A DNA stretch of 64,000 nucleotides from Rhizobium sp. R635 (GTDB lineage: Bacteria; Pseudomonadota; Alphaproteobacteria; Rhizobiales; Rhizobiaceae). Positions 1-64,000 of the stretch are shown here, one piece after another (within the stretch, counting starts at the first letter, position 1; the number at the start of each line of letters is the position of its first letter). Position numbers and translations under genes: made by a program. The notes beneath the pieces are model-generated. The model saw only the letters and a program-made list of their open reading frames with translations. It had not been told where the DNA came from and made no database searches. Location: the NCBI RefSeq assembly GCF_002211285.1, contig NZ_LOKX01000009.1:1-64000 (forward strand). Reading direction: 5' to 3'.

Positions 1-1
1 G

Positions 2-109
2 AACCTCGTCAGAAATCCAAACGACAAGCACAGCCTCAAAGTCCGGCGAAAAAAGGCAAACCTCAACGACGACTATCTCGAAAAGCTCATCACCCAAGCA
101 ATAAATTAA
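2..109 (+). CDS. C-terminal fragment of an unknown protein (cut by window edge)
   Basis: An open frame enters from the left edge and ends with TAA at 107-109, leaving 35 codons. The fragment is basic in the middle (RRKK) and ends in a helix-like stretch DDYLEKLITQAIN, which reads like a natural protein terminus. No domain can be assigned from so little. It is convergent with the minus-strand GGDEF-EAL gene, 34 bases away. An alternative open frame (+1) also crosses this stretch but is composed of Lys/Arg/Ser/Pro and looks less natural. Identity unknown. Confidence 0.35.
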   Translation, partial: NLVRNPNDKHSLKVRRKKANLNDDYLEKLITQAIN

Positions 110-143
110 CCTGAAGCGATTCCCCTGACTTCGGAACGATCCC

Positions 144-2021
144 TCATGCCGCCGTCTTCGGCGGCAGCGAGAGAAGATGGGGGACTTCGCGCGCCGGCCT
201 CGGCGGACTGATGTAGTAGCCCTGGATCTCGTCGCATTCCTCACATTCGAGCAGCGCCAGTTGTGCGGCGCTCTCGACACCTTCGACGGTGACGCGCATG
301 CCGAGCGCATCGCCGAGCAGGATGATCGCGCGCATGATCGCATGCGCCTCCTTGTTGTCCGCAATGTCGCTGACGAAGGATTTGTCAATCTTGATCTTGT
401 CGAAAGGGAAGCTCGAGAGGTAGCTCAGCGAAGAATAGCCGGTGCCGAAATCGTCCATCGAGATGCGGATGCCGCGCTCCTTCAACGCATGCAGGATCGG
501 CAGCACCTCGTCGAGATTTTCCATCAGTACGCTCTCGGTGATTTCGAGCTCGAGCCGCGATGGCGTCAGCGAGGCGGCGGCGAGCGCTTCGCCGACGTCC
601 TGCGGCAGATCGGTGCCGCTGAACTGGATCGCCGAAACATTGACGGCAACCTTGATGCCTTCCGGCCATTGCGCCGCATCGCTGCACGCCCGGCGCAAGA
701 CCCAGCGGCCGATATCGACGATGAGGCCGACCTCTTCCGCAAGCGGAATGAAATCCATCGGCGAAATGCGGCCCCGGATCGGGTGGTTCCAGCGTATCAG
801 GGCTTCGAAGCCGCAGATGCGCCGCTGCGAGAGATCGTAGAGCGGTTGGTAGTGCAGCTCGAATTCTTCCTTCTGCACGGCGGCTCGAAGGTCTGCCTCC
901 AGCGTGTGGCGCAACTGCATCTGCGCTTCCATCTCGCCGGTGAAGAAGCGCTCGCGTTTGCGTCCGTCCGCCTTGGCATGCGAGAGGGCCACGCCGGCAT
1001 GTTTCAGGAGGACGTCGGTTTCCTCTCCGTCTCCGGGTGCGACCGCGATGCCCATGGAGACGCTGAGCTCCACTTGTTTCTCGCCGTGGAGGAATGGTTC
1101 GGAAAGCTCTCGGCGGATCTGGTCTGCCAGCGCCGTCACGTTCCACGGCTGCTGCCTTCCTGTCTGCAGAATTGCGAACTCGTCCGAACCGAGACGCGCC
1201 AGGATGTTTTCCGTACCGGCAGAGGCGCGGATACGATCGGCGACCTGCTGCAGGATGTCGTCGCCGGTCGACGCGCCCATCGTGTTGTTGATCGATTTGA
1301 ACCGGTCGAGATTGAGGTGCACGAGGGCGATCTGCTCGTCCGGCTTGCGCTCGGCAAGTGCCGCATCCACCCGCTCGCGGAAATGAATACGGTTCGGAAG
1401 GCCGGTCAGCGGGTCGTGGTGGGCGAGATAGGCAATGCGCTCGGCCGCCTTTCGATCCTCGGTAATATCGGCATGGATCGCGATACTGCTGCCGTCGGAA
1501 AGGATGGTCACCATGCTCTGGATGATGCGGCCATCGTCCATCTGCCATTCCCGCCGGCGGAGGCTGTCGTTCTTCGCACGCGCAGAGGAATGCTTCCTGC
1601 TCCGCTGCTCAGGCGTAGTGCAGATGCTCTCGGCGCCGCGTATTCTGCCGATAAGGTCGGCGATCGTCGCGCCGGCGTCGACATCTGCTCGCCTGAGGCC
1701 GAAGAGTTGGCGGAAGCGGGTATTGGAAAGCCGCAGCCGCTGGTCGGCGTCGAAGACGCTGAGACCGATCGGCAGATTGTTGAGAACGACTTCGAAAAGT
1801 CTCTTCTGTTCGTCGAATGCCTGCGTGACCGCCGAAATCTCGCCTCGCATCGCGTGGTTTTCGGTCAGCAGCGTTTCCGCGCTTCTCTCGATTTCGCCAT
1901 AGTCGCTTTCATGGCGGCGATAGGTTGCAATCACGAGATCCATGAGACGCTGCGCATCGATCGATCCGTCGTCCGTGACGGCCTGCGCGCATTGTTGCCA
2001 GAAGAGCGTCTCGGCTTTCAT
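144..2021 (-). CDS. PAS-GGDEF-EAL cyclic-di-GMP turnover protein
   Basis: A 625-residue, apparently soluble signalling protein with no obvious membrane segment. In order: an N-terminal helical region, a PAS-like sensor (about 75-190), a GGDEF domain (about 200-360) and an EAL domain (about 375-620). The diguanylate cyclase signature reads GSDEF (278-282) rather than GGDEF. The EAL domain looks intact: EAL at 406-408, then ELEITES, DDFGTGYSS and IDKSFV. From family knowledge the expected activity is hydrolysis of c-di-GMP to pGpG, with the GGDEF half either a weak cyclase or a GTP-binding regulator. That balance is inferred. It stands alone on its strand; the start is the ATG at 2021, with no strong ribosome site. 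It probably affects motility, biofilm or exopolysaccharide, but nothing nearby says which. Confidence 0.9.
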   Translation of the reverse strand: MKAETLFWQQCAQAVTDDGSIDAQRLMDLVIATYRRHESDYGEIERSAETLLTENHAMRGEISAVTQAFDEQKRLFEVVLNNLPIGLSVFDADQRLRLSNTRFRQLFGLRRADVDAGATIADLIGRIRGAESICTTPEQRSRKHSSARAKNDSLRRREWQMDDGRIIQSMVTILSDGSSIAIHADITEDRKAAERIAYLAHHDPLTGLPNRIHFRERVDAALAERKPDEQIALVHLNLDRFKSINNTMGASTGDDILQQVADRIRASAGTENILARLGSDEFAILQTGRQQPWNVTALADQIRRELSEPFLHGEKQVELSVSMGIAVAPGDGEETDVLLKHAGVALSHAKADGRKRERFFTGEMEAQMQLRHTLEADLRAAVQKEEFELHYQPLYDLSQRRICGFEALIRWNHPIRGRISPMDFIPLAEEVGLIVDIGRWVLRRACSDAAQWPEGIKVAVNVSAIQFSGTDLPQDVGEALAAASLTPSRLELEITESVLMENLDEVLPILHALKERGIRISMDDFGTGYSSLSYLSSFPFDKIKIDKSFVSDIADNKEAHAIMRAIILLGDALGMRVTVEGVESAAQLALLECEECDEIQGYYISPPRPAREVPHLLSLPPKTAA

Positions 2022-2472
2022 GCGGGTGCATCTTGCAGGGACGTTGCGACGATAAAGGCAGAAGGCGTTTTCGTTTGATGAACGTACCTCATCGCGCCGG
2101 ACATGGAAGAACCTTCCTAAAAGTGCTCAGAAATTGATTTTCTGCGGGATAGACGGCCTGGTAGTGATTTGTGCTCCCATCTTGTACGGGCCGGATTAAT
2201 ATTCGGTTGCACCGCAGCAGAGACATCCGTTCGGTCATGCATTTGTTTTATATGTGAAAAACATCTGAAATGCGGTGGCGGACGATCGGTTGGAGCGGGT
2301 GGAAAACTGTCCGGCCTCGCGTCTTTAGGTTTTGTCAATCATCGTTAAGCAGAGGTTAACAACTTATTGACGCACTGCGCAAATCAGTTTAACCAGCGAT
2401 TCAACACTCGATTTTTTCACCTTCGTATTGCGTACAAACACCACCGGCAGAAGGCGGTGGATGGAGGTTTGT
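2022..2472. other. Intergenic region between divergent genes
   Basis: About 450 bases between the GGDEF-EAL gene (minus) and the EF-hand gene (plus). It is AT-richer than its surroundings and must carry both promoters. The best plus-strand candidate is TTGACG at 2367-2372 with TAACCA at 2390-2395 (17-base spacer); the -10 match is weak. A 73-codon open frame on the minus strand (2117-2338) has no coding character. I see no RNA gene. Confidence 0.4.
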
Positions 2473-2814
2473 ATGACCAGCACCACATCCGTTTCAGATA
2501 CTTCATATGCATATCTGGCGACGCTGTCGCGGCTCGATGCCAATGGTGACGGCGTGCTCAGCCGTGGCGAACGCGCTGCGGACGAGAAGCCCGGTATCAT
2601 CAAGGAGCTCCTGGAAGACGACCAGGCCAGCGATGCGCAGCCGAAATTCTCCGGCAGCCTTGTTGCGCTGATGATGGATACGCGTCACAGCGGCGCGACA
2701 AGCAGCATTGCCGTTCCCTATCCGTTGCAGCAGACAGCGCCGACATCAGGCGATCAATCCGACGATCTTTACCGCAACACCTACGGCCAGTTCGATTTCA
2801 ACGCCGTCGCCTAA
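2473..2814 (+). CDS. Small EF-hand calcium-binding protein
   Basis: A 113-residue protein with one canonical EF-hand loop near residues 18-29, DANGDGVLSRGE, carrying acidic or Asn residues at positions 1, 3, 5 and 12 and the central Gly. That pattern predicts calcium binding. The rest is low-complexity, rich in Ser, Asp and Gln, with a C-terminal NTYGQFDF stretch and no signal peptide or membrane segment. The start is chosen at 2473 because GGAGG lies at 2463-2467 with ideal spacing; an upstream in-frame start at 2428 lacks this. A terminator hairpin follows, so it is a single-gene unit. Similar short EF-hand proteins are frequent in rhizobia; their roles are mostly unknown. Confidence 0.75.
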   Translation: MTSTTSVSDTSYAYLATLSRLDANGDGVLSRGERAADEKPGIIKELLEDDQASDAQPKFSGSLVALMMDTRHSGATSSIAVPYPLQQTAPTSGDQSDDLYRNTYGQFDFNAVA

Positions 2815-2841
2815 GCGATGCCACGAATTGAAATGTCTGCG

Positions 2842-2866
2842 AGCCGGCCATTGGCCGGCTTTTCTC
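2842..2866 (+). terminator. Rho-independent terminator after the EF-hand gene
   Basis: Eight-base stem AGCCGGCC (2842-2849) and GGCCGGCT (2853-2860) with a three-base loop, followed by TTTCTC. It lies 27 bases after the EF-hand stop and before sodC. Confidence 0.75.
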
Positions 2867-2941
2867 GTTCGAAACTCTTCGAACAGGAACACCTTCCGGG
2901 CTGACACGTTCAAAAGGACAACCGGACGGAAGGAGATCTCC

Positions 2942-3457
2942 ATGAAAGCCATGTGCACCATCGCCGCCCTGAGCCTGCTTGCGGTTGCATTTCCGGCAGG
3001 CGCCCAGGAGAAGCAGACGGCGATCGCCAATTTCGTCGATAAGGACGGGAAGGAAGATGGCCGCGCGCAGCTGACGGCTGCCGCCAACGGCGGCGTCCTG
3101 ATCGAAGTCGAAATAGCGGGACTGCCGGCGAACAAATGGGTGGCCTTCCATGTTCATGAGACCGGCCGCTGCGACGCTGCCACCCATCATGAATCGGCGG
3201 GCGGTCATTTCAATCCCGAGAAGGTGGAGCACGGCATTCTGGCGGCCAAAGGCCCGCACCCCGGCGACATGCCCAATCAATATGTCGGGCAGGACGGCGT
3301 GTTGAGGGCGCAGATCTTCAACACCATGGTTACGCTCGACGGCAAGACCGACGGCATTCGCGGCCGTGCATTGATGGTGCACGCCAATTCGGATGATTAT
3401 CGCAGCCAGCCGTCAGGGGATGCCGGCGAAAGACTTGCCTGCGGCGTCGTTCAGTAG
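2942..3457 (+). CDS. sodC: Periplasmic Cu/Zn superoxide dismutase
   Basis: A 171-residue secreted enzyme that dismutates superoxide to hydrogen peroxide and oxygen in the periplasm. A signal peptide occupies about residues 1-22 (hydrophobic core, then FPAGAQ). Family landmarks are present: FHVHETGRCD (copper-binding histidines and the first disulphide cysteine), GGHFNP (copper/zinc bridge region), an Asp-containing zinc loop, and the C-terminal GDAGERLACGV, which holds the active-site Arg and the second cysteine. The start at 2942 is preceded by GGAAGGAGA at good spacing. It is monocistronic, between an upstream terminator and the convergent MscS-type gene. In a plant-associated bacterium it would guard against the host oxidative burst (inference). 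Confidence 0.93.
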   Translation: MKAMCTIAALSLLAVAFPAGAQEKQTAIANFVDKDGKEDGRAQLTAAANGGVLIEVEIAGLPANKWVAFHVHETGRCDAATHHESAGGHFNPEKVEHGILAAKGPHPGDMPNQYVGQDGVLRAQIFNTMVTLDGKTDGIRGRALMVHANSDDYRSQPSGDAGERLACGVVQ

Positions 3458-3484
3458 CCCGCGGCACAATGCTTTCAATCCGAA

Positions 3485-4375
3485 TCATTGCCGCGTCGGC
3501 CCCGGCTTTTCGGCCGCGGCCCTGCCATTGGATTTCTTTGTTGATGCCGCATCTGCAGAGTCCGGCACCTCGGCCGGATTACCCTTCTCATCGAAGGCGA
3601 ACTTCACGCGCTTCAGCATGTCGCGGCTGACTGCCCACCAGTCGCCGGTCTTTGCCCAATAACGCAGGGTCAGGAAGATCGCGCTGTCAGCGAGGCTGTC
3701 GACGAAAACGCTGGGTGCCGGTGACGGCAGAACCCTGGAATCGGCTTTGGCAAGCCCCCTCAGCGTCTCCATCGCCAGATCGAGGTCATTCTCATAGCCG
3801 ACCTTGATCTTCACCTCATGCTGCCGTGTAGGCTGACGGCTGAAATTGGTGATCGGCGTGTTCCAGAGCGTCGAATTCGGCGCCAGCCGATAGAGCCCGT
3901 CGCCGGTTCTGAGTTCGGTCGCAAACAATCCGATTTCGCGCACCGTGCCGGCGACACTGCTGGTCTCGATATATTCGCCGACGCGAAACGGCCTGAGGAT
4001 CAGCAGCATGATGCCGGCCGCGATGTTCTGCAGCGTTCCTTGCAGCGCCAGGCCGATCGCCAGGCCTGCAGCGCCGAGTGCCGCGATGATCGAGGCGGTC
4101 TGGACGCCGAACTGGCCGAGCACGGTAATGAATACCAGGATGAGCAGCGCATAGCGCACCACATTGGTAAAGAAGCGTGCCAGGGTCTCGTCGATGCCAT
4201 GGATACGCGACAGGCCCTCATAGGCCCAGCGGCTGATAAAACCGGCGAGCGTCCAGCCGACGACGAGCAGGATCACTGCCCCGAGAATCGAGAAGGAATA
4301 TTGTACGGCGAGTGCGCTTGCCTGGCTGAGCGCGGTGCGCGTGGCGAGGAGGACATCGTTTGCCTGCTGTTCCAT
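3485..4375 (-). CDS. Small-conductance mechanosensitive channel, MscS family
   Basis: A 296-residue inner-membrane protein, close to the minimal MscS length. Three N-terminal membrane segments (about 20-45, 65-85 and 95-125) are followed by the pore-helix signature GLAIGLALQGTLQN and the beta-domain entry RPFRVGEYIE. A cytoplasmic alpha/beta domain follows, with a charged, Lys/Ala/Pro-rich tail. Family members open under membrane tension to release solutes on hypo-osmotic shock. It sits 57 bases downstream of the phosphatase gene on the same strand and may be read through from that operon. Rhizobia usually encode several MscS paralogues, so no specific name is given. Confidence 0.9.
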   Translation of the reverse strand: MEQQANDVLLATRTALSQASALAVQYSFSILGAVILLVVGWTLAGFISRWAYEGLSRIHGIDETLARFFTNVVRYALLILVFITVLGQFGVQTASIIAALGAAGLAIGLALQGTLQNIAAGIMLLILRPFRVGEYIETSSVAGTVREIGLFATELRTGDGLYRLAPNSTLWNTPITNFSRQPTRQHEVKIKVGYENDLDLAMETLRGLAKADSRVLPSPAPSVFVDSLADSAIFLTLRYWAKTGDWWAVSRDMLKRVKFAFDEKGNPAEVPDSADAASTKKSNGRAAAEKPGPTRQ

Positions 4376-4432
4376 CGAGTCTGGCCCTGCTGATCATGCG
4401 TCGTGGGCTAGATGGAGCAGGTGGCGGCAGCG

Positions 4433-4963
4433 TCAACCGCCGGCGGTGTCCCTGATCGCGAGCAGGAAAGGCGCGTTGCCGTCGGCATCGGCGCCGCGTC
4501 CGATGGCCCGCACTGCCGCAACCAGCCGGCCGCCACGACCGAGCAGGGCGTCGCCGATTTCGATCAGCCGGGCATTCGGCGTCGCGAAAGGCGAGGCGGC
4601 CCGCAGCCGCTGGGCAAGCGTTTCCTCGCTCTGTTCCGGTGCGAGCGACAGGGCGGCGATCAGGGCCGCCGCGGGCGATCGCGACACACCCATCCAGCAA
4701 TGGATGAGCAGCGGTGTCTCCTGGCGCCAGGAAGCGGCAAAGTCGATGAGGGCTCGAACATGCGTCTCGTCAGGCGCGACGAGGTCGCCGGTGCCCTTGA
4801 AGGTGATGTCGTTCATGCCAAGCGTCAGATGGCGTTCGGCCGCGATCACGCCGGGCCGATGAAAAGCCTGCTCCTTGGCGACCAGGCTGATCATGTCACG
4901 CGCCTTGTGGCGCACCGCCATTTCCGCGATGCGCGAAAGCGGCGAGACGACGATGAAGCTCAT
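4433..4963 (-). CDS. Dual-specificity / tyrosine protein phosphatase-like protein
   Basis: A 176-residue protein with the cysteine phosphatase signature HCWMGVSRSPAA (Cys nucleophile, Arg in the P-loop) near residue 86 and a plausible general-acid Asp upstream. No signal peptide. Its start codon overlaps the stop of the HD gene by four bases (ATGA), indicating translational coupling within a three-gene unit with ygfZ. The substrate is unknown; family members dephosphorylate phosphotyrosine proteins or small phosphoesters. The catalytic motif is seen; the activity is inferred from it. Confidence 0.82.
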   Translation of the reverse strand: MSFIVVSPLSRIAEMAVRHKARDMISLVAKEQAFHRPGVIAAERHLTLGMNDITFKGTGDLVAPDETHVRALIDFAASWRQETPLLIHCWMGVSRSPAAALIAALSLAPEQSEETLAQRLRAASPFATPNARLIEIGDALLGRGGRLVAAVRAIGRGADADGNAPFLLAIRDTAGG

Positions 4964-5565
4964 GCTGCCATCCCCCGTTCGGCCTCGATCGCCGCGAAAC
5001 GCTCGCAGAACAGCCGCTGTGCTTCCAGGGCCGGCAGCGGCTCGATCATCAGCATGTCCCTGCTGATGCCGCGCGGCTGGCCGAAGAATTTCTGCGCCTC
5101 GGCAGGCGTGAAGCCGGCGAGCACCGTCGCTTCGAAATAGGCGGCGATCGTATCGGCCTTCTTGATCCGCTCCTTGAGATCGCGCGATGGATGCGGAGGC
5201 AGGCCGAAACGCAGGTGGACGGCGGCCTCCAGCCGTGTTTCCACCGCCTTGTATCCGCCGCCGACCACTGATTTGAACGGTGAGATCATGTCGCCGATCA
5301 CATATTCAGGCGCGTCGTGCAGCAGCGCCATCAGGCATTCCGCCGGCTTGGCATCGTTGAAGCGTCGAAAAATATCCTCGACGATGAGACTGTGCTGCGC
5401 CACCGAAAAGGCGTGATCGCCTGAGGTCTGGCCGTTCCAGCGGGCAACGCGCGCAAGTCCATGGGCGATATCGACGAGTTCGACATCGAGCGGCGAGGGG
5501 TCGAGCAGGTCGAGCCTGCGCCCGGACAGCATGCGCTGCCAGGCGCGTGGAGCTTTGGCAGTCAC
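4960..5565 (-). CDS. HD-domain phosphohydrolase (YfbR-like)
   Basis: A 201-residue soluble protein with an HD superfamily arrangement: DHAFSVAQHS (first metal His), then ALLHDAPEYVIGD (the HD pair) and a later Asp in KADTIAAY. It resembles the YfbR/5'-deoxynucleotidase-type HD hydrolases, which remove phosphate from nucleoside monophosphates. It overlaps ygfZ upstream and the phosphatase downstream by four bases each, so the three are almost certainly cotranscribed. The exact substrate cannot be read from sequence. Confidence 0.82.
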   Translation of the reverse strand: MTAKAPRAWQRMLSGRRLDLLDPSPLDVELVDIAHGLARVARWNGQTSGDHAFSVAQHSLIVEDIFRRFNDAKPAECLMALLHDAPEYVIGDMISPFKSVVGGGYKAVETRLEAAVHLRFGLPPHPSRDLKERIKKADTIAAYFEATVLAGFTPAEAQKFFGQPRGISRDMLMIEPLPALEAQRLFCERFAAIEAERGMAA

Positions 5566-6422
5566 GCGCTTGCCTCATCGGCGCTCGTGGGAAAGACGAG
5601 ACCGGACCATTCCGGCAGGGCGAGAGAAACGGGCGTTTCGCCGGCAAGCAGTGGCGTATCCGCCGCAATCGCGGCACCCACACGGTCGATGCGCACGATC
5701 GCCAGTCCCTTGTCGCCTTCCACCGAGCCGAGCGTTCCCACAGGCTTTCCGGCCGCGGTGATCTCCGTTCCCGTCTCCGGCAAGGCGGTTGCGGCGGAAA
5801 CCGTGACGACGCGCCGGCGGGCGGTGCCGCGGTGCTGCATGCGCGAGACGACCTCCTGGCCGACATAGCAGCCTTTCTTGAAGGAGAGACCGCCGTTCAG
5901 ATCCATCAGGACGTCATGCGGGAAGGCATCCTGCAGCGCGAAATCCGGTCCCGACGTCACGATGCCGTGGCGGATGCGCAGCGCGTCGTAGAGCGCTTCC
6001 GCGTCGTCGCCGTGCCTTCCTGCCCGGCGGGTCAGCGTGATGCCCGCCTTGGCAAAGCGGCTGTCCCGGGCGCCATTTGCATCAGCGCCCCAGGAGACGG
6101 TGACGCCTTCTTCGGCATGCGGCGCAAGGGTCACGGCGGCGCGCAGCTTGTACATCGTCAGCCGCTTCAGCAGGCCGTCGCGCTGGCTGGCATCCGTTTC
6201 GATCGCGTAGCCGCCGACTTCCTGCCAGATGATGAAATCGAACAGGATCTTGCCTTGCGGCGTCAGCAGTGCGCCGGGCCGCGCCTCATCCGGCTCGAGC
6301 GCAACGATATCGGTGGTGATCAGGTTCTGCAGGAAGGATTGGGCTTCCGCGCCGCTGACGAAGAGCAGTGAGCGGTCTTTCAGGAATACGTCTGGCATGG
6401 CGGAACCCGTCGCGTTGGTCAT
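5562..6422 (-). CDS. ygfZ: tRNA-modifying / Fe-S cluster folate-binding protein YgfZ
   Basis: A 286-residue member of the YgfZ/GcvT-like family. The diagnostic motif KGCYVGQE is present, containing the conserved Cys, followed by VVSRMQHRGTARRR and a C-terminal beta-barrel. The family binds tetrahydrofolate and supports maturation or repair of a subset of iron-sulphur enzymes, including the tRNA methylthiotransferase MiaB. It is first in a three-gene overlapping unit (ygfZ, HD hydrolase, phosphatase). The start at 6422 is the first ATG; a second ATG at 6398 (MPDVFLKD) is equally close to the usual family N-terminus, and neither has a good ribosome site. Confidence 0.88.
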   Translation of the reverse strand: MTNATGSAMPDVFLKDRSLLFVSGAEAQSFLQNLITTDIVALEPDEARPGALLTPQGKILFDFIIWQEVGGYAIETDASQRDGLLKRLTMYKLRAAVTLAPHAEEGVTVSWGADANGARDSRFAKAGITLTRRAGRHGDDAEALYDALRIRHGIVTSGPDFALQDAFPHDVLMDLNGGLSFKKGCYVGQEVVSRMQHRGTARRRVVTVSAATALPETGTEITAAGKPVGTLGSVEGDKGLAIVRIDRVGAAIAADTPLLAGETPVSLALPEWSGLVFPTSADEASA

Positions 6423-6496
6423 CGCTCAGAGGTATGTCTTTGCGGGATGGATCGCAAGCGCCATGCAAGGCGCCAAAGGCCTGAACCGGGATAGCT

Positions 6497-7252
6497 TCAA
6501 TCGCCTGCGGTGAAGAATTTCCATTTGCCGTCCGGCGTGATGCCGACGCGATAGAAATTATATCCGCCGAATTCCTGCATGTCGGAAAGATCGCCTGCCG
6601 TGACGATGCGCAGCAGCTCGACGCGCTCCGGCGGCGTCAGCGACTTCAGGTCCTTTTCGGCGAAATAGGGCCAGACATACATCTCGTCTGCTGTGCCCTG
6701 GCCGACATGTACGAAACCGGTCGAGATGATATCGAGCATGATGGCGAGGATTTCGTCTCCATCGGGATCGCCCGAAAGATCCTTCAGCGTGCTGATCGGG
6801 TCGTCGGTCGGCTCGCCCACCGTGACCTGGGTCTGGCCGGCGCCTGTGCCCATCAGCGGCCGCAGCCGCTCGAGATCGCCGGAGGCGGCTGCCTCGACGA
6901 TCTGTTCGCGCATCTTGCGGACAGGCTCGGGCGCCTTGCTGATGTCGTAGATCACCTCGGCGGGCTTGGAATTATCCTGGGCGCTTGGGGTCTTGTCGAC
7001 ACCCTGATTGTTCTGGCTGTTGACCAGCGGATCGGCCATGGGAACGCCGGGAGCGGCTCCGCCCTGCGGCTGGCTCTGCGCCTGGGCGCCTCCCGCTGCG
7101 GATGGCGCGTCATTGGCGGCTTGGCCGGGGATCTTGTGCAGTTCGGAAAGCGCGTAAGCTGACGGCGCCAGGAAAACGTTGCCGGCCAGGCCGAACGCAA
7201 GCAGCACCGGCGCGAGCGGGATTCGCGAAACTTTCTCTTTACCGGTGCGCAT
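6497..7252 (-). CDS. Exported protein of unknown function
   Basis: A 251-residue protein with an N-terminal signal sequence (basic MRTGKEKVSR, then a hydrophobic core ending in APSAYA). The following region, about 45-100, is Gln/Ala/Pro-rich and probably disordered. The C-terminal 150 residues form a compact alpha/beta region containing a PYFAEKDL motif and ending GKWKFFTAGD. Start chosen at ATG 7252, since the codon before it is only TTG. It lies 18 bases downstream of another small gene on the same strand, probably in one transcript. I do not recognise a named family; a periplasmic role is inferred from the signal peptide. Confidence 0.72.
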   Translation of the reverse strand: MRTGKEKVSRIPLAPVLLAFGLAGNVFLAPSAYALSELHKIPGQAANDAPSAAGGAQAQSQPQGGAAPGVPMADPLVNSQNNQGVDKTPSAQDNSKPAEVIYDISKAPEPVRKMREQIVEAAASGDLERLRPLMGTGAGQTQVTVGEPTDDPISTLKDLSGDPDGDEILAIMLDIISTGFVHVGQGTADEMYVWPYFAEKDLKSLTPPERVELLRIVTAGDLSDMQEFGGYNFYRVGITPDGKWKFFTAGD

Positions 7253-7270
7253 CAAACTCTCTGATATCGG

Positions 7271-7528
7271 TTATTGCAGGGTGCGGTTCGCGGAAAATTC
7301 ACCGGCAAGCATGCGCTCGCGCAGCGAATCGAGAAGGGCTTCGGCGCTGCTTTCCCCATGCAATCTGATCGTCTCGCGCAGCGCATGCGCAATGGCGGCA
7401 TCGGCAATGATTTCAGGCTCGATTCCGTCGGCCATGCCATCGGCCCAAGCCTCGTTCTGGTACTCCAGAGCCGCCTGCATCTTCTCGTGAACGATCATGT
7501 CGTCGATGTCGTTGAGGCTTGCTTCCAT
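7271..7528 (-). CDS. Small acidic protein of unknown function
   Basis: An 85-residue, acidic, largely helical protein (repeated Ala/Glu/Asp, no Cys, no signal peptide or membrane segment). The start is placed at 7528 (MEASLND) because GAGGAAAAG precedes it at suitable spacing; an upstream ATG at 7552 would place this ribosome site inside the coding region. It is the first gene of a probable two-gene transcript with the exported protein downstream (18-base gap). Function unknown. Confidence 0.6.
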   Translation of the reverse strand: MEASLNDIDDMIVHEKMQAALEYQNEAWADGMADGIEPEIIADAAIAHALRETIRLHGESSAEALLDSLRERMLAGEFSANRTLQ

Positions 7529-7631
7529 TGTCTTTTCCTCAGAACTTCTCATGTCTTACTGCACCGTTAATAACACTAACAGCCTTTTCCCAAAACGACA
7601 CGTCCGCATGCGAAAACAGGTTAATTAAACG

Positions 7632-8057
7632 TCAATTTCCAAAGCGCGAGGTAATTTCTGTGGCGAGTGTTGCACCTTCGTTACGGTAGCGCTCTTCTGC
7701 CACGATGGCGGCCGGGGTGCAATCCGTATAGACGGAGGCAAAGGCGCGATAGCCGCGATTGAAGGCCGCGGTGAGCTTTTCCTTGCGCTGCGGCTCGTTC
7801 CCTGCCTCCGAATCGAGCAGTCGCTGCATGCCCCTTCGCCACTCGTCGCCGCCCGCTGCCTTGCAGAGGGTTCTCAGGTAATGCACCGAACCCAGCACCT
7901 CGGCGAACCGCGCCAGTTTGTCGTCATAAGGCACGATCACCGGAGCCGGCGGGGCAGTCTCTTCCACCGGTGGAGGAGCCGGCGTGTTCTTGCCCTGCGC
8001 CAGAGTGGGGCCGGCCAGAACGAGCAGGGACAGGAAAACGCGCCGAACGGGAATCAT
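7632..8057 (-). CDS. TIGR02301-type small exported protein
   Basis: A 141-residue protein beginning MIPVRRVFLSLLVLAG, a typical signal peptide cleaved near residue 20, followed by a Pro-rich linker and a helical domain with two cysteines (LRTLCKAAGG, YTDCTPA) that could form a disulphide. This matches, from memory, a conserved Caulobacter/rhizobial family of unknown function (TIGR02301). An earlier in-frame ATG at 8081 is possible; I prefer 8057 because it puts the basic residues directly before the hydrophobic core. It follows the NUDIX gene by about 58 bases on the same strand. Confidence 0.7.
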   Translation of the reverse strand: MIPVRRVFLSLLVLAGPTLAQGKNTPAPPPVEETAPPAPVIVPYDDKLARFAEVLGSVHYLRTLCKAAGGDEWRRGMQRLLDSEAGNEPQRKEKLTAAFNRGYRAFASVYTDCTPAAIVAEERYRNEGATLATEITSRFGN

Positions 8058-8115
8058 GCGATCAGTTGATACGCTGAGCATGACGGCAACAAGGCGTGCC
8101 CGAAAATTTCCACTT

Positions 8116-8532
8116 CTATTCGCCGCCCGCCAACCGCTCGGCGCATTCGAGCACGCTCTGCGGCACCGGCAGCCGCCGGATTTCCTCGACCGTATACCAG
8201 CCAAGGGCGGCTGCATCGTCGGCCGCTTCCGCCACCGCATCCCGGTCCGCATCGACACGAAAGACCGACAGCAGGAAATGGCTGCTGACGCTGCCGTCGG
8301 CCGCATGCGTCTTCAGGTCATAGGTGGAAAACAGCCGTGGATTGCGCGCCGAGATGCCGGTTTCCTCATGGAATTCCCGAAGCGCCGTCTGCTCCGGCGT
8401 TTCGCCCGGCTCGGCCCGCCCGCCGGGAAAGGCGTACATCTCGGCGGAAGGCGGGTTTCGCCTGAGCACCAGAAGGAATCGTCCATCGCGTTCGAGAATG
8501 GCGGAAGAGGCGGCTTTGGCGGTGGAGGTCAT
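8116..8532 (-). CDS. NUDIX hydrolase
   Basis: A 138-residue protein with a complete Nudix box, beginning GGRAEPGETPEQTALREF and continuing HEETGI, at about residues 36-58; the Glu residues coordinate magnesium. The family hydrolyses nucleoside diphosphates linked to another moiety, such as oxidised nucleotides, ADP-ribose or NADH. Nothing in this sequence fixes the substrate. Downstream on the same strand is the TIGR02301-type gene; upstream the YnfA gene is divergent. ADP-ribose pyrophosphatase or MutT-like activity are the main options. Confidence 0.88.
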   Translation of the reverse strand: MTSTAKAASSAILERDGRFLLVLRRNPPSAEMYAFPGGRAEPGETPEQTALREFHEETGISARNPRLFSTYDLKTHAADGSVSSHFLLSVFRVDADRDAVAEAADDAAALGWYTVEEIRRLPVPQSVLECAERLAGGE

Positions 8533-8651
8533 GGGGGGCGCTCTTGCTGTGACGGCTCATCCTATCCGATGAACCGATATTTGCATGCCGCCGCCGCTTG
8601 GCTTCCCCAGTTTTCGCGGGAATAGTCGTGATGGATTCGAAAGGTGTTTCC

Positions 8652-8972
8652 GTGACCTACATCCTTTACGCCTTGGCGGCGATCTTCGAGATTGCCGGGT
8701 GCTTCGCCTTCTGGGCATGGCTGAAACTCGAAAAGCCCATCTGGTGGCTGGCGCCGGGCATGGTCTCGCTCGCGCTTTTCGCCTGGCTTCTGACGCTGGT
8801 GCCGAGCGAGGCTGCCGGGCGCACCTTCGCGGCCTATGGCGGCATTTATATCGTGGCGTCGCTGCTCTGGCTCTGGCTGGTCGAAAGCCGGGTGCCCGAT
8901 CGCTACGATATCTCAGGCGCGCTGATCTGCCTCGCCGGGGCGAGCCTCATCTTGTTTGGGCCAAGAGGTTAG
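8652..8972 (+). CDS. UPF0060 membrane protein YnfA
   Basis: A 106-residue inner-membrane protein with four hydrophobic helices, matching the UPF0060/YnfA family (usual length about 108; related in fold to small multidrug-resistance proteins). Characteristic stretches are [20 protein letters not shown] and [11 protein letters not shown]. The start is assigned to GTG 8652 because it gives the family length and begins exactly at the first helix, with AAAGG upstream; ATG 8631 would add seven unusual residues. Some YnfA homologues act as efflux pumps, but transport by this one is not shown by sequence. Confidence 0.8.
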
Positions 8973-9012
8973 GCGTCTTGACCGGAGGCGAGCCGGGTGC
9001 AAAGACAAGCCG

Positions 9013-9777
9013 ATGTGTGGACGTTTCGCCCTGACAAGCTCCATTGCCGAGTTGAGCGACTTCTTTTCCGGTCTCGACCTCGACGACTTTCCGGCGCGCT
9101 ACAACATCGCGCCGACACAGCCGATCCTCGTTGTCATAGCGGGTGAGGGCAGGGAGCGAGGCAGCAACTCTGCTGACCGTCGCGCGGTGCTCGTACGCTG
9201 GGGGCTTACGCCCGCCTGGGTCAAAGATCCGAAGGAATTCCCGCTGCTGATCAACGCGCGCGCCGAGACCGCAATCGGCAAGGCTTCGTTCCGCGCGGCG
9301 ATGCGCCATCGCCGGGTGCTGATTCCCGCCTCCGGCTTCTATGAATGGCATCGCCCGTCCAAGGAAAGCGGTGAGAGGCCGCAGGCCTATTGGATCAGGC
9401 CGCGCCGGGGCGGGGTCGTCGCCTTTGCCGGTTTGATGGAGACGTGGTCCTCGGCAGATGGCTCCGAGGTCGATACCGGTGCGATCCTGACGACGGCGGC
9501 CAATTCAGGGATTTCAGCGATTCACGATCGCATGCCTGTCGTCATCAATCCCGAGGATTTCTCGCGCTGGCTGGATTGCAAGACGCAGGAACCGCGCGAG
9601 GTGGCCGACCTGATGCGGCCTGTTCAGGAAGATTTCTTCGAGGCCATACCTGTCTCCGACAAGGTCAACAAGGTCGCCAATATGGGGCCTGACCTGCAGG
9701 AGCCGGTCGTCATCGAAAAGCCGGCCAAGGCGCCTGAGAAGCAGAAGCCTGACAACGGCCAGCTCAGTTTTTTCTGA
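9013..9777 (+). CDS. SOS-response-associated peptidase / abasic-site shield, YedK-HMCES family
   Basis: A 254-residue SRAP-domain protein. The start at 9013 is fixed by the invariant MCGRF: after Met removal, Cys2 becomes the N-terminal catalytic residue that forms a thiazolidine link to abasic sites in single-stranded DNA. Other family landmarks are ARYNIAPTQ (with the conserved Asn), INARAETA, RCLIPA-like RVLIPASGFYEWH (conserved Glu) and IHDRMPV (conserved His). The family protects abasic DNA at replication forks. A Lys/Pro-rich C-terminal tail ends QLSFF. It lies 40 bases downstream of ynfA and may be cotranscribed. Confidence 0.9.
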   Translation: MCGRFALTSSIAELSDFFSGLDLDDFPARYNIAPTQPILVVIAGEGRERGSNSADRRAVLVRWGLTPAWVKDPKEFPLLINARAETAIGKASFRAAMRHRRVLIPASGFYEWHRPSKESGERPQAYWIRPRRGGVVAFAGLMETWSSADGSEVDTGAILTTAANSGISAIHDRMPVVINPEDFSRWLDCKTQEPREVADLMRPVQEDFFEAIPVSDKVNKVANMGPDLQEPVVIEKPAKAPEKQKPDNGQLSFF

Positions 9778-9868
9778 AACTCCATCCGCTTCGGCAGCTA
9801 GATCTAAAGCATGTCAACCCAAACGGACTGCCGACCTGGGATGACGCCGAAGGCTTGAGCGTGACGCT

Positions 9869-10027
9869 TCAAGCGGATTTCTTGACGCTGCCCGGCTTGT
9901 GCTTCGCCATCAGCGACGCTGCGGCAACCGCCTTCAAGCCGACCGGGCGGTAGTTGGCGCTGAGATCGGGCTTGGCCGGTTGCTTTTCGCCGGTACTGTT
10001 CTTCTTCGAGGTCACGATACTCTCCAT
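9869..10027 (-). CDS. Small basic protein (52 aa) of unknown function
   Basis: A short gene found by reading the minus strand. It starts at ATG 10027 (MESIVTSKKNSTGEK) and ends with TGA at 9869, giving 52 residues. It is rich in Lys, Ala and Ser, with the core DLSANYRPVGLKAV and the end KPGSVKKSA. The composition and ordered core look protein-like, and I have a general memory of similar short rhizobial proteins, but no function. The ribosome site is weak (AGGGAAGA, rather far upstream). A longer overlapping frame on the same strand (9804-10118) is Arg/Gln-rich and looks like a shadow. Treat as probable but unproven. Confidence 0.5.
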   Translation of the reverse strand: MESIVTSKKNSTGEKQPAKPDLSANYRPVGLKAVAAASLMAKHKPGSVKKSA

Positions 10028-10194
10028 TACGTGGATCTTCCCTAGTCATTTTATTGTTTGCTGTTTCGTCATGAATAGCGACAAAACGGAGGCGTCGCCT
10101 ATCAGGATTTGTAAACACGCACCATAATTCGCGAGCCTTAACTGAAGCCTACGTTGGTTAATACTTACTGAAGGGAGGAGTTCCAACAAAAGTG

Positions 10195-10224
10195 CGAAGC
10201 GCTTTTTCTGAGCAAAGCGCTTCG
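10195..10224 (-). terminator. Hairpin downstream of pssA
   Basis: Perfect 11-base stem CGAAGCGCTTT (10195-10205) and AAAGCGCTTCG (10214-10224) with an eight-base loop, about 60 bases past the pssA stop. Read on the minus strand it is followed by CACTTTTGTT, a modest U-tract, so it is a plausible terminator for psd-pssA. Confidence 0.6.
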
Positions 10225-10285
10225 TTGTCGGGGAGTACGTGAGAGAGGAGCATTTCCCATGAGAAAGAGCAGGGAATGCGACAGG

Positions 10286-11131
10286 TCAGATGTGCCGGCC
10301 GATATCGTCGTCGCCGACGCCGGGTTCTTCGATCGTCAGCGTCCCGTATTTCCGGCGCCATTTGCGCGCGCCGAAGGGAAGTGAGACGAGGTAGGCGGCA
10401 ACGGTGAAGACCATCACCTCCCAGGTGTAGCTCATCAGCAGAGCCACATAGAGCACGACCCCGAGCATCATCGGCAGCACGAGATCGCGCCGCAGCCGGT
10501 TGCCCTCCGACTTCCCCGACCAGACCGGCAGCCGGCTGATCAGCAGGAAGGCGATGGCGACGGTGTAGATCGACGAGATATAGGCGAAGGTGCGGTCGGT
10601 CGCGAGCCCGAGGAAGCCGAGATAAACCGGCAGCAGCACCAGCATGGCGCCGGCCGGCGCCGGCACGCCGACGAAATATTCCGATTGCCAGCTCGCCTTG
10701 TTTTCGCGTTCTGCCATGACGTTGAAGCGGGCAAGGCGGAGGCCGGCGGCGATCGCATAGATCAGCGCGGCGATCCAGCCGAGCGAGCGCGCCTGGTCGA
10801 GCGCGAAGACATAGACGACGAGGGCGGGTGCGACACCGAAATTGACGATATCGGCAAGCGAATCCATCTGCGCGCCGAACTTCGAAGTCGCCTTCATCAG
10901 CCGCGCCACGCGCCCGTCGATGCCGTCGAGGAAAGCGGCGAGCAGCACCATGGAAACGGCGAGCTCGTACCGGTTTTCGAAAGCAAGCCGGATGCCGGTC
11001 AATCCGGCGCAGATCGCCAGGATGGTGATGAGGTTCGGAAAGACGAGCCGAAACGGTATTTCGCGCAGACGCGGACCGCGCGCAGAATCATCCGGTCCGT
11101 TGGGTTCGAAAGGCGGAAAGGGCGTTTCCAT
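10286..11131 (-). CDS. pssA: CDP-diacylglycerol-serine O-phosphatidyltransferase
   Basis: A 281-residue integral membrane enzyme making phosphatidylserine from CDP-diacylglycerol and serine, the first step to phosphatidylethanolamine. The CDP-alcohol phosphatidyltransferase signature (DG-x2-AR-x8-G-x3-D-x3-D) is seen as DGIDGRVARLMKATSKFG continuing to the two aspartates in MDSLAD. Six to eight hydrophobic segments follow. This is the type II (membrane-embedded) synthase of rhizobia and Gram-positives, not the enterobacterial peripheral type. The start is ATG 11131; the longer reading would use TTG 11141-11143. It lies downstream of psd, separated by a palindromic repeat, so the two can form one unit. 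Confidence 0.93.
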   Translation of the reverse strand: METPFPPFEPNGPDDSARGPRLREIPFRLVFPNLITILAICAGLTGIRLAFENRYELAVSMVLLAAFLDGIDGRVARLMKATSKFGAQMDSLADIVNFGVAPALVVYVFALDQARSLGWIAALIYAIAAGLRLARFNVMAERENKASWQSEYFVGVPAPAGAMLVLLPVYLGFLGLATDRTFAYISSIYTVAIAFLLISRLPVWSGKSEGNRLRRDLVLPMMLGVVLYVALLMSYTWEVMVFTVAAYLVSLPFGARKWRRKYGTLTIEEPGVGDDDIGRHI

Positions 11132-11151
11132 ATCGCGTTCCAATTCTTCCT

Positions 11152-11256
11152 AAAGCATGTCGCGCAAAAGTGTGCAGCGGTTTTGCGGCAACGACATGCG
11201 TAAAACAAGGACCTAAAGCGCAAGGAGCGAATCTGAAAGATCGCGACGCGCTTTAG
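11152..11256. repeat. Rhizobial palindromic intergenic repeat between psd and pssA
   Basis: Two adjacent palindromic modules. The first has arms GCATGTCG (11155-11162) and CGACATGC (11192-11199) with an inner CGCAAAA/TTTTGCG pair. The second has arms CTAAAGCG (11213-11220) and CGCTTTAG (11249-11256). This closely matches, from memory, a repetitive element common in Rhizobium intergenic regions. Its right end contains the psd stop codon. It could fold in the psd-pssA transcript and affect stability or readthrough (inference). Confidence 0.75.
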
Positions 11257-11951
11257 CTGCGGCGGCTGATGACAGGGCCTTTGGCGGAGGCGAATTCGGC
11301 GATGACGGTTTCCCCCGCAACTGCCGTCTGGCCGAGCGAGACGCGCGGCGCGGCGCCCGCGGGCAGGAAGACGTCGAGGCGCGAGCCGAAACGGATCAGC
11401 CCGAAGCGCTCGCCGGCATCCACCGGCTCGTTCGGGTTTGCCCAGCAGAGGATGCGCCGCGCCACGAGGCCGGCGATCTGGACAACGCCGATCTGGCCGT
11501 GGCGGGTTTCGATCACCAGCCCGTTGCGCTCGTTGTCCTCGCTCGCCTTGTCGAGTTCGGCATTGACGAAGCTGCCGGAGCGGTAATTGATGCTGACGAT
11601 CCGCCCGCGCATCGGCGCCCGGTTCACATGGCAATTGAAGACATTCATGAAGACCGAGATGCGCAGCATCGGCTCCGAGCCGAGGTTGAGCTCGGCCGGG
11701 GGCGTCACCATCTGGATCGCCGAGACCTTGCCGTCGGCGGGAGAGATCACCAGATCGTCGTCCTGCGGGGTCACGCGTTCGGGATCGCGGAAGAAATAGG
11801 CGCACCAGAGCGTGAAGATCATGCCGATCCAGAAGAGCGGCTTGAAGATCCAGCCCAGCACCAGCGAGGCGACGAAGAAGGCGGCAACGAAGGGATAGCC
11901 TTCCTTGTGCACGGGGACGATCGTGTTGCGAACCGTGTTGAACAGGCTCAT
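11253..11951 (-). CDS. psd: Phosphatidylserine decarboxylase proenzyme
   Basis: A 232-residue short-form Psd that decarboxylates phosphatidylserine to phosphatidylethanolamine. The self-cleavage site is the Gly-Ser pair in [12 protein letters not shown] (Gly189-Ser190), where Ser becomes the pyruvoyl cofactor. That leaves a 42-residue alpha chain. Two N-terminal hydrophobic stretches anchor it to the inner membrane. Conserved RDPER and NCHVNRAP segments are also present. Upstream by 137 bases is an ABC exporter gene on the same strand; downstream is pssA. Its stop codon lies within the palindromic repeat. Confidence 0.93.
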
Positions 11952-12088
11952 GGCTGCCGGTCTCCTTGCGTTGTCGTTTTTCGCTGGTTACCGAAAAACC
12001 GCCTTCTGGGCAATGCTGCGGCCTCGGCCCCGGCTCGCATGCCGGGGTTCTGAACAACAAAAGCCGGCGCGGCCATCGGGTTCCCCAA

Positions 12089-13966
12089 TTAGTTTGCCGG
12101 CGCAAGCCGCGTGACAACGCCCATGTCGTCGCTCTCGCGCACCTGCTTCAGATGTTCCTCGGCCTGCGTGGCCTCGCGCTGGCGGTTCCACATCGAGGCA
12201 TAGAGGCCGTTCATTTCGAGCAGGGCGGCATGTGTTCCGCGCTCGGCGATCTCGCCGCTTTTGAGCACGATGATCTCGTCGGCGCCGATGACCGTCGAAA
12301 GCCGATGGGCGATGACGAGCGTCGTGCGGTTTTTCGAAACCACGTCGAGCGCCGTCTGGATTTCCCGCTCCGTCGTCGTGTCGAGCGCCGACGTCGCCTC
12401 GTCGAGGATCAGGATCGGCGGCGCCTTGAGGATGGTGCGGGCGATTGCCACCCGCTGCTTCTCGCCGCCCGAAAGCTTGAGCCCGCGTTCGCCGACCTTG
12501 GTCTCGAAACCCTCGGGCAGCATTTCGATGAAATGGGCGATCTGCGCTACCTCGGCCGCCGCATAGACTTCGCCGTCGCTGGCCGATGTCCGGCCGTAGC
12601 GGATATTGTAGGCGACCGTATCGTTGAAGAGCACGGTATCCTGCGGCACCATGCCGATGACGGAGCGCAGGCTCTTCTGCGTCACACCGCGAATATCCTG
12701 GCCGTCGACGGTAATCGTGCCGCTCTGGATGTCGTAGAAACGATAGAGCAGGCGTGACAGCGTCGATTTGCCGGCGCCCGACGGGCCGACGACGGCGACC
12801 GTCTTGCCGGCCGGCACCTCGAAGGAAATGCCTTTCAGGATGGGACGGGCCGGATCGTAGGAGAAATGCACGTCCTTGAAGGAAATCGCACCCTGGCCGA
12901 TCCGAAGCTCGGTGGCATCGGGCGCGTCCTTGACCTCGGCTTTCACTTCCAGGAGATCGAACATCTGCTCGATGTCGGTCAGGCCCTGGCGGATTTCGCG
13001 GTAGACGAAGCCGATGAAGTTGAGCGGCGCGGAAAGCTGCAACAGCATCGAATTGACGAAGACGAAATCGCCGACCGTCTGCTCGCCGCGCTGCACGGCC
13101 AGCGCCGAGAGCACAAGCATGATCGTCGTGCCGATGCCGAAGATCACGCCCTGGCCGAAGTTCAGCCAGCCGAGCGAGGTCCAGACATCGGTCGCCGCCT
13201 TCTCGTAGCGCTCCATCGACTTGTCGAAGCGCTTCGCCTCCATCTCTTCATTGCCGAAATATTTGACGGTCTCGAAATTGAGGAGCGAGTCGATCGCCTT
13301 GGTGTTGGCGTCGGTATCGCTGTCGTTCATCGACCGGCGGATGGCGATGCGCCAGTCGGATGCGCGGATCGTGAACCAGATATAGGCCCAGACCGTGAAG
13401 GCGGTGACGGCCAGATAGGAAAAGCCGTAGCCCCACCAGAAGATCGCGGCCGTGAGCAGGAACTCGATGACTGTTGGAACCGAATTGAGGATCGTGAAGC
13501 GCACGATCGTCTCGATACCCTTGGTGCCGCGCTCGATGATGCGCGAGAGACCGCCCGTCTTGCGCTCCAGATGAAAACGCAGCGACAGCTCGTGCATGTG
13601 CACGAAGGTTCGGTAGGCGAGCTGGCGCACCGCATGCTGCCCGACGCTGGCAAACAGCGCATCACGCAGCTGGTTGAGGCCGAGCTGGATCAGCCGGGTG
13701 ACGTTATAGGCGATGACGAGCGCGATCGCGCCCGCAAGCAGCGGCGGCACGGTGCCGGCGAGATCCATCCTGCCGTTCAGCGCATCGGTCGACCATTTGA
13801 AGAAATAGGGGACGAGCAGCAGGACGAACTTGGAGATGAGCAGGTAGACCGAGGCCCAGACGACACGCATCTTGAGATCGGGCCGGCCGGCCGGCCACAT
13901 ATAGGGCCAGAGGTTGAGAAGCGTCTGCAGCAGATGGGATTCCGAGACTGTCTTGCCGTTTGCCAT
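12089..13966 (-). CDS. Atm1-type ABC exporter (fused permease and ATPase)
   Basis: A 625-residue half-transporter. The N-terminal part (about 25-340) has six membrane helices of the type IV exporter fold; the C-terminal ATPase has Walker [12 protein letters not shown], signature LSGGEKQRVAIAR, Walker B ILILDEATSALD and the switch His in IAHRLST. Overall it resembles the Atm1/ABCB7 group, including bacterial NaAtm1, which export glutathione-linked compounds and are tied to iron-sulphur or heavy-metal homeostasis. The homodimer would sit in the inner membrane. It is located upstream of psd on the same strand with a 137-base gap. Assignment to Atm1 is by overall resemblance; the substrate is inferred. 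Confidence 0.88.
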   Translation of the reverse strand: MANGKTVSESHLLQTLLNLWPYMWPAGRPDLKMRVVWASVYLLISKFVLLLVPYFFKWSTDALNGRMDLAGTVPPLLAGAIALVIAYNVTRLIQLGLNQLRDALFASVGQHAVRQLAYRTFVHMHELSLRFHLERKTGGLSRIIERGTKGIETIVRFTILNSVPTVIEFLLTAAIFWWGYGFSYLAVTAFTVWAYIWFTIRASDWRIAIRRSMNDSDTDANTKAIDSLLNFETVKYFGNEEMEAKRFDKSMERYEKAATDVWTSLGWLNFGQGVIFGIGTTIMLVLSALAVQRGEQTVGDFVFVNSMLLQLSAPLNFIGFVYREIRQGLTDIEQMFDLLEVKAEVKDAPDATELRIGQGAISFKDVHFSYDPARPILKGISFEVPAGKTVAVVGPSGAGKSTLSRLLYRFYDIQSGTITVDGQDIRGVTQKSLRSVIGMVPQDTVLFNDTVAYNIRYGRTSASDGEVYAAAEVAQIAHFIEMLPEGFETKVGERGLKLSGGEKQRVAIARTILKAPPILILDEATSALDTTTEREIQTALDVVSKNRTTLVIAHRLSTVIGADEIIVLKSGEIAERGTHAALLEMNGLYASMWNRQREATQAEEHLKQVRESDDMGVVTRLAPAN

Positions 13967-14133
13967 GCCTGTCTCCAGTCCGGATGGGACTTGCCGCGGT
14001 CGCGGCGCTTCGATGCCCGGCAGAGCGCGGACCGTGGGGCGTGCCTGAAAGCGTTTCCCGCGATCCTAAGCCGCCATCGCCAGATAAGGTGCCGGCCGGA
14101 CGAATACAACACGTGCGGGGTTCTGGAAAAGAT

Positions 14134-14159
14134 AAGCCGGGCGGTTACCCGCCCGGCTT
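14134..14159 (-). terminator. Terminator after the LysM protein gene
   Basis: Perfect 11-base stem AAGCCGGGCGG (14134-14144) and CCGCCCGGCTT (14149-14159) with loop TTAC, 23 bases past the LysM gene stop. On the minus strand it is followed by ATCTTTTCC. It separates the LysM gene from the ABC exporter gene. Confidence 0.75.
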
Positions 14160-14181
14160 GCTCAACTTGTCCTTGCCAGCC

Positions 14182-16215
14182 TCAGAGGCGCTGGCCGGAA
14201 AGGCGTTTGCGGTGCAGCTCTTCGGCGTTCGGCAGCACATCCTTCGGCAGGCCGAAGATCTGGCCCGGGCGGATGCGATCGGGGTCGGTGATCTTGTCCT
14301 CATTGGCGATGTAGATCGTCGTATAGCGAACGCCGAGCCCATAGGTGCGGCGCGAAATCTGCCACAACGTATCGCCGCGGCGGATGATGACGGCCGCGTT
14401 GTTTGCCGTCAGCGGCGCCTGCTCGATCGTCTTCGGCTCGTTGCTGGCCGCATCGTTTGCGGCGGGTGCCGCCGGCGCGGGCTGAGCGGTGAGTTCGGCG
14501 ATCAGGGCGCCGAGCCGCTCGATTGCGGCGCCGACGGATTTCGCATCCTTCGGCAGGCCCTGAAGCAGTGTCAGCGCATTCGAGGCCGTCCGCGAGGCGG
14601 AGCCGGATGCCTGCTTGAAAGCCTCGGACGCATCGGTTTCCGGCCGGAAGTCGGTGACGGAGCGCAGGGCAAATTCCGTTGCCGAGCGCGCAGCTGCAAG
14701 CTGTTCGACGCCCGGTTGTTTGCCGTCCGCAAACAGACCCTTCAGCAGGCCGAAGGCCTTGCCGGCTTCGGCCTTGCGCTTGCCGAGTTCGCCTTCGTCG
14801 AGGGGGACCAGCGAAGCGGCGCCGTTCGCGTCGGCGGGAGCCGATTGCGCGGCGACCCTCACCTGATCGCCCGCCGGACGGTTGAAGTTCACGGCGGCGC
14901 GCACGATCACCTTGCCCGTGGGGTCGACGACATCGACGCGGATCTTGTGGTCGCCGACCGAGAGCGCCGCCACGCCGTCGATGACGAAATGGCCGTCTGA
15001 GCCGGCCGTGTCCTGGCCGATGAGGTTGTCGTCGGCATAGCCGAGGACCTTGGCATTGGCGCGGGTCGTGCCGGCAATGAAGATCTTGTTACCTTCGATC
15101 TCGACGGCGTTGACCATCACATCAGGCGCGACTGCCTTGTCGGGTGCGGCCGTGCCGGGAGCGGCGGTCTCGCTATTGGCGCTGCCGGAAGAGGCTTCGG
15201 TCGGGTTCGGTGTCTGCAGCGCCAGCTCGCCGGTCGGCGCGGCGGCCGCAGGAGCCCCAGCCGCAGCCGAATTGTCGGCAGGCGACGGATTGGAGGCATC
15301 GGCGACTTCCGTTTCACCCTTCGGCGCGGTGATGATGCGGCTCGCCGCGCCAGGTTTGGAAACCATGGCGAGCAGATTGGCGCCGTTGCCGTCCTTCGGC
15401 ACGGAAACGGTCGCGACCTCTTCGGAAAGCGTGCTCTTGCCATCCTTGCCCGTGACCTTCAGCACGAGCTGGTGATCGCCTGCGGGAAGGGGATTGTCGA
15501 GGACGGCGGCGAAATCGCCGCTCGCATCGACATTGGCCGTCGTCACCACCTTGTCACCGTCGAGCACCTCGAGCTTGCCGTTCGGTTCGGCGGAGCCGGC
15601 AATCACGGTGGAACCGTCAGGTTCGACGCGCAAGATGTCGAAGGCCGGAAGCTTCGGGCCGGTATTCTGCGCCGGCGTATTCGCCGCAGAGGCGGCAGGC
15701 TCTGGCGCACCGGTCAGCGCTGCCTCGGCCTTGGCGACGGCGGCAAGCGCATCGGCGGCATTCTCAGGGAGCGCCTGAACGATGGCGAGCGCCTTCGCGC
15801 CGCCGTCCTTGGCCTTGGCGGCTACGGTCTGGGTGGCGGGATCGACGCCGTCGGGAACGACAAAATCGGCAAGCGCGGTCAATGCTTTGACGGCCTTGGT
15901 CTTGGCGGCGGTGAAGACGTCGATGGCCGGCCCCTTGCCGTCGGCAAACAGTGTCCTAAGTTCGCTGAGGGATGTGCCGGCATCGGCGGAGAGGCGGCCT
16001 ACCTGTTCGGACACGGCAGCCGAGTCCGTTACCGCGGAGCGTGATGTCTTTGCCGCCTCGTTAACCGTGTTCTTGAGTTCCGTGCTCGCTTGGTTGATGG
16101 CATCGCCGACTTTGGTTGCATCGCCGCCGATGCGCGGCATGACGAAAAACACCATCAGTAAGATTGCGATTACGAGCACTGCAAGGGCCAGCAAGCCGGC
16201 ACGGTTTTTCATCAT
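14182..16215 (-). CDS. Membrane-anchored LysM protein with Ig-like domains
   Basis: A 677-residue protein: a single N-terminal membrane anchor (about 5-28, ending VMPRIGG), a long Ala-rich region, two beta-sandwich (bacterial Ig-like) modules (about 195-280 and 365-445) linked by an Ala/Pro/Ser/Thr-rich segment, a helical region, and a C-terminal LysM domain (about 605-660) with RRGDTLWQISRRTYG and RIRPGQIF. LysM modules bind peptidoglycan, so it probably spans the periplasm from the inner membrane to the wall. Start set at ATG 16215, with GGGAG properly spaced; the longer reading uses TTG. Similar rhizobial proteins are annotated only as LysM peptidoglycan-binding proteins. Confidence 0.85.
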   Translation of the reverse strand: MMKNRAGLLALAVLVIAILLMVFFVMPRIGGDATKVGDAINQASTELKNTVNEAAKTSRSAVTDSAAVSEQVGRLSADAGTSLSELRTLFADGKGPAIDVFTAAKTKAVKALTALADFVVPDGVDPATQTVAAKAKDGGAKALAIVQALPENAADALAAVAKAEAALTGAPEPAASAANTPAQNTGPKLPAFDILRVEPDGSTVIAGSAEPNGKLEVLDGDKVVTTANVDASGDFAAVLDNPLPAGDHQLVLKVTGKDGKSTLSEEVATVSVPKDGNGANLLAMVSKPGAASRIITAPKGETEVADASNPSPADNSAAAGAPAAAAPTGELALQTPNPTEASSGSANSETAAPGTAAPDKAVAPDVMVNAVEIEGNKIFIAGTTRANAKVLGYADDNLIGQDTAGSDGHFVIDGVAALSVGDHKIRVDVVDPTGKVIVRAAVNFNRPAGDQVRVAAQSAPADANGAASLVPLDEGELGKRKAEAGKAFGLLKGLFADGKQPGVEQLAAARSATEFALRSVTDFRPETDASEAFKQASGSASRTASNALTLLQGLPKDAKSVGAAIERLGALIAELTAQPAPAAPAANDAASNEPKTIEQAPLTANNAAVIIRRGDTLWQISRRTYGLGVRYTTIYIANEDKITDPDRIRPGQIFGLPKDVLPNAEELHRKRLSGQRL

Positions 16216-16322
16216 TATGTCTCCCAAGGCGGCAATTTGCCGTAGTAACCAAAATTGCTAGCGATTCCCGTTGCTTTTCACAAGCATTCAAAGCAATTAG
16301 GCAAGCTAGGCACGCTGCTTTT

Positions 16323-16341
16323 CAGTCAATTTTCTTGACTG
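16323..16341. promoter_or_regulatory. Inverted repeat between the LysM and LOG genes
   Basis: CAGTCAA (16323-16329) and TTGACTG (16335-16341) form a perfect seven-base inverted repeat in the 155-base divergent spacer, 30 bases before the LOG-family start. TTGACT on each strand could be a -35 box for each gene, or the pair could be an operator. No strong -10 is visible. Confidence 0.3.
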
Positions 16342-16370
16342 CATTGAAATGGAATAGTTGTTTCGCCTCT

Positions 16371-16994
16371 ATGACCGAGCAATCTGTATCGATTCGATCC
16401 ATCTGCGTTTACTGCGGCTCCAGGCCGGGACGCGATCCCTCGCACATGGCGGCCGGGCGTGCTCTCGGAAGAGAGATCGCCGAATACGGCCTGCGCCTCG
16501 TCTATGGCGGGGGCACCAAAGGCATCATGGGCGCGGTGGCAAGCGGCGTGCTTTCAGGCGGCGGTCAGGTCACCGGCATCATTCCCGAATTCCTGATCGA
16601 TATGGAAGCGACGCGCCACTCGCTCGGTCAGCTCAACGAACTCATTGTAACTCCTGACATGCATGCGCGCAAACATACGATGTTCGAGCGCTCCGATGCC
16701 TTCGTCGCCCTGCCGGGCGGCATCGGCACGCTGGAGGAAATCGTCGAGATCATGACCTGGGCACAGCTCGGCCGCCATGAAAAGCCGATGGTTTTTGCCA
16801 ACATCAACGGCTTCTGGGATCCGATGATGGAGCTGCTGCGTCATATGACCGGCGAAGGCTTCGTCCACACCGCCCATCGGGTGCAGCCTTTGGTCGTCGA
16901 CGATGTCTCCGGCATCATTCCGGCGATCATGGCCCAGGCCGCCCAGCTCGCCGCCGATCGTGACGGCGAAGATGAGGTGATTTCCAAAATGTAG
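16371..16994 (+). CDS. LOG-family nucleotide phosphoribohydrolase (TIGR00730)
   Basis: A 207-residue Rossmann-like protein. Key motifs are SICVYCGSRPG near the N-terminus, VYGGGTKGIMG (phosphate binding) and the signature ALPGGIGTLEEIVEIMTW (PGGxGTxxE), plus HARKHTMFERSDAF with the conserved Arg. Family members cleave ribose-5-phosphate from nucleoside monophosphates; plant LOG enzymes activate cytokinins this way, and bacterial ones act on AMP or cytokinin nucleotides. Start set at ATG 16371 by family N-terminus; the frame is open much further upstream without coding character. It is divergent from the LysM gene and convergent with the LysR gene. Confidence 0.88.
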   Translation: MTEQSVSIRSICVYCGSRPGRDPSHMAAGRALGREIAEYGLRLVYGGGTKGIMGAVASGVLSGGGQVTGIIPEFLIDMEATRHSLGQLNELIVTPDMHARKHTMFERSDAFVALPGGIGTLEEIVEIMTWAQLGRHEKPMVFANINGFWDPMMELLRHMTGEGFVHTAHRVQPLVVDDVSGIIPAIMAQAAQLAADRDGEDEVISKM

Positions 16995-17039
16995 GCAGGG
17001 CAGCAGCCCCTGGCGCTGATTAGCCTTTCGCGGACCTAT

Positions 17040-17975
17040 TCAGCTATAGGCTGAAACAAGCTCAGTCACCTGATGCCGCATCCACCGGTTGGCGGGATCA
17101 TTGTCGCTTGCCGCCGACCAGACCATCGATATCGGGCTCACCGTCAAATCGAGGGGAACCTCGGCGACCGCCAAGCCGAACAGGCCGGCATAGCGCTTCA
17201 CGATTCTGGTCGGCAGGGTCGCGATCAGGGGCGCTTCGAGGACGGCGGTCAGCACGGTCAGGAATTCCGGCGCAGCCACCGACACGTCGAGTCGCACGTT
17301 GATCCGCTTCAACGCATCATCGATGCATCCTTCGATGGCGTCCTTCTGGGAAACCAGGGCATGCTTCAGGCCGACATAGCTGTCGCGGTCCAAAGTTTCG
17401 GGAAGATCAAGAAGCTTCGGATTGTAGCAACACATCAGCGATTGCTCGAACAGCAGGTTCCGCCGGTGTCTGTTGTTGCCGTCATTGTAGCAGCCGACGC
17501 CGAGGTCGATGATATTGTCGTCCAGGAGCTTATGGACCAGCTCGGGGTCGACCGCTCGCGCAAGCACTTTGATACCGGGGGCCGTCTCGCTCAACATAGC
17601 GGCGAGACGCGGCACGAGCAGCACCTCAAGCTCGCTGGAAAAGCCGATGCGGAATATCTGCTCAGCCCGGCCCGGCTCGAAGGTCGCCGGCGTTACGATC
17701 GCCTGCTGCGTGCGGGTGAGTATCTGCTCCACGGCTTCGGCGAAACGCAGCGCCCGATGGGTCGGCTGCATGACCTGGCCGACACGCACGAACAGCTCGT
17801 CCTGAAGCAAGATCCGTAGAGTGCCGAGATTATGGCTCATGGCGGGCTGCTGGATTTTCAGCCGGACAGCCGCCTTCGTCACGCTCCGCTCCTTCATGAG
17901 GGCATCGAAGGCGACGAGGAGGTTGAGGTCGAAAGACCACAAATTGAAATGATCGATGGAGACAATTTCATTCAT
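17040..17975 (-). CDS. LysR-family transcriptional regulator
   Basis: A 311-residue LTTR: winged helix-turn-helix at about 17-75 (LVAFDALMKERSVTKAA, then QPAMSHNLGTLR) and an effector-binding domain from about 100 to the end. The extended N-terminus before FDLNLLVAF resembles the NodD/NahR-like branch. It is divergent from the metallo-beta-lactamase-fold gene across 87 bases. That is the classic LTTR arrangement, predicting control of the downstream three-gene cassette and of itself. The inducer is unknown. Two neighbouring Cys (LMCCYN) lie in the ligand domain. Confidence 0.9.
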   Translation of the reverse strand: MNEIVSIDHFNLWSFDLNLLVAFDALMKERSVTKAAVRLKIQQPAMSHNLGTLRILLQDELFVRVGQVMQPTHRALRFAEAVEQILTRTQQAIVTPATFEPGRAEQIFRIGFSSELEVLLVPRLAAMLSETAPGIKVLARAVDPELVHKLLDDNIIDLGVGCYNDGNNRHRRNLLFEQSLMCCYNPKLLDLPETLDRDSYVGLKHALVSQKDAIEGCIDDALKRINVRLDVSVAAPEFLTVLTAVLEAPLIATLPTRIVKRYAGLFGLAVAEVPLDLTVSPISMVWSAASDNDPANRWMRHQVTELVSAYS

Positions 17976-18000
17976 CGATTTGATCGTTGCATGAATTGTC
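17961..18000. promoter_or_regulatory. Near-perfect inverted repeat at the LysR start, candidate operator
   Basis: GACAATTTCAT (17961-17971) and ATGAATTGTC (17991-18000) are inverted copies apart from one extra T. The left arm overlaps codons 2-5 of the LysR gene; the right arm is upstream of the start on the plus side. The location between the divergent regulator and its likely target is right for an LTTR autoregulatory site. Binding is inferred. Confidence 0.4.
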
Positions 18001-18062
18001 CCTACTGTCCATAGCCATCAGACAGCGCTGTCCCGGTTCAGTTCAACTCGAAAGGAAATTCC

Positions 18063-18956
18063 ATGAGCGATCTTGGAAAGGAATATCGTATTGCCGGCGT
18101 GACGGTCAGAAAGGTGCTGGAGCAGTATCTGCACAACGTTCCGCCCTCATTTCTCTACCCGACCGCCGGATCTGAGGAAATCAAGGCGGTTGAGCCACGT
18201 CTTTCCGCCATCGATATGGAAGAGGGCCGCGATGCCCTTGTGGTGAGCATCCATAGCTGGCTTGTCAGGACGCCCGACCACGTCATCCTCATCGACACGG
18301 GTTCGGGTAACGATAAGGAAAGACCGCGCAATCTCGCTTTCCATCAGCAGACCCTCCCGTTTCTCCACAGGTTGCGCCAGGCAGGTGTCGAGCCCGAAGA
18401 CGTCGACTTCGTCATAAATACCCATCTCCACGTCGATCATTCCGGCTGGAATACCGTTCTCGAAGACGGAAGATGGATCCCCACTTTCAAAAACGCACGC
18501 TACATCTTCCCACGCGCCGAGCAGGAATATTATGCGTCGACGGCAAGCCACAACGACGTCAACATTCCCAGCGCCGGCGTCTATGAAGACAGCGTGCGAC
18601 CAGTGATCGAGGCGGGTCTTGCCGATTTCATCGACGGTGCAGGCGGTCGTTTCCTGGATCACTTTACCTTCTTGCCGACGCCTGGGCACAGCATCGGCCA
18701 TATGTCCGTTCTGCTGGAGGCGGACAATCAAGCGGCAATCTTCGCCGGCGATGTCATGCATCATCCGATCCAGGTGGAACGGCCCGACCTCAACACGGTC
18801 TTCTGCGAATTCCTGGATCAGGCTACCCAGTCCAGACGGCGCGTCCTCGAACTCGCGGCCGATAATCGCGCCATGTACTTCTCCACGCACTTTCCAGGTT
18901 CGTCTGCTGGATATGTAACCCGCGACGGCGAAAAATTCAGGTGGTCCTATGTCTGA
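18063..18956 (+). CDS. Metallo-beta-lactamase-fold hydrolase (lactonase-like)
   Basis: A 297-residue soluble enzyme with the full two-metal site: THLHVDH (His121, His123, Asp125, His126), PGHS (His209), GDVMHH (Asp230) and STHFP (His276). This pattern is shared with N-acyl-homoserine lactonases and other ring-opening or ester hydrolases of the fold. No signal peptide. The start at 18063 has AAGGAAA well placed. The next gene, an alpha/beta hydrolase, overlaps it by eight bases, so the two are coupled. It is the first gene of a cassette under the divergent LysR regulator. A lactone, ester or amide substrate is likely; a specific one cannot be read from sequence. Confidence 0.85.
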   Translation: MSDLGKEYRIAGVTVRKVLEQYLHNVPPSFLYPTAGSEEIKAVEPRLSAIDMEEGRDALVVSIHSWLVRTPDHVILIDTGSGNDKERPRNLAFHQQTLPFLHRLRQAGVEPEDVDFVINTHLHVDHSGWNTVLEDGRWIPTFKNARYIFPRAEQEYYASTASHNDVNIPSAGVYEDSVRPVIEAGLADFIDGAGGRFLDHFTFLPTPGHSIGHMSVLLEADNQAAIFAGDVMHHPIQVERPDLNTVFCEFLDQATQSRRRVLELAADNRAMYFSTHFPGSSAGYVTRDGEKFRWSYV

Positions 18957-19956
18957 CAACAAGCTCGCATCTTCAGCTTTTGACGCCGGCGAAATCGTAT
19001 TCGACGAGCATTACGTTGATAGCGGAACCGATGGCATCAAGCTCTATATCCGCAATAAGCGAAGGAAGGACCACAAAGTCTTTCTCGCGGGGAAAACGAT
19101 CGTGATGGTGCATGGGGCAACCTTCTCGTCCGGAAGTCTTTACGACGTTCCCTTCAACGGGATGTCCTTCATCGACTTCCTCGCTCATCGAGGCTTCGAT
19201 GTCTTTGCGGTTGATGTCCGGGGCTATGGAAGATCGACCCGCCCGCCAGAGATGCAGGCGGCGCCCGATCTCAACCCGCCTCTTGTCGCCACAGACACCG
19301 GCGTCACCGACTTCGCAACGGCCATCGATTTCGTCCTTCGACTTCGCGACCTCAAGAACGTTAACGTCTTTGCAATGTCGTGGGGCGGTACCGTGGCCGG
19401 TGCATATGCTGCGCGCAACCCCGACAAGGTCGTCAAGCTCTCCTTGCTCGCGCCGCAATGGCTCAGTGACGTTGCCATCCCCATCGATCAGGGCGGCGCG
19501 CTCGGCTCCTACAGGCTTGTTCCCGTCCATGCGGCCCTGGCGCGTTGGCTAGGCACCGCACCCGAATACGCGCGTGAACGTCTTGTGCCTGAGGGCTGGT
19601 TCGACCTCTGGGCCGCACTGACCCTCTCGGAGGAGCCGTCGCAGGCCGACAGAGAGCAAGGCAAACTCCGGGCCACCAACGGGCCGATCCAGGACATCCG
19701 CACCTACTGGAGAGCTGGAGCGCCCTATTATCGGCCAAGCGAGATTCGCGCGCCGGTGCTGTTGTTGCACGGCGAATGGGACATCGACGTCCCGCTCGAG
19801 CTAGCGCGGACCTATTTCGAGCAACTGACCGGTGCCTCCTACAGGCGATGGGTGGAAATCGGGGAGGTGACGCATCTCGCCCTCATGGAGAGCCACCGCA
19901 TGCAGGTCTATTCCGAGGTTGCCCGCTTCTTCGAGGAAGATTTCAAACCGGAATAG
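18949..19956 (+). CDS. Alpha/beta hydrolase
   Basis: A 335-residue alpha/beta-hydrolase-fold enzyme. Visible elements are the oxyanion-hole region VHGATFSSGS, DVRGYGRS, the nucleophile elbow FAMSWGGT (Ser144, with Ala in place of the usual first Gly), the acid region GEWDIDVP (Asp277 or Asp279) and the catalytic His308 in GEVTHLAL. No signal peptide. It overlaps the MBL-fold gene by eight bases and is followed after 92 bases by a Gate-domain membrane protein. The pairing suggests sequential hydrolysis of one compound, for example ring opening then ester or amide cleavage (inference). Substrate unknown. Confidence 0.86.
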   Translation: MSDNKLASSAFDAGEIVFDEHYVDSGTDGIKLYIRNKRRKDHKVFLAGKTIVMVHGATFSSGSLYDVPFNGMSFIDFLAHRGFDVFAVDVRGYGRSTRPPEMQAAPDLNPPLVATDTGVTDFATAIDFVLRLRDLKNVNVFAMSWGGTVAGAYAARNPDKVVKLSLLAPQWLSDVAIPIDQGGALGSYRLVPVHAALARWLGTAPEYARERLVPEGWFDLWAALTLSEEPSQADREQGKLRATNGPIQDIRTYWRAGAPYYRPSEIRAPVLLLHGEWDIDVPLELARTYFEQLTGASYRRWVEIGEVTHLALMESHRMQVYSEVARFFEEDFKPE

Positions 19957-20048
19957 AGTCTGAACGACGTGGCTCCGGGATCGAATCCGGAGCCCGCTTC
20001 CTCCATCAAGCCGGCCGCGCGTTCACGTCCATCAAACCAGTCGTTCCC

Positions 20049-20981
20049 ATGATAATTCTGATCACCGCAATCCTGGATGCCGGACGAAGTGCCGTCGACA
20101 TCGCCATATTCACCTTTCTGCCGCTAATGATCGTGACCTTTTCGCTGATGCGCTACCTCGAGGGCATGAGCGCACTGCGATCAATCGCCGGCAAGGCCAA
20201 CCTGCTCTTCAGACTTTTCGGCCTGGACGGTTTTGGGGCCTTGGCGATCATCCAGCTCAGCCTCGTAAGTTCGGCTGCCCCGGTTGCTGCCCTGTCGCTG
20301 ATGGCGCACAAAAGAACATCGGATAAATTTATGGCCGCCGCCTTTGCGGCGGTGCTTGCGGCTGCGCCGGCAAATGCCAGTTTCCCGCTCGCAAGTATCG
20401 GTATCGATCCCGGCTTGATCACAATAAACGGCGTTTGCGGAGCGCTCGTTGCGTCCACTCTCGCCTGTTGGATCGTTGGGCGCCGTTCCTTGCCCGGAAA
20501 GCCCTCTTCCTGCGACAGGGCGGAGGACCACGACGTGACAAGGCGCGATCTGCTGGCGGCGATAAATCGCGGTGGCGCAGATGCTATGGGCGTCGTTTCT
20601 GCGATCCTGCCGGTGCTCGTGATCTCATTGGCTCTTGTAAGGCTTACCGAAAGCACAGGCGCACTTTCCGCCTTCACGTCCGCTGCGCAGCCATTGCTTC
20701 AGCTGCTCGGCGCCTCGCAGCAGGATGTCCTCTTCCTGCTCACAAAGTGCCTGGCAGGATCGAGCGCAACGGTCACCCTGCTGCTTAACGCCCACAAGGA
20801 ACTGAGCCTTCCGCCGGAGAAAATCATTCACGGATCCGCATTTCTGCTGAACCCTCTCGATCTTCCCGGCCTATCCATTCTTGTCGCTTCAGTGCCGGCG
20901 CTCCGCTCGGTGGCGAGGGTTGCCATCTTGAGCGCATTGACCGGAATTCTCGTCCGCACAGCGCTGCTATCCTGGCTTTGA
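20049..20981 (+). CDS. Gate-domain (nucleoside-recognition) membrane protein
   Basis: A 310-residue polytopic inner-membrane protein with about eight hydrophobic segments in two halves. Each half has a Gate-like stretch with Gly/Ala/Ser-rich helices (LSLVSSAAPVAALSLMAHKR in the first, CLAGSSATVTLLLNAHKE in the second), suggesting an internal duplication. The two halves are joined by a charged cytoplasmic loop (about 150-180). This resembles nucleoside-recognition/SpmA-SpmB-like proteins, presumed transporters. Start at ATG 20049, because the frame upstream is open but non-coding. As last gene of the LysR cassette it would import the substrate or export a product (inference). Confidence 0.7.
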   Translation: MIILITAILDAGRSAVDIAIFTFLPLMIVTFSLMRYLEGMSALRSIAGKANLLFRLFGLDGFGALAIIQLSLVSSAAPVAALSLMAHKRTSDKFMAAAFAAVLAAAPANASFPLASIGIDPGLITINGVCGALVASTLACWIVGRRSLPGKPSSCDRAEDHDVTRRDLLAAINRGGADAMGVVSAILPVLVISLALVRLTESTGALSAFTSAAQPLLQLLGASQQDVLFLLTKCLAGSSATVTLLLNAHKELSLPPEKIIHGSAFLLNPLDLPGLSILVASVPALRSVARVAILSALTGILVRTALLSWL

Positions 20982-21012
20982 GCCAACGCTCCGGCTTGCG
21001 CTGAGAGAACGG

Positions 21013-21930
21013 CTACATTCTTCCGCGGCTCCCCCGCAGCATCGACCAGCTATAGAGGAACAGTCCCGCCCAGATCAGCGCGAACGCGATCATGCGCGCC
21101 GTGCCGAGCGGCTCCTGGAAGACGAAAACCGCAATCAGGAAGATCATCGTCGGCGCGATATACTGCATGATGCCGATCGTCGAGAGCTTCAGGAGCTTGG
21201 CGCCATTGGCATAGATCATCAGCGGTACGGCGGTGATGACGCCGCAACCGAGCAGCAGCGTCGTGTCGGCAAGGCCGGTGCGGTAGAAATGGCCCTCACC
21301 GGTGGCGAATTCGAGATAGAGGATGTAGAGGAGGGCCGGTCCGCTGAGGAGCAGCACTTCGAGGAAAAATCCCTGGTTCGGCCCGAGCGGCAGCGTCTTG
21401 CGGAAGAGGGCATAGAACCCCCAGGAGATCGCCAGCGTCAGCGCCACCCATGGAATGCCGCCGCTATCGAAGGCAAGAATGGCGACGGCAAGGGCCGCAA
21501 GCGCGATCGCGCCGATCTGCAGCGGCTGCAGCTTTTCCTTGAGGAGCACGGAGCCCAGAAAGATGCTGAACAGCGGATTGATGAAATAGCCGAGTGCGGC
21601 ATCGAGCGAATGGCCGGCGCCGATCGCCCAGACATAAGTGCCCCAGTTGACGGTGATCAGCGCCGCCGTCAAGGCACCCATCGCCAGCATGCGCGGAGAG
21701 CGCAGCGCGGTGCGGATATCCCCAGTGCGCCCGAGCACGATCAGCACGATGCCGGCGAGCGGCAGCGACCAGACGATGCGGTGCGCGATCACCTCGGCCG
21801 GCGGAATATGCGCCACCGCCTTCATGTAGATCGGCAGGAAGCCCCAAAGCAGATAGGCCGTCAGCGCGAAGGCGAAACCGCGCGGACTATCTTCGTTCTT
21901 GATCAGCGGAGCGGATACATCGGTCGACAT
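21013..21930 (-). CDS. rarD: RarD-type EamA (DMT) transporter
   Basis: A 305-residue inner-membrane protein with about ten helices in two EamA repeats. RarD-like features are the opening AYLLWGFLPIYMKAV, AHRIVWSLPL, and the conserved NWGTYVWAIGAGHSLDAALG and YIAPTMIFLIAVF segments. The DMT superfamily exports small metabolites; RarD's physiological substrate is not firmly known. It is convergent with the Gate-domain gene, 31 bases away, and appears to be a single-gene unit. Confidence 0.87.
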   Translation of the reverse strand: MSTDVSAPLIKNEDSPRGFAFALTAYLLWGFLPIYMKAVAHIPPAEVIAHRIVWSLPLAGIVLIVLGRTGDIRTALRSPRMLAMGALTAALITVNWGTYVWAIGAGHSLDAALGYFINPLFSIFLGSVLLKEKLQPLQIGAIALAALAVAILAFDSGGIPWVALTLAISWGFYALFRKTLPLGPNQGFFLEVLLLSGPALLYILYLEFATGEGHFYRTGLADTTLLLGCGVITAVPLMIYANGAKLLKLSTIGIMQYIAPTMIFLIAVFVFQEPLGTARMIAFALIWAGLFLYSWSMLRGSRGRM

Positions 21931-22234
21931 CGAGTGTTTCCATCTTTGTTCTTCTTCTGATCCGGCCTAGCTTAAGCGCCGTGAATAGGCCAATTCATTT
22001 CGTTGAATGAAGGGTAAGGGGATTTGAAGCGGATGGCGGAAGAATGAACGGATGACAGCGGCAAAGGCTGGTATCGCCTCCTAAAGTTTGAATCCTCTTC
22101 CCGACTGCCGCGGGCAGCCGGACCAGTTGAGGGAACAAAACTGCAAACCCGCTGATACGATCCGCGCATTCAGTTGACAGGCCCGGCAGGTTCTTTCATC
22201 TGGAGCGCCAAACGCCAGATCAGGAGCCTCTCAT
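21931..22234. other. Divergent intergenic region, rarD / GNAT gene
   Basis: About 300 bases that must hold promoters for the minus-strand rarD and plus-strand acetyltransferase. A 65-codon open frame on the minus strand (21972-22169) is not convincing. A short GTTTGAATCC near 22087-22096 resembles a tRNA T-loop, but no cloverleaf can be built around it. A ribosome site CAGGAG precedes the GNAT start. Confidence 0.4.
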
Positions 22235-22714
22235 ATGAAACTTACCGTACGCCCGGCAACGCCTTCAGACGCGGCAACGATCCTGCGATTTGTCCGCGAA
22301 TTGGCCGATTATGAAAAGGCGATCCACGAGGTCGAGGCGACCGAGGAGAGTACGCGTGCGGCGATCTTCGGCGACGGTTCCGTCACGCATGCGCTGATCT
22401 GCGAACGCGAGGGGCAAGCCATCGGCATGGCGGTTTATTTCTTCAGCTATTCGACCTGGCAAGCGAAGAACGGTCTTTATCTGGAGGATCTTTACGTAAC
22501 ACCGGATGCGCGCGGCTCGGGCGCCGGCAAGGCGCTTTTGCGGCGCCTGGCGCAGATCGCGCTGGAGAAGGGTTGCGGCCGCTTTGAATGGAGCGTGCTC
22601 GACTGGAACGAACCCTCGATCCGTGTCTACGAGGCGATTGGCGCCGAGCCGCAGAAGGAGTGGATCCGCTACAGGATGGCGGGTGAGACACTGGTGGCGT
22701 TTGCCCGCGGTTAG
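22235..22714 (+). CDS. GNAT-family N-acetyltransferase (diamine acetyltransferase-like)
   Basis: A 159-residue GNAT protein. The acetyl-CoA-binding motif A is LEDLYVTPDARGSGAGKALL (RGxGxGK variant) and the following GRFEWSVLDWNEPSIRVYE segment is typical of the spermidine/thialysine acetyltransferase branch. The early part RPATPSDAATILRFVRELAD is also family-typical. Acetyl transfer from acetyl-CoA to a small amine is expected; the substrate is inferred from resemblance only. It is convergent with citramalate synthase. Confidence 0.85.
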   Translation: MKLTVRPATPSDAATILRFVRELADYEKAIHEVEATEESTRAAIFGDGSVTHALICEREGQAIGMAVYFFSYSTWQAKNGLYLEDLYVTPDARGSGAGKALLRRLAQIALEKGCGRFEWSVLDWNEPSIRVYEAIGAEPQKEWIRYRMAGETLVAFARG

Positions 22715-22788
22715 GTCAGTCGTTGTACCCTCACGCTGAGGCAGGTCGGGGCATCTTTGACGATCTGGCCGATGCTGGCGGAACAGAC

Positions 22789-24402
22789 TTATTCCGCCGC
22801 GATCTTGCCCGCCAGTTGCCGGTTCTTCATCAGCTTGTAGATGACGGAATCCATCAGCGCCTGGAACGAAGCGTCGATGATGTTCTCCGAGACGCCGACC
22901 GTCCACCAGCGCACGCCGTCGCTGTCGGTGGATTCGATCAGCACGCGGGTAATGGCCGCCGTGCCGCCATTGAGGATGCGCACCTTGAAATCGGCGAGGA
23001 CGAGATCGTCGATCTCATGCTGGTATTTGCCGAAATCCTTGCGCAGCGCCAGATCGAGCGCGTTGACCGGACCTTCTGCTTCGGCAACCGACATCAGCGT
23101 CTGGCCGTCGATGGCGATCTTCACCACGGCTTCGGAGACGATCTTGATGCGGCCGTGCGAGTCGAAACGCCGTTCGATCATCACCCGGAAGCCGTCGATG
23201 GTGAAGAATTGCGGGATCGTGCCGAGCGTGCGGTGTGCGAGAAGCTCGAAGCTCGCATCCGCGCCCTCATAGGCATAGCCGGACGCTTCGCGTTCCTTGA
23301 CGATCGAGATCAAGAGGTCGAGCTTCGGATCGTCCTTGGCGACGATGATGCCGCGCCGCTTCAGCGCGTTGATGAAGTTCGCCTTACCGCCCTGATCCGA
23401 GACCATCACCTTGCGGAAATTGCCGACGCTTTCCGGCGGCACGTGTTCGTAAGTGCGCGGATCTTTCAGTAGAGCCGAAGCATGAATGCCGGCCTTGGTG
23501 GCGAAAGCGGAGGCGCCGACATAGGGCATCTGGTGATCGGGCGAGCGGTTGAGCAACTCGTCGAAGGCATGCGAGAGCCGGGTGAGGTTCAGCAGCCGCT
23601 CCTCGTCGATCGCCGTTTCGAAGCGAGAGGTGTAGGCGCTCTTCAACGCCAGGGTCGGGATCAGCGTCACCAGATTGGCGTTGCCGCAGCGCTCGCCGAT
23701 GCCGTTCAAAGTGCCTTGGATCTGCCGGACGCCCGCCTCGACGGCAGCGAGCGAATTGGCGACCGCCTGGCCGGTGTCGTTATGGGCGTGGATACCAAGA
23801 CACTGGCCGGGAACGCCGGCGGCGATTACCGCTTCTACGATGGCGCGAACCTCCGGCGGCTGCGTGCCGCCATTGGTGTCGCAGAGCACGACCCAGCGCG
23901 CGCCACTTTCATAGGCCGTCCTGGCGCAGGCGAGCGCATAGGCCGGATTGGCCTTGAATCCATCGAAGAAATGCTCGCAATCGACGATCGCCTCCTTGCC
24001 CGCGCCAACCGCCGCCTTGACGCTTTCGGCGATGCATTCGAGGTTTTCCTCGTTGGTGCAGCCGAGCGCGACTGCGACATGATAGTCCCAGCTCTTGGCG
24101 ACGAAACAGATGGCATCGCTCTTCGATTGCAGCAGCCCGGCAATGCCGGGATCGTTGGAGACCGAGACACCCGCCCGCTTCGTCATGCCGAAAGCGACGA
24201 AGGCGGCCTGGATGGTGCGCTTCTCGCTGAAGAAGGCGGTATCCGTCGGATTGGCTCCGGGATATCCGCCCTCGACGTAATCGAGGCCGAACTCATCCAG
24301 CATGGCGGCGATCGCAATCTTGTCCTCGACCGAAAAGTCGATGCCGGGCGTCTGCTGTCCGTCCCGGAGCGTCGTGTCGAAGAGGTAGATGCGTTCTTTC
24401 AT
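22789..24402 (-). CDS. cimA: (R)-citramalate synthase
   Basis: A 537-residue enzyme condensing pyruvate and acetyl-CoA to (R)-citramalate, the threonine-independent entry to isoleucine. The HMGL-like barrel starts with LFDTTLRDGQQTPGI (catalytic Arg-Asp pair), holds the metal-binding HAHNDTGQAVAN and the GTLNGIGERCGNANL motif; the C-terminal third is a LeuA-type allosteric domain. Length and the CimA-type motifs favour citramalate over isopropylmalate or homocitrate synthase. Start set at ATG 24402, with GGGAGGAAA upstream; an earlier in-frame start lacks one. A palindromic repeat separates it from proline iminopeptidase. Confidence 0.88.
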   Translation of the reverse strand: MKERIYLFDTTLRDGQQTPGIDFSVEDKIAIAAMLDEFGLDYVEGGYPGANPTDTAFFSEKRTIQAAFVAFGMTKRAGVSVSNDPGIAGLLQSKSDAICFVAKSWDYHVAVALGCTNEENLECIAESVKAAVGAGKEAIVDCEHFFDGFKANPAYALACARTAYESGARWVVLCDTNGGTQPPEVRAIVEAVIAAGVPGQCLGIHAHNDTGQAVANSLAAVEAGVRQIQGTLNGIGERCGNANLVTLIPTLALKSAYTSRFETAIDEERLLNLTRLSHAFDELLNRSPDHQMPYVGASAFATKAGIHASALLKDPRTYEHVPPESVGNFRKVMVSDQGGKANFINALKRRGIIVAKDDPKLDLLISIVKEREASGYAYEGADASFELLAHRTLGTIPQFFTIDGFRVMIERRFDSHGRIKIVSEAVVKIAIDGQTLMSVAEAEGPVNALDLALRKDFGKYQHEIDDLVLADFKVRILNGGTAAITRVLIESTDSDGVRWWTVGVSENIIDASFQALMDSVIYKLMKNRQLAGKIAAE

Positions 24403-24446
24403 GTCGTTTCCTCCCGGCAAGCGGGTGTTGTTGTACTACGGATGCT

Positions 24447-24566
24447 GCCCCTCATCCGGCTGCAGCCACCTTCTCCCCGTTCTGACGGGGAGAAGGGACA
24501 TGCCGCACCGTTTCGCAGGGCACGTCCCCTCTCCCCGCGAGCGGGGAGAGGGCTAGGGTGAGGGGC
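24447..24566. repeat. RIME-like intergenic mosaic element (120 bp)
   Basis: Bounded by inverted GCCCCTCA (24447-24454) and TGAGGGGC (24559-24566). Inside are two 12-base hairpins: CCTTCTCCCCGT/ACGGGGAGAAGG (24469-24480 / 24485-24496) and CCCTCTCCCCGC/GCGGGGAGAGGG (24527-24538 / 24541-24552). The structure and wording closely match the Rhizobium-specific intergenic mosaic elements (RIME1) as I recall them. It lies between pip upstream and cimA downstream in minus-strand order. Confidence 0.85.
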
Positions 24567-24578
24567 TGTCCCCAATGC

Positions 24579-26003
<1,425 letters not shown>

Positions 26004-26014
<11 letters not shown>

Positions 26015-26498
26015 GGGTTTCTCCGAGTGGCCAGCTTTTCGTATCGTAGTCGGGATGCTGATGATTGCTTGCCGCGATTGCGTCTTCGCGGTCGGGCGTT
26101 TCAGGCTCTGGTTCCACCGGCAGGCCGTCGATCGCGTGAAACCAGGGCATCTTGCGGCCGGTATTCGATTGCATCACGGGCTTGACCGCATCGGGCTCGT
26201 CGAGCGAGCCGAGCGCGATGTTGATGAAGTCAGCATCGGGAATATCGTAGAAGAGCGGCGTGCCGCAATCGCCGCAGAAGCCGCGCCGCACGAGATCGGA
26301 GGAGCGGAACCATTTCGGTTCGCTACGCGTCAGTTCGAAATCCTGACGCTTGGCCGCTGCCAGCGGCAGGAAGTAGTTGCCGGCCGCTTTCTGGCACATG
26401 CGGCAGTGGCAGATGTGGGGATAGCCGAGTTCGCCGCGTGCGCGATAACGAACCGCGCCGCACTGGCATCCGCCGGTATGTTCCGCCGTGTTCGTCAA
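26004..26498 (-). CDS. GFA/CENP-V family zinc protein, copy 2 (TTG start)
   Basis: A 164-residue paralogue with the same zinc ligands: GGCQCGAVRYR, CHCRMCQKAAGN and FCGDCGTPLFY, ending near PDYDTKSWPLGE. No ATG is available before the first zinc motif. The only fitting start is TTG at 26496-26498, which overlaps the TGA of copy 3 in a TTGA arrangement, so translation is probably coupled. Function as for copy 1; divergence among the three copies suggests different substrates rather than recent duplication (inference). Confidence 0.85.
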
Positions 26499-26971
26499 GC
26501 GCGATCCTCCGGCGGCCAGACCGATGTATCGTGGTCCGGATGCTGATAGGAAATAAGCTCATGCAGGAAAGAGCCTGCCGTCAGATCCGCCTCGGTCCGC
26601 TCTCCAGGCAGTTCATGCAGATGATCGACGAAGCCGATCTTGCCTTCCACGCCCCACTGGATGGTCGGCGGCAGCTGCGACGGATCGTCGAATGCACCCG
26701 CGGCCACCGCCATCCCATCCGGCGCTTCATAGGTCAGCGGCGTGCCACAATCGCCACAGAAACCGCGCTCGACGAAATTGGAGGAACGGAAGGTCTTGCG
26801 TGTTCCCCGCGTCCATTCGAACTCCATGCCGCGCACGGAAACCAGCGGCGCATAATAGGCGCCGAACGCCTTCTGACACATGCGGCAATGACAGATCGAC
26901 GAATCCGGCGGCGTACCCCGCGCCCGAAACCGGATCGCCCCGCACTGGCAGCCGCCGGTGTAGACAGTCAT
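26495..26971 (-). CDS. GFA/CENP-V family zinc protein, copy 3 (first in operon)
   Basis: A 158-residue paralogue, transcribed first. Zinc ligands are in GGCQCGAIRFR, CHCRMCQKAFGA and FCGDCGTPLTY; the end carries [11 protein letters not shown]. The start at 26971 has a strong ribosome site (GGAGGAAAAA), unlike copy 2, which appears to rely on coupling. Upstream lies a large inverted repeat and then cysS on the same strand. Possible roles include detoxification of thiol adducts; not shown by sequence. Confidence 0.88.
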   Translation of the reverse strand: MTVYTGGCQCGAIRFRARGTPPDSSICHCRMCQKAFGAYYAPLVSVRGMEFEWTRGTRKTFRSSNFVERGFCGDCGTPLTYEAPDGMAVAAGAFDDPSQLPPTIQWGVEGKIGFVDHLHELPGERTEADLTAGSFLHELISYQHPDHDTSVWPPEDRA

Positions 26972-27009
26972 CGATTTTTCCTCCGCTGGGCTTCAGAGCT
27001 AAAAGCCAA

Positions 27010-27161
27010 GACCCCTCCCAACCCTCCCCACAAGGGGGAGGGCTCCCTCGTGGCGCCGTCTTCGCTTCCGCTTCGAATGTTTGTGGTCGCGGTGAGGTCG
27101 TTTCGGAGCAGCGCGGCACCGTAGCCCCTCCCCCTTGTGGGGAGGGGTTGGGGAGGGGCCT
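27010..27161. repeat. Large inverted repeat downstream of cysS
   Basis: Two GC-rich arms of about 35-39 bases, at 27010-27043 and 27123-27161, are inverted, imperfect copies of each other (each containing CCTCCCC and the CCCACAAGGGGGAGGG-type palindrome). They flank about 80 unrelated bases. Each arm is itself partly palindromic. It fills the spacer between cysS and the GFA operon and resembles rhizobial palindromic repeats or a small non-autonomous element. It could terminate or stabilise cysS mRNA. Confidence 0.7.
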
Positions 27162-27179
27162 TATTCCAAGACGGCGCTC

Positions 27180-28556
27180 TCACCGCTTGACCTCCCACGT
27201 CGTCACACGCTCGCCCGTTGCCGCATCCTTGCCGTCCTTTAGCTGGATGCCCTTTGCCGTCAATTCGTCGCGGATCTTGTCGGCTTCTGCGAAGTTCTTC
27301 GCCTTCAGCATTTTCAGACGCATGGCGACCAGCGCATCGACCGCCGCAGCGACGGCTTCGTCGATCTCCGTCTTCTTGGGCATCACGCCGAGTAGCGCCG
27401 CACTTGCGGCGAAGACGGCGTCGTTGCCGGCTTGCGCCAGCGCATGCAGCGCCTGCACCGCCGCCACCGTGTTGAGGTCGTCGGCAAGCGCATTCAGCAC
27501 GCTGTCATCGGGTGCGGCATCGCCGGCTTCGGCCACCGGCCATTTGGCGAGCAGGCGTTCGGCCTCTTCCAGCCGCTTGATCGAGAAATCGATCGGCTCG
27601 CGGTAATGCGTCATCAGCATGGCAAGACGCAGCACTTCGCCCGGCCATTTGCGGCCGCCGAAGGTCTCCGTGTGCAGCAGATCGTGGATGGTGACGAAAT
27701 TGCCTTCGGACTTCGACATCTTCCGGCCTTCGACCTGCACGAAGCCGTTGTGCATCCAGACATTCGCCATCACCTCGGTGCCGTGGGCGCAACGCGACTG
27801 GGCGATCTCGTTTTCATGATGCGGGAAGATCAGGTCCAGACCGCCGCCGTGAATGTCGAAGACATCGCCGAGATAGCGCCGGCTCATCGCGGAGCACTCG
27901 ATATGCCAGCCGGGCCGGCCGCGGCCCCAGGGGCTCTCCCAGCCGGGTTCGTTATGGCTCGACAGTTTCCAGAGCACGAAATCCCCGGGGCTCTTCTTGT
28001 GCGCATCGACGGCGACGCGGGCGCCTGCCTGCTGCTCGTCGAGCGGGCGCTTCGAAAGCTGGCCGTAATCCGCCATGGACTTGGTGTCGAACAGCACTTC
28101 GCCGGCTGCGACATAGGCATGGCCGTTGCGGATCAGCTTCTCGATGATCTCGGTCATCTCTTTGATATTGTCGGTGGCGCGGGGCTCGAAGCTCGGCTCG
28201 AGGCAGCCGAGTTCGGCGACATCGGCGTGAAACTGCGTCTCGGTCTTTTCCGTCACCGCCCGGATCGCTTCGTTGAGCGGCAGGCCGGGATGATCTCTCA
28301 GCGCCCGCGCATTGATCTTGTCGTCGACGTCGGTGATGTTGCGGGCATAGGTGACGTGGTTTTCGCCATAGACATGGCGCAGCAGCCGGAACAGCACGTC
28401 GAAGACGATGACCGGCCGGGCATTGCCGATATGGGCGAAATCATAGACCGTCGGGCCGCACACATACATGCGGACGTTCTCGGCATCGATCGGCGCAAAG
28501 ACCGATTTCTCCCGCGTCAGCGTGTTGTACAGCTTCAGTTCCGGCGTGCCGCCCAT
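27180..28556 (-). CDS. cysS: Cysteinyl-tRNA synthetase
   Basis: A 458-residue class I synthetase charging tRNA-Cys. The zinc/substrate site begins at [19 protein letters not shown] (Cys33; HIGN as the HIGH motif at 42-45), continues with IECSAMS and [12 protein letters not shown], and has KMSKSEGN as the KMSKS loop. The C-terminal part is the anticodon-binding helical region. Start set at ATG 28556 ([12 protein letters not shown]), the family N-terminus and length; the frame is open to 28628 without coding character. It is divergent from the orphan gene at 28863. Confidence 0.95.
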
Positions 28557-28862
28557 TTCACTCTCCCAAAATGCACAAAGCAGAAAAGACCGCTGCCGGC
28601 AGGCCGGGGCGTTTCGCATCTTGGACATTTGGGAGACGAAAACGGCCAGGCCAGCTTTAGGCTAGCGAATAATTTTCCGGCAAATAATGCAGGTAACCGT
28701 TTTCATGCGGAAGGTTATGGCTTGGGTGATAAAAAAGGTCAAGGGTTAGAACTTCCTGAGATTGTCGTTGTCAGGGACCTGAAAATTTTGAGAGAAGAGG
28801 GAGTGCATAGGGCGCGTCCACGCAGTTGTGCGCGGCGCGAAGATCTTGTTCAGGGGCTATGA
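28557..28862. other. Divergent intergenic region, cysS / orphan gene
   Basis: About 305 bases, visibly AT-richer than its surroundings, containing the cysS promoter (minus) and that of the unknown gene (plus). An in-frame stretch from TTG 28722 to TGA 28862 (46 codons, including ELPEIVVVRDLKILREEG) ends directly against the next ATG and reads somewhat like protein. It has no good start or ribosome site. No T-box or RNA structure was recognised. Confidence 0.4.
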
Positions 28863-29444
28863 ATGTTTGGCTTGTTTAGAAAAGGTTCCAAGAGGACGGT
28901 TGTTGTCGCCACGCTTAATGCCCGCCTTCAACCTATGGATAGGGGCGAGCTGGAAGATGCTTTTGATGCTTTTATGGCAGAGAAAAAGCACGGTATGCGG
29001 GTTGTCGGAGGCGGCACGCTGCAGGCGGCAAGTGGTGAGATTGAGAAATGCGACATCGAGATCGAGGTCGATAATCCCACAGATGCCAGACTGACGCTTT
29101 TGACCGAAGTTTTGGAATCGATGCTGGCTCCAGCTGGATCGATCTTACAGATACCAGATCAGCGGCGGAGCATCAATTTTGGACGGCAACATGGGCTCGC
29201 GGTTTACGTGAACGGCACGGAATTGCCGGCTTCTGTCTATGAAGAGTGCGATATCAATCACGTGTTGGCCGAGTTCTCACGGCTTCTGGGCGTCGCCGGA
29301 GTCGTTGCCAGCAATTGGCAGGGACCGCAGGATACAGCGCTCTACATTTACGGCCGGGATTTCGAGACGATGTTATCGCACCTTAAGCCGTTTATCGAAA
29401 GCTACCCACTGCTAGAACGCTGCCGGATCGAGAGGATCGCCTGA
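28863..29444 (+). CDS. Protein of unknown function, two alpha/beta halves
   Basis: A 193-residue soluble protein. The N-terminal half contains VVATLNARLQPMDRGELED, a GGGTL turn and CDIEIEVDN; the C-terminal half contains VYVNGTELPASVYEECDIN, a NWQGPQDTALYIYG stretch and SYPLLERCRIERIA. The motifs remind me of an uncharacterised bacterial family with the same order (LQPxDRGE, CDIEIE, LPxxVYxECD, GPxxTALYxYG), but I cannot name it. Codon use is less GC-rich than in neighbouring genes, hinting at transfer. It is divergent from cysS and convergent with the SDR gene. Confidence 0.7.
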   Translation: MFGLFRKGSKRTVVVATLNARLQPMDRGELEDAFDAFMAEKKHGMRVVGGGTLQAASGEIEKCDIEIEVDNPTDARLTLLTEVLESMLAPAGSILQIPDQRRSINFGRQHGLAVYVNGTELPASVYEECDINHVLAEFSRLLGVAGVVASNWQGPQDTALYIYGRDFETMLSHLKPFIESYPLLERCRIERIA

Positions 29445-29467
29445 AACGATCGGTACTTGCGGCAAGG

Positions 29468-30208
29468 TCACCCCGGCAACCGGTAATCCACCAGTTTGTT
29501 CTCGCGCACGATGAAGAGCTTGCCCGTCTCCGTCACACCCGGGCCGAGTAAAGGCGAGATAGCCTTCGCCACTTCGGAAGGATGCGGCAGCGTCGCCGGA
29601 TCTTCGCCGGGAACGGCCTGCGCGCGCATCGCCGTGCGCGTGGCGCCGGGATCGACGCTGGTGATGCGCAGCGGCGTCGATTGTGTTTCGCCGGCCCAGG
29701 TGCGGGCTAGCGCCTCGACGGCAGCCTTTGAAGCCGAATAGGCGCCCCAGAAGGGACGGCACTTATGCGCGGCGCCGGAGGACAGGATGACAGCGCGGCC
29801 GGCATCCGAGCGGGTCAGCAGCGGATCGACCGAGCGGATCAGCCGCCATGTGGCGGTGACGTTGATGTTCATGACCTTTTCGAAGACCTTCGCTTCGATA
29901 TGGCCGATCGGCGAGATGACGCCGAGCACGCCGGCATTGGCGACGAGGATGTCGAGCTTGCCCCAGCGCTCGAAGATCGAACCACCGAGACGGTCGATCG
30001 CTTCCATGTCGGCGAGATCGAAGGGGACGAGAGTGGCCGAACCGCCGACGGCCTTGATCGCATCGTCGAGATCCTCGAGCCCGCCGACCGTGCGGGCGCA
30101 GGCAATCACATGCGCGCCGGCTTTCGCCAGTTCCAGCGCCGTGAAATAGCCGATGCCGCGCGATGCACCGGTGACGAGTGCGATCCTGCCTTCAAGATTG
30201 ATGTTCAT
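29468..30208 (-). CDS. SDR-family oxidoreductase
   Basis: A 246-residue short-chain dehydrogenase/reductase. The cofactor site is ALVTGASRGIGYFTA, with NAGVLG after the fourth strand; the catalytic Ser is in ILSSGAAH and the Tyr-Lys pair in YSASKAAVEA. DPGATRTAMRAQ follows. NAD(P)-dependent oxidation or reduction of an alcohol/ketone is expected; the substrate is unknown. Start set at ATG 30208 (MNINLEGRIALVTG), since the upstream extension lacks family similarity. It lies 78 bases downstream of purF on the same strand. Confidence 0.88.
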   Translation of the reverse strand: MNINLEGRIALVTGASRGIGYFTALELAKAGAHVIACARTVGGLEDLDDAIKAVGGSATLVPFDLADMEAIDRLGGSIFERWGKLDILVANAGVLGVISPIGHIEAKVFEKVMNINVTATWRLIRSVDPLLTRSDAGRAVILSSGAAHKCRPFWGAYSASKAAVEALARTWAGETQSTPLRITSVDPGATRTAMRAQAVPGEDPATLPHPSEVAKAISPLLGPGVTETGKLFIVRENKLVDYRLPG

Positions 30209-30286
30209 CTGCCCGGGTTCCGGATGTGCTTGAAAAGGTAAGGGGCGCAATAGGCGCCCCAGATTGGAAAGTCAAAACGGAAGGGC

Positions 30287-31777
30287 TCAGCCGTTGCTGG
30301 CAAGCATGGAAATCTTATTGCCCATGGACTCGCCGTTCTTGTCGAGCAGGCGGGTCGGATAGTCGCCGGTGAAATAGTGGTCGGTGAACTGCGGGCGTGC
30401 ATTGTTGCGATCCTCGCCGCCGACGGCGCGATAGAGGCCGTTGATCGACAGGAAGGCGAGCGAATCCGCGCCGATGTATTTCGCCATGGCTTCGACATCT
30501 GCATACTGGTTTGCCAGCAACTTGTCGGCGTCGGGCGTGTCGATGCCGTAGAAGTCGGGGAAGAAGATCATCGGGCTGGCGACGCGGATGTGAACTTCGC
30601 GGGCACCGGCTTCACGGATCATCTGCACTATTTTCAGCGAGGTTGTGCCGCGCACGATGGAATCGTCGACCAGCACCACGCGCTTGCCTTCGATCATCGC
30701 CCGGTTGGCCGAATGTTTCAGCTTCACGCCGAAGGCGCGAATCTGCTGTGTCGGTTCGATGAAGGTGCGGCCGACATAATGGTTGCGGATGATGCCGTAT
30801 TCGAAGGGAATGCCGCTTTCCTGCGCATAGCCGAGGGCTGCCGGTGTGCCGCCGTCCGGCACCGGTACGACGACATCGGCATTGACAGGCGATTCCTTGG
30901 CGAGGTTCATGCCCATGTTCTTGCGCGTCGTGTAGACGTTGCGGCCGCCGACAACAGAGTCCGGACGGGCGAAATAGACATATTCGAACAAGCAGAGGCG
31001 TTCCGGCTGCGGCTTGCTCGGCTTGCGCGCATCGACGCTAATCGAGCCGTCCGGCTGGATTTCGCAGATGATGACTTCGCCGTTTTCGACGTCGCGGATG
31101 AACTTGGCGCCGATGATGTCGAGCGCGCAGGTTTCCGAGCAGAAGATCGGCTTGCCGTCCAGTTCGCCCATCACGAGCGGCCGGATGCCGGTGGGGTCAC
31201 GCGCGGCGATCAGCTTGGTGCGCGTCATGGCGAGCATGGAATAGCCGCCTTCCATCTGGCGGATGGCGTCTATGAAGCGGTCGGCCGTGGACGTATGGCG
31301 GGAGCGGGCGATCAGGTGAAGGACGACTTCGGTATCGGAGGTCGACTGACAGATGGCGCCGGTCGCGATGATCTGGCGGCGCAGCGTCAGGCCGTTGGTG
31401 AAGTTGCCGTTATGGGCGACGGCGATGCCGCCTTCCTCGAGTTCGGCAAAGAGCGGCTGCACGTTGCGCATCGCCACTTCGCCCGTCGTCGAGTAGCGCG
31501 TATGGCCGATCGATATGCTGCCTGGCAGTCGGGCGAGGGTCATCGGATTGGTGTAATGGTCGCCGACGAGGCCCATATGGCGCTCCTGATAGAAGCGCTT
31601 GCCGTCGAAGGAGACGATGCCAGCTGCTTCTTGCCCGCGATGCTGCAGGGCATGCAGGCCGAGGGCCGTCAGCGCCGCGGCATCGGGGTGTCCCAGAATT
31701 CCGAAAACGCCGCACTCTTCATGCAGCGTATCTCCGTCGAGCGGATCGTCGGTCGGGAAGGAATGGGACTGGTTCAT
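30287..31777 (-). CDS. purF: Amidophosphoribosyltransferase
   Basis: A 496-residue enzyme catalysing the first committed step of purine synthesis: PRPP plus glutamine to phosphoribosylamine. The Ntn-type glutaminase domain begins with the nucleophile Cys in LHEECGVFGILG after a short propeptide, and includes HTRYSTTG and HNGNFTNG. The transferase domain carries the PRPP-binding motif VVLVDDSIVRGTTSLKI. Upstream in transcription order is cvpA, an arrangement also seen in E. coli, although a 232-base spacer with two hairpins intervenes here. Confidence 0.95.
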   Translation of the reverse strand: MNQSHSFPTDDPLDGDTLHEECGVFGILGHPDAAALTALGLHALQHRGQEAAGIVSFDGKRFYQERHMGLVGDHYTNPMTLARLPGSISIGHTRYSTTGEVAMRNVQPLFAELEEGGIAVAHNGNFTNGLTLRRQIIATGAICQSTSDTEVVLHLIARSRHTSTADRFIDAIRQMEGGYSMLAMTRTKLIAARDPTGIRPLVMGELDGKPIFCSETCALDIIGAKFIRDVENGEVIICEIQPDGSISVDARKPSKPQPERLCLFEYVYFARPDSVVGGRNVYTTRKNMGMNLAKESPVNADVVVPVPDGGTPAALGYAQESGIPFEYGIIRNHYVGRTFIEPTQQIRAFGVKLKHSANRAMIEGKRVVLVDDSIVRGTTSLKIVQMIREAGAREVHIRVASPMIFFPDFYGIDTPDADKLLANQYADVEAMAKYIGADSLAFLSINGLYRAVGGEDRNNARPQFTDHYFTGDYPTRLLDKNGESMGNKISMLASNG

Positions 31778-31880
31778 TTCTGCGGGCCTTTGCTCTCACA
31801 AGAATGGATCGGCATTACCAATAGCATGATACCGGAAATCTTGCAGGTTTCCGATAACTTCATGCTGAACGACATCTGCT

Positions 31881-31946
31881 TTCAGAGCCCGCTCGCCGGC
31901 TCTGAAACGGCTTAGGTCCGGCGGAGCTGGAACGCCCGGCCGGACC
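31881..31946. other. Two tandem hairpins between cvpA and purF
   Basis: Hairpin one: TTCAGAGCC (31881-31889) with GGCTCTGAA (31898-31906), nine base pairs. Hairpin two: GGTCCGGC (31915-31922) with GCCGGACC (31939-31946), eight base pairs. Neither has a clear U-tract on the minus strand. They may act as a terminator or attenuator between cvpA and purF, or simply as RNA-stability elements. Confidence 0.45.
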
Positions 31947-32009
31947 CTTATTTCACGTCCCGCTCAAATGGCAATTGCCGCAAGGCGAGTCAAGCTGCTG
32001 AACACTGTG

Positions 32010-32639
32010 TCAATTCGCCGGCTGCTGTGCGCCGCCGTCTGCGGGCGCTGCCGGTGCGTCCTCCGCCGGAGCCTGGTCGGTCGTCGGCGGATTGGCGCCT
32101 TCAGTGCCCTGTGCCTGCGGCTGGAACTTATCGCGGATGCTCTCGGGTATAGCCTCGGCGATTTGTTCCGGCAGAACCGACTTCAGCTTCACGACCATCG
32201 AATCCAGGAAGGGCTTCGACTTCGCTTCATTGACCCAGGCCGGGCGGTGATCGGCATCGACGAGCCAGTTCCAGAAGGCGACGGCAACGACCAGAAGCAG
32301 CACGCCGCGGGCGGCGCCGAACAGGAAACCCAGCGTGCGGTCGAGCGCGCCGATGCGGCTGTCGATAATGAAATCGGCGATCTTCATCGTGATGAAGGAG
32401 ATGACGATGAGCGCGATGAGGAAGACGACCGCTGCCGAGCCGATGATCGCGATACGGTCGTCATCGGTATATTTCTTCGCGTAGGGCAGCAGGTAGGGGT
32501 AGAGGTAGTAGGCGGCGGCGGCAGAGCCGCCCCAGCTCGCGATCGAAAGGATCTCACGCGAAAAGCCGCGGACCATCGCCAGCACGGCGGAGAAGAGCAC
32601 GACGCCGATGACAATACCGTCGAAAATCGTAATGGGCAT
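32010..32639 (-). CDS. cvpA: CvpA family membrane protein
   Basis: A 209-residue inner-membrane protein with four hydrophobic segments in the first 130 residues, beginning ITIFDGIVIGVVLFSAVLAM and including GFSREILSIASWGGS, typical of CvpA. The C-terminal 60 residues are Gln/Ala/Pro/Asp-rich and probably disordered, longer than in E. coli. CvpA is linked genetically to colicin V production and envelope or bile stress; its molecular role is unresolved. It lies between radA and purF. Confidence 0.88.
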   Translation of the reverse strand: MPITIFDGIVIGVVLFSAVLAMVRGFSREILSIASWGGSAAAAYYLYPYLLPYAKKYTDDDRIAIIGSAAVVFLIALIVISFITMKIADFIIDSRIGALDRTLGFLFGAARGVLLLVVAVAFWNWLVDADHRPAWVNEAKSKPFLDSMVVKLKSVLPEQIAEAIPESIRDKFQPQAQGTEGANPPTTDQAPAEDAPAAPADGGAQQPAN

Positions 32640-32729
32640 GTAAATTCAACTCCAGGACTGCCGCTTGGCGGCCGTGTCGCGCCTTATCGTGTGCCTCCTA
32701 TATCATTACCAATCTTGGCAATGAAAGGA

Positions 32730-34130
32730 TCAAACCTCGTCTTCCACACGCAACGCCCCCTTCGATCCGGCGATGCGCGCGACCAGGTCCGGCAGGCTTT
32801 CCACCTCGCTCCAGCGCCCGCCCGAATTCTTCGGCAGTTCGGCTGAGGCGGACGGAAGCAGTGCTGCGGAAAAGCCCAGCTTCTCGGCTTCCTTGAGGCG
32901 CTGGGCGGTGTGCGCAACCGGCCGGATGGCGCCCGACAGGCTGACTTCGCCGAAATAGACGCAATCGGCAGGAAGGGCAATACCGGCAAGCGAGGAAACG
33001 AGCGCCGAAGCGACGGCGAGATCGGCCGCCGGTTCGGAGATGCGGTAGCCGCCGGCGACGTTGAGATAGACGTCGTGCTGACCGAGCCGGACGCCGCAAT
33101 GCGCTTCCAGCACGGCGAGGATCATCGACAGCCGGGCCGAATCCCAGCCGACCACGGCGCGCCGCGGCGTACCGAGCGAGGTCGGCGCCACCAGCGCCTG
33201 CACCTCGACGAGCACGGGGCGCGTGCCTTCCATGCCGGCAAAGACGGCAGCGCCCGGCGATTTTTCGTTGCGTTCGCCGAGGAAGAGCTCGGAAGGATTG
33301 GCAACCTCGCGCAGGCCCCTGTCGGACATTTCGAAAACGCCGATCTCGTCGGTCGGGCCGAAACGGTTCTTGACCGTGCGCAGGATGCGGTAGTGGTGGC
33401 CGCGATCGCCTTCGAAATAGAGCACGGCATCGACCATGTGCTCGACCACACGCGGCCCGGCGATCTGGCCGTCCTTGGTCACATGCCCGACGAGCACCAT
33501 GGCGGCCCCCGTCTGCTTGGCGAAACGGATCATCGATTGCACACCGGTGCGCACCTGCGTCACCGTTCCCGGCGCGGATTCGGCGAGTTCGCTCCATAGC
33601 GTCTGGATCGAATCGATAATGACGAGGTCCGGCCGCTTGCCTTCTGCGAGCGTCGCCAGAATATCCTCGACATTGGTTTCGGCGGCCAGCATCACGTCGG
33701 TATCGGCTGCCGCAAGACGCTGCGCCCGCAGCCGGACCTGCGCCACGGCTTCTTCGCCGGAGACATAGATGATCTTGTGGCCGCGCCGGGCAAGGGCGGC
33801 AGCAGCCTGCATCAGCAGCGTCGATTTGCCGATACCGGGATCGCCGCCGATCAGCACGGCCGAGCCGCGCACGAAGCCGCCGCCGAGCGCCCGGTCGAGC
33901 TCCGACATGGCGGTGTGGATGCGCGGAGCTTCCTCGATCTCACCGGACAGAGCCGTCAGCGCGACCGGCCGGCCCTTCTTCGGCGTCTTGCCGGGACCGG
34001 CGCCGATCCCGCCCATCGGGTCTTCTTCGACGATGGTGTTCCACTCGCCGCAACCATCGCATTTGCCGGCCCAGCGATTATGGACCGCGCCGCAATTCTG
34101 GCAGATGAACTGTGTCCTGGCCTTCGCCAT
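32730..34130 (-). CDS. radA: DNA repair protein RadA
   Basis: A 466-residue RecA-like helicase that promotes branch migration in recombination. It has an N-terminal four-Cys zinc finger (CQNCGAVHNRWAGKCDGCG), Walker A GGDPGIGKSTLLMQ, the RadA-specific KNRFG motif in TVKNRFGPTDEIG, and a C-terminal Lon-like domain (LNVAGGYRISEPAADLAVA). Start set at ATG 34130, because the alternative codon just before it is TTG. Between it and alr lies a 200-base spacer with a possible tiny ORF; cvpA follows 90 bases downstream. Confidence 0.95.
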   Translation of the reverse strand: MAKARTQFICQNCGAVHNRWAGKCDGCGEWNTIVEEDPMGGIGAGPGKTPKKGRPVALTALSGEIEEAPRIHTAMSELDRALGGGFVRGSAVLIGGDPGIGKSTLLMQAAAALARRGHKIIYVSGEEAVAQVRLRAQRLAAADTDVMLAAETNVEDILATLAEGKRPDLVIIDSIQTLWSELAESAPGTVTQVRTGVQSMIRFAKQTGAAMVLVGHVTKDGQIAGPRVVEHMVDAVLYFEGDRGHHYRILRTVKNRFGPTDEIGVFEMSDRGLREVANPSELFLGERNEKSPGAAVFAGMEGTRPVLVEVQALVAPTSLGTPRRAVVGWDSARLSMILAVLEAHCGVRLGQHDVYLNVAGGYRISEPAADLAVASALVSSLAGIALPADCVYFGEVSLSGAIRPVAHTAQRLKEAEKLGFSAALLPSASAELPKNSGGRWSEVESLPDLVARIAGSKGALRVEDEV

Positions 34131-34223
34131 CAATGACTGCTTTCGATAAAATCTTCAGGTGAGGTGTCTTCCCGCCGGTGAGGCGCTTGGCGGCAGGGAA
34201 TCATCCCTAGCGTAGTAGGGACG

Positions 34224-34289
34224 TTAGATCGTCGACGGTCTTGCGGGAAGGGGCAGGAGGCGGGAGCTAATGACTGGTCTTGTCGTCAT
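34224..34289 (-). CDS. Possible 21-residue leader peptide or small protein
   Basis: A very short frame between alr and radA: MTTRPVISSRLLPLPARPST followed by Ile and a stop. It has a good ribosome site (GGAGT, five bases before ATG) and an AT-rich TATATA stretch just upstream that could be a -10 element. The sequence is basic with no repeat of one regulatory amino acid, so amino-acid attenuation is not suggested. Low confidence; it may be chance. Confidence 0.25.
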   Translation of the reverse strand: MTTRPVISSRLLPLPARPSTI

Positions 34290-34334
34290 GGCGGACTCCT
34301 TTGCTGGATATATAGCAATCCGCCGAGCATATTC

Positions 34335-35498
34335 CTACTCCTCGGCCACATAGCGCCGTTCGTGGCGCAGCCCCATGCTGGTCAGGATCTCGTATCCGAT
34401 CGTGCCCGCCGCCCGCGCCACGTCGTCCAGAGCCATGTTCTTTCCGAACAGCTCGACATAATCGCCGGCGCGCACGGCGTTTTCCGGCACATCGGTGATG
34501 TCGAAGATCGTCAGGTCCATGGTGATCCGACCGGCGACCGGGACTTTGTACCCGGCAATGAAGCCTTGCCCGCCTTGCGGCACGGTCTGGCGCAGCGGCA
34601 CGCCGCCGCTCGACTGGCTGCGCATATAACCATCGGCATAACCGGCAGACACGATCGCCAGCCGGCTTTTACGGTGCAGCTGGAGCGCCCGTCCATAGCT
34701 GACGGTCTCGCCGGCTTCGACGGTCCGCACCTGGATGATGCGCGCTTCCGCGGTGGCGACGGGCCGCATCGGGTTCGCCATGCCGCTGACCGCCTCGCCG
34801 CCATAAAGCGAGATGCCGGGGCGGGTCAGGTCGAAGTGATAGTCTTCGCCGAGAAAGATGCCGGCCGAGGCGGCAAGACTTGAATCGATGCCTTCATAGG
34901 CGGCGCTAACCATGCGGAATGATTCGAGCTGGCGCAGGTTCATCGCATGAGTGGGATCGTCGCCGCAGGCGAGGTGACTCATGATCAGCACCGGCGCGAA
35001 ACTTGCCGGCCGCGAGACGTCGTCGGCGAGAGCCAGCGCATCGTCGATGTGCAATCCCAGCCGGTTGAAGCCGGTATCGACATGCAGTGCGCAGGGGTAA
35101 TCGCCATAGTCGGCAAGCACTGCCATCCAGAAGGCGAGCTGCTCGTCGGAGGAAATCACCGGCACCAGATCGTTTTCGAAGAAGCGCCGTTCCGTTCCCG
35201 GCCATATGCCCGAGAGCACGAAGATGCGCGCTTCCGGCGCATAGAGACGCAGTGTCACGCCCTCATCGACGGTCGCGACGAAGAAATCCCGGGCGCCCGC
35301 CAGATAGAGCGTTTCACCGGCATCCTCGATGCCCATGCCATAGGCATCCGCCTTGATGACGGCCGCGGCGCGCGCCGCACCCGAGCGGCGCGCCATGTCG
35401 CGCCAGTTCTCCGTCAGGGCCGTCAGGTCGACGGTCAGCCGCAGACCTGCGGAAGCGAAAGGATCGTCGTCTTCGAAGGGGAGTGGAAAATCTGTCAT
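34335..35498 (-). CDS. alr: Alanine racemase
   Basis: A 387-residue PLP enzyme making D-alanine for peptidoglycan. The cofactor Lys sits in AAVIKADAYGMG (about residue 48); the catalytic Tyr region SAGYADGYMRS and the C-terminal beta domain (IAGYKVPVAGRITMDL, NMALDDVARAAGTIGYEILT) are present. An acidic N-terminal extension of about 15 residues precedes the barrel. It is placed after dnaB and before radA in the usual rhizobial minus-strand order, but is separated from dnaB here by the AraC-azlCD insertion on the opposite strand. Confidence 0.94.
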   Translation of the reverse strand: MTDFPLPFEDDDPFASAGLRLTVDLTALTENWRDMARRSGAARAAAVIKADAYGMGIEDAGETLYLAGARDFFVATVDEGVTLRLYAPEARIFVLSGIWPGTERRFFENDLVPVISSDEQLAFWMAVLADYGDYPCALHVDTGFNRLGLHIDDALALADDVSRPASFAPVLIMSHLACGDDPTHAMNLRQLESFRMVSAAYEGIDSSLAASAGIFLGEDYHFDLTRPGISLYGGEAVSGMANPMRPVATAEARIIQVRTVEAGETVSYGRALQLHRKSRLAIVSAGYADGYMRSQSSGGVPLRQTVPQGGQGFIAGYKVPVAGRITMDLTIFDITDVPENAVRAGDYVELFGKNMALDDVARAAGTIGYEILTSMGLRHERRYVAEE

Positions 35499-35650
35499 GA
35501 ATCGCCGTGAAGAAATGAAAGGAAACTGTCTGAACCAGTCTAGAGAGCATTGCGGCTAAGGGAAAGCGCGGGCGGTCACATACCACTCTTTGCCTTTGTG
35601 CGATCACTTTTGTTCAAGACGCATAGAGGCTTCCGCGCTAATCTTGCCGG

Positions 35651-36508
35651 ATGCAGAACGTATCGCAGAAAGAGGCGGCAGACGCCATGCCGCTTGCCAA
35701 CGTGGAATCGGCCCGCTTCTGGCGGGATGGCCGCTTCCGCGACATGGAGTGCCTGAGCGCCACCTTTCTCACGCATGAATATGCGCCGCACGCGCACGAT
35801 ACGTTCAGCATCGGCGCGATAGAAAGCGGCACCCAGATCGCTACCCTCAGCGGCAGGCGGGAGGAAACCGGGCCGGGCGACCTTTATCTCATCGATCCCG
35901 GCGTCGTTCATGACGGCACGCCGGGCGGCGAGGGCTATCGCTACCGCATGATCTATCCCGACACGAAGCTGTTCGTCGATATTTTGGAGGATGTCACCGG
36001 CAAGGCCTTTCACGCGACGCCGTCTTTCTCCGGTGCTCTTCCACGTGATCCGCAGCTCGCCAATGCCTTTCATGCCGCCCACCGCACGCTCGAAACGGGC
36101 GCGGGCGCGCTGGAAGCCGATGAAAGCATGTTCTCGGTGCTGGCGGCGATCTTTGCGCGCCACGGCAGCGCCATCATCGTTCCTGTCGACACGCAGGAAC
36201 GGAGCGCGGTCGCCCGCGCCCGCGAATATCTGATCGAGAATTTCGACAGCGATGTCGGCCTGGAGGAATTGGCCGGCGTGGCGGGTTTGAGCCGCGCTCA
36301 TCTCATCCGGGCCTTCCGCAAGGAATATCACATCACCCCGCATGCCTTCCTGACCGATCGGCGCGTGCAGGTGGCCCGCCGGCTGCTGCGGCAGGGGCGC
36401 ATGCCGGCCGATATCGCGCTCGAATGCGGTTTTGCCGATCAGGCGCATTTCACCCGGCATTTCAAGGCGCGCACGGGCGTGACGCCCGGCCAGTTCCGCA
36501 CAGGCTGA
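35651..36508 (+). CDS. AraC-family transcriptional regulator
   Basis: A 285-residue regulator: N-terminal cupin-like sensor (about 25-150, with HEYAPHAHDTFSIGAIESG and the YLIDPGVVHDG turn) and a C-terminal double helix-turn-helix (about 190-285, LEELAGVAGLSRAHLIRAF and DIALECGFADQAHFTRHF). It is immediately upstream of azlC-azlD on the same strand with a 67-base gap. This is a common arrangement in which the regulator controls the branched-chain amino-acid exporter (inference). Start taken as ATG 35651; ATG 35687 is an alternative. Confidence 0.9.
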   Translation: MQNVSQKEAADAMPLANVESARFWRDGRFRDMECLSATFLTHEYAPHAHDTFSIGAIESGTQIATLSGRREETGPGDLYLIDPGVVHDGTPGGEGYRYRMIYPDTKLFVDILEDVTGKAFHATPSFSGALPRDPQLANAFHAAHRTLETGAGALEADESMFSVLAAIFARHGSAIIVPVDTQERSAVARAREYLIENFDSDVGLEELAGVAGLSRAHLIRAFRKEYHITPHAFLTDRRVQVARRLLRQGRMPADIALECGFADQAHFTRHFKARTGVTPGQFRTG

Positions 36509-36575
36509 TCACTTTCGTTCAATACGGTCGTTTCGGGCTGGGCTACTGCTCCGCGATCTCAATGAGGAGGTTGCC

Positions 36576-37295
36576 ATGTTGCAGCACAGCCGGCCATCCA
36601 GCGGATTTCTTGGCGGCGAATTTATCGCCGGAATGCGCGCCATTTTTCCACTTGTCGTCGCTGTCTTGCCGATCGGCCTCGTTTTCGGCGCGGTTGCCGC
36701 CACCAAGGGCCTTTCTCCGCTGGAAACGACGCTGATGAGCGCACTTGTCTTCGCAGGCGGTTCGCAATTCGTGGCAATGGACATCTGGGCGCATCCGGCA
36801 AGCTGGATCGGTATTGGCTTCGCGGCTCTGCTGGTCAATATCCGCCACGTGCTGATGAGCGCGTCGATCGGCACGAAGATGCAATCCTTCTCCGGCATCA
36901 AACGCTATATCGCCATGCTCTTCCTCGCCGATGAGCTCTGGGCGATGGCGGAATTCCGCGCCGGCAGCACGCGGCTGACGCCCGCCTGGTATGCCGGCAT
37001 CGTCACGCCCTTCTACCTCACCTGGGTGGGCTCTTCGCTGATGGGCGCACTGCTCGGCGCCTTTCTCGGCAATCCGGCCGTCATCGGCCTCGACTTCGCC
37101 TTTCCGGCTGTCTTTGTCGTGCTCGTCATGGGGTTCTGGAAGGGGCCGGAAACCGGCGCCGTCCTTGCCGCAAGCGGTGCCGCCTCCGTCGCGGTCCACC
37201 ACGTCGTCCCCGGCGTCTGGTATATCGCCGCCGGTGCGCTGGCCGGGCTGGCAATGGCCCTCTGGCAGGGCAGGGCGCGGGAGCAGGCGGCATGA
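36576..37295 (+). CDS. azlC: AzlC-type branched-chain amino-acid exporter, large subunit
   Basis: A 239-residue inner-membrane protein with seven or eight helices. Family landmarks are PLVVAVLPIGLVFGAVAA and FAGGSQFVAMD, followed by LLVNIRHVLMSASIG and LADELWAMAEF. With AzlD it forms an exporter for branched-chain amino acids or analogues (BrnFE-like). A perfect ribosome site AGGAGG sits five bases before the ATG. It overlaps azlD by four bases. Confidence 0.92.
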   Translation: MLQHSRPSSGFLGGEFIAGMRAIFPLVVAVLPIGLVFGAVAATKGLSPLETTLMSALVFAGGSQFVAMDIWAHPASWIGIGFAALLVNIRHVLMSASIGTKMQSFSGIKRYIAMLFLADELWAMAEFRAGSTRLTPAWYAGIVTPFYLTWVGSSLMGALLGAFLGNPAVIGLDFAFPAVFVVLVMGFWKGPETGAVLAASGAASVAVHHVVPGVWYIAAGALAGLAMALWQGRAREQAA

Positions 37296-37594
37296 CGCTC
37301 GACCTCAACACCCTTATCGCCATCCTCGCGATGGCTGCCGCAACGGTCTTCACCCGCGTCAGCGGCCTCGTGCTGATCCGTCATGTCGAGATGGATGAGC
37401 GCCGGAAAACGGCGATCGAGGCCATTCCGCCGGCCGTGCTGATGGCCGTCATCGCCCCGACCGCCTTTACGGCCGGTTGGGCGGAGACGCTGGCCTGCGC
37501 GGTCACCGCAATCGCCGCACGCCGCCTGCCGATGCTTGTGAGCGTCGTGGTTGGTGTGGCGACGGTCGCCCTGCTGCGGGCCGTTGGGCTCTAA
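37292..37594 (+). CDS. azlD: AzlD-type small subunit of the amino-acid exporter
   Basis: A 100-residue membrane protein with three or four helices, starting with ATGA overlap on azlC. The segment AAATVFTRVSGLVLIRHVEM and the IEAIPPAVLMAVIAPTAF stretch match the AzlD family. It is needed with AzlC for export. The reading ends just before the shared hairpin at 37601-37623, where the convergent dnaB gene also ends. Confidence 0.9.
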   Translation: MTLDLNTLIAILAMAAATVFTRVSGLVLIRHVEMDERRKTAIEAIPPAVLMAVIAPTAFTAGWAETLACAVTAIAARRLPMLVSVVVGVATVALLRAVGL

Positions 37595-37623
37595 AAGAAA
37601 TTGACGCGGGAAAACCGCGTCAA
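37593..37623 (-). terminator. Terminator between azlD and dnaB
   Basis: Perfect nine-base stem TTGACGCGG (37601-37609) and CCGCGTCAA (37615-37623). On the minus strand it is followed by TTTCTTTT, so it terminates dnaB; the dnaB stop codon lies inside the stem. On the plus strand there is no T-run, so azlD termination is less clear. Confidence 0.8.
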
Positions 37624-39122
37624 TGTTCCTCGTACTGTATGAAGGAAGGATCGGCGAGATCGGCAAAGCGCGTGAACTCCGCCTGGAAGGCAAGCTTCAC
37701 CGTGCCGGTCGGCCCGTGGCGCTGCTTGGCGATGATGACGTCGGCCGTGCCCTTCACCTTGTCGAACAGCGCTTCCCACTCCGGATATTTCGGGTCGTGG
37801 GGATCGCGGGGCTCCTGGTTCTTGACGTAATATTCCTCGCGGAACACGAAGAGCACGACGTCGGCGTCCTGCTCGATCGAGCCGGATTCGCGAAGGTCGG
37901 AGAGCTGCGGGCGCTTGTCGTCGCGGCTTTCGACTTGGCGCGAGAGCTGCGACAGCGCGATGATCGGAACGTTGAGTTCCTTGCCGAGCGCCTTCAGGCC
38001 GGTGGTGATCTGGGTGATTTCCTGGACGCGGTTGTCGCTTGATTTGCCCGAGCCGGTCATCAGCTGCACGTAGTCGACCACCAGCACGTCGAGGCCGCGC
38101 TGGCGCTTGAGGCGGCGCGCGCGCGCCGAAAGCTGGGCGATCGAAATGCCGCCGGTCTGGTCGATATAGAGCGGCACCTTCTGCATCATCATCGAGCAGG
38201 CGACGAGCTTTTCGAAATCGGCATCGTTGATGTCGCCGCGGCGGATCTTCGAGGAGGAGACTTCCGTCTGCTCGGAGATGATACGGGTGGCGAGCTGTTC
38301 GGACGACATTTCGAGCGAATAGAAGCCGACGACGCCGCCGTTCTTGGCCTTCGTGCTGCCGTCCGACTGTACTTCGCCTTCGAAGGCAGCGGCGATGTTA
38401 TAGGCGATGTTGGTCGCAAGCGAGGTCTTGCCCATGCCGGGGCGTCCGGCGAGGATGATCAAGTCCGAACGCTGCAGGCCGCCCATCTTGGCGTCGAGCG
38501 AATGGATGCCGGTGGAGATGCCCGAAAGCCCGCCGTCGCGCTCCTTGGCGACGGCCGCCATGTCGATGGCGAGCGCCACGGCATCGTTGAAGGACTGGAA
38601 GCCGCCGTCATAGCGGCCGTTTTCGGCGAGCTCGAAGAGCCGGCGTTCGGTATCCTCGATCTGTGACTGCGGCGGCATGTCGAGCGGCGCATCATAGGCG
38701 ATATTGACGACGTCCTCGCCGATGGTGATCAGCGCCCGCCGCAGCGCGAGGTCGTAGATCGCGCGGCCGTAGTCTTCGGCATTGATGACGGTGACCGCGT
38801 TGCTGACGAGGCTCGCCAGATATTGCGAAACGGTCATGTCGCCGACCTTCTCGTCGGCCTTCAGGAAGGTCTTGATCGTCACCGGATTGGCGATCTTGCC
38901 CATGCGGATGATGTCGCCGGCGACCTCGAAGATCTTCCGGTGCAGCGGTTCGTAGAGATGGATCGGCTTCAGGAAGTCCGACACCCGGTAATAGGCGTCG
39001 TTGTTCATCAGGATGGCACCCAGAAGCGCCTGCTCGGCTTCGATGTTGTTGGGTGCTTCGCGGTAATGCTGCTCCGAAGGAGCAACGGCTGCAATCTTTC
39101 GAGCGGCGTCGTTCATCATCAT
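37620..39122 (-). CDS. dnaB: Replicative DNA helicase DnaB
   Basis: A 500-residue hexameric fork helicase. The N-terminal primase-interacting domain starts NIEAEQALLGAILMNN; after a linker the RecA-like motor has Walker A AGRPGMGKTSLA, Walker B LDVLVVDYVQLM, the IALSQLSRQVE motif and the arginine finger region VIIAKQRHGPTG. The start is one of three consecutive ATGs (39122, 39119, 39116) preceded only by a weak GGAAAAAGA. It lies downstream of the rpsF-rplI operon with its own terminator between. Confidence 0.95.
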   Translation of the reverse strand: MMMNDAARKIAAVAPSEQHYREAPNNIEAEQALLGAILMNNDAYYRVSDFLKPIHLYEPLHRKIFEVAGDIIRMGKIANPVTIKTFLKADEKVGDMTVSQYLASLVSNAVTVINAEDYGRAIYDLALRRALITIGEDVVNIAYDAPLDMPPQSQIEDTERRLFELAENGRYDGGFQSFNDAVALAIDMAAVAKERDGGLSGISTGIHSLDAKMGGLQRSDLIILAGRPGMGKTSLATNIAYNIAAAFEGEVQSDGSTKAKNGGVVGFYSLEMSSEQLATRIISEQTEVSSSKIRRGDINDADFEKLVACSMMMQKVPLYIDQTGGISIAQLSARARRLKRQRGLDVLVVDYVQLMTGSGKSSDNRVQEITQITTGLKALGKELNVPIIALSQLSRQVESRDDKRPQLSDLRESGSIEQDADVVLFVFREEYYVKNQEPRDPHDPKYPEWEALFDKVKGTADVIIAKQRHGPTGTVKLAFQAEFTRFADLADPSFIQYEEH

Positions 39123-39492
39123 CCGTTCTGTCTTTTTCCAACTCCGGATTTGCAATTCCGGATGGAGAAAATCAAGGGGCTGCGAAAGGAGCGGGGCTCG
39201 TCTCGCCTAAATCCTGAACGCTGTGCCCATTGTTCGACTTCTCCACAGTCCCAGGCGCCACAAACGAGAAATACTGGCAGTGTCACCCGCAGGACACGGT
39301 ACGGAGCCGACTCAGCTCACCCGTTCCGGAGAAGGATATGTTAGCGCGATGACACCGGGCACGCAGCAAAAACATCCGGACAATCCCCTGTTAAAAAGTG
39401 ACCGGCGGCTGCGTGAACACCCGAATGAATGGAAACGAAAAAGCCCGGCGCGATGGCCGGGCTTTCCCTCTCGCGGATTGCTCCGGCGAAAA
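39123..39492. other. Spacer between rplI and dnaB
   Basis: A 370-base gap carrying the rplI terminator at its right end (39436-39465) and, presumably, the dnaB promoter (minus strand). Two short TCCGGA-type inverted copies lie near 39146-39163, close to the dnaB start. No convincing small gene or RNA was seen; the long plus-strand frame through here is a shadow of rplI and its neighbour. Confidence 0.4.
39436..39465 (-). terminator. Rho-independent terminator after rplI
   Basis: Perfect ten-base stem AAAGCCCGGC (39440-39449) and GCCGGGCTTT (39456-39465) with a six-base loop, 28 bases beyond the rplI stop, followed on the minus strand by TTTTT. It ends the rpsF operon. Confidence 0.88.
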
Positions 39493-40071
39493 TTATGCTT
39501 CGTCTTCGTCGAGGCCGTCGGCTTCCGGATCGAAGAAATCTTCCGGACGCAGTGCGTCTTCGTCAACGCCGTAGATCGCGTCGACCGAGGTGAGTTCTTC
39601 GCCCTTCGCCTGGCGCTCTGCCTCTTCGGCGGAACGGGCAACGTTCAGCTCGACGTTGATTTCGACTTCGGCATGCAGCTGCAGCTCGACCTTGTGCAGG
39701 CCGATCGACTTGATCGGCGTGTTGAGGTGAACCTGGTTGCGGCCGACGTTGAAGCCTTCTGCGGCAAGAATTTCGACGACGTCACGGGCAGCGACCGAGC
39801 CGTAGAGCTGGCCGGTTTCGCCAGCGGAGCGTACGACGATGAAGGACTTGCCGTCGAGGACGTCGGCGACCTTCTGGGCTTCCGACTTGCGCTCGAGGTT
39901 GCGGGCTTCGAGCGTTGCGCGCTCGGATTCGAAGCGGGCCTTGTTGGCGGCGTTGGCGCGCAGCGCCTTGCCGAGCGGCAGCAGGTAGTTACGGGCAAAG
40001 CCGTCGCGAACCTTTACAGTTTCGCCCATCTGGCCGAGCTTGGAGATGCGTTCGAGAAGAATGACGTCCAT
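39493..40071 (-). CDS. rplI: 50S ribosomal protein L9
   Basis: A 192-residue L9. The N-terminal signature [20 protein letters not shown] and [13 protein letters not shown] is followed by the long helix and the C-terminal 23S-binding domain. It is about 40 residues longer than E. coli L9, with an acidic tail ([16 protein letters not shown]), as usual in rhizobia. It is the last gene of the rpsF-rpsR-DUF2232-rplI set and is followed by a clear terminator. Confidence 0.95.
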
Positions 40072-40092
40072 TTTCTTTTCCTTTCTTGTGTC

Positions 40093-41079
40093 TCAGATTT
40101 TCGTATCGGATTGTTTGGGGGCATCGGCATCTTTCGCCGGGGTCAGTGCGATCGCCTTGCGCGTATCGCTGAGACCCACGACCAGGATGAGGAGAGCTGG
40201 CAGCAGCATGAGCATCGAAGCCAGGTAGCAGAGGATGAGGGCCGGTATGCGCCAGTCCTTTCCACGCGTGCGGAAATGCAGCGAGGCGAAGCCGGAGAGC
40301 ATGAAACCGGCGCCGAAGGCGCCGATCACGGTCGCGCCGACGAGCGCCGGAACGCCGCCGAAGAAGCAGGCCGCAAGCCCGGCCAGGAAGATGAAGATCG
40401 AATTGCGGTTCATGCGCAGCGACGAGGGAATATCCTCGCGCGGGCGAAGGCCCCGGCCGGATGCCGCGACGATGCGCACGGCGAAATAATAGGCGGCAAA
40501 CAGCATGCTGACCCACATGCCGCCCTGCACGGCCGGCAGCATCAGCAGGATCAGCGATTTGGTCTGCGCGGTTGCCGCAGGATCGGGCATGAATTCCGGC
40601 TGCTGCTGTTTGACCGAAGTGATCAGCAGGTCGACGATCGGATCGGTGATATCAGGCCCATAGCCGATCATCACGCCGATGACGATGACGGCGATCGTCA
40701 CCAGTCCGCAGAGATGGAGCAGGATATCGGAGAGCGGATACCAGGCGAGCAGATGATCGGGGCCGCCGAGTTCGGAGGCGGGGCGCGCGAGATTGGCGAG
40801 ATGGCTGAGCCAGCCGGCCGGCAGCAGCGTCACCAGCGTCATGATGAGCGCGAAAGACGGGGAGATGAGGAGCGCACCGAGCGTCGCTCCCGTGACGACG
40901 GCCGAAATCGCGGCGGCATTGCCCCAGCCGAGCCCGACGATCAGGATCGGCAGCGCCGAGGCCGTGTATAGAATCGCGCTGAAAAACGACGGCTGCATGC
41001 TCGCGCCCAGCACCAGCAGGGCGGCGGTCAATCCGGCGAGTGCGCCGATCAGCAGCGTTCTAAGGTTCGGTCGTTTCAA
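40093..41079 (-). CDS. DUF2232 integral membrane protein in the ribosomal operon (TTG start)
   Basis: A 328-residue protein with eight to nine hydrophobic helices, starting with RPNLRTLLIGALAGLTAALL; a short charged C-terminus (KDADAPKQSDTKI) follows the last helix. It lies between rpsR and rplI, where rhizobia typically have a DUF2232 protein. No ATG fits; the open frame begins at TTG 41077-41079 with AGGA upstream, while the ATG at 41098 is out of frame and stops early. YybS-like transporter roles have been suggested for the family; function here is unknown. Confidence 0.8.
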   Translation of the reverse strand: MKRPNLRTLLIGALAGLTAALLVLGASMQPSFFSAILYTASALPILIVGLGWGNAAAISAVVTGATLGALLISPSFALIMTLVTLLPAGWLSHLANLARPASELGGPDHLLAWYPLSDILLHLCGLVTIAVIVIGVMIGYGPDITDPIVDLLITSVKQQQPEFMPDPAATAQTKSLILLMLPAVQGGMWVSMLFAAYYFAVRIVAASGRGLRPREDIPSSLRMNRNSIFIFLAGLAACFFGGVPALVGATVIGAFGAGFMLSGFASLHFRTRGKDWRIPALILCYLASMLMLLPALLILVVGLSDTRKAIALTPAKDADAPKQSDTKI

Positions 41080-41188
41080 GGTCGCTGTCCTGCTTCATCA
41101 AGCAGTTAGAGGATGTTGCTGAATCGAATTCAGAAACGTCTCAACATGGGTTTTAAGAGTTCCGATCCGCGCCCATCGCGGAAGGGAG

Positions 41189-41212
41189 AGGGAAGGCACG
41201 AATGCCTTCCCT
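41189..41212. other. Hairpin between rpsR and the DUF2232 gene
   Basis: Perfect ten-base stem AGGGAAGGCA (41189-41198) and TGCCTTCCCT (41203-41212) with loop CGAA. It follows the rpsR stop by 22 bases. On the minus strand no U-tract follows, so it may be a processing or partial termination point that lowers expression of the downstream membrane protein gene relative to S6 and S18. Confidence 0.5.
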
Positions 41213-41234
41213 TAAAGGTGAATGCGTCGGCCGA

Positions 41235-41483
41235 TCAGGCGACGACGTAGGGCAGCAGGCCGAGGAAACGGGCGCGCTTGATCGCCTGGGCGAGTTCGCG
41301 CTGCTTCTTCTGGGAAACGGCCGTGATGCGGGACGGAACGATCTTGCCGCGCTCGGAAATGTAGCGCTGCAGCAGGCGAACGTCCTTGTAGTCGATCCGC
41401 GGAGCGTTTGCGCCGGAGAACGGGCAGGTCTTGCGGCGGCGATGGAACGGACGGCGGACCGGTGCGGAGGAAGCTTCAGACAT
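41235..41483 (-). CDS. rpsR: 30S ribosomal protein S18
   Basis: An 82-residue S18, matching the family in length and in motifs: [20 protein letters not shown], then [18 protein letters not shown] and [20 protein letters not shown]. It pairs with S6 on the 30S platform. It lies 12 bases downstream of rpsF in the conserved rpsF-rpsR order. Confidence 0.96.
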
Positions 41484-41495
41484 TCTTATATCTCC

Positions 41496-41954
41496 TTATG
41501 CACGGTCTTCGCGCGGAGCGCGGTCCGGACGCGGGCCACGCTGGAAGTCGCCGTCACGGCGCGGCGGACGGTCGCCGAATTCGCGGCGCGGGCCACGGTC
41601 GCCACCTTCGCGCGGGCCGCGGTCGTCACGGTCGCGCTTCTGCAGCATGGCAGACGGGCCTTCTTCGTGCTTTTCGACGGCGATGGTCATGTAGCGAAGA
41701 ACGTCTTCGCTGATGCGCATCTGGCGTTCCATTTCCTGGATCGCTGCTGCCGGTGCATCGATGTCCATCAGGGCGTAGTGCGCCTTGCGGTTCTTCTTGA
41801 TGCGGTAGGTGAGGGACTTGAGGCCCCAGTTCTCGATACGCCCGACTTTACCGCCGTTAGCTTCGATCACACCCTTGTACTGTTCTACGAGGGCATCGAC
41901 CTGCTGAGCGGAAATATCCTGCCGGGCAAGGAATACATGTTCATAAAGAGCCAT
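41496..41954 (-). CDS. rpsF: 30S ribosomal protein S6
   Basis: A 152-residue S6. The core [35 protein letters not shown] and [20 protein letters not shown] is canonical; the last 50 residues are an Arg/Asp/Gly/Pro-rich tail ([19 protein letters not shown]) that replaces the glutamate tail of E. coli S6 and is typical of rhizobia. It is the first gene of the operon. A long leader of roughly 215 bases separates it from a candidate promoter. Confidence 0.96.
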
Positions 41955-42175
41955 GACAGCTTTGCCTTTCTTGCGTTTGGTTCAACCCGATATTCGGCGG
42001 CTAAGCCTCAACGACTGCTCCTGATTGGGCGGACCCAGGCAAGAAAAGCGTTTCCGAGACGGTCGAGAGCGGAGACACGGGAGGCTGGAACGCTTCCGTT
42101 CCGAACGATTTGCAAAATGCAAACCGGCCCTCCGTTCAGCCACCAGCCAGAAGACCGGGTTAACGAACAGCGCGG

Positions 42176-42204
42176 CTTATACGGATTTTTGCGCGAAAGG
42201 CAAG
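42176..42204 (-). promoter_or_regulatory. Candidate rpsF operon promoter and leader
   Basis: On the minus strand, CTTGCC (42199-42204), a 17-base spacer and TATAAG (42176-42181) resemble the rhizobial sigma-70 pattern CTTGAC-N17-CTATAT. Transcription would begin near 42169, leaving a leader of about 215 bases before rpsF. Close to the gene the leader has a CCGAATATCGG-like stretch, which could be an S6:S18-type autoregulatory structure; I could not fold it to a confident consensus. Confidence 0.45.
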
Positions 42205-42267
42205 TGCAATCGGACGGCCAGGCCGACGCAGGCCGATCGGCCATGCCGGACCGTCATGGGATTATGA

Positions 42268-43311
42268 TCACAGCGGCAGCGGATATTGCCGGTGCACCTT
42301 GGCGATCTCTGCCAGGACGTCGTCCGAAAGCGTCAGCTCGACCGCGCCGATATCGATCTTCAACTGTTCCATCGAGGTCGCGCCGATGATGGCCGAGGCC
42401 ATGAAGGGTCTCGACAGGCAGAAGGCGAGCGCCATGGCCGCCGGGTCGAGGCCGTATTTGCGTGCGATCCCGATATAGGCCTTGGTCGCCGGCTCCTGCA
42501 GCGGCTGCAGGCGGCCGCCGATATCGTGGTTGATCGAGCCGCGCGAACCCTTCGGCCTTGCGCCATCGACATATTTGCCCGTCAGGATGCCGCCGGCGAG
42601 CGGCGAATAGGCGAGCAGCCCGACATCCTCATGGTGCGAGAGTTCGGCGAGGTCGAGGTCGAAGTGGCGATAGAGCAGATTGTATTCGTTCTGGACGCTG
42701 GCGATGCGCGGCAGGCCCTTCTGCTCGGATAGCGTCAGGTATTTCTGGATGCCCCAGGTGGTTTCGTTGGAAAGGCCGATCGCGCGGATCTTGCCTTCCT
42801 TCACCAGTGCGCCGAGTGTTTCCAGGATGTCGAGCATGTTGGCGACGGCCGTCTCGCGATCCTGGTTGAACGGATTGTAGCTCCAGTTCTGGCGGAAATG
42901 GAAATGGCCGCGGTTTGGCCAATGGATCTGGTAGAGATCGACGTAATCCGTCTTCAGCCGCGTCAGGCTTGCCTCGAGTGCCAGGCGTATGTTCTTCGCA
43001 TCCGCGCCTTCGCCGCCGCGTATGTAGCCGCGGCCACGGCCTGCGACCTTGGTGGCGAGCACGATGTCACCACGCTTGCCTGATTTGCTGAACCAGGTGC
43101 CGATATAATCTTCGGTCCAGCCCTGTGTTTCGGCCGAGACCGGCGTCGTCGGATAAAGCTCGGCGGTATCGAAGAAATTGACGCCCTTCTCGACGGCATA
43201 ATCCATCTGCGCATGAGCGTCGGTCTCGCTGTTCTGCGAACCCCACGTCATGGTGCCGAGGCAAATTTCTGAAACGGAGATATCGGTGCGGCCGAGCGAA
43301 TTATACTTCAT
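42268..43311 (-). CDS. Tas-like NADP-dependent aldo-keto reductase
   Basis: A 347-residue aldo-keto reductase. The opening MKYNSLGRTDISVSEICLGT and FFDTAELYP (catalytic Asp and Tyr) are typical, with the catalytic Lys in VLATKVAGRG and His in YQIHWPNR. The inserts (TTPVSAETQGWTEDYIG, NWSYNPFNQDRETAV) match E. coli Tas. Carbonyl reduction with NADPH is expected; the natural substrate is unknown. Start set at ATG 43311; the open frame upstream has no family similarity. It is divergent from fabD. Confidence 0.88.
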   Translation of the reverse strand: MKYNSLGRTDISVSEICLGTMTWGSQNSETDAHAQMDYAVEKGVNFFDTAELYPTTPVSAETQGWTEDYIGTWFSKSGKRGDIVLATKVAGRGRGYIRGGEGADAKNIRLALEASLTRLKTDYVDLYQIHWPNRGHFHFRQNWSYNPFNQDRETAVANMLDILETLGALVKEGKIRAIGLSNETTWGIQKYLTLSEQKGLPRIASVQNEYNLLYRHFDLDLAELSHHEDVGLLAYSPLAGGILTGKYVDGARPKGSRGSINHDIGGRLQPLQEPATKAYIGIARKYGLDPAAMALAFCLSRPFMASAIIGATSMEQLKIDIGAVELTLSDDVLAEIAKVHRQYPLPL

Positions 43312-43518
43312 GGAAAAACCTTGGGAGCGATCTTGAGGTGAAAGCCTTGGGAAGTGCCCGCGCAAATCTAGGCCGGATTTGACGGAGCGCAAGAGCAAAA
43401 CCGGGCTTTTGTGCCGGTGCGAAAGGCTTTGCAGAGAGCGGGCCGCCACTTGACTCTCCGGGAAAGAATGTCAATTGGAGGCAAAATAGCCTTGAGGGGC
43501 GCAACCAGGGATACGAGA

Positions 43519-44463
43519 ATGACCATCGCTTTCACTTTTCCCGGCCAGGGCAGCCAGGCCGTCGGCATGGGTAAGGATCTCGCCGAGAATTTCGCGGAAG
43601 CGCGCGCCGTTTTCGAAGAGGTTGATGAGGCGCTCGGTGAGAAGCTCTCGGATGTCATGTTCAACGGTCCCGAGGACACGCTGACTTTGACGGCAAATGC
43701 CCAGCCGGCCTTGATGGCCGTCTCGATCGCCGTCATCCGCGTGCTTGAGGCCAAGGGCCTGGATCTGAAGTCCAAGGTTGCTTACGTCGCCGGCCATTCG
43801 CTTGGCGAATATTCGGCACTTTGCGCCGCCGGCACCTTTTCGCTCGCCGATACCGCGCGTTTGCTGCGCATTCGCGGCAATGCGATGCAGGCTGCCGTTC
43901 CCGTCGGCGTCGGCGCCATGGCCGCGATCATCGGCCTCGAACATGCCGATGTCGTCGCCGTCTGTGAGGAGGCCGCCGCCATCGGCGCCTGCCAGATCGC
44001 CAATGACAATGGCGGCGGCCAGATCGTCATTTCGGGCGAAAAGGCGGCGGTTGAAAAGGCCGCCGGCCTTGCGACCGACAAGGGCGCCAAGCGCGCCATC
44101 CTGTTGCCCGTCTCCGCTCCTTTCCATTCGGCGCTGATGGCGCCCGCTGCCGACGCCATGCGCGAGGCGCTGGCAAAGGTTGCCAAATCCGATCCCGTCG
44201 TCCCGCTGATCGCCAATGTTCGCGCGGCCCCGGTAAAGAACGCCGACGAGATCGCCGGCCTCCTGGTCGAGCAGGTGACCGGCCAGGTCCGCTGGCGCGA
44301 GACCGTGGAATGGTTCGCCGCAAACGGCGTCACGACGCTTTATGAACTCGGCTCCGGCAAGGTGCTGACCGGTCTTGCCCGCCGCATCGACAAGACGATC
44401 AACGGCGTCTCGGTCAATGGTCCCTCGGATATCGACGCGGCCGTCGCCGCGCTCATGGCCTGA
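43519..44463 (+). CDS. fabD: Malonyl-CoA:ACP transacylase
   Basis: A 314-residue enzyme loading malonate from CoA onto ACP for fatty-acid elongation. Motifs are FPGQGSQAVGMG, the Ser nucleophile in GHSLGEYSAL, a conserved Arg in LLRIRGNAMQ and the His in PVSAPFHSALM. Start set at ATG 43519 (MTIAFTFPGQGS), preceded by AGGGA. It is the first gene of fabD-fabG-acpP-fabF, with fabG starting 30 bases later. Confidence 0.95.
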   Translation: MTIAFTFPGQGSQAVGMGKDLAENFAEARAVFEEVDEALGEKLSDVMFNGPEDTLTLTANAQPALMAVSIAVIRVLEAKGLDLKSKVAYVAGHSLGEYSALCAAGTFSLADTARLLRIRGNAMQAAVPVGVGAMAAIIGLEHADVVAVCEEAAAIGACQIANDNGGGQIVISGEKAAVEKAAGLATDKGAKRAILLPVSAPFHSALMAPAADAMREALAKVAKSDPVVPLIANVRAAPVKNADEIAGLLVEQVTGQVRWRETVEWFAANGVTTLYELGSGKVLTGLARRIDKTINGVSVNGPSDIDAAVAALMA

Positions 44464-44493
44464 TTGCTATCTCCAGATATAAGGAACGCTTCC

Positions 44494-45231
44494 ATGTTCG
44501 ATCTTTCCGGCCGCAAGGCTCTCGTCACCGGCGCATCGGGCGGTATCGGCGAGGAAATCGCCCGCCTTCTCCATAAGCAGGGCGCGATCGTCGGCCTGCA
44601 CGGCACCCGCGTCGAGAAGCTGGAAGCGCTGGCGGCCGAGCTCGGCGAACGCGTCAAGATCTTCCCGGCGAACCTGTCGGACCGTGATGAGGTCAAGGCG
44701 CTCGGCCAGAAGGCGGAAGCTGATCTCGAAGGCGTCGATATTCTCGTCAACAATGCCGGCATCACCAAGGACGGTCTCTTCGTGCGCATGAGCGACGAGG
44801 ACTGGGACGCCGTTCTCGAAGTGAACCTGACCGCCACCTTCCGCCTGACGCGCGAACTGACGCATCCGATGATGCGCCGCCGCTATGGCCGCATCATCAA
44901 CATCACCTCCGTCGTCGGCGTCACCGGCAATCCGGGCCAGGCCAATTACTGCGCCTCCAAGGCCGGCATGATCGGCTTCACCAAGTCCTTGGCGCAGGAG
45001 ATCGCCACCCGTAACGTGACGGTCAATTGCGTCGCGCCCGGCTTCATCGAAAGCGCCATGACCGGCAAGCTGAACGACAAGCAGAAGGAAGCGATCATGG
45101 GGGCGATCCCGATGAGGCGCATGGGCACCGGTGGCGAAGTCGCTTCGGCCGTCGCTTACCTTGCCTCCTCCGAGGCGGCCTACATGACCGGTCAGACGCT
45201 GCACGTAAATGGCGGCATGGCGATGATCTGA
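44494..45231 (+). CDS. fabG: 3-oxoacyl-ACP reductase
   Basis: A 245-residue SDR enzyme reducing 3-oxoacyl-ACP with NADPH. The cofactor site is ALVTGASGGIGEEIA, with NNAGITKDGLF; the catalytic Ser is in NITSVVGVTGNPGQ, and the Tyr/Lys pair in NYCASKAG. PMRRMGTGGEVASAVAYLAS and the C-terminal HVNGGMAMI are FabG hallmarks. Start set at ATG 44494 with AAGGA upstream. Its position between fabD and acpP supports the fatty-acid role over other SDR activities. Confidence 0.95.
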   Translation: MFDLSGRKALVTGASGGIGEEIARLLHKQGAIVGLHGTRVEKLEALAAELGERVKIFPANLSDRDEVKALGQKAEADLEGVDILVNNAGITKDGLFVRMSDEDWDAVLEVNLTATFRLTRELTHPMMRRRYGRIINITSVVGVTGNPGQANYCASKAGMIGFTKSLAQEIATRNVTVNCVAPGFIESAMTGKLNDKQKEAIMGAIPMRRMGTGGEVASAVAYLASSEAAYMTGQTLHVNGGMAMI

Positions 45232-45293
45232 AACGACAAACTGTCGGTGTGGGAGCAATTCCCGCCAATAGCATGTTGAGCAATCACGAACCG

Positions 45294-45323
45294 TTGATTT
45301 TCTGGCTTTGCGGCAGACATAAA
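45294..45323 (+). promoter_or_regulatory. Candidate acpP promoter
   Basis: TTGATT (45294-45299) and CATAAA (45318-45323), 18 bases apart, lie in the 288-base spacer between fabG and acpP. A separate acpP promoter is expected because ACP is needed at much higher levels than the enzymes. Both boxes are imperfect, so this is tentative. Confidence 0.35.
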
Positions 45324-45519
45324 GCATGTTAAGCGGGCCAATGACTGTCAGCAGTCGTCCCGAGAAAGCAGACGGACCGGCGGGCTTTTTGCAAGCCTGG
45401 GACATCTCTGAAGCCGGGTAAACGAGTTTGCCGAGGATGTCTGAAAACATCGCAGGCTGAAACAGGGTAGGGATGCCGTAATGGCATGCCGATCAGGACA
45501 TAAGGTCGAGGAAACCGAC

Positions 45520-45756
45520 ATGAGCGATATCGCAGAACGCGTAAAGAAAATTGTTATTGATCATCTTGGCGTCGATGCCGACAAGGTCGTCGAGAGCGCC
45601 AGCTTTATCGACGATCTGGGCGCTGACTCGCTCGACACGGTCGAACTTGTCATGGCTTTCGAAGAAGAATTCGGCGTCGAAATTCCCGACGACGCTGCTG
45701 ACTCGATCCTGACGGTCGGCGATGCCGTGAAGTTTATTGAGAAGGCCCAGGCCTGA
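45520..45756 (+). CDS. acpP: Acyl carrier protein
   Basis: A 78-residue, highly acidic ACP. Ser in the [13 protein letters not shown] motif carries the 4'-phosphopantetheine arm on which fatty acids are built. Start set at ATG 45520 ([12 protein letters not shown]), the standard N-terminus. A strong terminator follows 15 bases after the stop, so acpP probably ends a transcript and is made in excess over neighbours. Confidence 0.97.
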
Positions 45757-45771
45757 TCCTGAGCATTTGAG

Positions 45772-45800
45772 AAAGGGCGGGCCTGGAGTCCGCCCTTTTC
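45772..45800 (+). terminator. Rho-independent terminator after acpP
   Basis: Nine-base stem AAAGGGCGG (45772-45780) and CCGCCCTTT (45790-45798) followed by TC, with the T-run beginning in the stem. It lies between acpP and fabF and would attenuate fabF relative to acpP. Confidence 0.85.
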
Positions 45801-45849
45801 TTATCGGCATATTTCTCCATAGAACATAAGAGACGGGGGAAAGCACGCG

Positions 45850-47109
45850 ATGAGACGTGTCGTCATCACCGGTACCGGCATGGTATCACCCTTGGGATGC
45901 GGAACAGAGGTGACATGGTCCCGGCTGCTTGCCGGCCAGAATGGCGCCCGTCTAGTCACCGAATTCGAGGTCGATGATCTTCCCGCCAAGATCGCCTGCC
46001 GTATCCCGATCGGTGACGGCTCCGACGGCACTTTCAATGTCGATCAGTGGATGGAGCCGAAAGAGCAGCGCAAGGTCGACCCCTTCATCATCTTCGGCAT
46101 GGCCGCCGCCGACATGGCGCTTGCCGATGCCGGCTGGCATCCCGAAACCGATGAGGACCAGATCGCCACCGGCGTGCTGATCGGCTCCGGCATCGGCGGC
46201 ATCGAAGGCATCGTCGAGGCGGGTTATACCCTGCGTGACAAAGGCCCGCGCCGCATCTCCCCCTTCTTCATTCCCGGCCGCCTGATCAACCTCGTTTCCG
46301 GCCAGGTCTCGATCCGCCACAAGCTGCGCGGACCCAATCATTCGGTCGTCACTGCCTGCTCGACGGGCGCGCATGCGATCGGCGACGCCGCGCGGCTGAT
46401 CGCGCTGGGTGATGCCGACGTCATGGTCGCCGGCGGCACGGAATCTCCCGTCAGCCGTATTTCGCTGGCAGGATTTGCCGCCTGCAAGGCGCTGTCGACC
46501 CAGCACAACGACGACCCGCAGAAGGCTTCGCGCCCCTATGACCGCGACCGCGACGGCTTCGTCATGGGCGAGGGCGCCGGCATCGTCGTGCTCGAGGAAT
46601 TGGAACACGCCAAGGCGCGCGGCGCCAGGATCTATGCCGAAGTCGTCGGCTACGGCCTGTCGGGCGATGCCTATCACATCACCGCGCCGTCTGAGGACGG
46701 CGAGGGCGCCGGCCGCTGCATGGCGATGGCGCTCAAGCGCGCCGGGCTGACGCCGGCCGACATCGACTATATCAACGCCCACGGCACGTCGACCATGGCC
46801 GACACGATCGAACTCGGCGCCGTCGAGCGGCTGGTCGGCAATGCGGCGTCGAAGATCTCCATGTCTTCCACCAAGTCGGCGACAGGACACCTTCTCGGCG
46901 CCGCCGGCGCCATCGAGGCGATTTTCGCGACGCTCGCCATCCGCGACAATGTCGCGCCGCCGACGCTCAATCTCGACAATCCCGAACGCGAGACGGCGAT
47001 CGATCTCGTTCCGCACAAGGCGCGCGCGAGAGAAATCAACGTGGCGCTGTCCAACTCGTTCGGATTCGGCGGCACGAACGCGTCGCTCGTGCTGCGCCGT
47101 TACGCGTAG
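45850..47109 (+). CDS. fabF: 3-oxoacyl-ACP synthase II
   Basis: A 419-residue condensing enzyme extending acyl-ACP with malonyl-ACP. The Cys nucleophile is in VVTACSTGAHAIG, the two catalytic His in INAHGTSTMADTIE and KSATGHLLGAAGAIEA, and the C-terminal FGFGGTNASLVL is typical. Start at 45850 (MRRVVITGTGMVSPLG) is the canonical N-terminus. It follows the acpP terminator by about 50 bases and is itself followed by a small hairpin. Confidence 0.96.
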   Translation: MRRVVITGTGMVSPLGCGTEVTWSRLLAGQNGARLVTEFEVDDLPAKIACRIPIGDGSDGTFNVDQWMEPKEQRKVDPFIIFGMAAADMALADAGWHPETDEDQIATGVLIGSGIGGIEGIVEAGYTLRDKGPRRISPFFIPGRLINLVSGQVSIRHKLRGPNHSVVTACSTGAHAIGDAARLIALGDADVMVAGGTESPVSRISLAGFAACKALSTQHNDDPQKASRPYDRDRDGFVMGEGAGIVVLEELEHAKARGARIYAEVVGYGLSGDAYHITAPSEDGEGAGRCMAMALKRAGLTPADIDYINAHGTSTMADTIELGAVERLVGNAASKISMSSTKSATGHLLGAAGAIEAIFATLAIRDNVAPPTLNLDNPERETAIDLVPHKARAREINVALSNSFGFGGTNASLVLRRYA

Positions 47110-47110
47110 C

Positions 47111-47129
47111 GGATACCCGGCGGGTATCC
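47111..47129. other. Short hairpin after fabF
   Basis: GGATACCC (47111-47118) and GGGTATCC (47122-47129) with a three-base loop start two bases after the fabF stop. No T-run follows, so it is more likely an mRNA 3'-end or processing structure than a true terminator. The remaining 150 bases to mltG hold nothing else recognisable. Confidence 0.4.
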
Positions 47130-47281
47130 CCACGCCGCAGATAAGGCCGTCCTGTAGCCTGCAGAGCAGGGCGTGCGAAAGCACAGCGGGTAACCGCCGT
47201 CATTGAAACGGCGGCAGACCTGCTTTTGCCGCATTGCTTCGCGAAATAGCGAAGTGAAGGCCAAGTTTTAGAGGATTGCCG

Positions 47282-48499
47282 GTGAGCGATACGACGAACC
47301 AGAGCAACGATACGCAAGGGCAGAAGGGACCGATCATCCCGAAGTCGCCGAACGAAGCCCTGCGTCCGGAGCGCGTCCCGGAGCCGCCGAAGCGGTCCAA
47401 GAATGCCCGCAGCCAGGTCGTCCTTTTCCTGAATTTCATCATGACGATGGCGGTCCTGGTCTGCATCGTCGCCGTCATCGGCTTTTATTACGCCAAATCG
47501 ACCTATCAAGGCCCCGGTCCGCTGCAGACCAACACCAATTTCATCGTCCGTAACGGCGCAGGTCTCGCTGAAATCGCCTCGAACCTCGAGCGCAACGCGA
47601 TCATCACCGATGCCCGCATCTTCCGTTATCTCACCGCGACGCATCTTTCTGCCGGCGAGAGCCTGAAGGCCGGTGAATACGAGATCAAGGCGAGGGCTTC
47701 CATGAGCGACATCATGGAGCTTCTGAAATCGGGCAAGTCCATTCTCTATTCCGTCTCCTTCCCCGAGGGTCTGACGGTCCGCCAGATGTTCGACCGCATG
47801 CTGCAGGATCAGGTGCTGGAAGGCGACTTGCCGGCCGCGCTGCCGACCGAAGGTAGCCTGCGTCCGGATACCTACAAATTCTCGCGCGGCACCAAGCGCT
47901 CGGAAATCATCCAGCAGATGGCGGCAGCACAGCAGAAGCTCGTCGACCAGATCTGGGACAAGCGTGACGCGTCACTGCCGTTGCGCTCCAAGGAAGAATT
48001 CGTGACGCTCGCCTCGATCGTCGAAAAGGAAACCGGCGTTGCCGACGAGCGCGCCCATGTCGCCTCCGTTTTCCTCAACCGGCTCGGCAAGGGCATGCGC
48101 CTGCAATCCGACCCGACGATCATCTACGGCCTCTTCGGTGGCGAAGGCAAGCCGGCCGACCGGCCGATCTACCAGTCGGACCTGAAGCGGGATACGCCTT
48201 ACAACACCTACGTGATCAAGGGCCTGCCGCCGACGCCGATCGCCAATCCCGGCAAGGATGCGCTGGAAGCCGTCGCCAATCCCTGGAAAACCCAGGATCT
48301 CTATTTCGTCGCCGACGGCACCGGCGGCCATGTGTTCGCGGCCACGCTCGAGGAGCATAATGCCAACGTCAAACGTTGGCGTAAGCTCGAAGCCGACAAG
48401 GGCTCGGACCCGAACATCGCAGTTGACGGCCAGCCGGAAGAGCCGCCAGCGGACAACGGCGCGGCCGCCGCGCCGCCGAAGAAAAAGAAGATCAACTGA
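47282..48499 (+). CDS. mltG: Endolytic murein transglycosylase MltG (GTG start)
   Basis: A 405-residue inner-membrane enzyme that cuts nascent glycan strands and sets their length. An N-terminal cytoplasmic Pro/Lys-rich region is followed by one membrane helix (about 45-68, LFLNFIMTMAVLVCIVAVIG), a LysM-like region (FIVRNGAGLAEIASNLE) and the YceG domain with catalytic Glu in ASIVEKETGVADERA, then VFLNRLGKGMRLQSDPT and YNTYVIKGLPPTPIANPG. The C-terminus is Lys-rich. The GTG at 47282 is chosen because AGAGGA is well spaced; the TTG at 47276 would be too close to it. Confidence 0.92.
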   Translation: MSDTTNQSNDTQGQKGPIIPKSPNEALRPERVPEPPKRSKNARSQVVLFLNFIMTMAVLVCIVAVIGFYYAKSTYQGPGPLQTNTNFIVRNGAGLAEIASNLERNAIITDARIFRYLTATHLSAGESLKAGEYEIKARASMSDIMELLKSGKSILYSVSFPEGLTVRQMFDRMLQDQVLEGDLPAALPTEGSLRPDTYKFSRGTKRSEIIQQMAAAQQKLVDQIWDKRDASLPLRSKEEFVTLASIVEKETGVADERAHVASVFLNRLGKGMRLQSDPTIIYGLFGGEGKPADRPIYQSDLKRDTPYNTYVIKGLPPTPIANPGKDALEAVANPWKTQDLYFVADGTGGHVFAATLEEHNANVKRWRKLEADKGSDPNIAVDGQPEEPPADNGAAAAPPKKKKIN

Positions 48500-48518
48500 C
48501 AGATTTCGGGAGGCTCGC

Positions 48519-49406
48519 ATGGCTCTGCAGTCCATGACCGGTTTTGCGCGGCGCGAGGGAACGAGCGGCCGCTGGCGCTGGGCCTGGGAACTGCGCTCGG
48601 TCAACGGCAAGGGTTTGGACCTGCGCCTGCGGCTGCCGCCCGGACTTGAGCGCATGGAGGCGGAGGTCCGCCGCCTTGCCGGCGAAAGCTTCAGCCGCGG
48701 CAACCTGCAGGCATCGCTATCGGTCACCGCCGACGAGAACCGTTTCGAGGCGGTGCTGAACAAGCAGGCGCTCGCCGCCGTGCTTGCCATGCGTGAGCAA
48801 TTGGAGGGCGTGATCGACCCTGCGCCGCTGAAGCTCGATACGCTGCTTCTGGTGCGCGGCATCGTGGAATTTCGTGAAGGCGAGGACGGCGAGGAGGCGC
48901 TCGCCGCCCGCGACGCCGATATCGTCGCCGGCCTGCTGGCTGCCCTTGCCGATCTCAAGGCGATGCGCGAACAGGAAGGCTCGGCACTTGTCCGCATTCT
49001 CCTCGATCATGTCGCGACCATCGAAGGGTTGACGCGGACGATCGAGAGCGATCCCTCGCGCTCGCCTCAGGAGATCGCTGCCCGGCTTGCCGCGCAGGTT
49101 GCCTTGCTGGCGGAGGGCATGGCCGCGCTCGACCGTGACAGGCTGCATACCGAAGCCGCACTCTTGGCGACCAAGGCGGATCTGCGCGAGGAAGTCGATC
49201 GCCTCAAGGCGCATATCGCGGCAGCGCGCGATCTTCTGGTGAAAGGTGGTCCTGCCGGCCGCCGGCTGGATTTCCTTGCACAGGAATTTAACCGCGAATC
49301 GAATACCATCTGCTCGAAGTCGAATGCCTCGGCGGTCACTGCCGCCGGCATCGAATTGAAAGTCGTGATCGACCAGTTCCGCGAGCAGGTCCAGAATTTG
49401 GAGTAG
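48519..49406 (+). CDS. yicC: YicC/YloC family endoribonuclease
   Basis: A 295-residue soluble protein starting MALQSMTGFARREG, the family hallmark, with ELRSVNGKGLDLRLRLPPG next and the C-terminal signature RRLDFLAQEFNRESNTICSK. YicC proteins have recently been described as metal-dependent endoribonucleases affecting small-RNA decay. Start at 48519 has GGGAGG upstream. It lies between mltG (20-base gap) and gmk (4-base gap), the conserved order. Confidence 0.92.
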   Translation: MALQSMTGFARREGTSGRWRWAWELRSVNGKGLDLRLRLPPGLERMEAEVRRLAGESFSRGNLQASLSVTADENRFEAVLNKQALAAVLAMREQLEGVIDPAPLKLDTLLLVRGIVEFREGEDGEEALAARDADIVAGLLAALADLKAMREQEGSALVRILLDHVATIEGLTRTIESDPSRSPQEIAARLAAQVALLAEGMAALDRDRLHTEAALLATKADLREEVDRLKAHIAAARDLLVKGGPAGRRLDFLAQEFNRESNTICSKSNASAVTAAGIELKVVIDQFREQVQNLE

Positions 49407-49409
49407 GAC

Positions 49410-50072
49410 ATGAACCCGGCGAAAATCTCGCCCGTGCAGATCGCCCGCCGCGGTCTGATGCTTGTCATTTCGTCGCCGTCAGGCGCCGGCAAGTCGACGA
49501 TCGCACGGACGCTTCTGGCGACCGACAAGCATATCGGTCTCTCCGTCAGCGTCACCACGCGCCAGCGCCGCCCGAGCGAGGTCGAGGGTGTGCATTACCT
49601 CTTCAAAAGCGTGCGCGAATTCGAGCGGCTGCGCGATAGCGATGCGCTGCTCGAATGGGCCGAGGTGCATGGCAATTTCTACGGCACGCCGCGCGAGCCG
49701 GTCGAACTGGCCATGGCCGAAGGCCGCGACATGCTCTTCGATATCGACTGGCAGGGCGCCCAGCAATTGCAGGAGAAGATGTCGGCCGACGTGGTCTCGA
49801 TCTTCGTACTGCCGCCGACCATGACTGAACTCCAGTCGCGGCTGCACCGCCGTGCCGAGGATTCCGAGGAGGTCATCCAGACGCGCCTCGCCAACAGCCG
49901 CGCCGAAATCGCCCATTGGCGCGAATATGATTACGTCATCGTCAACGACGACCTCGATACCGCCTTCGACGCCGTTCAGTCGATCGTCAAGGCTGAACGC
50001 CTGCGCCGCGACCGCCGCCACGGCATGTTCGATTTCGTCCGTGAACTGCTGGAAGAGACGCCGTCTCTCTAA
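49410..50072 (+). CDS. gmk: Guanylate kinase
   Basis: A 220-residue enzyme phosphorylating GMP to GDP. The P-loop is [13 protein letters not shown]; the GMP-binding region has [19 protein letters not shown] and [23 protein letters not shown] follows. The C-terminus overlaps the convergent rsmA gene by four bases, so the two mRNAs are complementary at their 3' ends. Confidence 0.95.
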
Positions 50073-50896
50073 AGAGTGTTCGCAAGAAGGCAAAATTCCT
50101 CGACGGACAAGGTCTCTGCCCGGCGCGCCGGATCGATGCCTGCCTTGACGAGAAGGCTTTCGCCGCCGAGCGGCTTCAAGCTTTGACGCAGCATCTTGCG
50201 GCGCTGGCCGAAGGCGGCTTGCGTGACCTTTTCCAGATTGCTGACGGCGCAGGGGATGGGGTTTTCACGGGGAAGCAAGTGCACGACCGTGGAGGTCACC
50301 TTCGGCGGCGGCGTAAATGCCTGTGGCGGCACGTCGAAGGCCATGCGTGCCTGCGTCCGCCAGCCGCAGAGAACGCCGAGACGGCCATAATGGTCGTCGT
50401 CTTCGCAGGCGACGATGCGTTCGCCGACTTCCTTCTGGAACATCAGCGTCAGAGACTGCCAGAACGGCGGCCAGGCTTTCGGCAGCAGCCAGTTGACCAA
50501 CAGCTGTGTGCCGACATTGTAGGGCAGGTTGGAGATGATCTTGACCGGGCCTTGCGGGGCCAATGCCTCGAAATCGGTCTTCAGCGCGTCGCCTTCGATC
50601 ACCTCCAGCCGGCCAGGATAGTGATCGGCGATTTCGGCGAGCGCCGGCAGGCAGCGTGTGTCCCGTTCGACGGCGATAACCTTCTTGGCGCCGAGCGCCA
50701 GGATCGCACGCGTCAACCCGCCGGGGCCGGGACCGACCTCGAAGACGGTGGCCTCTTCGAGTGCGCCTGCCGTGCGGGCGATCTTCTGCGTCAGGTTAAG
50801 GTCGAGCAGGAAGTTCTGGCCGAGCGCCTTACGCGCATCGAGGCCGTGACGCTGGATAACGTCGCGAAGCGCCGGCAGGCCGTCGAGTGCTGCCAT
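50069..50896 (-). CDS. rsmA: 16S rRNA dimethyladenosine transferase (KsgA)
   Basis: A 275-residue SAM-dependent enzyme dimethylating two adjacent adenines near the 3' end of 16S rRNA, a late step in 30S assembly. Motifs are [16 protein letters not shown], the SAM loop [16 protein letters not shown] and the catalytic [11 protein letters not shown]. Its ATG overlaps the pdxA stop by one base (TGATG). It is convergent with gmk. The order lptD-surA-pdxA-rsmA is the widely conserved proteobacterial one. Confidence 0.95.
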
Positions 50897-51924
50897 CAGC
50901 GGCGGCTTTCCATGCTGCGGCCGAGCTGAGCGGCAAGTTTCAGCGCCGCAACGAGGCTCTGCTCGCGCGCCAGTCCCTTGCCGGCGATGCCGAAAGCGGT
51001 GCCGTGATCCGGGGAGGTGCGCACGAAGGGGAGCCCGAGCGTGACGTTGACGCTGTCGTCGAAGCCGAGGGTCTTGGCCGGGATCAGCGCTTGATCGTGG
51101 TACATGCAGACGGCGACATCATAGCGCGCCCGCGCCTCGTCATGGAACATCGTGTCGGCGGGCAGGGGACCGATCGCATCGATACCCTCGTCGCGCAGAC
51201 GCTCGATCGCCGGACGGATGATGGTCTCGTCTTCCTTGCCGATCGCCCCGCCTTCGCCGGCATGCGGGTTGAGGCCGGCGACAGCCAGCCGCGGCGCCTC
51301 TATGCCGAAGCGCTGCCTCAGGTCCTCATGGGCGATCCGGCAGGTTTCCATGATCGTTTCCTCCGTCAGCGCCTGCGGCACATCCCGCACCGGAATGTGG
51401 ATCGTGACAGGAATGGCCCTGAGCTTCGGGCCTGACAGCATCATCACAGGCGTGACCGGCTTGCCTGTCGCCCTGGCGGCGAGATCGGCGAGAAATTCGG
51501 TATGGCCGGGAAAGCGGAAACCGGCATCGTAGAGCACGGCCTTGGAGATCGGATTGGTAACGACCGCGAGCGCCTCGCCGCCGATCACCAGCAACACGGC
51601 TCTTTCGATCGCCGTGATCGTGCCTTTCGCCGTCGCCTCATGTGGCTCGCCAGGCACCACTTCGATTCCGGCAGGTATCGGCATCACGGGCAGCGCGTCA
51701 GCAAAGAAGTCGGCTGCTTCGCTGGCTTTGTTGGTTTCACGGATCGAAACAGCGAGATTGAGCTGGCGGGCTCTCAATGCCAGCACATCGGGATCGCCGA
51801 TCAGGAAAAAAGGCGGCAGGCCGAGTTCACGCCGCCGCAGCCAGGCCATCAGGGTGATGTCCGGGCCGATGCCGGCGGGGTCGCCCTGGCTCAGTGCAAG
51901 CGGTCGCGAAAACGGTGTCGCCAT
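50896..51924 (-). CDS. pdxA: 4-hydroxythreonine-4-phosphate dehydrogenase
   Basis: A 342-residue NAD-dependent enzyme of pyridoxal phosphate synthesis. Motifs are [15 protein letters not shown] at the N-terminus, [10 protein letters not shown], the metal His regions [11 protein letters not shown] and YHDQALIP, and [13 protein letters not shown]. Start at ATG 51924 ([12 protein letters not shown]); the frame is open 113 codons upstream only because it shadows the surA gene. It begins eight bases after the SurA-like gene ends and shares one base with rsmA. Confidence 0.94.
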
Positions 51925-51931
51925 CGTCGGG

Positions 51932-52876
51932 TCAGCGGTAGGCGATCTGCGCCTTCTTGCGCAGTTCATCCAGGTATTTCTTGCTGTTGTCGTTTTCCGG
52001 GGGAGCGTCCTTATTGGACTTGGACTTGTCGAGATCCTCCTGCCGGAAGACCATTTCGGCGGCTTGGTCGTCGGAAACCTGGCGCTGGCTGCAGATCGCC
52101 AGATATTCGACCCCCTTGTCGGTGACGCGAGTCCCTGTCGTGTTGCCTTTGGCCTGCTCAACGAGCGGCTTCCAATCCGGCGGGATTTCGGGGGCGAGCA
52201 TGCGGCCGAGGTCGCGCACGGAAACGTCGCGCATCGTCGCGGCAAAAACCTTTGCCTGATCACAGCCTGGGAATTTCGAGCGCGATGCTTCCGCCTCGCT
52301 CTTGCGTTTTCCGGTGATGGCGCCGCGCTTGGCCTGCGGAACGACGAAGATGATCTGTTGCAGCATGTATTCCGTCGTCACCGGCTTCTGCTTGTTGTTC
52401 TGCATCATGCGGGAGACGAGGTCGTAATTCGAGAGCCGCGACGTAGAGCCGTAGCGCGCATTGACGACGCGCGGCCAGCTCATCTGCACGGCAATGAAAC
52501 CCTTGAAATGGTCGACACCGACGCCGGCGCGATCGAGGATCTGCGACATCTGTTCGACGGAAAGCTTGTTGCCGCTCGAGAAGCGCGCGAACGAGGCATC
52601 GACGTCCTGCTGTGAAACCGACATACGGACGCGGGCGACCTCCTGCCGCTTGAGCGTCTCGTCGATCAACTGCTCCTCGGCAGTCTTGGCGTCTGCCTTT
52701 GTATGCTGCAGCCGCAAGAAGGCCTGGCGCTTGGCGACATCGCCGCTGGTGATGGCAGTGCCGTTCACCACGGCCTTGACTTCGCTTGCGGCAAGCGCCG
52801 GGCCGGCAAAGCCAGCCAGAAGCGTAATCGTTGCCCCCGTGATGAAGGCTGTTATGGCTTTTTTCGCGTCAATCAT
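51932..52876 (-). CDS. surA: SurA-like periplasmic chaperone
   Basis: A 314-residue exported protein. A signal peptide ([20 protein letters not shown] to ALAA) is followed by a SurA N-terminal chaperone region ([32 protein letters not shown]) and a degenerate parvulin-like region with no clear full PPIase signature. In the family it delivers outer-membrane proteins to the BAM complex and is needed for LptD folding. That fits its place directly downstream of lptD. Start at 52876 has GGGAGG upstream. It is shorter than E. coli SurA (one PPIase-like region, not two). Confidence 0.85.
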
Positions 52877-53055
52877 CTGTTGACCTCCCGATGGCGCCGC
52901 GAGGCGTGTTCGCGGCGTTCTTACCACAGTGCGAGACACGCGGAAATCGCTTCCATCATGGCGCGAGACCGCTATGCCTCAGATACCGACTGGCGGCAAT
53001 GTCCTGCACAGGCTTGCGGCGAAAGAATGACTTGAGGCCATGTTGTCGCCGTTCA

Positions 53056-55383
53056 TCACTCAATACTATCGGTGCCGATCTTGATGTCGCCGAGGGTGCG
53101 GAAGGTCAGTCGCGCGCCGATCGTCCAGTCGCTTCCCGACTCGTCGTCGGAGTCCCTCGTATCGGTATAGGCGATCGTAAAGATCGTGCATTCGTCCTCG
53201 TAGGTGAGGCCGAGCGTGCGGCGGCTGAGCACGTCATTGTTCAGATCCCAGGCGACGCCGCCGAAGATCGACCAGTAGTCCTTGAACTTGATGCTGCTGT
53301 TGGTCTGGATCTCGTCGTTATCGTCGGCAAAGCCATAGGCCGGTTGCGCGCTGAGATGGGTGTAGGTCACCCGCGAGGAGAAGGTGTCGTTCTGGTAAGC
53401 CGTCGTCAGGTCGCCGCGGCGGAAATCGAAATCCTTCTCGTCCAGGCGATAGGAGGCGGTCACGGAAACGCCGAACGGTGTTTCGACGCCACCGAGGCCG
53501 ACATAATCGGAGCGGGAGGTCTCGAGGCCTGAATCCGCGCCGACATTGACGAGGTCGCTGGTCGCGAACGAGTTCTGGCCGGCGATCTGATACGACTGGC
53601 CGAAGATGCCGTGCAGCTTGTAACCGCTGTCGAAGGTGCCGGTATACTGAATGCCGACATTGGCGCGGGTGCCGCCTTCGACACGGTCGTAGCCTGAGAA
53701 CTTGTCGCGGTCGAACAGCGATGTGGCGTCGAAGACGAAGCTCTGCGCATCTTCGTTCGGCAGCCGTCCGGCAAGCTGCTCGTCGGGGCGTGCATAGATC
53801 TGCGCGATCGGCTCGAGGATATGGGTGCTGTTGTCGGTCGTCATCAGGATCGGATAACGCATCTCCAGCCCGGCGGTGAACATCGAACGGGTGGCCGAAT
53901 TGCCGTCATAGTAGTTGCCGGCGTAGCCCGTGGGGTCGTCCATGTTCAGTGCGAAGGCGTCGCCGCGGGCAGCCAGCAGCGGCGTGATCACCAGACCCGT
54001 CGGCGTGACGTAGGTACGCTTCCACTGCAGTTCCCCGGTCAGGCGCGAGGTCTGTCCCTTCAGGCCGCGGAAGCGGTCGAAGCCGTCGACGGTATAGAAA
54101 TCGTCATGGGTGCGCGAAATGTTCGTGAAGTTGACATCGGCAGAAAGCTCGCCGCCTGCAAGAGGCTGCGGCGCTACGTAGTGATAGTCCATCGCGGGAT
54201 AGACGATCGCCTGCTTCTTTTCGGCCGTGTTCTTCCGATCCGCATCCTGAACGTCGAAATAGAACGCCCGCATGTCGAAATAATTGCGCTTCCCAAGCCC
54301 GGTCAGATAGATCTGGTTGGTGCGCGGTGTCCCGCTCAAGCCGCGCAGCTTGTAGGTTTTCGAGAAATTGTTGTCGCTCTGCATCATGACGTCCCAGCCG
54401 AACGTCCAGCGCGGATTGATCCGGAATTCGGCCTTCGACGCCACCATGCCGCGCTGCTCGGCTTCGGCATCGCTGGTGCCGGAGGTGAAGTTGCCGGGAT
54501 TTGCCTGGTCTATGCCCGCGACGCGCAGGATATGTGTGCCGTTTTCAAAACGCTGGCGGAATTCGCCTTCGACGAGGAAACCCTGAGCGGTGTAGCCCGT
54601 GGCAGTGACCGTCGCGTCCATGCTCGGCGAGATCACGTAATAATAGGGAATGGAAAGACCGAATCCGAGATTCTGCGACAGGCTCATCGTCGGAAAGAGG
54701 AAACCCGACTTGCGCTTCACCGTGTTATCGGGAACTTCGATGAACGGCACGAAGGCGATCGGATAGCCGAGCAGCTCGAATCGCGCCCGCTCCAGACGGA
54801 TCGTGTGCGTCTCGCCATTCTGGATGACGCGTTTCGCCTTCACCTGCCAGAAGGGCGCGCGCTTCGGATCTTCGGCGCAGGGAAGGCAGGCCGTATAGAC
54901 GCCTTTATTGAGGATCATCTTCGTGCCGCCGACCCGCTCGCCGCTTTCGGCGACGATACGCGTGTTGTCGGAGGTTTCGATCCGCAGCGAGTTCAGGAAC
55001 CCGTCGGCGAAATTGTCGGTCACGTCGAGATTGTCGGCGTAGATTCGGTTGCCGTCGGGGCTGACCAGCTCGACATTGCCGAGCGCCATCATCCGGCCGG
55101 TCTTCTGATTGTACTCGACCTTCTGCGCGACCATTTTGTAGCCGCCATAATTGATCTGCACGCCACCGACCGCCGACACCAGATCGGCATCGCGGTTATA
55201 GACGAGCTCATTGGCGGAAAGCATAAGCTTTGCGCCTTCGGGAATCTTGTTTCCGATATTTTGTTCAGGGGTAGTGGCCTGGCCGTAGGAGGCCGGGACG
55301 CTGCCGAAATAGGAACATAGAGTCGCACCGGCAAGCAGGGCAACCAACTGTTTACTAAAATACTTGCGGTCGCCTGCCGCCAC
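53056..55383 (-). CDS. lptD: LPS-assembly outer-membrane protein LptD (GTG start)
   Basis: A 775-residue outer-membrane protein inserting lipopolysaccharide into the outer leaflet. A signal peptide (about 1-34, KQLVALLAGATLCSYFG to YGQ) is followed by the periplasmic OstA/LptA-like domain (SANELVYNRDADLVSAVGG, ADNLDVTDNFADG) and a large beta-barrel with the family stretches YFVISP-like YYYVISPSMDATVT and a RTLGLTYEDECTIF C-terminal part. The GTG at 55383 overlaps the lptG TAG by one base (TAGTG), which fixes the start; an upstream frame exists only as lptG shadow. Two cysteines near residue 165 could form a disulphide. Confidence 0.92.
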   Translation of the reverse strand: MAAGDRKYFSKQLVALLAGATLCSYFGSVPASYGQATTPEQNIGNKIPEGAKLMLSANELVYNRDADLVSAVGGVQINYGGYKMVAQKVEYNQKTGRMMALGNVELVSPDGNRIYADNLDVTDNFADGFLNSLRIETSDNTRIVAESGERVGGTKMILNKGVYTACLPCAEDPKRAPFWQVKAKRVIQNGETHTIRLERARFELLGYPIAFVPFIEVPDNTVKRKSGFLFPTMSLSQNLGFGLSIPYYYVISPSMDATVTATGYTAQGFLVEGEFRQRFENGTHILRVAGIDQANPGNFTSGTSDAEAEQRGMVASKAEFRINPRWTFGWDVMMQSDNNFSKTYKLRGLSGTPRTNQIYLTGLGKRNYFDMRAFYFDVQDADRKNTAEKKQAIVYPAMDYHYVAPQPLAGGELSADVNFTNISRTHDDFYTVDGFDRFRGLKGQTSRLTGELQWKRTYVTPTGLVITPLLAARGDAFALNMDDPTGYAGNYYDGNSATRSMFTAGLEMRYPILMTTDNSTHILEPIAQIYARPDEQLAGRLPNEDAQSFVFDATSLFDRDKFSGYDRVEGGTRANVGIQYTGTFDSGYKLHGIFGQSYQIAGQNSFATSDLVNVGADSGLETSRSDYVGLGGVETPFGVSVTASYRLDEKDFDFRRGDLTTAYQNDTFSSRVTYTHLSAQPAYGFADDNDEIQTNSSIKFKDYWSIFGGVAWDLNNDVLSRRTLGLTYEDECTIFTIAYTDTRDSDDESGSDWTIGARLTFRTLGDIKIGTDSIE

Positions 55384-56471
55384 TAGCCATCCTCCTGATG
55401 AAGCAGAATAGTCGCGCCCAATGCCGACGCGACGATCACCGGTATCCACGTCGCCACGAAAGGAGGCACGACTCCACTGCTTCCGAATGCTTTTACAAGC
55501 ACGGTGACGACATAAAGCACGAAGCCCGCGAGGATGCCACCCAGAATCACGGAGCGGGATTGGTTGAACCGGCTAAATTTTAGGGACACTGTTGCAGCAA
55601 TGAGAGTCATCGCCACCAGCAGCAATGGCTGGGACAACAGGGAGTTGAATTGGGTCTCCAGCGCCTTGGTTGAGATGCCGAAGGACTTGGCCGCCGCAAT
55701 GCGGTTGGAAAGGTCAAAGAAACCAATTGTTTCCGGCGCCGTCAGCCGCTCCTGGACGAAGTCCTGTTTCAGATTGGTGCGAAGTTGAACCGAAGCTTTA
55801 CGCACGGGGATTTCGCCAGGCTTGCGCTCTACGACGGTGTTAAGCTGCCAGTAACCATCTTCCAATTTCGCCGTGGCGGCGTCCTGTCTCAGAATGACCT
55901 GACCCTTTGAATCGAAATGGATCAGCACGGCATCGACCAGTTTGGTTCCGTTCTCCTGAACCGTCTGGGCGCCGATGATGACATCGTCCCGGCCGCTGAT
56001 CTGGCGCAGCCACGGAATCTGCGGCGCCTTGCGCAGAACCGCATTCTCGCCGCGCCAGTCGGATTCGACGAGAAGCGCCTGGCGCTGCCCCCAGGCGGCA
56101 AGCGGATTGAGCGCCGCCATCGTCAGCACCCCGAGCACCAGAGAGCCGAGGATGAAGGGAAACATGAACTGCCAGACGGAGATGCCGGCTGCGCGCGTAA
56201 CGACGAGCTCATATTTGCGGTTGAGCCCGATCAGCACCGTCATGCCGACGAAGAGCGTGATGAACGGCACTGTTTGCTGCAGGATGAGCGGCAGGCGAAC
56301 GGCAGTCATCAGGATGCCGCCGCCGATCGTATAGCCGGGCAGGCCGGACATGCGCCCCGCCGTCTCGCTGAAATCGAGGAGGAAGGCAATGGCCGACACG
56401 CCGATCAGGAACCAGCCCGTCGTCGCAAGATAGCGGCGAAAAAAATAACGCGACAATGTGCCGAACATCAT
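55383..56471 (-). CDS. lptG: LPS export ABC permease LptG
   Basis: A 362-residue inner-membrane subunit of the LptB2FG exporter. Helices lie near the N-terminus (GTLSRYFFRRYLATTGWF onwards) and the C-terminus, flanking a periplasmic beta-jellyroll domain. PLVLVAMTLIAATVSLKFSR-like features and ALNPLAAWGQRQA are family-typical. It overlaps lptF by four bases and lptD by one, so lptF-lptG-lptD is a coupled unit. The ATPase LptB is encoded elsewhere. Confidence 0.92.
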   Translation of the reverse strand: MMFGTLSRYFFRRYLATTGWFLIGVSAIAFLLDFSETAGRMSGLPGYTIGGGILMTAVRLPLILQQTVPFITLFVGMTVLIGLNRKYELVVTRAAGISVWQFMFPFILGSLVLGVLTMAALNPLAAWGQRQALLVESDWRGENAVLRKAPQIPWLRQISGRDDVIIGAQTVQENGTKLVDAVLIHFDSKGQVILRQDAATAKLEDGYWQLNTVVERKPGEIPVRKASVQLRTNLKQDFVQERLTAPETIGFFDLSNRIAAAKSFGISTKALETQFNSLLSQPLLLVAMTLIAATVSLKFSRFNQSRSVILGGILAGFVLYVVTVLVKAFGSSGVVPPFVATWIPVIVASALGATILLHQEDG

Positions 56472-57649
56472 TGGGCAGTGCCCCCGCCGGTCCGGCCTGC
56501 GGCTGCAAGCAGCCTCTCCTGCATCCGTCTCCAGAAAGACGACACCCGGTCCCGGATGAACGAAGGCATGACCAGTCGCTTGTGCAGGCTGAGGAAGACG
56601 ATCGAGACGATACTGCTGACGATCGGAATCCCGTAAAGGACGGCGATATATTCAGGATCGGTGTCGATCTGATTGGCCGCGTAGAAGGCCGCCCAGCGCA
56701 GCGCGAAAGCATAGGTGAGCGCGCTGACCATCGGATGCAGCCGGGCTTCGCGATGCGAGCGCGCGTCGCCGGCGATCGCCAGGGAAAACAGTGCGAAGAC
56801 GACCGGCAGAATCCAGTCCGTCAGCCGCCGGTGCAGCTCGGCGCGGTAGCTCAGCGGCCGGATCGTATAGTCCTTGTCGGTCGGATCAGGGTTGAGCAGG
56901 AACCACAGGTCCCGGTCGCTGGCACGCAGCGTCGCCTGACCGCGATTTTCCGTCATGTCCGAGAGGTCGAAGGAATAGGAATCGAAATTGATGACCGAGA
57001 CGTTGCCGTCAGGCGTTTTGCGGTGAACCTCGCCGTCATGCATGATCAGCGTGGTGCCCTTGTCGTCGACGGCGCCTTCCTTGGCATAATAGATCAGTTC
57101 GTACGCCGGATCGCGCTCGTCGGCGACGAACAGACCTTTCAGCATGCGGCCGGCCATGCGCTGCGAGATCTGCACATAGAGGCCTTCATCGAGCTTGCGG
57201 AAGGTCTTTTCCTCGATCACCGAGGAGAGAAGGTCGGCATAGGTCTCGGCGATCATCTGGCGAACCACCGTCTTTGCCCTGGGCTCGACGATGTTGTCGA
57301 CGAAGAAGGAAAAGACGCTGATGACGGCGGCAAGCAGCAGGATCGGACGAATGAGAACGCTTCGCCGTGCCCCCGCCGCATCGATGACGGTGAGCTCGGA
57401 ATCGTTGTTCATCGTCGTCAATGTCTGCGTGACGGCAATGACGAGGGCGAAGGGCAGCACGACGGGAATGATCGACGGCAGGATCATCGTCGCAAGCTTG
57501 GCGAACGAACCGATAGACTGGCCGCTGTCGGTGACGAGGTTGATGCGCTGCAGAACCTGTGTCGTCCAAATGATCGCCAGCACGGGCAGCAGGGCCACGA
57601 GAAACATCTGGCCGACGCGCCGCAATATGTATGTCTCGAGTAGTTTCAT
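56468..57649 (-). CDS. lptF: LPS export ABC permease LptF
   Basis: A 393-residue partner of LptG, with the same plan: N-terminal helices (MKLLETYILRRVGQMFLVAL), NNDSELTVIDAAGA in the coupling region, a periplasmic jellyroll domain and C-terminal helices. Start at ATG 57649, the family N-terminus; the extra 27 codons upstream are not conserved-looking. It is first of the lptF-lptG-lptD unit. A run of T-rich sequence separates it from the PAP2 gene upstream on the same strand. Confidence 0.92.
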   Translation of the reverse strand: MKLLETYILRRVGQMFLVALLPVLAIIWTTQVLQRINLVTDSGQSIGSFAKLATMILPSIIPVVLPFALVIAVTQTLTTMNNDSELTVIDAAGARRSVLIRPILLLAAVISVFSFFVDNIVEPRAKTVVRQMIAETYADLLSSVIEEKTFRKLDEGLYVQISQRMAGRMLKGLFVADERDPAYELIYYAKEGAVDDKGTTLIMHDGEVHRKTPDGNVSVINFDSYSFDLSDMTENRGQATLRASDRDLWFLLNPDPTDKDYTIRPLSYRAELHRRLTDWILPVVFALFSLAIAGDARSHREARLHPMVSALTYAFALRWAAFYAANQIDTDPEYIAVLYGIPIVSSIVSIVFLSLHKRLVMPSFIRDRVSSFWRRMQERLLAAAGRTGGGTAQ

Positions 57650-57749
57650 GCCGGCCCTTGAAAGCACCTGCTCGCCCAAACGGCTTTGCAGGAGAATCCC
57701 TCTACGCTCTTTGTCGCGCTTTTGCGACAAGCTGGTGTCAAAAATTCAT

Positions 57750-58523
57750 TCAAATTTCAGAATTTTTTTGGCCCTGTTGCGACTCAGTTAATGCCAGCAG
57801 CGCGGCGAAGATGACAAGCGAGGAAAGCCATCCGAGGACGACATCGGAAAGGTAGTGGGCGCCGAAGGATAGCCGTAGCGCCGGCGTCAGGATCGAGATC
57901 GTGGCCACGGGCGGAAACAGCGCATAACGCAGGGATTTCGGAACGAAGAGGAGAAGGCAGAGGAGCCAGCCCGCGCTTGCCGCCTCGCCGGAGACGAAGG
58001 AGCAGTTCGAGACGCATTTGCCGGCAAGCGAGCCTGCCTCGGCGAAATGCAGCGTACCGCCGAAAATGTCGGTCTGTAGGGGCCGCGGCCGGCCCCAATG
58101 TTCCTTCAGGATGACATTGACGAGCAGCACCGGCCCGATCAGCAGCGTCCCGAGCGCGACTTTGAGTTTGCGAGCCCGCTCGGCGTTAAAGGTCGCGCCA
58201 TGCTGTTGATAACATTCGATAAGTTTCCACAGCATCACGATCGCCACCACATAGGGCAGACGGAAGAAGATGGTGCGCATCAGGTCGAGGATCGCCTCGT
58301 CGCGATAGGGAAAACCGCCGCAGAGGCTGTCGGCGGCGGCAGTCGCGTCGCAATCCGCGGCCACGAAAAAAAGCCGGGAAAAATAAATGTCTATTCCGGG
58401 AAAGGCGCGGAATAGGAGAAGCAGCGCCCACCACGTCCAGAACAACAGCAGGAATGCACCGAAAGTCGTTTTCGGCAGGCGGATTGCCAGGCCCCGCCAT
58501 CGATTTTTCGAAAAAATTGTCAA
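57750..58523 (-). CDS. PAP2-type phosphatase, possible lipid A phosphatase (TTG start)
   Basis: A 257-residue membrane protein with about six helices and the three PAP2 phosphatase motifs: KEHWGRPRP (K-x6-RP), SFVSGEAAS (variant of PSGH, with Glu for His) and LRLSFGAHYLSDVVLG (SR-x5-H-x3-D variant). Members include LpxE and LpxF, which remove lipid A 1- and 4'-phosphates; Rhizobium lipid A lacks both. Its position next to the lpt genes makes LpxF an attractive but unproven identity. The frame has no early ATG and an in-frame stop closely upstream, so TTG 58523 is the likely start. Confidence 0.78.
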   Translation of the reverse strand: MTIFSKNRWRGLAIRLPKTTFGAFLLLFWTWWALLLLFRAFPGIDIYFSRLFFVAADCDATAAADSLCGGFPYRDEAILDLMRTIFFRLPYVVAIVMLWKLIECYQQHGATFNAERARKLKVALGTLLIGPVLLVNVILKEHWGRPRPLQTDIFGGTLHFAEAGSLAGKCVSNCSFVSGEAASAGWLLCLLLFVPKSLRYALFPPVATISILTPALRLSFGAHYLSDVVLGWLSSLVIFAALLALTESQQGQKNSEI

Positions 58524-58667
58524 CGCGAATATCTACGAAACTGACGAAAACATGGAGGCCTTGGTGGCCGCGGGCGACCATAACAATTGTCGCAAGCCAT
58601 TGACAGACCCGCCAAACGCGAAATTATCCGCGAGGAATGGATCTCAAAGAATCCCAGCGGAGAAGAC

Positions 58668-60158
58668 ATGTCAGCAAAGTTCGAAATTTCATTCTCAAAG
58701 TCGGCCAAGCTCAACGGCGGCCTGGCGATTCTGCTGAAGACGGCGGAGGCCGAGAGCGCTGCGGGCGTTGAAGCAGCCGATCCGGCAGGCGTGGTCGCCA
58801 AGGCTGCGAAGATTGGCCGTTTCTCCGCAAGATCGATGGCCGCGCTCGATATCTTCGCTCCCGAAGGCGCGCCCGTCGATCGCATCGTTGTCATCGGGCT
58901 TGGCAAGGCCGCCGAACTCACTCCTCATGACTGGCTGAGGGCCGGAGGCGCTGCCGCATCGAAAATCAAGAATACCGACAGGACCGCCGTCTTCATCGAT
59001 GTTCCCGGCCTTAAGGCGAGCGCGCGGGCAGCCGCCGATTTCGCGCTCGGTTTGCTGCTGCGCGCCTATAGCTTCGATACCTATAAGACGAAGAAGAACG
59101 ACGAGGACGAGAAGCCGGCGAAGTCAGTCAAGGTGACGATCGTCACCGCCGATCCTGCCGGCGCCAAGAAGGCGTTTTCCGATTCCGAAGCGGTTGCCGG
59201 CGGCGTCAATCTTGCCCGCGACCTCGTCAACGAACCGCCGAACGTGCTCGGCCCCGTCGAGTTCGCGGCCAAGGCGAAGGATCTGGAAAAGCTCGGCGTC
59301 GAAGTGGAAATCCTGACCGAGCGGGAAATGCGCCGTCTCGGCATGGGCGCGCTTCTCGGCGTCGCGCAAGGGTCCGTGCGCCCGCCGCGTCTTGCGATCA
59401 TGCAGTGGAAGGGCGGCAAGGCGAAGGATCGTCCGATTGCCTTCATCGGCAAGGGCGTCGTCTTCGACACAGGCGGCATTTCGATCAAGCCGGCCGCCGG
59501 CATGGAGGAGATGAAGGGGGATATGGGTGGTGCAGCCGCCGTCACCGGCCTCATGCATGTGCTCGCCTCCCGCAAGGCCGCCGTCAACGCTATCGGCATC
59601 ATCGGCCTGGTGGAGAACATGCCTGATGGCAACGCCCAGCGTCCCGGCGACATCGTCACCTCGATGTCCGGCCAGACGATCGAGGTGATCAACACCGATG
59701 CCGAAGGCCGCCTCGTGCTGTGCGACGCGCTCTGGTACTGCAATGATCGTTTCAAGCCGCAGTTCATGATCAATCTCGCCACGCTGACCGGCGCGATCGT
59801 CGTGGCGCTCGGCAATGTGCACGCGGGCCTGTTTTCCAACGACGACCAGCTCTCCTCCCAGTTGACGGCGGCCGGCCTTTCCACAAACGAAAAGCTCTGG
59901 CGCATGCCGCTCGGCAAGGACTACGACAAGCTGATCGACAGCAAATTCGCCGACATGAAGAACACCGGCGGCCGGCAGGCGGGCTCGATCACGGCGGCGC
60001 ATTTCCTCAAGCGTTTCGTGCAGGATACGCCCTGGGCGCATCTCGATATCGCCGGCACGGCGATGGGCTCGCCGCAGGACGAGATCAATCAGTCCTGGGG
60101 GTCCGGCTTCGGCGTTCGCCTGCTCGACGAGCTCGTTCGCGCGCATTACGAATCCTGA
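58668..60158 (+). CDS. pepA: Leucyl aminopeptidase (cytosol aminopeptidase, M17)
   Basis: A 496-residue two-metal peptidase removing N-terminal residues. The family signature [12 protein letters not shown] is present, with the metal-binding [19 protein letters not shown] upstream and [10 protein letters not shown] near the end. The N-terminal domain is less conserved. Start at ATG 58668 has GGAGAAG upstream. Its stop overlaps the holC start by one base (TGATG), indicating coupling. Confidence 0.95.
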
Positions 60159-60607
60159 TGACGGACGTTCTCTTTTACCATCTGACGGAATCGAAGCTGG
60201 AAGACGCGCTTCCGCCGCTCATCGACAAGAGCGTCGAGCGCGGCTGGCGCGTCGCCGTCCAAATGAAGGAAACCGCGCGGCGTGACACGCTGGATGCCCA
60301 TTTATGGACCTATCGGGAGGATAGCTTCCTGCCGCACGGCACGGATGAGGCTGATTTCGCTGAGGATCAGCCCGTTCTGCTGACCGTTTCGGGGGAAAAC
60401 CCGAATGCCGCCACCGTCCGCTTCATCATCGATGGCGCCGAACCGCCGCCCGCCGCGGACTATGAGCGGATCGTTTTCATGTTCGACGGTTATGATCAGG
60501 AGCAGGTCGAAGGGGCGCGTGCGCAGTGGAAGAAGCTGAAAGGCGAGGGACACAACCTCACCTACTGGCAGCAGACACCGGAAGGGCGCTGGGAAAAAAA
60601 GGGCTGA
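60158..60607 (+). CDS. holC: DNA polymerase III chi subunit
   Basis: A 149-residue HolC. The opening DVLFYHLTESKLEDALPPLI and the WRVAVQMKE, LDAHLWTYREDSFLPHG and FMFDGYDQEQVEGARAQWK segments are characteristic. In the replisome chi links the clamp loader to single-strand-binding protein. It is translationally coupled to pepA, a common proteobacterial pairing. Its 3' end is overlapped by the terminator of the convergent gene. Confidence 0.92.
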   Translation: MTDVLFYHLTESKLEDALPPLIDKSVERGWRVAVQMKETARRDTLDAHLWTYREDSFLPHGTDEADFAEDQPVLLTVSGENPNAATVRFIIDGAEPPPAADYERIVFMFDGYDQEQVEGARAQWKKLKGEGHNLTYWQQTPEGRWEKKG

Positions 60608-60621
60608 CGCGTGAGCGTCAG
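60594..60621 (-). terminator. Terminator of the GrpB-like gene, inside the holC end
   Basis: Seven-base stem CTGACGC (60604-60610) and GCGTCAG (60615-60621), loop GTGA; on the minus strand followed by CCC and seven T. The stem contains the stop of the minus gene, and the T-run is the Lys codons at the holC C-terminus. Confidence 0.7.
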
Positions 60622-61169
60622 GCCAAACCGCCTTCCGCCAGAACCTTGTCGATGAAATCCTTCTTTGCGCCGGTATAGGCGGCGCGGCTTTCGGCAAATT
60701 TCTGCGCCAGCCCGATCTTCAGCTCTTCATAGGCCAGCGCGAGCGCAGGATCGTTTTGCAGCCTGTCGCGGAAGAAAATGTTCCGCCGCCAGTTGAAGCC
60801 CTGATATTCGACGACATGGGCGAGATGCGTGCGCGTTTCGCCCGTGATGCCGCGGCCGAAAAGATGGTCGTCGGGCACCATGTCCGTGCCGGCGTAGTCG
60901 TAGCCGATCTCTTCCATCGGCTTGACGCAGGCAAGTCCATCCTCGAAGCGGGGGACGCCGATCATGATGTCGATGATCGGCTTTGCCTTGATACCCGGAA
61001 TGGCGGTGCTGCCGAAATGCTGGATATCGAGCGCGAGGGGGCCGAGCGCGTTGCGGATTCGCGCCTCTTCCAGCAGATAGGCCTCGCGCCATTTGGCATT
61101 GGAGTCGGAAAGCCTGACCGTCAGATGCCGGACGCCCAATCCAAACGATTCATCCTGCTCCTGCTGCAT
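60618..61169 (-). CDS. GrpB/UPF0157 family protein (nucleotidyltransferase-like)
   Basis: A 183-residue protein with the family core LALDIQHFGSTAIPGIKAKP and IIDIMIGV, which resembles a nucleotidyltransferase fold, followed by GYDYAGTDMVPDDHLF and THLAHVVEYQG. Some relatives are fused to dephospho-CoA kinase or to acetyltransferases; the reaction is unknown. It is convergent with holC, sharing its terminator region, and has the sugar dehydrogenase gene upstream on the same strand. Confidence 0.85.
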   Translation of the reverse strand: MQQEQDESFGLGVRHLTVRLSDSNAKWREAYLLEEARIRNALGPLALDIQHFGSTAIPGIKAKPIIDIMIGVPRFEDGLACVKPMEEIGYDYAGTDMVPDDHLFGRGITGETRTHLAHVVEYQGFNWRRNIFFRDRLQNDPALALAYEELKIGLAQKFAESRAAYTGAKKDFIDKVLAEGGLA

Positions 61170-61234
61170 GGAAGCGGCCTTCGAGTGTTAGGCCGCCACT
61201 TTAGCATGTAGCCGGAGCGATGGCATCTGGCCAA

Positions 61235-62158
61235 TCAATCGTGGAAGGCGTCGACGAATTTCCGCTTGCCGAGCATGAAGGCATCGGCGACGTGGCGCAG
61301 CGGCGAGAGATCGACATCCGACTTGCCCGCCTTGATGATCTCGGCGAAGCGGCGATAGAGCGAGGGATACTCCTGTTCCGGTTCGGCGAATGTCAGCGTG
61401 CCGTCGACGGAAAGCTTGGCGCCGCCTTCGGAGAGAACCATCTGGCCGGCCGCCGTTTCCGCGACGATGTCCCAGCTCTGCTTGCCGGTCTGGCGCCAGT
61501 CGAATTCGGCATGAACGGGCAGGCCGGCGGCATCCTGGAAGCGAATGTCGGCAGCGATGGGCGCATCCCGATTTTCGGGGAATTCCAGCACTGCACCGGT
61601 GATGAAGAGCGGCGGCAGGATATGGGTGACGATCGACAGCGCATTGATGCCGGGATCGAAAACGCCGAGACCGCCGGCCTGCCAGATCCAGTCCTGGTTC
61701 GGATGCCAGTGGCGGACATCCTCCTTCCAGATCACATGCACGCTTTTGATCGTGGTCGAGGCAAGAAAGGCCTTGGCGGCCTCGACGGCCGGCGCATAGC
61801 GCGAATGCCAGCTGGCAAAGAGTGATGCACCCTGCTTGGCGGCAAGCGCTTCGAGATCGGCGACTTCGCTGAGCGTCGCGCCCGGCGGCTTTTCCAGGAA
61901 GACGTGCTTGCCGGCGGCCAGCGCCTTATAGGCCGCCTCATAGCGGTATTGCGGCGGCATGCAGAGCGAAACGGCATCGATCGAGGGTTCGGCGTCGAGC
62001 ATCGCGTCGATCGTCGTATAGCTCCGGATGCCTTCGACCGTGCCGTGACGGCTCGCCGTGGCGACGAGCTCGAAATCCGGGTTCTTGGCGATGGAGGGAA
62101 GGTGCTGGTCGCGGACGATCTTGCCGACGCCGACGATGGCGAGGTTGATAGGAGACAT
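61235..62158 (-). CDS. L-arabinose / D-galactose 1-dehydrogenase (Gfo/Idh/MocA family)
   Basis: A 307-residue NAD(P)-dependent enzyme with an N-terminal Rossmann fold (NLAIVGVGKIVRDQHLP) and the EKPPGATL motif (catalytic Lys). The stretch FASWHSRYAPAVE, WKEDVRHWHPNQDWIWQ and GLGVFDPGINALSIVT closely match what I recall of the Azospirillum L-arabinose 1-dehydrogenase, which also oxidises D-galactose. The product would be a sugar lactone, start of a non-phosphorylating pathway. No other pathway genes are adjacent, so the identification rests on resemblance alone. Confidence 0.75.
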   Translation of the reverse strand: MSPINLAIVGVGKIVRDQHLPSIAKNPDFELVATASRHGTVEGIRSYTTIDAMLDAEPSIDAVSLCMPPQYRYEAAYKALAAGKHVFLEKPPGATLSEVADLEALAAKQGASLFASWHSRYAPAVEAAKAFLASTTIKSVHVIWKEDVRHWHPNQDWIWQAGGLGVFDPGINALSIVTHILPPLFITGAVLEFPENRDAPIAADIRFQDAAGLPVHAEFDWRQTGKQSWDIVAETAAGQMVLSEGGAKLSVDGTLTFAEPEQEYPSLYRRFAEIIKAGKSDVDLSPLRHVADAFMLGKRKFVDAFHD

Positions 62159-62264
62159 GGTGTTTCGCTCGAGCCTGTGAAAAGTATGATTTATTGAGCT
62201 TGTTTTAGCAGAAAGAGAAGCGCCGACAAGCTCTCCTCGTCCATTCTATCGCATGATCGCCCGT

Positions 62265-64000
62265 CTACCTCATGATAGTTTGGCGAAGAAAGCTGTAACC
62301 CATCGCCGCGCGCGCGGCGCGCTCTTCGGAATTGCCGTCGCCGCCATGCCCGCCCGAGCCGAATTCGTGGAAGAGCGGCCGGTGCCCTGCTTCCTCCAGC
62401 CGCGCGGCAAAGCGGCGCGCATGCGAGGGATGCACGCGGTCGTCATTGGCGGAACTTTCGATATAGACCGGCGGGTAAGTCACGTCGCTCGCGGGGCTGA
62501 CATTGTGAAGCGGCGAATAGCCGAGCATGAAATCCCGGTCTACCGGCGTGTCCGGGTCGCCATATTCGTCCATCCAGGCTTTTCCTGCGCTGAACAGGTG
62601 GAAGCGCGTCATGTCGAGCACCGGCACCTGGCACCAGACGGCGCCGAAATCCTCTGGGTAGCGCGTCAGCATGACGCCTGTCAGCAGGCCGCCATTGCTG
62701 CCGCCCTGGCAGGCGATCCGCGACGGCACGGTGTAGCCGCGGGCGACGAGATCGCGGGCGATGGCGACGAAATCGGCAAAGGCCTTGTCCCGTCCCTGCC
62801 GCTTGGCGCTGCGATACCAGTCGGGTCCGAATTCGCCGCCGCCGCGGATATAGGCCTGCACATAGGCGCCGCCTTGCTCCAGCCAGCGTCCGGTCACGCC
62901 GGAATAGGTCGGCGACAGCGAGACGTCGAAGCCGCCATAGCCGTAAAGCAGCACCGGCAGCGCCCCCTTGGTCCACCGCCTCGGCAAGACCAGCCGGTAG
63001 GGCACTTTCGTTCCGTCTTCCGAGACGGCTTCCAGCAGTTCGGATGACATATCCGTTGCGTCGAAATAACTCGGCGCAGCCGCGACGAAAATCGGTTCGG
63101 GCTTTCTGCTGCGATCCGAGAGTTCCAGCCGGTAACAGGCCGGAGGCTGGAGAAAGCCCTGACCGACGATGTAGAGCGTATCGTCGCCGAGGTGCAGATC
63201 CGCGTGCAGCGGCCTGAAATAAGCTGTTTGCATGTTCGCGGGCAGCGCGATCTCGCATTGTTCGGTATCAGCTCTTGTCAGGTCCAGCACCATCAGACGC
63301 GGACGCAGCCGATCGGAAATCATGAAGACGCACCATTCACGCATCAGCATGATCTGTGAGACGGACTGGCCCTCGCCAGGCTGGAACAGGACACGCTCCG
63401 GCCCGAGTATCGTCTGGGACTTCGGGTCGAAACGTTGCAGCACGAGGCTACCCGTGGGAACGCGCTCATCGGTTTTTGCGCGCCAGAGGCAATGATCGCG
63501 ATTGAAGTGAAAGTCGGCTTCTTCAGGCAGATCGATGCGCCGCCGCGTTCCGTCGTCTGCGATGAGGAACGCGCTTGAGACGCCGATCTCATGGCCGGCG
63601 ACGAAAATCTCGATCAATCCGGCATCTGCCGAAGCCCCCGACAGGGTGGGATCGATGACGATATTGGAACCGTAGACGTCCTCGTCCGCAGCTTCGAACA
63701 TGATGGCGGCATCTTCCGGCCGCTGCCCGCGCTTCAACCGCCGGCCGACGCGCGGCCATCCGGAGCGGGTTGCCGAAAATCGATCGATGGAGCCGAAATA
63801 GCAGATTTCGTCGCGGCTCAGCCAGGTGGCATGCGATCGCACGGCGGGCGTGTCGAAGCCGCCCTCGACGACCTGTTTTGTTCCCGAGTCGAATTCGAGC
63901 AGCCGGATGAGATCGGAGCCGCCGTCCGAAAGGACGAGCAGCACTCGCGTCGGCTCCCATGCGCAAGTCACGGCGCCGCGCCAGTTCCAGCGCTTGCCCT
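62265..64000 (-). CDS. Prolyl oligopeptidase family serine peptidase (S9A), N-terminus missing
   Basis: The C-terminal 578 residues of a gene that continues past the right edge; the frame stays open to 64000 (WRGAVTCAWEPTRVLL). The N-terminal part shown is a beta-propeller; the C-terminal domain is an alpha/beta hydrolase with the nucleophile Ser in CQGGSNGGLL, GYGGFDVSLSP, and the Asp and His in SSANDDRVHPSHARRF and FGSGGHGGDG. It cleaves short peptides after proline or related residues. No signal peptide can be judged. Downstream on the same strand lies the sugar dehydrogenase. Confidence 0.9.
   Translation of the reverse strand, partial: GKRWNWRGAVTCAWEPTRVLLVLSDGGSDLIRLLEFDSGTKQVVEGGFDTPAVRSHATWLSRDEICYFGSIDRFSATRSGWPRVGRRLKRGQRPEDAAIMFEAADEDVYGSNIVIDPTLSGASADAGLIEIFVAGHEIGVSSAFLIADDGTRRRIDLPEEADFHFNRDHCLWRAKTDERVPTGSLVLQRFDPKSQTILGPERVLFQPGEGQSVSQIMLMREWCVFMISDRLRPRLMVLDLTRADTEQCEIALPANMQTAYFRPLHADLHLGDDTLYIVGQGFLQPPACYRLELSDRSRKPEPIFVAAAPSYFDATDMSSELLEAVSEDGTKVPYRLVLPRRWTKGALPVLLYGYGGFDVSLSPTYSGVTGRWLEQGGAYVQAYIRGGGEFGPDWYRSAKRQGRDKAFADFVAIARDLVARGYTVPSRIACQGGSNGGLLTGVMLTRYPEDFGAVWCQVPVLDMTRFHLFSAGKAWMDEYGDPDTPVDRDFMLGYSPLHNVSPASDVTYPPVYIESSANDDRVHPSHARRFAARLEEAGHRPLFHEFGSGGHGGDGNSEERAARAAMGYSFLRQTIMR

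Follow-up and report, generated by a model that had tools for sequence, protein, structure and literature searches.

The stretch of Rhizobium sp. R635 DNA analysed here (the window, 64,000 nucleotides) contains a small block in which a regulator gene is divergent from the genes of two hydrolases and a membrane protein. It raises the question of whether these four genes form one functional unit and, if so, which compound the unit handles. The block and its borders are arranged as follows:

16164..16994, plus strand: TIGR00730/LOG-like gene, left border of the slot, outside the cassette (184.8 bits, cut-off 96.35)
17040..17975, minus strand: LysR-type regulator, read divergently to the MBL, hydrolase and Gate genes (HTH_1 50.3 bits, LysR_substrate 72.2 bits)
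18006..18032, no strand: candidate LysR operator with three related half-sites and putative binding
18063..18956, plus strand: MBL-fold hydrolase nearest OPHC2 (Lactamase_B 92.6 bits)
18949..19956, plus strand: alpha/beta hydrolase (Abhydrolase_1 74.8 bits)
20049..20981, plus strand: Gate-domain membrane protein, predicted CNT-fold elevator transporter
21013..21930, minus strand: RarD-type EamA transporter, right border of the slot, outside the cassette (TIGR00688 194.8 bits, cut-off 130.15)

The four open reading frames, with the LysR gene divergent from three plus-strand genes, lie where a preliminary description had placed them, and their domain matches agree with it. The overlap of eight bases that it gave for the hydrolase and MBL genes is exact. 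The ATG at 20049 was chosen as the Gate gene start in place of the mechanical ORF start at 19776, and the true start of the LOG-like gene is probably well within the ORF given. The block 17040-20981 holds ORFs for these four proteins only, and no downstream catabolic gene appears within it in the ORF list. By eye, the DNA on both sides of it resembles core genome and carries housekeeping genes. Elsewhere in the window (25538-26971, minus strand), three consecutive similar small proteins (158, 164 and 158 aa) appear by eye to be GFA-like (glutathione-dependent formaldehyde-activating).

The presence of the block was followed in 148 Rhizobium genomes, one per species. Both border genes occur in all 148 and on one contig in each of them, the TIGR00730 gene with or without the cassette. 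The hydrolase gene was detected in 27 genomes (E 1e-40), its identity reaching 96% in named Rhizobium relatives. In 18 of the 27 carriers it lies between the border genes, which are then separated by 4015-4082 bp; in the remaining nine it is located elsewhere and the slot measures 17-757 bp. Of the 121 hydrolase-free genomes, 114 have a gap of no more than 150 bp, six one of 151-600 bp, and the last one of 1699 bp that is occupied by a different insert. Such full and near-empty gaps indicate that the block is present or absent at the slot as a whole. Within the 18 slot copies, the hydrolase and Gate genes were both found in every one, MBL in 14 and LysR in nine; since the gap is constant, the remaining MBL and LysR genes are presumably also present. 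All four genes were seen between both border genes in nine named loci (L004, L005, L007-L011, L015 and L023), which may be the same genomes as part of the 148-genome sample. Gain of the block would be a simpler explanation than loss because one copy is also found on a plasmid (L025). Neither an insertion sequence nor a target duplication was seen by eye at the empty sites of six genomes and at the window borders. In one genome (G343, locus L104, 943-2643) the slot carries a different 1.7-kb insert with an ORF resembling an ABC substrate-binding protein, so the slot may be a small insertion hot spot.

Linkage among the four genes is uneven. In the 21 genome loci found via the hydrolase, the MBL gene is always directly upstream of it (split over two frames in L006), and an orthologous LysR gene (59-96% identity) is divergent in 19. 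An unrelated LysR gene occupies the divergent position in L021 and lies one ORF further out in L019. The Gate gene is complete in 11 of these loci, a remnant in one (L014) and missing from nine. The frame split in MBL concerns a single strain (L006/L111) with intact neighbours and is either real or an assembly error. In a plasmid survey, 11 regions were opened among 23 records matching the hydrolase at 1e-20; hosts include Klebsiella, Pantoea, Gluconobacter, Agrobacterium vitis and Methylocella. MBL is directly upstream of the hydrolase in 10 of the 11 and a divergent LysR is annotated in seven, while an Azospirillum plasmid region has the hydrolase without either. A family sample gave the hydrolase in 12 of 247 genomes (1e-20), with MBL in five of the 12 loci and absent from seven (six at 27-34% identity, one a 41% fragment; the loci are short). 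In a phylum sample the hydrolase occurred in 9 of 398 genomes (1e-60), including seven copies in six genomes outside the genus. The two copies at 47-54% identity lie downstream of MBL and are accompanied by a divergent LysR-type gene (30% identity in L121; recognised solely by eye in L123); neither MBL nor LysR is near the five at 38-44%. MBL also accompanies the hydrolase in five other loci at 40-45% identity (L029, L030, L041, L055 and L110).

Pairwise distances between the genes were also compared. Those of MBL and the hydrolase correlate with r 0.93 over 29 loci that were picked for having both enzymes (none of 2000 permutations was as high), and those of the orthologous LysR correlate with both enzymes at 0.95-0.97 (17 loci). 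The correlations of the Gate protein are the weakest, r 0.54-0.71 versus 0.83-0.87 among the others (12 loci). Purifying selection acts on each of the four genes (median dN/dS 0.07, 0.10, 0.11 and 0.18, with the frameshifted MBL gene of strain L006 excluded; 0.11 for rarD), the highest value being that of Gate. MBL and the hydrolase are thus the core of the cassette, LysR is their usual partner and Gate is a partner only in one rhizobial group. Co-conservation of the four families, as implied by the preliminary description, held well for MBL and LysR and, for Gate, within that rhizobial group. The conservation of gene order and neighbours across species argues that the arrangement is more than chance.

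Several variants were encountered on the way. Locus L123 (767-4160) has a second MBL gene (40% identity) that is followed by an amidase-like ORF and has a LysR-like ORF divergent from it (both ORFs recognised by eye), which would fit an exchangeable second hydrolase. In L031 and L036, a sister MBL (45-47% identity) stands without the hydrolase in a row with FAD oxidoreductase, aconitase-like and isocitrate-lyase-like genes and a branched-chain ABC transporter, and an IclR regulator adjoins. A possible metagenomic MBL-hydrolase fusion of 467 residues (P0194) was set aside as a single sequence which ends abruptly and may be a read error.

Since the seven ligands of the MBL protein (H121, H123, D125, H126, H209, D230 and H276) are invariant in 21 aligned sequences, its two-metal site (HxHxDH plus H, D and H) is complete, in agreement with the preliminary description. 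We predict that it is a cytoplasmic lactonase or aryl-esterase; no export signal was obvious by eye in this protein or in the hydrolase. The solved relatives ranked by single sequence were OPHC2 (89 bits), the MBL protein 7y7u, the AHL lactonase AidC (4zo2, E 7e-15), 4xuk, a reconstructed dihydrocoumarin hydrolase and methyl parathion hydrolase. By profile, OPHC2 (4le6, E 4.7e-59), dihydrocoumarin hydrolase (5hif, 1.4e-55), 4xuk and methyl parathion hydrolase (1p9e, 4.2e-47) all ranked ahead of AidC (1.1e-35), and this profile includes two distant exported relatives, which may favour the group of OPHC2 and the methyl parathion and dihydrocoumarin hydrolases. The protein scored below every curated lactonase cut-off listed (bits against cut-off: AidB 90.6/360, AiiA 54.9/375, AttM (NF045700) 55.6/390, YtnP 66.7/425). 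His233 follows Asp230 by three residues and occupies what we take to be the position of Tyr194 in AiiA (AiiA numbering). In the OPHC2 study, dihydrocoumarin was the best substrate, none of the tested AHLs or oxo-lactones was hydrolysed and the Tyr typical of MBL lactonases was lacking (PMC3817169). By analogy, this substrate range and the missing Tyr make an aromatic lactone or aryl ester a more likely substrate than an AHL. The parallel with quorum quenching that had been drawn for this locus was not borne out by these scores and by the inactivity of OPHC2 on the AHLs tested, although AidC is also among the relatives.

In the alpha/beta hydrolase, S144, D278, D280 and H309 are invariant in 29 sequences, and the catalytic triad probably comprises Ser144, Asp278 (or Asp280) and His309. 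The model (pLDDT 85.7) has the alpha/beta fold, and the 50 Foldseek matches listed all look like alpha/beta hydrolases. The search was uninformative as to the substrate, thioesterases, esterases, epoxide hydrolases and dehalogenases being matched. No close solved relative was found (the profile search matched esterases and depolymerases, with E values of about 1e-10 at best), and the protein showed no acylase signature. It is predicted to perform the second hydrolytic step.

The Gate label given to the membrane protein by the preliminary description proved borderline by sequence, because PF07670, the only Pfam family matched (E <= 1e-3), reached 29.2 bits, just under its cut-off of 29.6. The predicted fold nonetheless speaks for a transporter. 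CNTs are known for nucleoside transport, and CNT-fold proteins are known as importers. The model, of moderate confidence (pLDDT 72.8), has the CNT fold, and the protein is accordingly predicted, from this model, to be a transporter; no CNT sequence family matched it. The gene occurs in 22 of the 148 genus genomes, in all 22 within the cassette (E 1e-8) and in 21 at full length, and it starts 94-111 bp beyond the last aligned base of the hydrolase (22 genomes, read by hand). Five of the 27 hydrolase-bearing genomes are without Gate and one has a remnant only. Of the 398 genomes in the phylum sample, 6 have Gate; in the three that lie outside the genus, the other cassette genes are missing within about 5 kb. 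Among the genome loci surveyed, Gate adjoins the MBL and hydrolase pair at no locus outside Rhizobium. The transporter is thus dispensable. Distant Gate relatives lie beside or near annotated oxidoreductases in five of 10 regions (a quinone/MDR-type oxidoreductase, an SDR-type dehydrogenase or an old-yellow-enzyme cluster) and beside this hydrolase in none; the other five have no such nameable neighbour apart from an SDR-like ORF seen by eye in L144. Judging from these neighbours, Gate may carry something else or act in export. On the Klebsiella plasmid pTK421_1 (L051, 1067-10568), a Gate relative (36% identity) is clustered with two MBL genes, LysR, old-yellow-enzyme, another alpha/beta hydrolase, a MIF-like tautomerase and a nitronate monooxygenase.

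The regulator has an HTH_1 and a LysR substrate domain and is divergent from its presumed target. The site between the divergent genes, TGTCC-N10-GACAGCGCTGTC, includes a perfect 12-bp palindrome (18021-18032). Among the 22 sequences compared, 12 of the 16 close loci carry this palindrome unchanged and the other four with a single mismatch, and six more distant loci lack it (5-6 mismatches). A search of the 5.8-Mb genome gave a single occurrence of TGTCC-N10-GACAGCGCTG; as this pattern was derived from the site itself, the result shows only that there is no other exact copy, which would suit a private regulator. A scan for sigma-70 promoters gave no match. The palindromic site is our candidate for the LysR operator.

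Other sources of information on function were less productive. Anti-phage defence was rejected, as none of the four proteins had a PADLOC match at E 1e-3; in PHROGs, the two enzymes gave only generic hydrolase or esterase matches and Gate none. The wider neighbourhoods did not disclose a substrate or a common pathway, because the neighbours of the LysR-MBL-hydrolase trio differ between loci: an aromatic amino acid lyase in L017, ORFs resembling a flavin monooxygenase and a reductase in L016 and one resembling an MFS transporter in L020 (the ORFs of L016 and L020 all below NCBIfam cut-offs). L026 and L027 have a GST-like gene and a 320-residue protein without a Pfam or NCBIfam match, annotated as gluconolaconase in L026.

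The evidence that the genes form a unit is strong, and that on its substrate is weak. We give slightly better than an even chance to a four-gene unit that senses a lactone or aryl ester via LysR, imports it via Gate and hydrolyses it in two steps. The LysR protein would switch the operon from the palindromic site, Gate would import the lactone-like compound, MBL would open the lactone or cut the aryl ester at its two-metal site, and the hydrolase would act on the opened MBL product or cleave a further ester or amide bond. The preliminary description had likewise proposed that a lactone, ester or amide is taken up or expelled and cleaved in two steps; a lactone or ester substrate and a transport step fit the nearest families, and the substrate class, the order of the steps and the direction of transport are inferred. 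More tentatively, the cassette could be an undescribed mobile catabolic module found in plant-associated bacteria: a minimal CNT-fold transporter would import a coumarin-like lactone from plants or microbes, and an OPHC2-like lactonase and a dedicated alpha/beta hydrolase would degrade it under a private LysR. On this view the widespread trio would be the older part, to which rhizobia added the transporter.

An unlikely alternative is detoxification: the enzymes would disarm a reactive lactone or aryl ester of plant, fungal or bacterial origin, Gate would export the product and nothing would be used as food. It would suit the patchy, mobile distribution, the block without downstream catabolic genes, the GST-like gene divergent beside two related core pairs and the oxidoreductase-type neighbours of distant Gate relatives, but half of those regions are without such neighbours, no GST belongs to this cassette and import is what the CNT fold suggests. 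Still less probable is quorum quenching or AHL catabolism by an MBL lactonase and an acylase of the alpha/beta hydrolase type. In the single-sequence ranking, AidC comes third among the kinds of solved relative, ahead of the dihydrocoumarin and methyl parathion hydrolases, and L123, outside the genus, pairs a related MBL with amidase-like and LysR-like ORFs (by eye). However, the profile reverses this order, the scores are far under the AidB, AttM, AiiA and YtnP cut-offs, His233 stands at the presumed Tyr194 position and the hydrolase has no acylase signature; OPHC2, the top relative, is without the lactonase Tyr and was inactive on the AHLs tested (PMC3817169). We assign the same small probability to the trio being one system with which Gate merely co-travels, handling an unrelated substrate, which would be compatible with the other readings. 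The many lineages with the trio or pair but without Gate, its weakest distance correlations and its highest dN/dS agree with this. On the other side, Gate in the genus sample is confined to the cassette, under purifying selection and almost always of full length.

The cassette was also compared with known systems. The OPHC2, methyl parathion hydrolase and dihydrocoumarin hydrolase group matches MBL by profile over nearly the full length and has the complete two-metal site in common with it, but is distant from it, and here the MBL gene shares its operon with the gene of another hydrolase, LysR being divergent; the AHL lactonase AidC is a related MBL protein below OPHC2 in both searches. BlcABC is the gamma-butyrolactone operon of Agrobacterium, with BlcR as its IclR-type regulator. 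The parallel with BlcABC in the preliminary description extends to the presence, in a rhizobial relative, of a lactonase-type MBL within a small cassette that seems to be regulated, and is not supported beyond that: the AttM-type score is far below its cut-off, the semialdehyde and alcohol dehydrogenases of the BlcA/BlcB type are absent from this block, and LysR replaces the IclR-type regulator. Compared with the CNTs (SLC28; CNTnw, vcCNT, CNT3), Gate aligns only from about residue 90 of CNTnw and vcCNT onward, at 10-14% identity, and the sole nucleotide-related neighbour is the LOG-like border gene, which is independent of cassette presence. LysR-MBL pairs on Agrobacterium fabrum pAt (L057) and Tistrella pTM2 (L058) have a LysR about 50% identical and divergent from MBL, but their MBL proteins are only 22-23% identical with an N-terminal extension resembling an export signal, and no relative of the window hydrolase lies within 5 kb on each side (tblastn E 1e-3); an annotated enterochelin esterase adjoins the pair in L058. 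The layout of regulator, enzymes and transporter is thus of an ordinary kind, and this combination was not found described in the literature searched, where none of the titles and abstract beginnings listed names the gene set. OPHC2 and methyl parathion hydrolase have been studied mainly for organophosphate breakdown, and the cassette could give their relatives a natural function; it would also provide a testable cargo for Gate/CNT-fold proteins. As a defined four-gene unit that is present or absent, it offers a way of asking which lactones and aryl esters rhizobia meet around roots.
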